Part shown: piece by piece, positions 1 through 12,902 of the stretch
Numbering within the stretch: the stretch's first letter is position 1
Layout: each line of letters opens with the position of its first letter
Assembly: GCA_902803635.1 (NCBI GenBank)
Contig: CADCQU010000033.1
Coordinates: 1 to 12,902, forward strand
Direction: 5' to 3'
Length of the DNA stretch: 12,902 nucleotides
Origin: an uncultured Lachnospiraceae bacterium
GTDB taxonomy: Bacteria > Bacillota > Clostridia > Lachnospirales > Lachnospiraceae
Notes under the pieces: model-generated
What the model was told of the DNA's origin: nothing
Seen by the model: the letters and a program-made list of their open reading frames with translations, nothing else
The model's database searches: none
Made by a program: the position numbers and the translations under genes

Positions 1-433
1 TAGCAGCAAATGTCGGAATCGCTTTACCAAGGGCCTCGACGAGACCCATCATAAGACCGGACGCAACGATGGCCGGCAGGATGGGGACGAAGACGTCGCC
101 CGGGGTCTTGAGGAGCCTCTTCCACAGCGGGGCGCGGGAAGCGGCGGCCTTCTTAACATCCTCCTTCGAAGCGGCGGAGGCGCCGGTGACGGACAGGAAC
201 TCGTCATACACTTTGTTGACGGTACCGGTACCAATGATGAGCTGGAGCTGTCCGTTGGACTCGAACATACCCTTCACGCCATCAACTTCTTCAAGAGCAG
301 CTTTGTTGACCTTCGAGTTGTCCGCGATGACCAGGCGGAGCCGGGTCGCGCAGTGTGCAGCACTGATGACGTTGGAGCCGCCACCAATGTTTTTAGAGAT
401 TTCCTCTGCACATTTTCTGTAATCCAGTGCCAT
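1..433 (-). CDS. PTS sugar permease EIIBC, Glc family, probably sucrose-type (partial, C-terminus outside window)
   Basis: This membrane permease imports and phosphorylates a sugar using phosphate passed from HPr and EIIA. The 144 visible residues run off the window edge. Residues 1 to about 80 form an EIIB domain with the phospho-cysteine motif AAHCATRLRL (Cys28), followed by GVKGMFESNGQLQLIIGTG, which is typical of the sucrose/beta-glucoside/trehalose branch. A linker of about 20 residues leads into the first EIIC membrane segment (FVPILPAIVASGLMMGLVEA). The ATG at 431-433 is preceded by GGAGG with an 8-base gap, so the start is secure. Sucrose is inferred only from the nearby scrB and amylosucrase-type genes; beta-glucoside or trehalose remain possible. 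No EIIA domain can be seen because the C-terminus is missing. Confidence 0.9.
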   Translation of the reverse strand, partial: MALDYRKCAEEISKNIGGGSNVISAAHCATRLRLVIADNSKVNKAALEEVDGVKGMFESNGQLQLIIGTGTVNKVYDEFLSVTGASAASKEDVKKAAASRAPLWKRLLKTPGDVFVPILPAIVASGLMMGLVEALGKAIPTFAA

Positions 434-509
434 ACTTGTTTCCTCCCTTAGTTGAATTTTTTTTTGGCAAACCTTTGGGTTACGCAGGAACTGGCTTTTT
501 AAACCGATT

Positions 510-558
510 CCTTATAATATAAGGCATTTGTTGAGATAATCCGCTGACGACAAATGCC
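510..558. repeat. Inverted repeat of the GGCATTTG word plus adjoining AT-rich palindrome
   Basis: The 157-bp gap between the amylosucrase-type gene and the permease gene contains a perfect 9-bp inverted repeat, GGCATTTGT (523-531) and ACAAATGCC (550-558), with an 18-base loop. A 15-bp palindrome, CCTTATA-A-TATAAGG (510-524), overlaps its left arm. On the minus strand the hairpin follows the amylosucrase stop by about 33 bases, but no run of T follows, so it would be a weak terminator at best. The TATATTAT stretch could be the -10 region of the permease promoter, but I found no convincing -35. No LicT/SacY-type antiterminator sequence was recognised. Confidence 0.6.
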
Positions 559-590
559 GAATATCCATTTTTTATCCGTACAGTTCTTAC

Positions 591-3092
<2,502 letters not shown>

Positions 3093-3260
3093 AGCCACCT
3101 CCTAATGTGACGCTCTGTGCCGCATTTGCCGCGCGGAAAACGCTTCCCAACACAACCTCCCGCAATACGCGGCAGGGCGTTTCGCCGTGCCAAAACTGCC
3201 TCCGGCGCAAGCCAACGCAGGGCACGACAAGGCGCAATGCCGCCCTTGCATAATTCCACT
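3093..3260 (-). other. GC-rich 5' leader of the amylosucrase-type gene with possible 49-residue Cys-rich ORF
   Basis: If transcription starts near 3260, the message has a leader of about 168 nt. It is clearly GC-rich, while the DNA just beyond 3260 is very AT-rich. Several short stems are possible, for example GGCG-AAA-CGCC, CCGC-GTATT-GCGG and a longer GTGCC/GGCAC pairing. An ATG at 3249-3251 opens a 49-codon frame rich in Cys, Ala and Arg (starts MQGRHCALSCPALACAGGSF) that ends at the TAG at 3102-3104, directly abutting the AGGAGG of the downstream gene. There is no clear ribosome binding site for it, so translation is doubtful. It may be a structured RNA leader, a leader peptide, or a dispersed repeat. 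It contains one GGCAAATG copy at 3123-3130 (as CATTTGCC). Confidence 0.45.
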
Positions 3261-3266
3261 ACTATA

Positions 3267-3295
3267 AATATAATCTAACCAGCATTTTTTAGCAA
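3267..3295 (-). promoter_or_regulatory. Predicted sigma-A promoter for the amylosucrase-type gene
   Basis: On the minus strand, TTGCTA (3295-3290) and TATATT (3272-3267) are separated by 17 bases and lie in AT-rich DNA. The hexamers match the consensus at 4 of 6 and 5 of 6 positions. The start point would be near 3260. This is a sequence prediction only. Confidence 0.5.
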
Positions 3296-3338
3296 ATTGT
3301 TTTTTTCTTTTCGTGATTATCCCCATTTTTTGTTGATT

Positions 3339-3361
3339 TTTTTGTGCAATTTGCACAAAAA
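3339..3361. promoter_or_regulatory. Operator-like palindrome 1 in divergent promoter region
   Basis: A perfect palindrome with 11-bp arms around one central base: TTTTTGTGCAA-T-TTGCACAAAAA. Its core is TTTTGTGCA-ATT-TGCACAAAA. It lies about 90 bp upstream of the predicted amylosucrase start point and about 167 bp upstream of the predicted gpmA start point. The symmetry suggests a binding site for a dimeric regulator, whose family I cannot name. Confidence 0.55.
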
Positions 3362-3427
3362 TTTTTCCTTTTTTATGCGTTTAAGGCACCCGGCGCCCCT
3401 AAATGTATAAATTATTTTGTATAAATC

Positions 3428-3452
3428 TTTTCTGTACATTCTGCACAGAAAA
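3428..3452. promoter_or_regulatory. Operator-like palindrome 2, related to palindrome 1
   Basis: Arms TTTTCTGTACA (3428-3438) and TGCACAGAAAA (3442-3452) are complementary with one mismatch around the centre TTC. It shares the pattern TNTGTRCA-N3-TGCACANA with palindrome 1, 90 bp away centre to centre. It is about 77 bp upstream of the predicted gpmA start point. Two direct copies of TGTATAAAT (3404-3412 and 3418-3426) lie immediately to its left. Confidence 0.5.
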
Positions 3453-3501
3453 ATTTCTTCCTTCTTTTTATATTTTATGCTTTCTTCCAACAGGTGCTTT
3501 G

Positions 3502-3510
3502 TGGTATCAT
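3502..3510 (+). promoter_or_regulatory. Predicted extended -10 promoter for gpmA-scrB
   Basis: TGG-TATCAT gives an extended -10 (TG at 3502-3503, -10 hexamer 3505-3510, 5 of 6 matches). No good -35 is present, which fits an extended -10 promoter. The start point would be near 3517, leaving a 5' leader of about 60 nt. The preceding bases, TTTGTGGTA, resemble those of the kinase promoter. Confidence 0.45.
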
Positions 3511-3577
3511 TAAATTGTTATTAGAAACTGTACGGACACGTCCGGAACGAAGCCAGAAAGACGAGGAGCGAGCTGCC

Positions 3578-4285
3578 ATGATGAAGTTAGTCCTGATCCG
3601 CCACGGCGAGAGTGAGTGGAACAAGCTGAACCTATTCACCGGCTGGATGGATGCCGATCTCAGCGAGAGGGGCCGGATGCAAGCCAGACGCGCCGGACAG
3701 ACCTTGAAGGCCGGGGACTATGATTTCGACATCTGCTACACCTCCTTCCTCAAGAGGTCCATCCACACATTGAACAATATTTTAGACGAGATGGACCGCA
3801 ACTGGCTGCCGGTCGTCAAGACCTGGAAGCTGAATGAGCGCCACTATGGCGAGCTGCAGGGTCTCAGCTGGAACGACGCTATCGCGAAATACGGCGAGGA
3901 GACGATTCAAAACTGGCGCCGCAGCTTTGATATGAAACCGCCCGCACTGGCCCCGGAGGACGAACGTTCCGCGAAGAAGGCCGTCATGTACCATGACGTT
4001 GATCCGACCCTCCTTCCGGATACCGAGAGTCTCATGGAAACCATTGCGCGTGTCGTCGCGTTCTTCAACGAATCCATCAAGCCTGAGATGGAGGCCGGCA
4101 AGCGCGTCCTCATCTCCGCCCACGCCAATATGCTCCTCGCCCTCCGGATGTACTTCGACAACCTGACACAGGAGGAGATTCCAGGCATCAACATCCCGAA
4201 CGCTATCCCGCTGGTCTATGAGTTCGACGACGCTTTCCACGCAGCCAGCCACTATTACCTGGCCGACCCGGAGACCCTGAAATAA
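3578..4285 (+). CDS. gpmA: 2,3-bisphosphoglycerate-dependent phosphoglycerate mutase
   Basis: A cytoplasmic glycolytic enzyme interconverting 3- and 2-phosphoglycerate through a phospho-histidine. It has 235 residues, close to the usual length of bacterial GpmA. Visible landmarks are LVLIRHGESEWN (Arg8, His9 as phospho-His), LFTGWMDADLSERG, TSFLKRSIHTL (Arg60), KLNERHYGELQG (Glu87) and LISAHANMLLAL with the second catalytic His182. The classical motif at this last site is HGNSLRAL; here Gly is Ala and Ser is Met. The ATG at 3578 is favoured because GAGGAG (3563-3568) is 9 bases upstream; the adjacent ATG at 3581 would be 12 bases away. scrB follows after 49 bp with no terminator, so the two are probably co-transcribed. 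The gene contains no copy of the GGCAAATG word. Confidence 0.93.
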   Translation: MMKLVLIRHGESEWNKLNLFTGWMDADLSERGRMQARRAGQTLKAGDYDFDICYTSFLKRSIHTLNNILDEMDRNWLPVVKTWKLNERHYGELQGLSWNDAIAKYGEETIQNWRRSFDMKPPALAPEDERSAKKAVMYHDVDPTLLPDTESLMETIARVVAFFNESIKPEMEAGKRVLISAHANMLLALRMYFDNLTQEEIPGINIPNAIPLVYEFDDAFHAASHYYLADPETLK

Positions 4286-4334
4286 GCCACGACGCTTTTT
4301 CATTTGTCAAATCCACGACGGAAAGGAGGCCCCC

Positions 4335-5957
4335 ATGAAGACCTGGACCAAGGAGGAACGCTACCGCGTCCTCACCTCGCCGGAAGAGATCCGGCCTCTG
4401 CACGAAAGCATTTGCCACTCGGCCTACCGACAGGCCTTCCACATCCAGCCGACCACGGGTCTTCTCAACGACCCGAACGGCTTCGTCTACCACGACGGCG
4501 TCTGGCACCTCTTCTACCAGTGGTGTCCCTGGGGAGCCGTCCACGGACTCAAATACTGGTACCACACGACCTCCCGCGACCTCGTCCACTGGCGGAACGA
4601 GGGCGTCTGCATTTGCCCGGACTCCGACCAGGACAACAAGGGGGCCTACTCCGGCTCCGCGCTCCCGGGCGAGGACGCGCTCCATCTCTTCTACTCCGGC
4701 AACCACCGCGAGCCCGACTGGACGCGCATTTCCTATACCTGCGTGATGAAGCTGTTCGACGACGGGCGGCGGAAGAAGCTGTCCCACCCGATTTTCGGGC
4801 CGCACCCGGACTATACCGAGCATCAACGCGACCCGAAGATCGTGTACGTGGAATCACAGGGCTACTACTATATTCTTCTGGGTGCCCAGTCGAAGGACAA
4901 GCACGGCGGCATCATCCTGTACCGCTCGAAAACTCTTACGGAGGGCTGGAGCTTCGCGGGACGGCTGAGCGTCCCCGGCTTCATGGAATTCGGCGACATG
5001 TGGGAGTGCCCGTCGATTGAGCGTATTTCCGGGAAGGACGTGCTCATCTTCTGCCCGCAGCATTTAAAGCTTCCAGGCCGCGGCGACACCATCCACCACA
5101 ACGGCTACCTGCTCGGCACGATGGACTGGGAGAGCCTCACGTTCACGCCGGACGGCAGCTTCCACGTCCTCGACTTCGGCCTCGACTCCTACGCGGCCGA
5201 GTGCGCGGCGAACCTTGATGGGAACGGCCGCGCGGTTCTCTCGGCCTGGATGGGCCTTCCGGATGCCGCCTACCCGGTAACCGACGAGGAGGAGTGGTCC
5301 GGCTGCCTCACGCTCCCCCGCGAGCTCCGCGTCCGCGGCCGGCGCCTCATCCAGACGCCGCTGCCGGGCCTTCGCCTGCTCCGCCAGAAGGCACTGGATT
5401 CCGCCTCCCGCATCCTTCCGCAGGCCGCCGAGCTTGACCTCTTCCCGGGCATGGACCTTGTCCCGGCAAATGCCGACGACGACGCCTGGGGGGCTGCCCC
5501 GAAGGGTCTCGTGGTCGGCGCCGTCGCGGCGACGCCCGGCTCGGAGACCCCGGCAAATGCCCACGAGGCGGCGATGCCGGAGGATATTTTCCCGAAGGAG
5601 GGCTGGGAGGATGGGCCGTTTACGCTCCGCCTCTTCACGAAGCAAGACGGCTCGGGGGGCATTTGCATCTCCTACGACCCGGCGGCCCTCATGGTCACCG
5701 TGGACCGCTCGGGGATGACCCACCGCTTCAACACCGAGCAGGGCGAGGCACGGAGCCACGCGCTTACCGGGCCGCTCCGCCACCTCCGCATTTTCCTTGA
5801 CCACAGCTCCGTGGAAATCTTCGTCAATGACGGCGACGCCGTCTTCTCCTCCCGCGTCTTCCCGACCGAGGAGGAAAGGGGCTATGTCGTGGAGGGGCGT
5901 GCCGCGCTGCGGCTCTTCCCGCTCCGCGCGGCCGTGCTGAACGATTTTGTCATCTGA
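4335..5957 (+). CDS. scrB: Sucrose-6-phosphate hydrolase (GH32)
   Basis: This cytoplasmic GH32 enzyme splits sucrose-6-phosphate, the product of sucrose PTS uptake, into glucose-6-phosphate and fructose. The protein has 540 residues. The five-bladed propeller carries the nucleophile in LLNDPNGFVYHDGVWHLFYQW (Asp46), QRDPKIV (Asp166) and the acid/base in MWECPSIER (Glu224). The C-terminal beta-sandwich is recognisable by LRIFLDHSSVEIFVNDGDAV near 485-503. Residues about 376-424, at the entry to the beta-sandwich, look like a non-conserved Ala/Asp/Gly-rich insertion carrying two PANA tetrapeptides. The start is supported by AAAGGAGG ending 5 bases before the ATG. The lack of a signal peptide and the PTS gene nearby favour sucrose-6-phosphate hydrolase over a secreted fructanase. 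Confidence 0.92.
   Translation: MKTWTKEERYRVLTSPEEIRPLHESICHSAYRQAFHIQPTTGLLNDPNGFVYHDGVWHLFYQWCPWGAVHGLKYWYHTTSRDLVHWRNEGVCICPDSDQDNKGAYSGSALPGEDALHLFYSGNHREPDWTRISYTCVMKLFDDGRRKKLSHPIFGPHPDYTEHQRDPKIVYVESQGYYYILLGAQSKDKHGGIILYRSKTLTEGWSFAGRLSVPGFMEFGDMWECPSIERISGKDVLIFCPQHLKLPGRGDTIHHNGYLLGTMDWESLTFTPDGSFHVLDFGLDSYAAECAANLDGNGRAVLSAWMGLPDAAYPVTDEEEWSGCLTLPRELRVRGRRLIQTPLPGLRLLRQKALDSASRILPQAAELDLFPGMDLVPANADDDAWGAAPKGLVVGAVAATPGSETPANAHEAAMPEDIFPKEGWEDGPFTLRLFTKQDGSGGICISYDPAALMVTVDRSGMTHRFNTEQGEARSHALTGPLRHLRIFLDHSSVEIFVNDGDAVFSSRVFPTEEERGYVVEGRAALRLFPLRAAVLNDFVI
5462..5561 (+). repeat. Pair of 13-bp direct repeats CCCGGCAAATGCC inside scrB
   Basis: Identical 13-bp sequences at 5462-5474 and 5549-5561, 87 bp apart (29 codons, same frame), both encode Pro-Ala-Asn-Ala. 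They bracket the non-conserved insertion of ScrB and each contains the window-wide word GGCAAATG. Confidence 0.8.
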
Positions 5958-5977
5958 TTTTCCTTTTCCTTTCTCTC

Positions 5978-6014
5978 GGAGGGGGACGGGGCTTCGCCTT
6001 GTCTCCCTCTTTTT
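5978..6014 (+). terminator. Rho-independent terminator of gpmA-scrB
   Basis: A 14-bp stem with a three-base TTC loop, GAGGGGGACGGGGC / GCCTTGTCTCCCTC (three G-T pairs), is followed by TTTTT. It begins 21 bases after the scrB stop codon. Confidence 0.9.
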
Positions 6015-6025
6015 CACATCTCTTT

Positions 6026-6071
6026 CAATTCACGTTACAGTTCAGGTGGACCTGAACTGTAACCAATTCAC
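6026..6071. mobile_element. 30-bp palindrome flanked by 8-bp direct repeats: possible miniature element or remnant
   Basis: GTTACAGTTCAGGT (6034-6047) and ACCTGAACTGTAAC (6050-6063) are perfect inverted arms separated by GG. The direct repeat CAATTCAC abuts both ends (6026-6033 and 6064-6071). This is the layout of inverted terminal repeats inside an 8-bp target duplication. There is no internal coding sequence, so at best it is a minimal non-autonomous element or a deletion remnant. It has no following T run, so it is not a standard terminator. A regulatory hairpin is the alternative. Confidence 0.5.
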
Positions 6072-6103
6072 TTAAAATTCTTGTTTTTTTGATAATTCTT
6101 GAA

Positions 6104-6132
6104 TTGAAGACTTGTTTTTTCTGTGGTAAACT
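6104..6132 (+). promoter_or_regulatory. Predicted sigma-A promoter for the hybrid kinase gene
   Basis: TTGAAG (6104-6109) and TAAACT (6127-6132) are separated by 17 bases, with TGG just before the -10 as an extended -10. The start point would be near 6139, giving a leader of about 47 nt. The upstream DNA is AT-rich. Confidence 0.5.
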
Positions 6133-6185
6133 AAGGAACAGTTGTTTTTTAACCGATAGCCTAGGAACGGGGAGGGAAAAAGCCC

Positions 6186-8579
6186 ATGGAAAGCAACACG
6201 CAAGTGTTCGATATGTATAAGAGAATCGTCGACCTTTCGAACACCGGGGTCGTGGTCATCGACGATGCGGACCTCTCGGTTCTCTATGCCAGCGACAGCA
6301 TCGTCACCTTCTTTCCGGAAGCCGCCGGAAAACCGATCGTGGGCCGTTCCCTTAATTCGCTCCTTGCGGACATTGACCCGGTCGCGGTGGAAGCCCTCTC
6401 CGACCGGATGCGCGGCGACCTGCCCCTCCACTGGGAGCACTATTTCCGCGCCTACGGCCGCGAATATCATTTTTATGGCCAGCGTACCGACTTCGAAGGC
6501 CACAGCGTCTTCATCATTTATATGACAGATAACACGGAAGCCTACAAGGAGAAGACCCGTATCCGCAACTACTACCATTCCCAGATTACCATGATGAGCG
6601 GCGTGTCCCCCTACGCGATTGGGATGTACCGCATGAACCTGACGCGGAACGAGTTTAACCCGCAGATTCTTGGACGCTCCTCCTCGGGCCTTCGGAACCA
6701 GATTCCAAGGACCGTGGACGAGTTCTTCGACTACGCCTACGAGCGCTGCGGCACGCTCCGGGACGAGAAGCGCTTCAGCAACATCTTTTCCCGCGACCGC
6801 CTGCTCATGAGCTTCTCGGAGGGCTTCCCGAACCATTCGCTCCAACACCTCTACTATATGGATTCCGACCGTCCGATCTGGATTATGACCGCCGTCAACA
6901 TGGCGAGGAATCCGGACAGCGGCGACGTGGAGGCCGTTCTCTACACCGTGGACACGAACCGTGAGAAGATCACAGAGGAAATGCTCACGGCCATCACGGA
7001 AAATGACTACGAGCGCATTTCCCTGATTGACACGACGACCGGGCTGGGCATCTCGCTGCGCGACATGCGTAGACAGCCGTCCCGCGACCCGCTTCGCCAA
7101 GGAATCAGCTATGACAAAAATATGGAGTTCTACTTCGCCGAGAAGCAGGACGTCGAGAACCGCGAAGAAGTCATCGAATCCCTGCGGCTTGCCACGGTCA
7201 TGCGGCAGCTGGAGGCCCGCGAGAGGGCCGCGCAGCGCTCCTCCACGGAGAGGCCCGTCTATGAGCGTACCTACAGCTTTGTCGAGAAGGGCCGCCGGCT
7301 CTACAAACGGGTCGCCTTCTACTCCGTCAGCAAGGCGGAAAAACTCATTTGCCATACCATCCAGGACATCACGGCCATCACGGAGCAGGAAAAAGAGGCT
7401 TACGAGAAGGCAAAAAATGCGCTTGATGAGAAAAATGTCATTCTCTCCCGCATCAGCCGCGATATGCGCACCCCGTTGAACGCGATCACGGGACTGACCA
7501 ACCTGGCCCGTACCGAGTTACCGGACCACTCGGCCGTCGAGCGTTACCTCGGCGAGATTTCATCCTCCGCGGCAAATGTCGGCGCCATCATCGAGGAGAT
7601 TCTCGCGATTCGACAGATCGAGGAGAAGCAGATCAGCCTGCAGCCGGAGGTCGTGGAGCTTTCCAGCCTCGTGGCAAATGCGCAGGAAGCCTTGGAGGGA
7701 GCCATCCAGGAGAAAGGGCAGCTCCTCCGCGTGGAATTTGACGGGGTGGAGACACAGAAAGTATTGGCCGACCGCTACCGCGTGGAGACCATCCTTCGGA
7801 AGCTCCTTGAGAACGCGAACATTTTCACCCAGGAGGGTGGGAGGATCCGCCTCCTCGTGACCGAGAACAAGCGCGAGGGCCAGAAGGTCTTTATCAATTT
7901 CGTCATCACCGACAACGGCTGCGGGATGTCCGAGGAGAAGCTCCGTCGGCATTTCGGTCCCGCCGCCGAGACCCTGGACGTCAACGAGAAATCCTATGAC
8001 CGGATCGGCCTTGGGCTTGCCATCGTCCGCAGCTACGTGCGGGCGATGGAGGGCGAGCTGGGAGCCGTAAGCCGCGAGGGCCAGGGTTCTGAAATCACCG
8101 TGACGCTGCCATTTGACGTGCCTTTCGAGGCTCCGTTCGAGGATGGCGCGGGATTGGATCAGGAGAATGCAGGGAAGGAGGCCTTCGATTTCGATTTCAG
8201 TGGAAAGCGCATCCTCCTGGTGGACGATCATCGGCTGAGCCGGCAGATCGGCAAGAAAATGCTCGAGCATGTCGGCGCGACGGCCGAGACCGCCAAGAAC
8301 GGCATGGAGGCCGTCCACCGTTTTGAAAAGACAAATGGCGCCTACGACATCATTCTCATGGACATCCGGATGCCGGAAATGGACGGGCTGGAAGCCTGCC
8401 GCCAAATCCGGAAGCTTCCCGTCTCGGGAGCCTGGACCGTGCCCATCATCGCGATGACTGCGGATGCCTTCGAAGAGGACATCCGCAGCTCCTTCGACGC
8501 GGGCATGAACGCCCACCTCGCCAAGCCGATTGACCCCATGCTCCTCTACGAGACGCTGGAGCACTTTTTGCCGAGATAA
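6186..8579 (+). CDS. Orphan soluble PAS hybrid sensor kinase with receiver domain; H-box histidine replaced by Arg
   Basis: A 797-residue protein with no membrane segment or signal peptide. Residues about 8-118 look like a PAS sensor domain, and about 138-260 and 270-400 look like further divergent PAS-type regions. The dimerisation helix reads LSRISRDMRTPLNAITGL (420-437); the usual MSHDIRTP/MSHEIRTP has its phospho-accepting His here as Arg425 (codon CGC, 7458-7460). The ATP-binding domain keeps the N-box (LLENANIFTQEGG, 540-552), G1 (DNGCGM, 576-581) and G2 (GLGLAIV, 608-614). The receiver (about 675-797) keeps Asp680/Asp681, phospho-Asp726 (LMDIRMPEMDG), Thr758 and Lys780. There is no DNA-binding output or separate regulator gene nearby. 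GGAGGG lies 9-10 bases before the ATG. The architecture is clear; the signal is unknown. Confidence 0.88.
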   Translation: MESNTQVFDMYKRIVDLSNTGVVVIDDADLSVLYASDSIVTFFPEAAGKPIVGRSLNSLLADIDPVAVEALSDRMRGDLPLHWEHYFRAYGREYHFYGQRTDFEGHSVFIIYMTDNTEAYKEKTRIRNYYHSQITMMSGVSPYAIGMYRMNLTRNEFNPQILGRSSSGLRNQIPRTVDEFFDYAYERCGTLRDEKRFSNIFSRDRLLMSFSEGFPNHSLQHLYYMDSDRPIWIMTAVNMARNPDSGDVEAVLYTVDTNREKITEEMLTAITENDYERISLIDTTTGLGISLRDMRRQPSRDPLRQGISYDKNMEFYFAEKQDVENREEVIESLRLATVMRQLEARERAAQRSSTERPVYERTYSFVEKGRRLYKRVAFYSVSKAEKLICHTIQDITAITEQEKEAYEKAKNALDEKNVILSRISRDMRTPLNAITGLTNLARTELPDHSAVERYLGEISSSAANVGAIIEEILAIRQIEEKQISLQPEVVELSSLVANAQEALEGAIQEKGQLLRVEFDGVETQKVLADRYRVETILRKLLENANIFTQEGGRIRLLVTENKREGQKVFINFVITDNGCGMSEEKLRRHFGPAAETLDVNEKSYDRIGLGLAIVRSYVRAMEGELGAVSREGQGSEITVTLPFDVPFEAPFEDGAGLDQENAGKEAFDFDFSGKRILLVDDHRLSRQIGKKMLEHVGATAETAKNGMEAVHRFEKTNGAYDIILMDIRMPEMDGLEACRQIRKLPVSGAWTVPIIAMTADAFEEDIRSSFDAGMNAHLAKPIDPMLLYETLEHFLPR

Positions 8580-8589
8580 TATATGCAGT

Positions 8590-8626
8590 CCCCCTCAGGG
8601 AAGATGTTGCACGACGAAGCCGACCG
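8590..8626. repeat. Degenerate copy of REP-like GC-rich repeat
   Basis: This segment starts with CCCCCTCAGGG and continues through GCACGACGAAGCCGACCG. It aligns base by base with the intact unit at 8649-8696 but carries several substitutions, most of which break the symmetry of the hairpins. It begins 10 bases after the kinase stop. Confidence 0.6.
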
Positions 8627-8648
8627 TTTGCTCGTGCCCGTCCTCTCG

Positions 8649-8696
8649 CCTCCCCCTCAGGGGGAGGTGGCACGGCGAAGCCGTGACGGAGAGGGG
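8649..8696. repeat. REP-like repeat with two consecutive hairpins
   Basis: CCTCCCCCT-C-AGGGGGAGG (8649-8667) is a perfect palindrome. It is followed by CACGGC-GAA-GCCGTG (8671-8685) and the tail ACGGAGAGGGG. No T run follows, so it is not a standard terminator. The unit resembles GC-rich intergenic repeats seen many times in Clostridia genomes, as I recall; that is not checked here. Confidence 0.65.
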
Positions 8697-8729
8697 TCAC
8701 CAAAAGTGGCTTTCTCATCGAATTAAATA

Positions 8730-8760
8730 GGGAGAGGTAGGCGAACGCCGAACCTCTCCC
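8730..8760. repeat. Long hairpin downstream of the kinase gene
   Basis: GGGAGAGGT (8730-8738) pairs with ACCTCTCCC (8752-8760), and an inner GGCG-AA-CGCC extends the stem. No T run follows. It may stabilise the 3' end or be part of the repeat cluster. Confidence 0.6.
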
Positions 8761-8769
8761 ACTCCACGC

Positions 8770-8806
8770 GAGCCGCGTGCTGCCTTTGGCAGCACGCGGC
8801 TCTTTT
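8770..8806 (+). terminator. Rho-independent terminator of the kinase gene
   Basis: A perfect 15-bp stem, GAGCCGCGTGCTGCC / GGCAGCACGCGGCTC, has a TTT loop and is followed by TTTT. It lies about 190 bases past the kinase stop, behind the repeat cluster. Confidence 0.9.
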
Positions 8807-8815
8807 AATAAATCA

Positions 8816-8838
8816 GGAGGCGGGATTTACCCGCCTCC
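8816..8838 (-). terminator. Possible terminator of the large surface-protein gene
   Basis: A perfect 9-bp stem, GGAGGCGGG / CCCGCCTCC, with a 5-base loop. Read on the minus strand it is followed by TGATTTATT, a weak T-rich stretch. It is about 80 bases past the stop of the minus-strand gene. Confidence 0.4.
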
Positions 8839-8851
8839 CATCGTTTCCGCG

Positions 8852-8892
8852 CCACAAGAACATTCCGCACTTCGTGCTTCCTGTCCTTGTGG
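8852..8892. repeat. Two-part hairpin just downstream of the surface-protein gene
   Basis: CCACAAG-A-ACA pairs with TGT-C-CTTGTGG (one mismatch), enclosing symmetric TTCC bulges and an inner GCAC-TTC-GTGC stem. It sits 27 bases past the minus-strand stop codon. Its role is unknown; RNA end protection or a binding site are possibilities. Confidence 0.5.
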
Positions 8893-8919
8893 TGCTCTCA
8901 CGCTGCTTTCTCTCAGAAA

Positions 8920-11900
8920 TCAATTTCCACTTCTTAGAAGCGCCTCCGCCGCCTTGTAATAGCGGTAAAGAGCAAGCATGATATTGTTCCTCTTCTCGTT
9001 CTCCGTGTTCTTGAGAACCGCCTGGGCGTAGGAAAGCGCCGAGACCTTCACCGTCGTCGTGCCGGCTTTCGTCTTCAGCCGCACGTTATACTCCTTGCCA
9101 AGCTTATGTACCGGGATGTCCAGGATCCTGACACAATACCGTCCGTCCTTCAGCTTCTCGGGCTGGACCGCCGTGCCGTCCACGGTGGCCGTGACCTTCC
9201 CCGCGTACCCTTCCTTCATGGTAAAGTAGAGATAGATGCCCGTCCCGGAATCGAGATAGAGCGAGCAGGAGGTCTTCAGGACATCCTTCATCTTCTTAAC
9301 TGACATCTGTTTATTCTTCAGATCCTTCTGCGCATTGGAAAGCTCCGTTTTCGAATAGCTTCCTTTGTAAGAAACGTCCATCTCCAGATGATCGGTGCCG
9401 ATCGTCCATCCGCGGATTTCCGACAGATACGGCTGCGCGTGATGCCCGTAATCGGCGAGCGCATGAACAAGCGCCGTAACCTTTGCGCCGAAGCCGCCCG
9501 TCTCGTCGAAATCCAGGACATACTGCTTGACGGAGTACGTCGTTGCAAGCGTCCGCTCCTCACCGTCCTTGAAGTAATGGAAAACCGCCTCAATCTCGTC
9601 CGCCATTTGCACGGCATTCACAAAGCGTGTAAACCGGTAATACGTACGGGCGGCATTCATTGCATTTGCATCATACGGAGCAACCGTCTTATCCCCGCAA
9701 ACGGTAAATTCCACGTAGCTCTCGTTGTAGTCCACCCCTTCGATTTGCGGCAGGTTCATGTAGAAATTCACACCGATCTGCCCAGTCAGGACCAGCGACT
9801 GCGTCTTGAAGGCAATGAGCTCTTCCACCTCCGGTACCTCTACCAGCGCCATATTGAAATAATTCGCATGCTCCGCGTTGTACCTCTCCACGGTACCGTC
9901 TTTTCGGACGATCTGATAATCCAGCGAAGAATCGCCTCCCTCCGTACTGGCCACCCGCGCAATCACCAGAACCTCGCTGTTTTCCTCGGCCGGAATCGAG
10001 ACCGATTCGCCGCGACCGACCACGACCGACTCTCCCTTTTGAAGCCTCTGTGATTCCATATAATCGTTAAAGTCAACCACCCAGATTTCGAAGCTCTCCG
10101 CCGGGGCATCGTCACTGATGTTCACCTTGACGGCACCACCACGGTCATCCGGCTCCGCATGCATCCATCGGTTGTCAACGGCTTCCGCCACGCTTCCGGG
10201 TTCTGCATGGAAATACATCTCGGGCAGCTCGGGATATTTCTTTTCGTAGAACGCATAGGCCGCATCCTCGAACTTGTTAAATGCGGATGCCCGCGGCTCC
10301 CACCAGTTCACATTTACGGTATATGCATAATCGTCGCCCTTGTCGTTCTCCAGCTTAAATGTCACAGGACCGTTGCCGGTGAAGCGCACCTTGATCGCAA
10401 ACCTTTTCCCGTAGGTTCCGCATTCGGCGGATTCCATGGACAGCACCTCGACATTGTCCCCCTCATAGGTGAAGTGGGTCCCTGCATTCTTCAGGATAAC
10501 GCCATTTACGATCCCGTACAAGGTCGTCTCATACACCTGTCCTGCTTTCAGGCTGGAAGGTTCCGGGAAATTTTGCTCCCAGACAAGGCTGGAATTTGGC
10601 AAGCTCTGCCATTCGGTAGCTTCCTCCTGACCGCCGGAAGTTCCCGTGGCCTGGTGGACCAGGTCGCCAGCAAAAACCTCAATCAGCCTGTCGAAATACG
10701 CATGCTTATCGGCGGTTCCGGGGAAGGCCTCTTCGACAACCGTAATGGTCACGGTGTGCGGCGTAAACTCCGGGTTCTCCCCAAAGCTGATGATCTGTAT
10801 TTCTCCCCCGTCTGAAAGCTCTATCGGCTCGAAGCCCGCAATGTCGCTGGATACGCGAATCTTGCCATGGAAATCCAGGGCGATGCTTTCCGCCTCCGTC
10901 GTAAACTGGAAGCTTGCGCCGACACAGCCCAAGGCAAGGGTTTCGTAAAATGGCTCCTCCCCATTTCTCCAGGACGTGATATTCTTTTGGAAGACCCAGT
11001 CGCCGCCGCTGCCGGTAACCGGTTGGCCTTCTGTATCAAAATAAGTAAACAGACCGTTGGTGTTCGTGATATCCAGTCCTTTTGCCTCTTCGGTAAACGT
11101 AACGGTTATATCCTGATAAGAATTGGTTCTTCTGTCCAGGATGCGGATAAAGCTTACACCCGTTTTATCTCCGCGCAAAATCAGCGTTCCGCTGCCATGA
11201 CCGTCCTGATAGCTTCCGGGCTGCCAGATGAGTACATCCGTCCTGCGCTTCGCATTCTGTTCGTTCCCGGAGGCATCTCCCCCCTGTATCTTTCGATCTG
11301 TCAGCTCTTCGACGCTTATCTTCGGCTCCCTTCTTCCGAGCGTGGTGGCGAAGGATACCGGGAGGCGAAGCTGCGTCCCCACGGGCACCTCCAAATGTCC
11401 GGGGACTGTGAAGGACGTGGCGTGCTCAATCCTGGCATCGCAGCGGTTGTTCGTGCCGTTATATTCATTGTGCGCGGACGTATCAAGCCCGAATTCGTCC
11501 GTCGTCACCTCGTCGCCGTCGCTGAAAACCTCCACGGCAAACTTCAGGGAGCCTGCAGTTGCCTTGCTCCTGTCTTCTCTGAAAATCGTGAAGGCTTCCG
11601 CTGGTACCGTGATCGTCCCCCGGATACGCCGTCCATAGCCCGAACGAATCCCGTTCAGGCGGAGGATTCCCCGCGAAAGCTCGTCACCAGCTCCGGAAGT
11701 GCCCCTGCGCAGGGCCTCCTCCTCTCCCACCGTCAGATTATGGTTGCTTATGTCGAGAGGGATATAAATCATCTCGTTCCAGTCAAGGCCTTCCCCGTTA
11801 AGCTCCCGTACATTCGATGCCAGATCCGGATCATGGACGCCGTAGGAAAACTGCAGGTAGACGTTTTCGGCATCCTCCGTCCCGCTGTTTCCTACAAAGA

Positions 11901-12902
11901 GATCAACGTCCAAAAGGATGTCCCCCTTCTCATCCAAAGCAAGGCTCCCGTTGTCCTTTCTGGAAAGCGAGATGCTTTCCTCCACGAAATCCAGTTCCGG
12001 CCGCTTCTGAATCGTATAAATATCCTTGAGCGCGGCAAAATAGGGATCCTCCGCATAGGACGGATCCTCGTTAACGACGAGGAAAAAGCCCGCACCCTCC
12101 GGAAGCGTTGCAGGAAGCGTGAAATCACCGGTAAGCTTTACCTCCCGCCCGGGGTATATATTATCCGTAATCTTCCAGGCTGCCAGCTTTGTATGCGGCA
12201 AATCGTCCCCATGTACGCCGAGCGTTACGGTAATGGGATTGTCCTCGGACCCGCGAATACTGATGTCGCCCGTATTGCTAAAGGACAGGTTCGCCGTCAG
12301 GTCGGTCCCTGCGGTAAACTGTTCGCTCACAAAGGACAGCTTCGCCTGTCCGATGTGCTGCTGGCCCACGCCGTAGCTGATTGCATAAACGCCCAAGCCC
12401 TCCTTAAAGGCAGCATCCTCGGGGGGCTCCGCGCCGGAGGTCAGGAAACGTTCACCCTCCGACTCCCGGTAGGCAAGATACCGCATCATGCCCTGTGTCA
12501 GGATGGTCAGGGTGGTGTTGGACCTGGTAAGGTTCGTCGCATGACCTTCCCCAATCTCTGCGTCCTCTGTCTTGTCAGCCTTCACGCCAAGCGCAATCTG
12601 CAGGTTGGAAAACTGGAGCTGGTCCATCCCGCCTTTTCCCTGGCCTTCCCCGTCATTGTAGCCTTCCAGCTCGCCTAGATACGCCTTTTCCGCCTCCTCG
12701 TCCGACCAGCCGTATTTCGCCGCGTCCTCGTAGACATCCATATGACGCATTGCGAGAAGTGTCCCGCCGCCCCATGCTCCATTCTCACTGTCAAACTTGC
12801 TTAAATAGATGCCATTATTTGTCGTATTCTTCACGGTGGCAACATAAACGGTCACAAGGTTACCATCGCCATCCTCGCCAAAGGCAAAGTCTGTCCGGTT
12901 GA
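8920..12902 (-). CDS. Large probable cell-surface/secreted multidomain protein (partial, N-terminus outside window)
   Basis: An open frame of at least 1326 residues that continues past the window edge; the GTG at 12855 is only an internal codon, since the frame stays open upstream to the edge. I do not recognise a catalytic domain. The sequence is rich in beta-strand patterns, Asn, Thr and Gly and poor in Cys. Two stretches resemble CARDB-type adhesion domains: SEQFTAGTDLTANLSFSNTG (about 12260-12345) and the segment ending VDLFVGNSGTEDAENVYLQF (about 11830-11995). The last 290 or so residues (8923 to about 9800) start with SLVLTGQIGVNFYMNLP, include ALVHALADYGHHAQPYL and end with VKVSALSYAQAVL and ALYRYYKAAEALL. 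I recall this C-terminal pair from extracellular proteins of gut Clostridia. No LPXTG anchor or C-terminal membrane segment is present. Export is inferred because any signal peptide is off-window. Confidence 0.75.
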   Translation of the reverse strand, partial: NRTDFAFGEDGDGNLVTVYVATVKNTTNNGIYLSKFDSENGAWGGGTLLAMRHMDVYEDAAKYGWSDEEAEKAYLGELEGYNDGEGQGKGGMDQLQFSNLQIALGVKADKTEDAEIGEGHATNLTRSNTTLTILTQGMMRYLAYRESEGERFLTSGAEPPEDAAFKEGLGVYAISYGVGQQHIGQAKLSFVSEQFTAGTDLTANLSFSNTGDISIRGSEDNPITVTLGVHGDDLPHTKLAAWKITDNIYPGREVKLTGDFTLPATLPEGAGFFLVVNEDPSYAEDPYFAALKDIYTIQKRPELDFVEESISLSRKDNGSLALDEKGDILLDVDLFVGNSGTEDAENVYLQFSYGVHDPDLASNVRELNGEGLDWNEMIYIPLDISNHNLTVGEEEALRRGTSGAGDELSRGILRLNGIRSGYGRRIRGTITVPAEAFTIFREDRSKATAGSLKFAVEVFSDGDEVTTDEFGLDTSAHNEYNGTNNRCDARIEHATSFTVPGHLEVPVGTQLRLPVSFATTLGRREPKISVEELTDRKIQGGDASGNEQNAKRRTDVLIWQPGSYQDGHGSGTLILRGDKTGVSFIRILDRRTNSYQDITVTFTEEAKGLDITNTNGLFTYFDTEGQPVTGSGGDWVFQKNITSWRNGEEPFYETLALGCVGASFQFTTEAESIALDFHGKIRVSSDIAGFEPIELSDGGEIQIISFGENPEFTPHTVTITVVEEAFPGTADKHAYFDRLIEVFAGDLVHQATGTSGGQEEATEWQSLPNSSLVWEQNFPEPSSLKAGQVYETTLYGIVNGVILKNAGTHFTYEGDNVEVLSMESAECGTYGKRFAIKVRFTGNGPVTFKLENDKGDDYAYTVNVNWWEPRASAFNKFEDAAYAFYEKKYPELPEMYFHAEPGSVAEAVDNRWMHAEPDDRGGAVKVNISDDAPAESFEIWVVDFNDYMESQRLQKGESVVVGRGESVSIPAEENSEVLVIARVASTEGGDSSLDYQIVRKDGTVERYNAEHANYFNMALVEVPEVEELIAFKTQSLVLTGQIGVNFYMNLPQIEGVDYNESYVEFTVCGDKTVAPYDANAMNAARTYYRFTRFVNAVQMADEIEAVFHYFKDGEERTLATTYSVKQYVLDFDETGGFGAKVTALVHALADYGHHAQPYLSEIRGWTIGTDHLEMDVSYKGSYSKTELSNAQKDLKNKQMSVKKMKDVLKTSCSLYLDSGTGIYLYFTMKEGYAGKVTATVDGTAVQPEKLKDGRYCVRILDIPVHKLGKEYNVRLKTKAGTTTVKVSALSYAQAVLKNTENEKRNNIMLALYRYYKAAEALLRSGN

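Follow-up and report, generated by a model that had tools for sequence, protein, structure and literature searches.

A candidate DNA uptake word in an uncultured Clostridia species and its possible AAATG-core dialects among relatives

In the accounts of PMC12616744 and PMC7811141, selection of DNA by means of a short word is known from just two families, the Neisseriaceae and Pasteurellaceae, and PMC12040237 presents sequence-specific uptake as an exception among competent species. The H. influenzae USS is given as 1,465 copies of 9 bases (PMC7811141), and PpdA/ComN is named as the predicted USS receptor in the Pasteurellaceae (PMC12616744). The DUS reaches up to 3,770 copies (PMC3630211). The HIP1 words of cyanobacteria are described as linked to methyltransferases, and their 1-base deviations as falling preferentially at the outer positions (PMC4390886).

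The octamer GGCAAATG of an uncultured Clostridia species shares features with each of these classes, and its copy number (2,177) is within the USS/DUS range. Like the DUS of the Neisseriaceae, whose receptor is the minor pilin ComP, it is a short non-palindromic word found one to a few thousand times, in coding and intergenic DNA and in both orientations. Between related species the flanks have changed around a common short core (CTG in DUS and AAATG here), and the genome encodes a type IV pilus and ComEC. The DUS differs in its unrelated sequence, GCCGTCTGAA, and in its host, the lineage here being Clostridia. The USS resembles GGCAAATG in copy scale, spread through point mutation and a conserved inner core (GCGG in USS), but it has another sequence, AAGTGCGGT, and AT-rich flank tracts; no such tract or other flank motif was found past about 10 bases around the GGCAAATG copies, and the uptake machine here is predicted from genes. 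A literature search for GGCAAATG as such a word gave nothing on point among the matches listed. We consider it probable, at about 0.63, that GGCAAATG serves this species as a recognition word of the DNA-uptake type, with dialects among its relatives.

The window, the whole stretch of DNA that was analyzed, is 12,902 bases long. It contains CAAATG/CATTTG 23 times, GCAAATG/CATTTGC 15 times and GGCAAATG/CATTTGCC 11 times (both strands), as counted in the preliminary description, which put the chance expectation below one octamer. Dinucleotide shuffling gave 0.44 octamers, with no more than 3 in any of 200 shuffles, and 1.65 heptamers, with no more than 5. At 11 copies versus 0.5 expected, GGCAAATG outnumbers every other 8-mer in the window. 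Three copies lie within an alpha-amylase-type gene (591–3098, minus strand) at 1160–1167, 1316–1323 and 1879–1886, all on the minus strand. The copy at 3123–3130 (minus) is intergenic, upstream of both the amylase-type gene and gpmA. A GH32 sucrase-type gene (4335–5957) carries two antisense copies (4409–4416 and 4610–4617, minus) and two sense copies that encode Ala-Asn (5465–5472 and 5552–5559, plus). A hybrid histidine kinase gene (6186–8579) carries one antisense copy (7346–7353, minus) and two sense Ala-Asn copies (7571–7578 and 7673–7680, plus). Four GCAAATG partial copies match 7 of the 8 bases and are found at 6–12 (plus), at 5660–5666 (minus) in the GH32 sucrase-type gene, and at 9604–9610 and 9663–9669 (both minus) in a 1311-aa open frame (8920–12855). 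The heptamer starts listed earlier were right in all but one case, 9603, which is 9604. The earlier observations of both orientations, of one non-coding copy (3123–3130), of no hexamer in gpmA, and of three hexamers with no octamer in the 4-kb gene were all reproduced. In the six genes examined, Ala-Asn is written GCA AAT in 7 of 7 cases where the next codon begins with G, as claimed; the five pairs before other bases are GCC AAT (1), GCG AAC (3) and GCG AAT (1).

The whole home genome (G000; 2.416 Mb) contains 2,177 copies of GGCAAATG, 0.90 per kb or roughly one per kilobase, compared to 49 copies of the reversed control word. Ranking of all 8-mers in a 383-kb sample of this genome placed GGCAAATG as the most over-represented (360 versus 20.3 expected). 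A several-fold excess over codon shuffles had been set beforehand as a test. In 270 genes there were 304 copies compared to 19.4 after synonymous shuffling (∼16-fold) and 49.5 after a shuffle that keeps codon junctions (∼6-fold), and each of the six frame and orientation classes exceeded both. Enrichment extends outside coding DNA, with 43 intergenic copies in the sample versus 2.6 expected, about 16-fold. The strand chi-square over 46 contigs was 50.9; simulations gave a mean of 45.8 without polarity and 97 (range, 70–125) at 70:30, so strong polarity of the Chi/KOPS kind was rejected. The result is compatible with no polarity, and a weak 60:40 polarity also fits. The excess over shuffles, the presence in all six frames and between genes, and the absence of strong polarity point to selection or drive acting on the DNA. 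The preliminary proposal of an uptake-sequence-like word selected at the DNA level is thus supported by enrichment, intergenic copies, orientation and gene presence.

The wider consensus of the word is about (C/T)GGCAAATGC, with CAAATG as its core. One-mismatch variants are enriched when the mismatch sits at the outer positions. Among the 12 variants with a mismatch in AAAT, 8 are below the masked expectation, 3 are near it and 1 is above. Tolerant outer positions and depletion of most core neighbors are what one would expect of a recognition motif whose core is strict.

The nearest relative, G231, likewise has GGCAAATG as its top 8-mer, with 55 coding copies versus 10.2 expected and 9 intergenic copies versus 1.2. 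Weaker AAATG-core words were found in G218, G204, G212, G223, G221 and G219. Across samples of 18 species, AAATG is the commonest core of the top-20 7-mers, in 40 of 360 words compared to 20 for the next core; the home genome contributes 8 of these 40, and words that overlap within a single motif are not independent. The core occurs in 23 of 1,360 words in a comparison set of 68 other loci. Left out of this survey were G201, G209 and G211 (3–9 kb only) and 12 of 80 other loci shorter than 9 kb; the pieces of two relatives consist of N only. The top 20 of G200, G206 and G230 (3 of the 18 samples) contain no AAATG word, and the core is missing from the best coding 7-mers of G213 and from the five best of G200, G206, G217, G230, G214 and G215. 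Dialect words other than GGCAAATG are enriched only about 2- to 6-fold, and a pool of 80 loci from other species also shows GGAAATG enriched, by 1.4-fold. A comparison of GVAAATG counts with a reversed control was dropped as evidence because it is confounded by composition and fails to separate pilus from non-pilus genomes. On a ComEC tree, from which 1 of 30 rows was dropped as too short, dialect labels cluster weakly, and 18 of 200 shuffles were equally low.

Twenty-five word sites in 22 ortholog-like pairs of the home genome and G231 were compared. Twenty-two are gap-free in this small sample (1 intact and 21 with 1–6 mismatches), 2 are gapped at the site and 1 falls outside the alignment. 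The differences are substitutions, some of which change amino acids. The mostly gap-free sites suggest that the words arise by point mutation and not by insertion.

The com and type IV pilus genes, proposed earlier as a check, are both found in the home genome. One operon encodes PilB, PilT, PilC, PilD, PilM and prepilins, and ComEA and ComEC are both present. DprA had no match in this assembly, which is 88.65% complete, and was matched in 40 of 42 genomes of the genus, including G231. Three prepilins of the home genome compared with solved structures matched other pilins or nothing; none was named ComP, a further difference from the DUS system at the level of sequence. A PilB match above 400 bits was obtained in 7 of the 42 genomes. 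All seven were sampled and each has at least two AAATG words, as do G221, G214 and G215, which have no PilB match above that score. In G221 and G235, where neither PilB nor PilM is strongly matched, a word of the GAAAATG type and a TGCAAAT word of moderate strength nevertheless occur. G204 has the pilus and the words but no ComEC match. Blautia sp. and Clostridia bacterium are among the names attached to the best 120 of more than 7,000 PilB relatives.

These observations can be assembled into a scheme in which a surface filament, most likely the genome's own type IV pilus, would bind word-bearing DNA, ComEA and ComEC would import it as a single strand, and the strand would recombine with the chromosome. 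Word-bearing alleles would be taken up more often, and the word may have accumulated because of this, as word-creating point mutations spread. It would then pile up in every frame and either orientation, within genes and outside them, even where amino acids change as a result, and related species would have altered the flanks while retaining the AAATG core. Binding, uptake bias, recombinational spread, and the choice of filament and receptor are what we infer. Several observations stand against the uptake reading, among them the imperfect match of pilus genes and words across the genus (G221 and G235). A simple balance between drive and mutation does not predict the depletion of core neighbors either. 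The chances are slightly better than even that this is a third independent origin of sequence-labeled uptake, in Gram-positive-type Clostridia, with AAATG dialects across one large uncultured genus and a reader pilin unrelated to ComP. If the uptake reading is true, DNA self-labeling evolved at least three times, uncultured gut-type anaerobes are predicted to be naturally transformable, and there is a new system for asking whether uptake words serve kin recognition or are a by-product of biased binding. The word of these uncultured gut-type Clostridia would parallel the own-DNA labels of two Gram-negative families.

The main rival is a HIP1-like word, in which a methyltransferase recognizes CAAATG or a longer form and repair converts near-matches, with no role in uptake. 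HIP1 is another known class of genome-wide over-represented 8-mers, its deviations are described as biased outward (PMC4390886), and GGCAAATG shares both the tolerant outer positions and the depletion of most core neighbors. The loose tie between words and pilus genes also fits. We nevertheless regard it as unlikely, given that HIP words are palindromic and methyltransferase-tied, whereas GGCAAATG is asymmetric and, as in the DUS dialects, related species vary the flanks around a core that is itself asymmetric. Less likely still is a binding site, required once per kilobase, for a chromosome-wide protein of nucleoid organization, recombination or segregation. Such a site is favored by the near-random spacing, at roughly 1 per kb, across almost all of the readable contigs, and Chi and KOPS are also short over-represented words. 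Guide sites of the Chi/KOPS type are strand-polar, however, whereas the orientation of GGCAAATG is compatible with no polarity, and between the nearest sampled relatives its density drops from 0.90 per kb to 0.29.

Two simpler readings are already refuted. Codon or codon-pair context (Ala-Asn as GCA AAT before G) plus chance would account for the largest class of coding copies, the 137 of 312 in a single sense frame. It is highly improbable in view of the 134 antisense copies, the enrichment of all six classes and the intergenic excess, and GCAAAT itself is favored mainly before G (171 of 225 Ala-Asn pairs in 270 genes, compared to 28 of 161 before other bases). The assembly is fragmented (411 contigs), which could suggest an assembly or binning artifact, or the word could belong to a dispersed mobile repeat; the probability of either is negligible. 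Fifty-three contigs were sampled, 6 of which are N only. Twelve came from a listing of word-bearing contigs and have 1.05 copies per kb; the remaining 41, two of them chosen for ComEC or pilus genes, have 0.90. Among contigs not picked for the word, 34 of 35 readable ones carry it at 0.90 per kb, the whole-genome density. The flanks are unconserved beyond about 10 bases, and a second species has the same word.

Gaps longer than 3 kb between words number 11 compared to 10.1 at random, so mobile islands as word deserts were rejected. Nor are the word-free stretches clearly mobile: 10 proteins tested from them were parts of transporters, a sensor kinase, an MscS channel and an RlaP-type protein, with the others assigned to no family. 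Inverted close pairs of the Neisseria DUS are common at terminators between genes. The three close intergenic pairs in the home-genome sample included no inverted pair, and a terminator hairpin role was rejected. Convergent spacers are word-poor (1 copy in 4.0 kb), and divergent spacers are the word-richest (12 copies in 7.9 kb).

The preliminary description counted 23 CAAATG hexamers, 15 GCAAATG heptamers, and 11 copies of the octamer GGCAAATG in the window, and all of these counts were reproduced. Shuffled sequences contained 0.44 octamers. The gene set of the window looks ordinary (PTS EIIB, alpha-amylase, histidine-phosphatase-family phosphoglycerate mutase, GH32 sucrase, and hybrid histidine kinase), and a 1311-residue open frame at 8920–12855 has neither a Pfam family nor an octamer. 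The nearest relatives of the GH32 protein share at most 61% identity and, among the best 80 of 241 matches, belong mostly to Lachnospiraceae-, Clostridia-, and other Firmicutes-labelled assemblies, which places the source as an uncultured member of the Clostridia, probably of the Lachnospiraceae. The end of the alpha-amylase-type gene (591–1250) encodes a long tail that is rich in Ala, Pro, and Glu and contains repeated blocks of the KPKRKRTTRKK type, which is unusual for this type of enzyme.

The window is contig C33 of the home genome assembly, G000 (2,415,941 bases, 411 contigs, 88.65% complete). The octamer occurs 1,040 and 1,137 times on the two strands of the whole assembly, a density of 0.90 per kb, compared to 19 and 30 copies of the reversed word. 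Based on listed counts and rounded sizes, no genome among 199 others from the family and 290 others from the class exceeded about 0.18 copies per kb. In the count of 41 other genomes of the genus, the next were G231, with 751 copies in 2.6 Mb, and G218, with 871 copies in 3.1 Mb; the remainder had at most about 0.13 per kb. Genome G376 of family f1 had 344 copies in 2.1 Mb compared to 19 of the reversed control, and is possibly a weaker carrier of the word in another genus.

Enrichment was measured in stretches of 53 home-genome contigs with genes called by a simple codon-based frame chooser. Twelve of the contigs were chosen from a list of word-bearing contigs; the 41 others contained 254 copies across 282 kb, and this density of 0.90 per kb matches that of the whole genome, so contig choice does not drive the enrichment. 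The 270 genes contained 304 copies. Synonymous shuffling left 19.4 ± 2.8 copies, and a shuffle that kept codon junctions left 49.5 ± 5.4. The 6-fold excess over the latter is conservative because codons that the word itself has made common persist in this null. Copies exceeded both nulls in each of the six frame and orientation classes, and 43 intergenic copies were found in 53.3 kb compared to 2.6 expected. These data establish that the word exists and acts at the DNA level. Within genes, 178 copies were sense and 134 antisense (p = 0.015). The strand balance per contig fits no polarity and excludes a 70:30 bias, but does not exclude 60:40. Spacing was near random, although close pairs were mildly over-represented (49 pairs less than 100 bases apart compared to 33 ± 5.5). 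Ala-Asn preceding a G is frequent in itself in the 270 genes (225 cases compared to 161 before the other three bases combined). The word was present in 46 of 47 readable sampled contigs, or 34 of 35 without the chosen ones. The sole exception (L171; 7.3 kb, GC 0.50, below most others) encodes an RlaP-type protein, a sensor kinase, and an MscS channel and is possibly foreign or misbinned.

The motif combines a strict core and tolerant flanks. Little flank signal extends beyond (C/T)GGCAAATGC. Mismatches in the first three and the last positions were in 1.7- to 12-fold excess over an expectation computed with CAAATG masked, and the outer mismatch CGCAAATG was not enriched over the junction-keeping null. 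Of the 12 possible mismatches within AAAT, eight were below the masked expectation, three were near it, and one (third A to C) was at twice its value; relative to codon shuffles, eight stood at 0.4 or less and 2 to 3 above 1. A simple drive-mutation equilibrium does not predict this depletion of core neighbors, which may reflect strong or recent conversion.

The nearest sampled species by ComEC is G231 (67% identity in the main match; 52% or less for the others). All 7- and 8-mers were ranked against junction-keeping shuffles with no words preselected, and GGCAAATG was the first-ranked 8-mer in both G000 and G231. GCAAATG was the first 7-mer of G218 (49 compared to 14.8). G204 gave AAAATGCC, AAATGCCG, and CGCAAATG. 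GGAAATG was enriched on both strands of G212 (241 compared to 103.8; between genes, 30 compared to 10.1) and ranked fourth in G223 (64 compared to 31). The words of G221 and G219 were AAAATGA and GAAAATG, and G235 gave TGCAAAT (17 compared to 4.5). The core was absent from the five top words of G200, G206, G217, G230, G214, and G215, all except G200 being 16–20 kb samples with little power, and from the best coding 7-mers of G213. Against a plain Markov expectation, and with overlapping words of one motif not independent, AAATG was the commonest core when the top 20 7-mers of each of 18 species samples were combined. It accounted for 40 of the 360 words (the next core for 20) and appeared at least once in 15 of the 18 samples, compared to 23 of 1,360 words across 68 loci of other species. 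Four named records from other Clostridia (L047, L049, L060, and L073) had 8, 3, 3, and 4 such words and are candidates for further dialects. Dialect labels cluster weakly on the ComEC tree (18 of 200 shuffles as low). We read the relatives' words as putative dialects with a common core, the enrichment beyond G000 and G231 being modest and the samples small.

Word sites were compared between G000 and G231 at 25 sites in 22 ortholog-like pairs. Ungapped alignment was obtained for 22 sites; one was intact and 21 had one to six base differences. Amino acid identity was 0.69 at word sites and 0.77 overall. An apparent amino acid cost is seen, for example, in SENA versus SANA and QAGA versus QANA, where we infer the direction of change.

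Contig C50 of the home genome carries a pilus gene cluster, all in one direction: a 280-residue ORF without a family, two small ORFs that match N_methyl (prepilin), one of them above the cut-off, a 794-residue ORF that starts with a weak N_methyl match and carries a GLUG motif, PilB (MshEN and T2SSE), PilT, PilC, a 259-residue ORF without a family, PilD, PilM, an ORF that resembles PilN only in its place and shape, an ORF in the PilO place with a weak T2SSM match, and a last prepilin with a clear N_methyl match. Contig C204 encodes ComEA (SLBB and HhH) and full-length ComEC. PilB, PilT, PilC, and PilD are 80–93% identical between G000 and G231 compared to 65% for ComEC, which would point to either a recent exchange of the pilus operon or a strong constraint on it. 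Among the 42 genus genomes, PilB exceeded 400 bits in 7, a single PilM match exceeded 40 bits in 11 (one of which, G200, lacks PilB), and ComEC-family and DprA matches were found in 38 and 40. The two genomes lacking a DprA match include G000. An assembly gap is the likely cause because the G000 genome is incomplete, but the missing match counts against the uptake reading for now. Matches of about 200 bits to an ATPase that we read as Tad-type are common in the genus, and such a system could be the filament instead of the type IV pilus. In G204 (94% complete), AAATG words and a type IV pilus occur without a ComEC match.

Campylobacter requires a methylated site on incoming DNA. The best-supported reason for the word is that it would function as an uptake sequence; as far as sequence can tell, it behaves like the DUS and USS. 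By sequence it falls outside the Neisseriaceae DUS family, and a ComP-like receptor was not found among the three G000 prepilins compared. According to PMC12616744 and PMC7811141, DNA selection by a word is known in no families other than the Neisseriaceae and Pasteurellaceae. DUS dialects have a common 3-base core (PMC3630211), and HIP1 is tied to methyltransferases (PMC4390886). A screen of Veillonella parvula for over-represented words gave no clear candidate (PMC5397411). We found no report of a Clostridia uptake word among the papers listed in a literature search that did not extend to subscription journals or bioRxiv.

Other repeats were encountered in the G000 sample. A dispersed repeat (L031–L042 and L147–L186) gave 59 copies of CAGAATGACA compared to 0.6 expected and 51 of AGCGAAGCGA compared to 1.4 or less, and G218 has similar words, CAGGATGAC and AGCGAAGGA. 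The pair AGGGGGAG/CTCCCCCT was strongly over-represented, with 103 copies compared to 10.7 in the sample and 17 compared to 0.4 inside the 19-kb pilus contig (L240).
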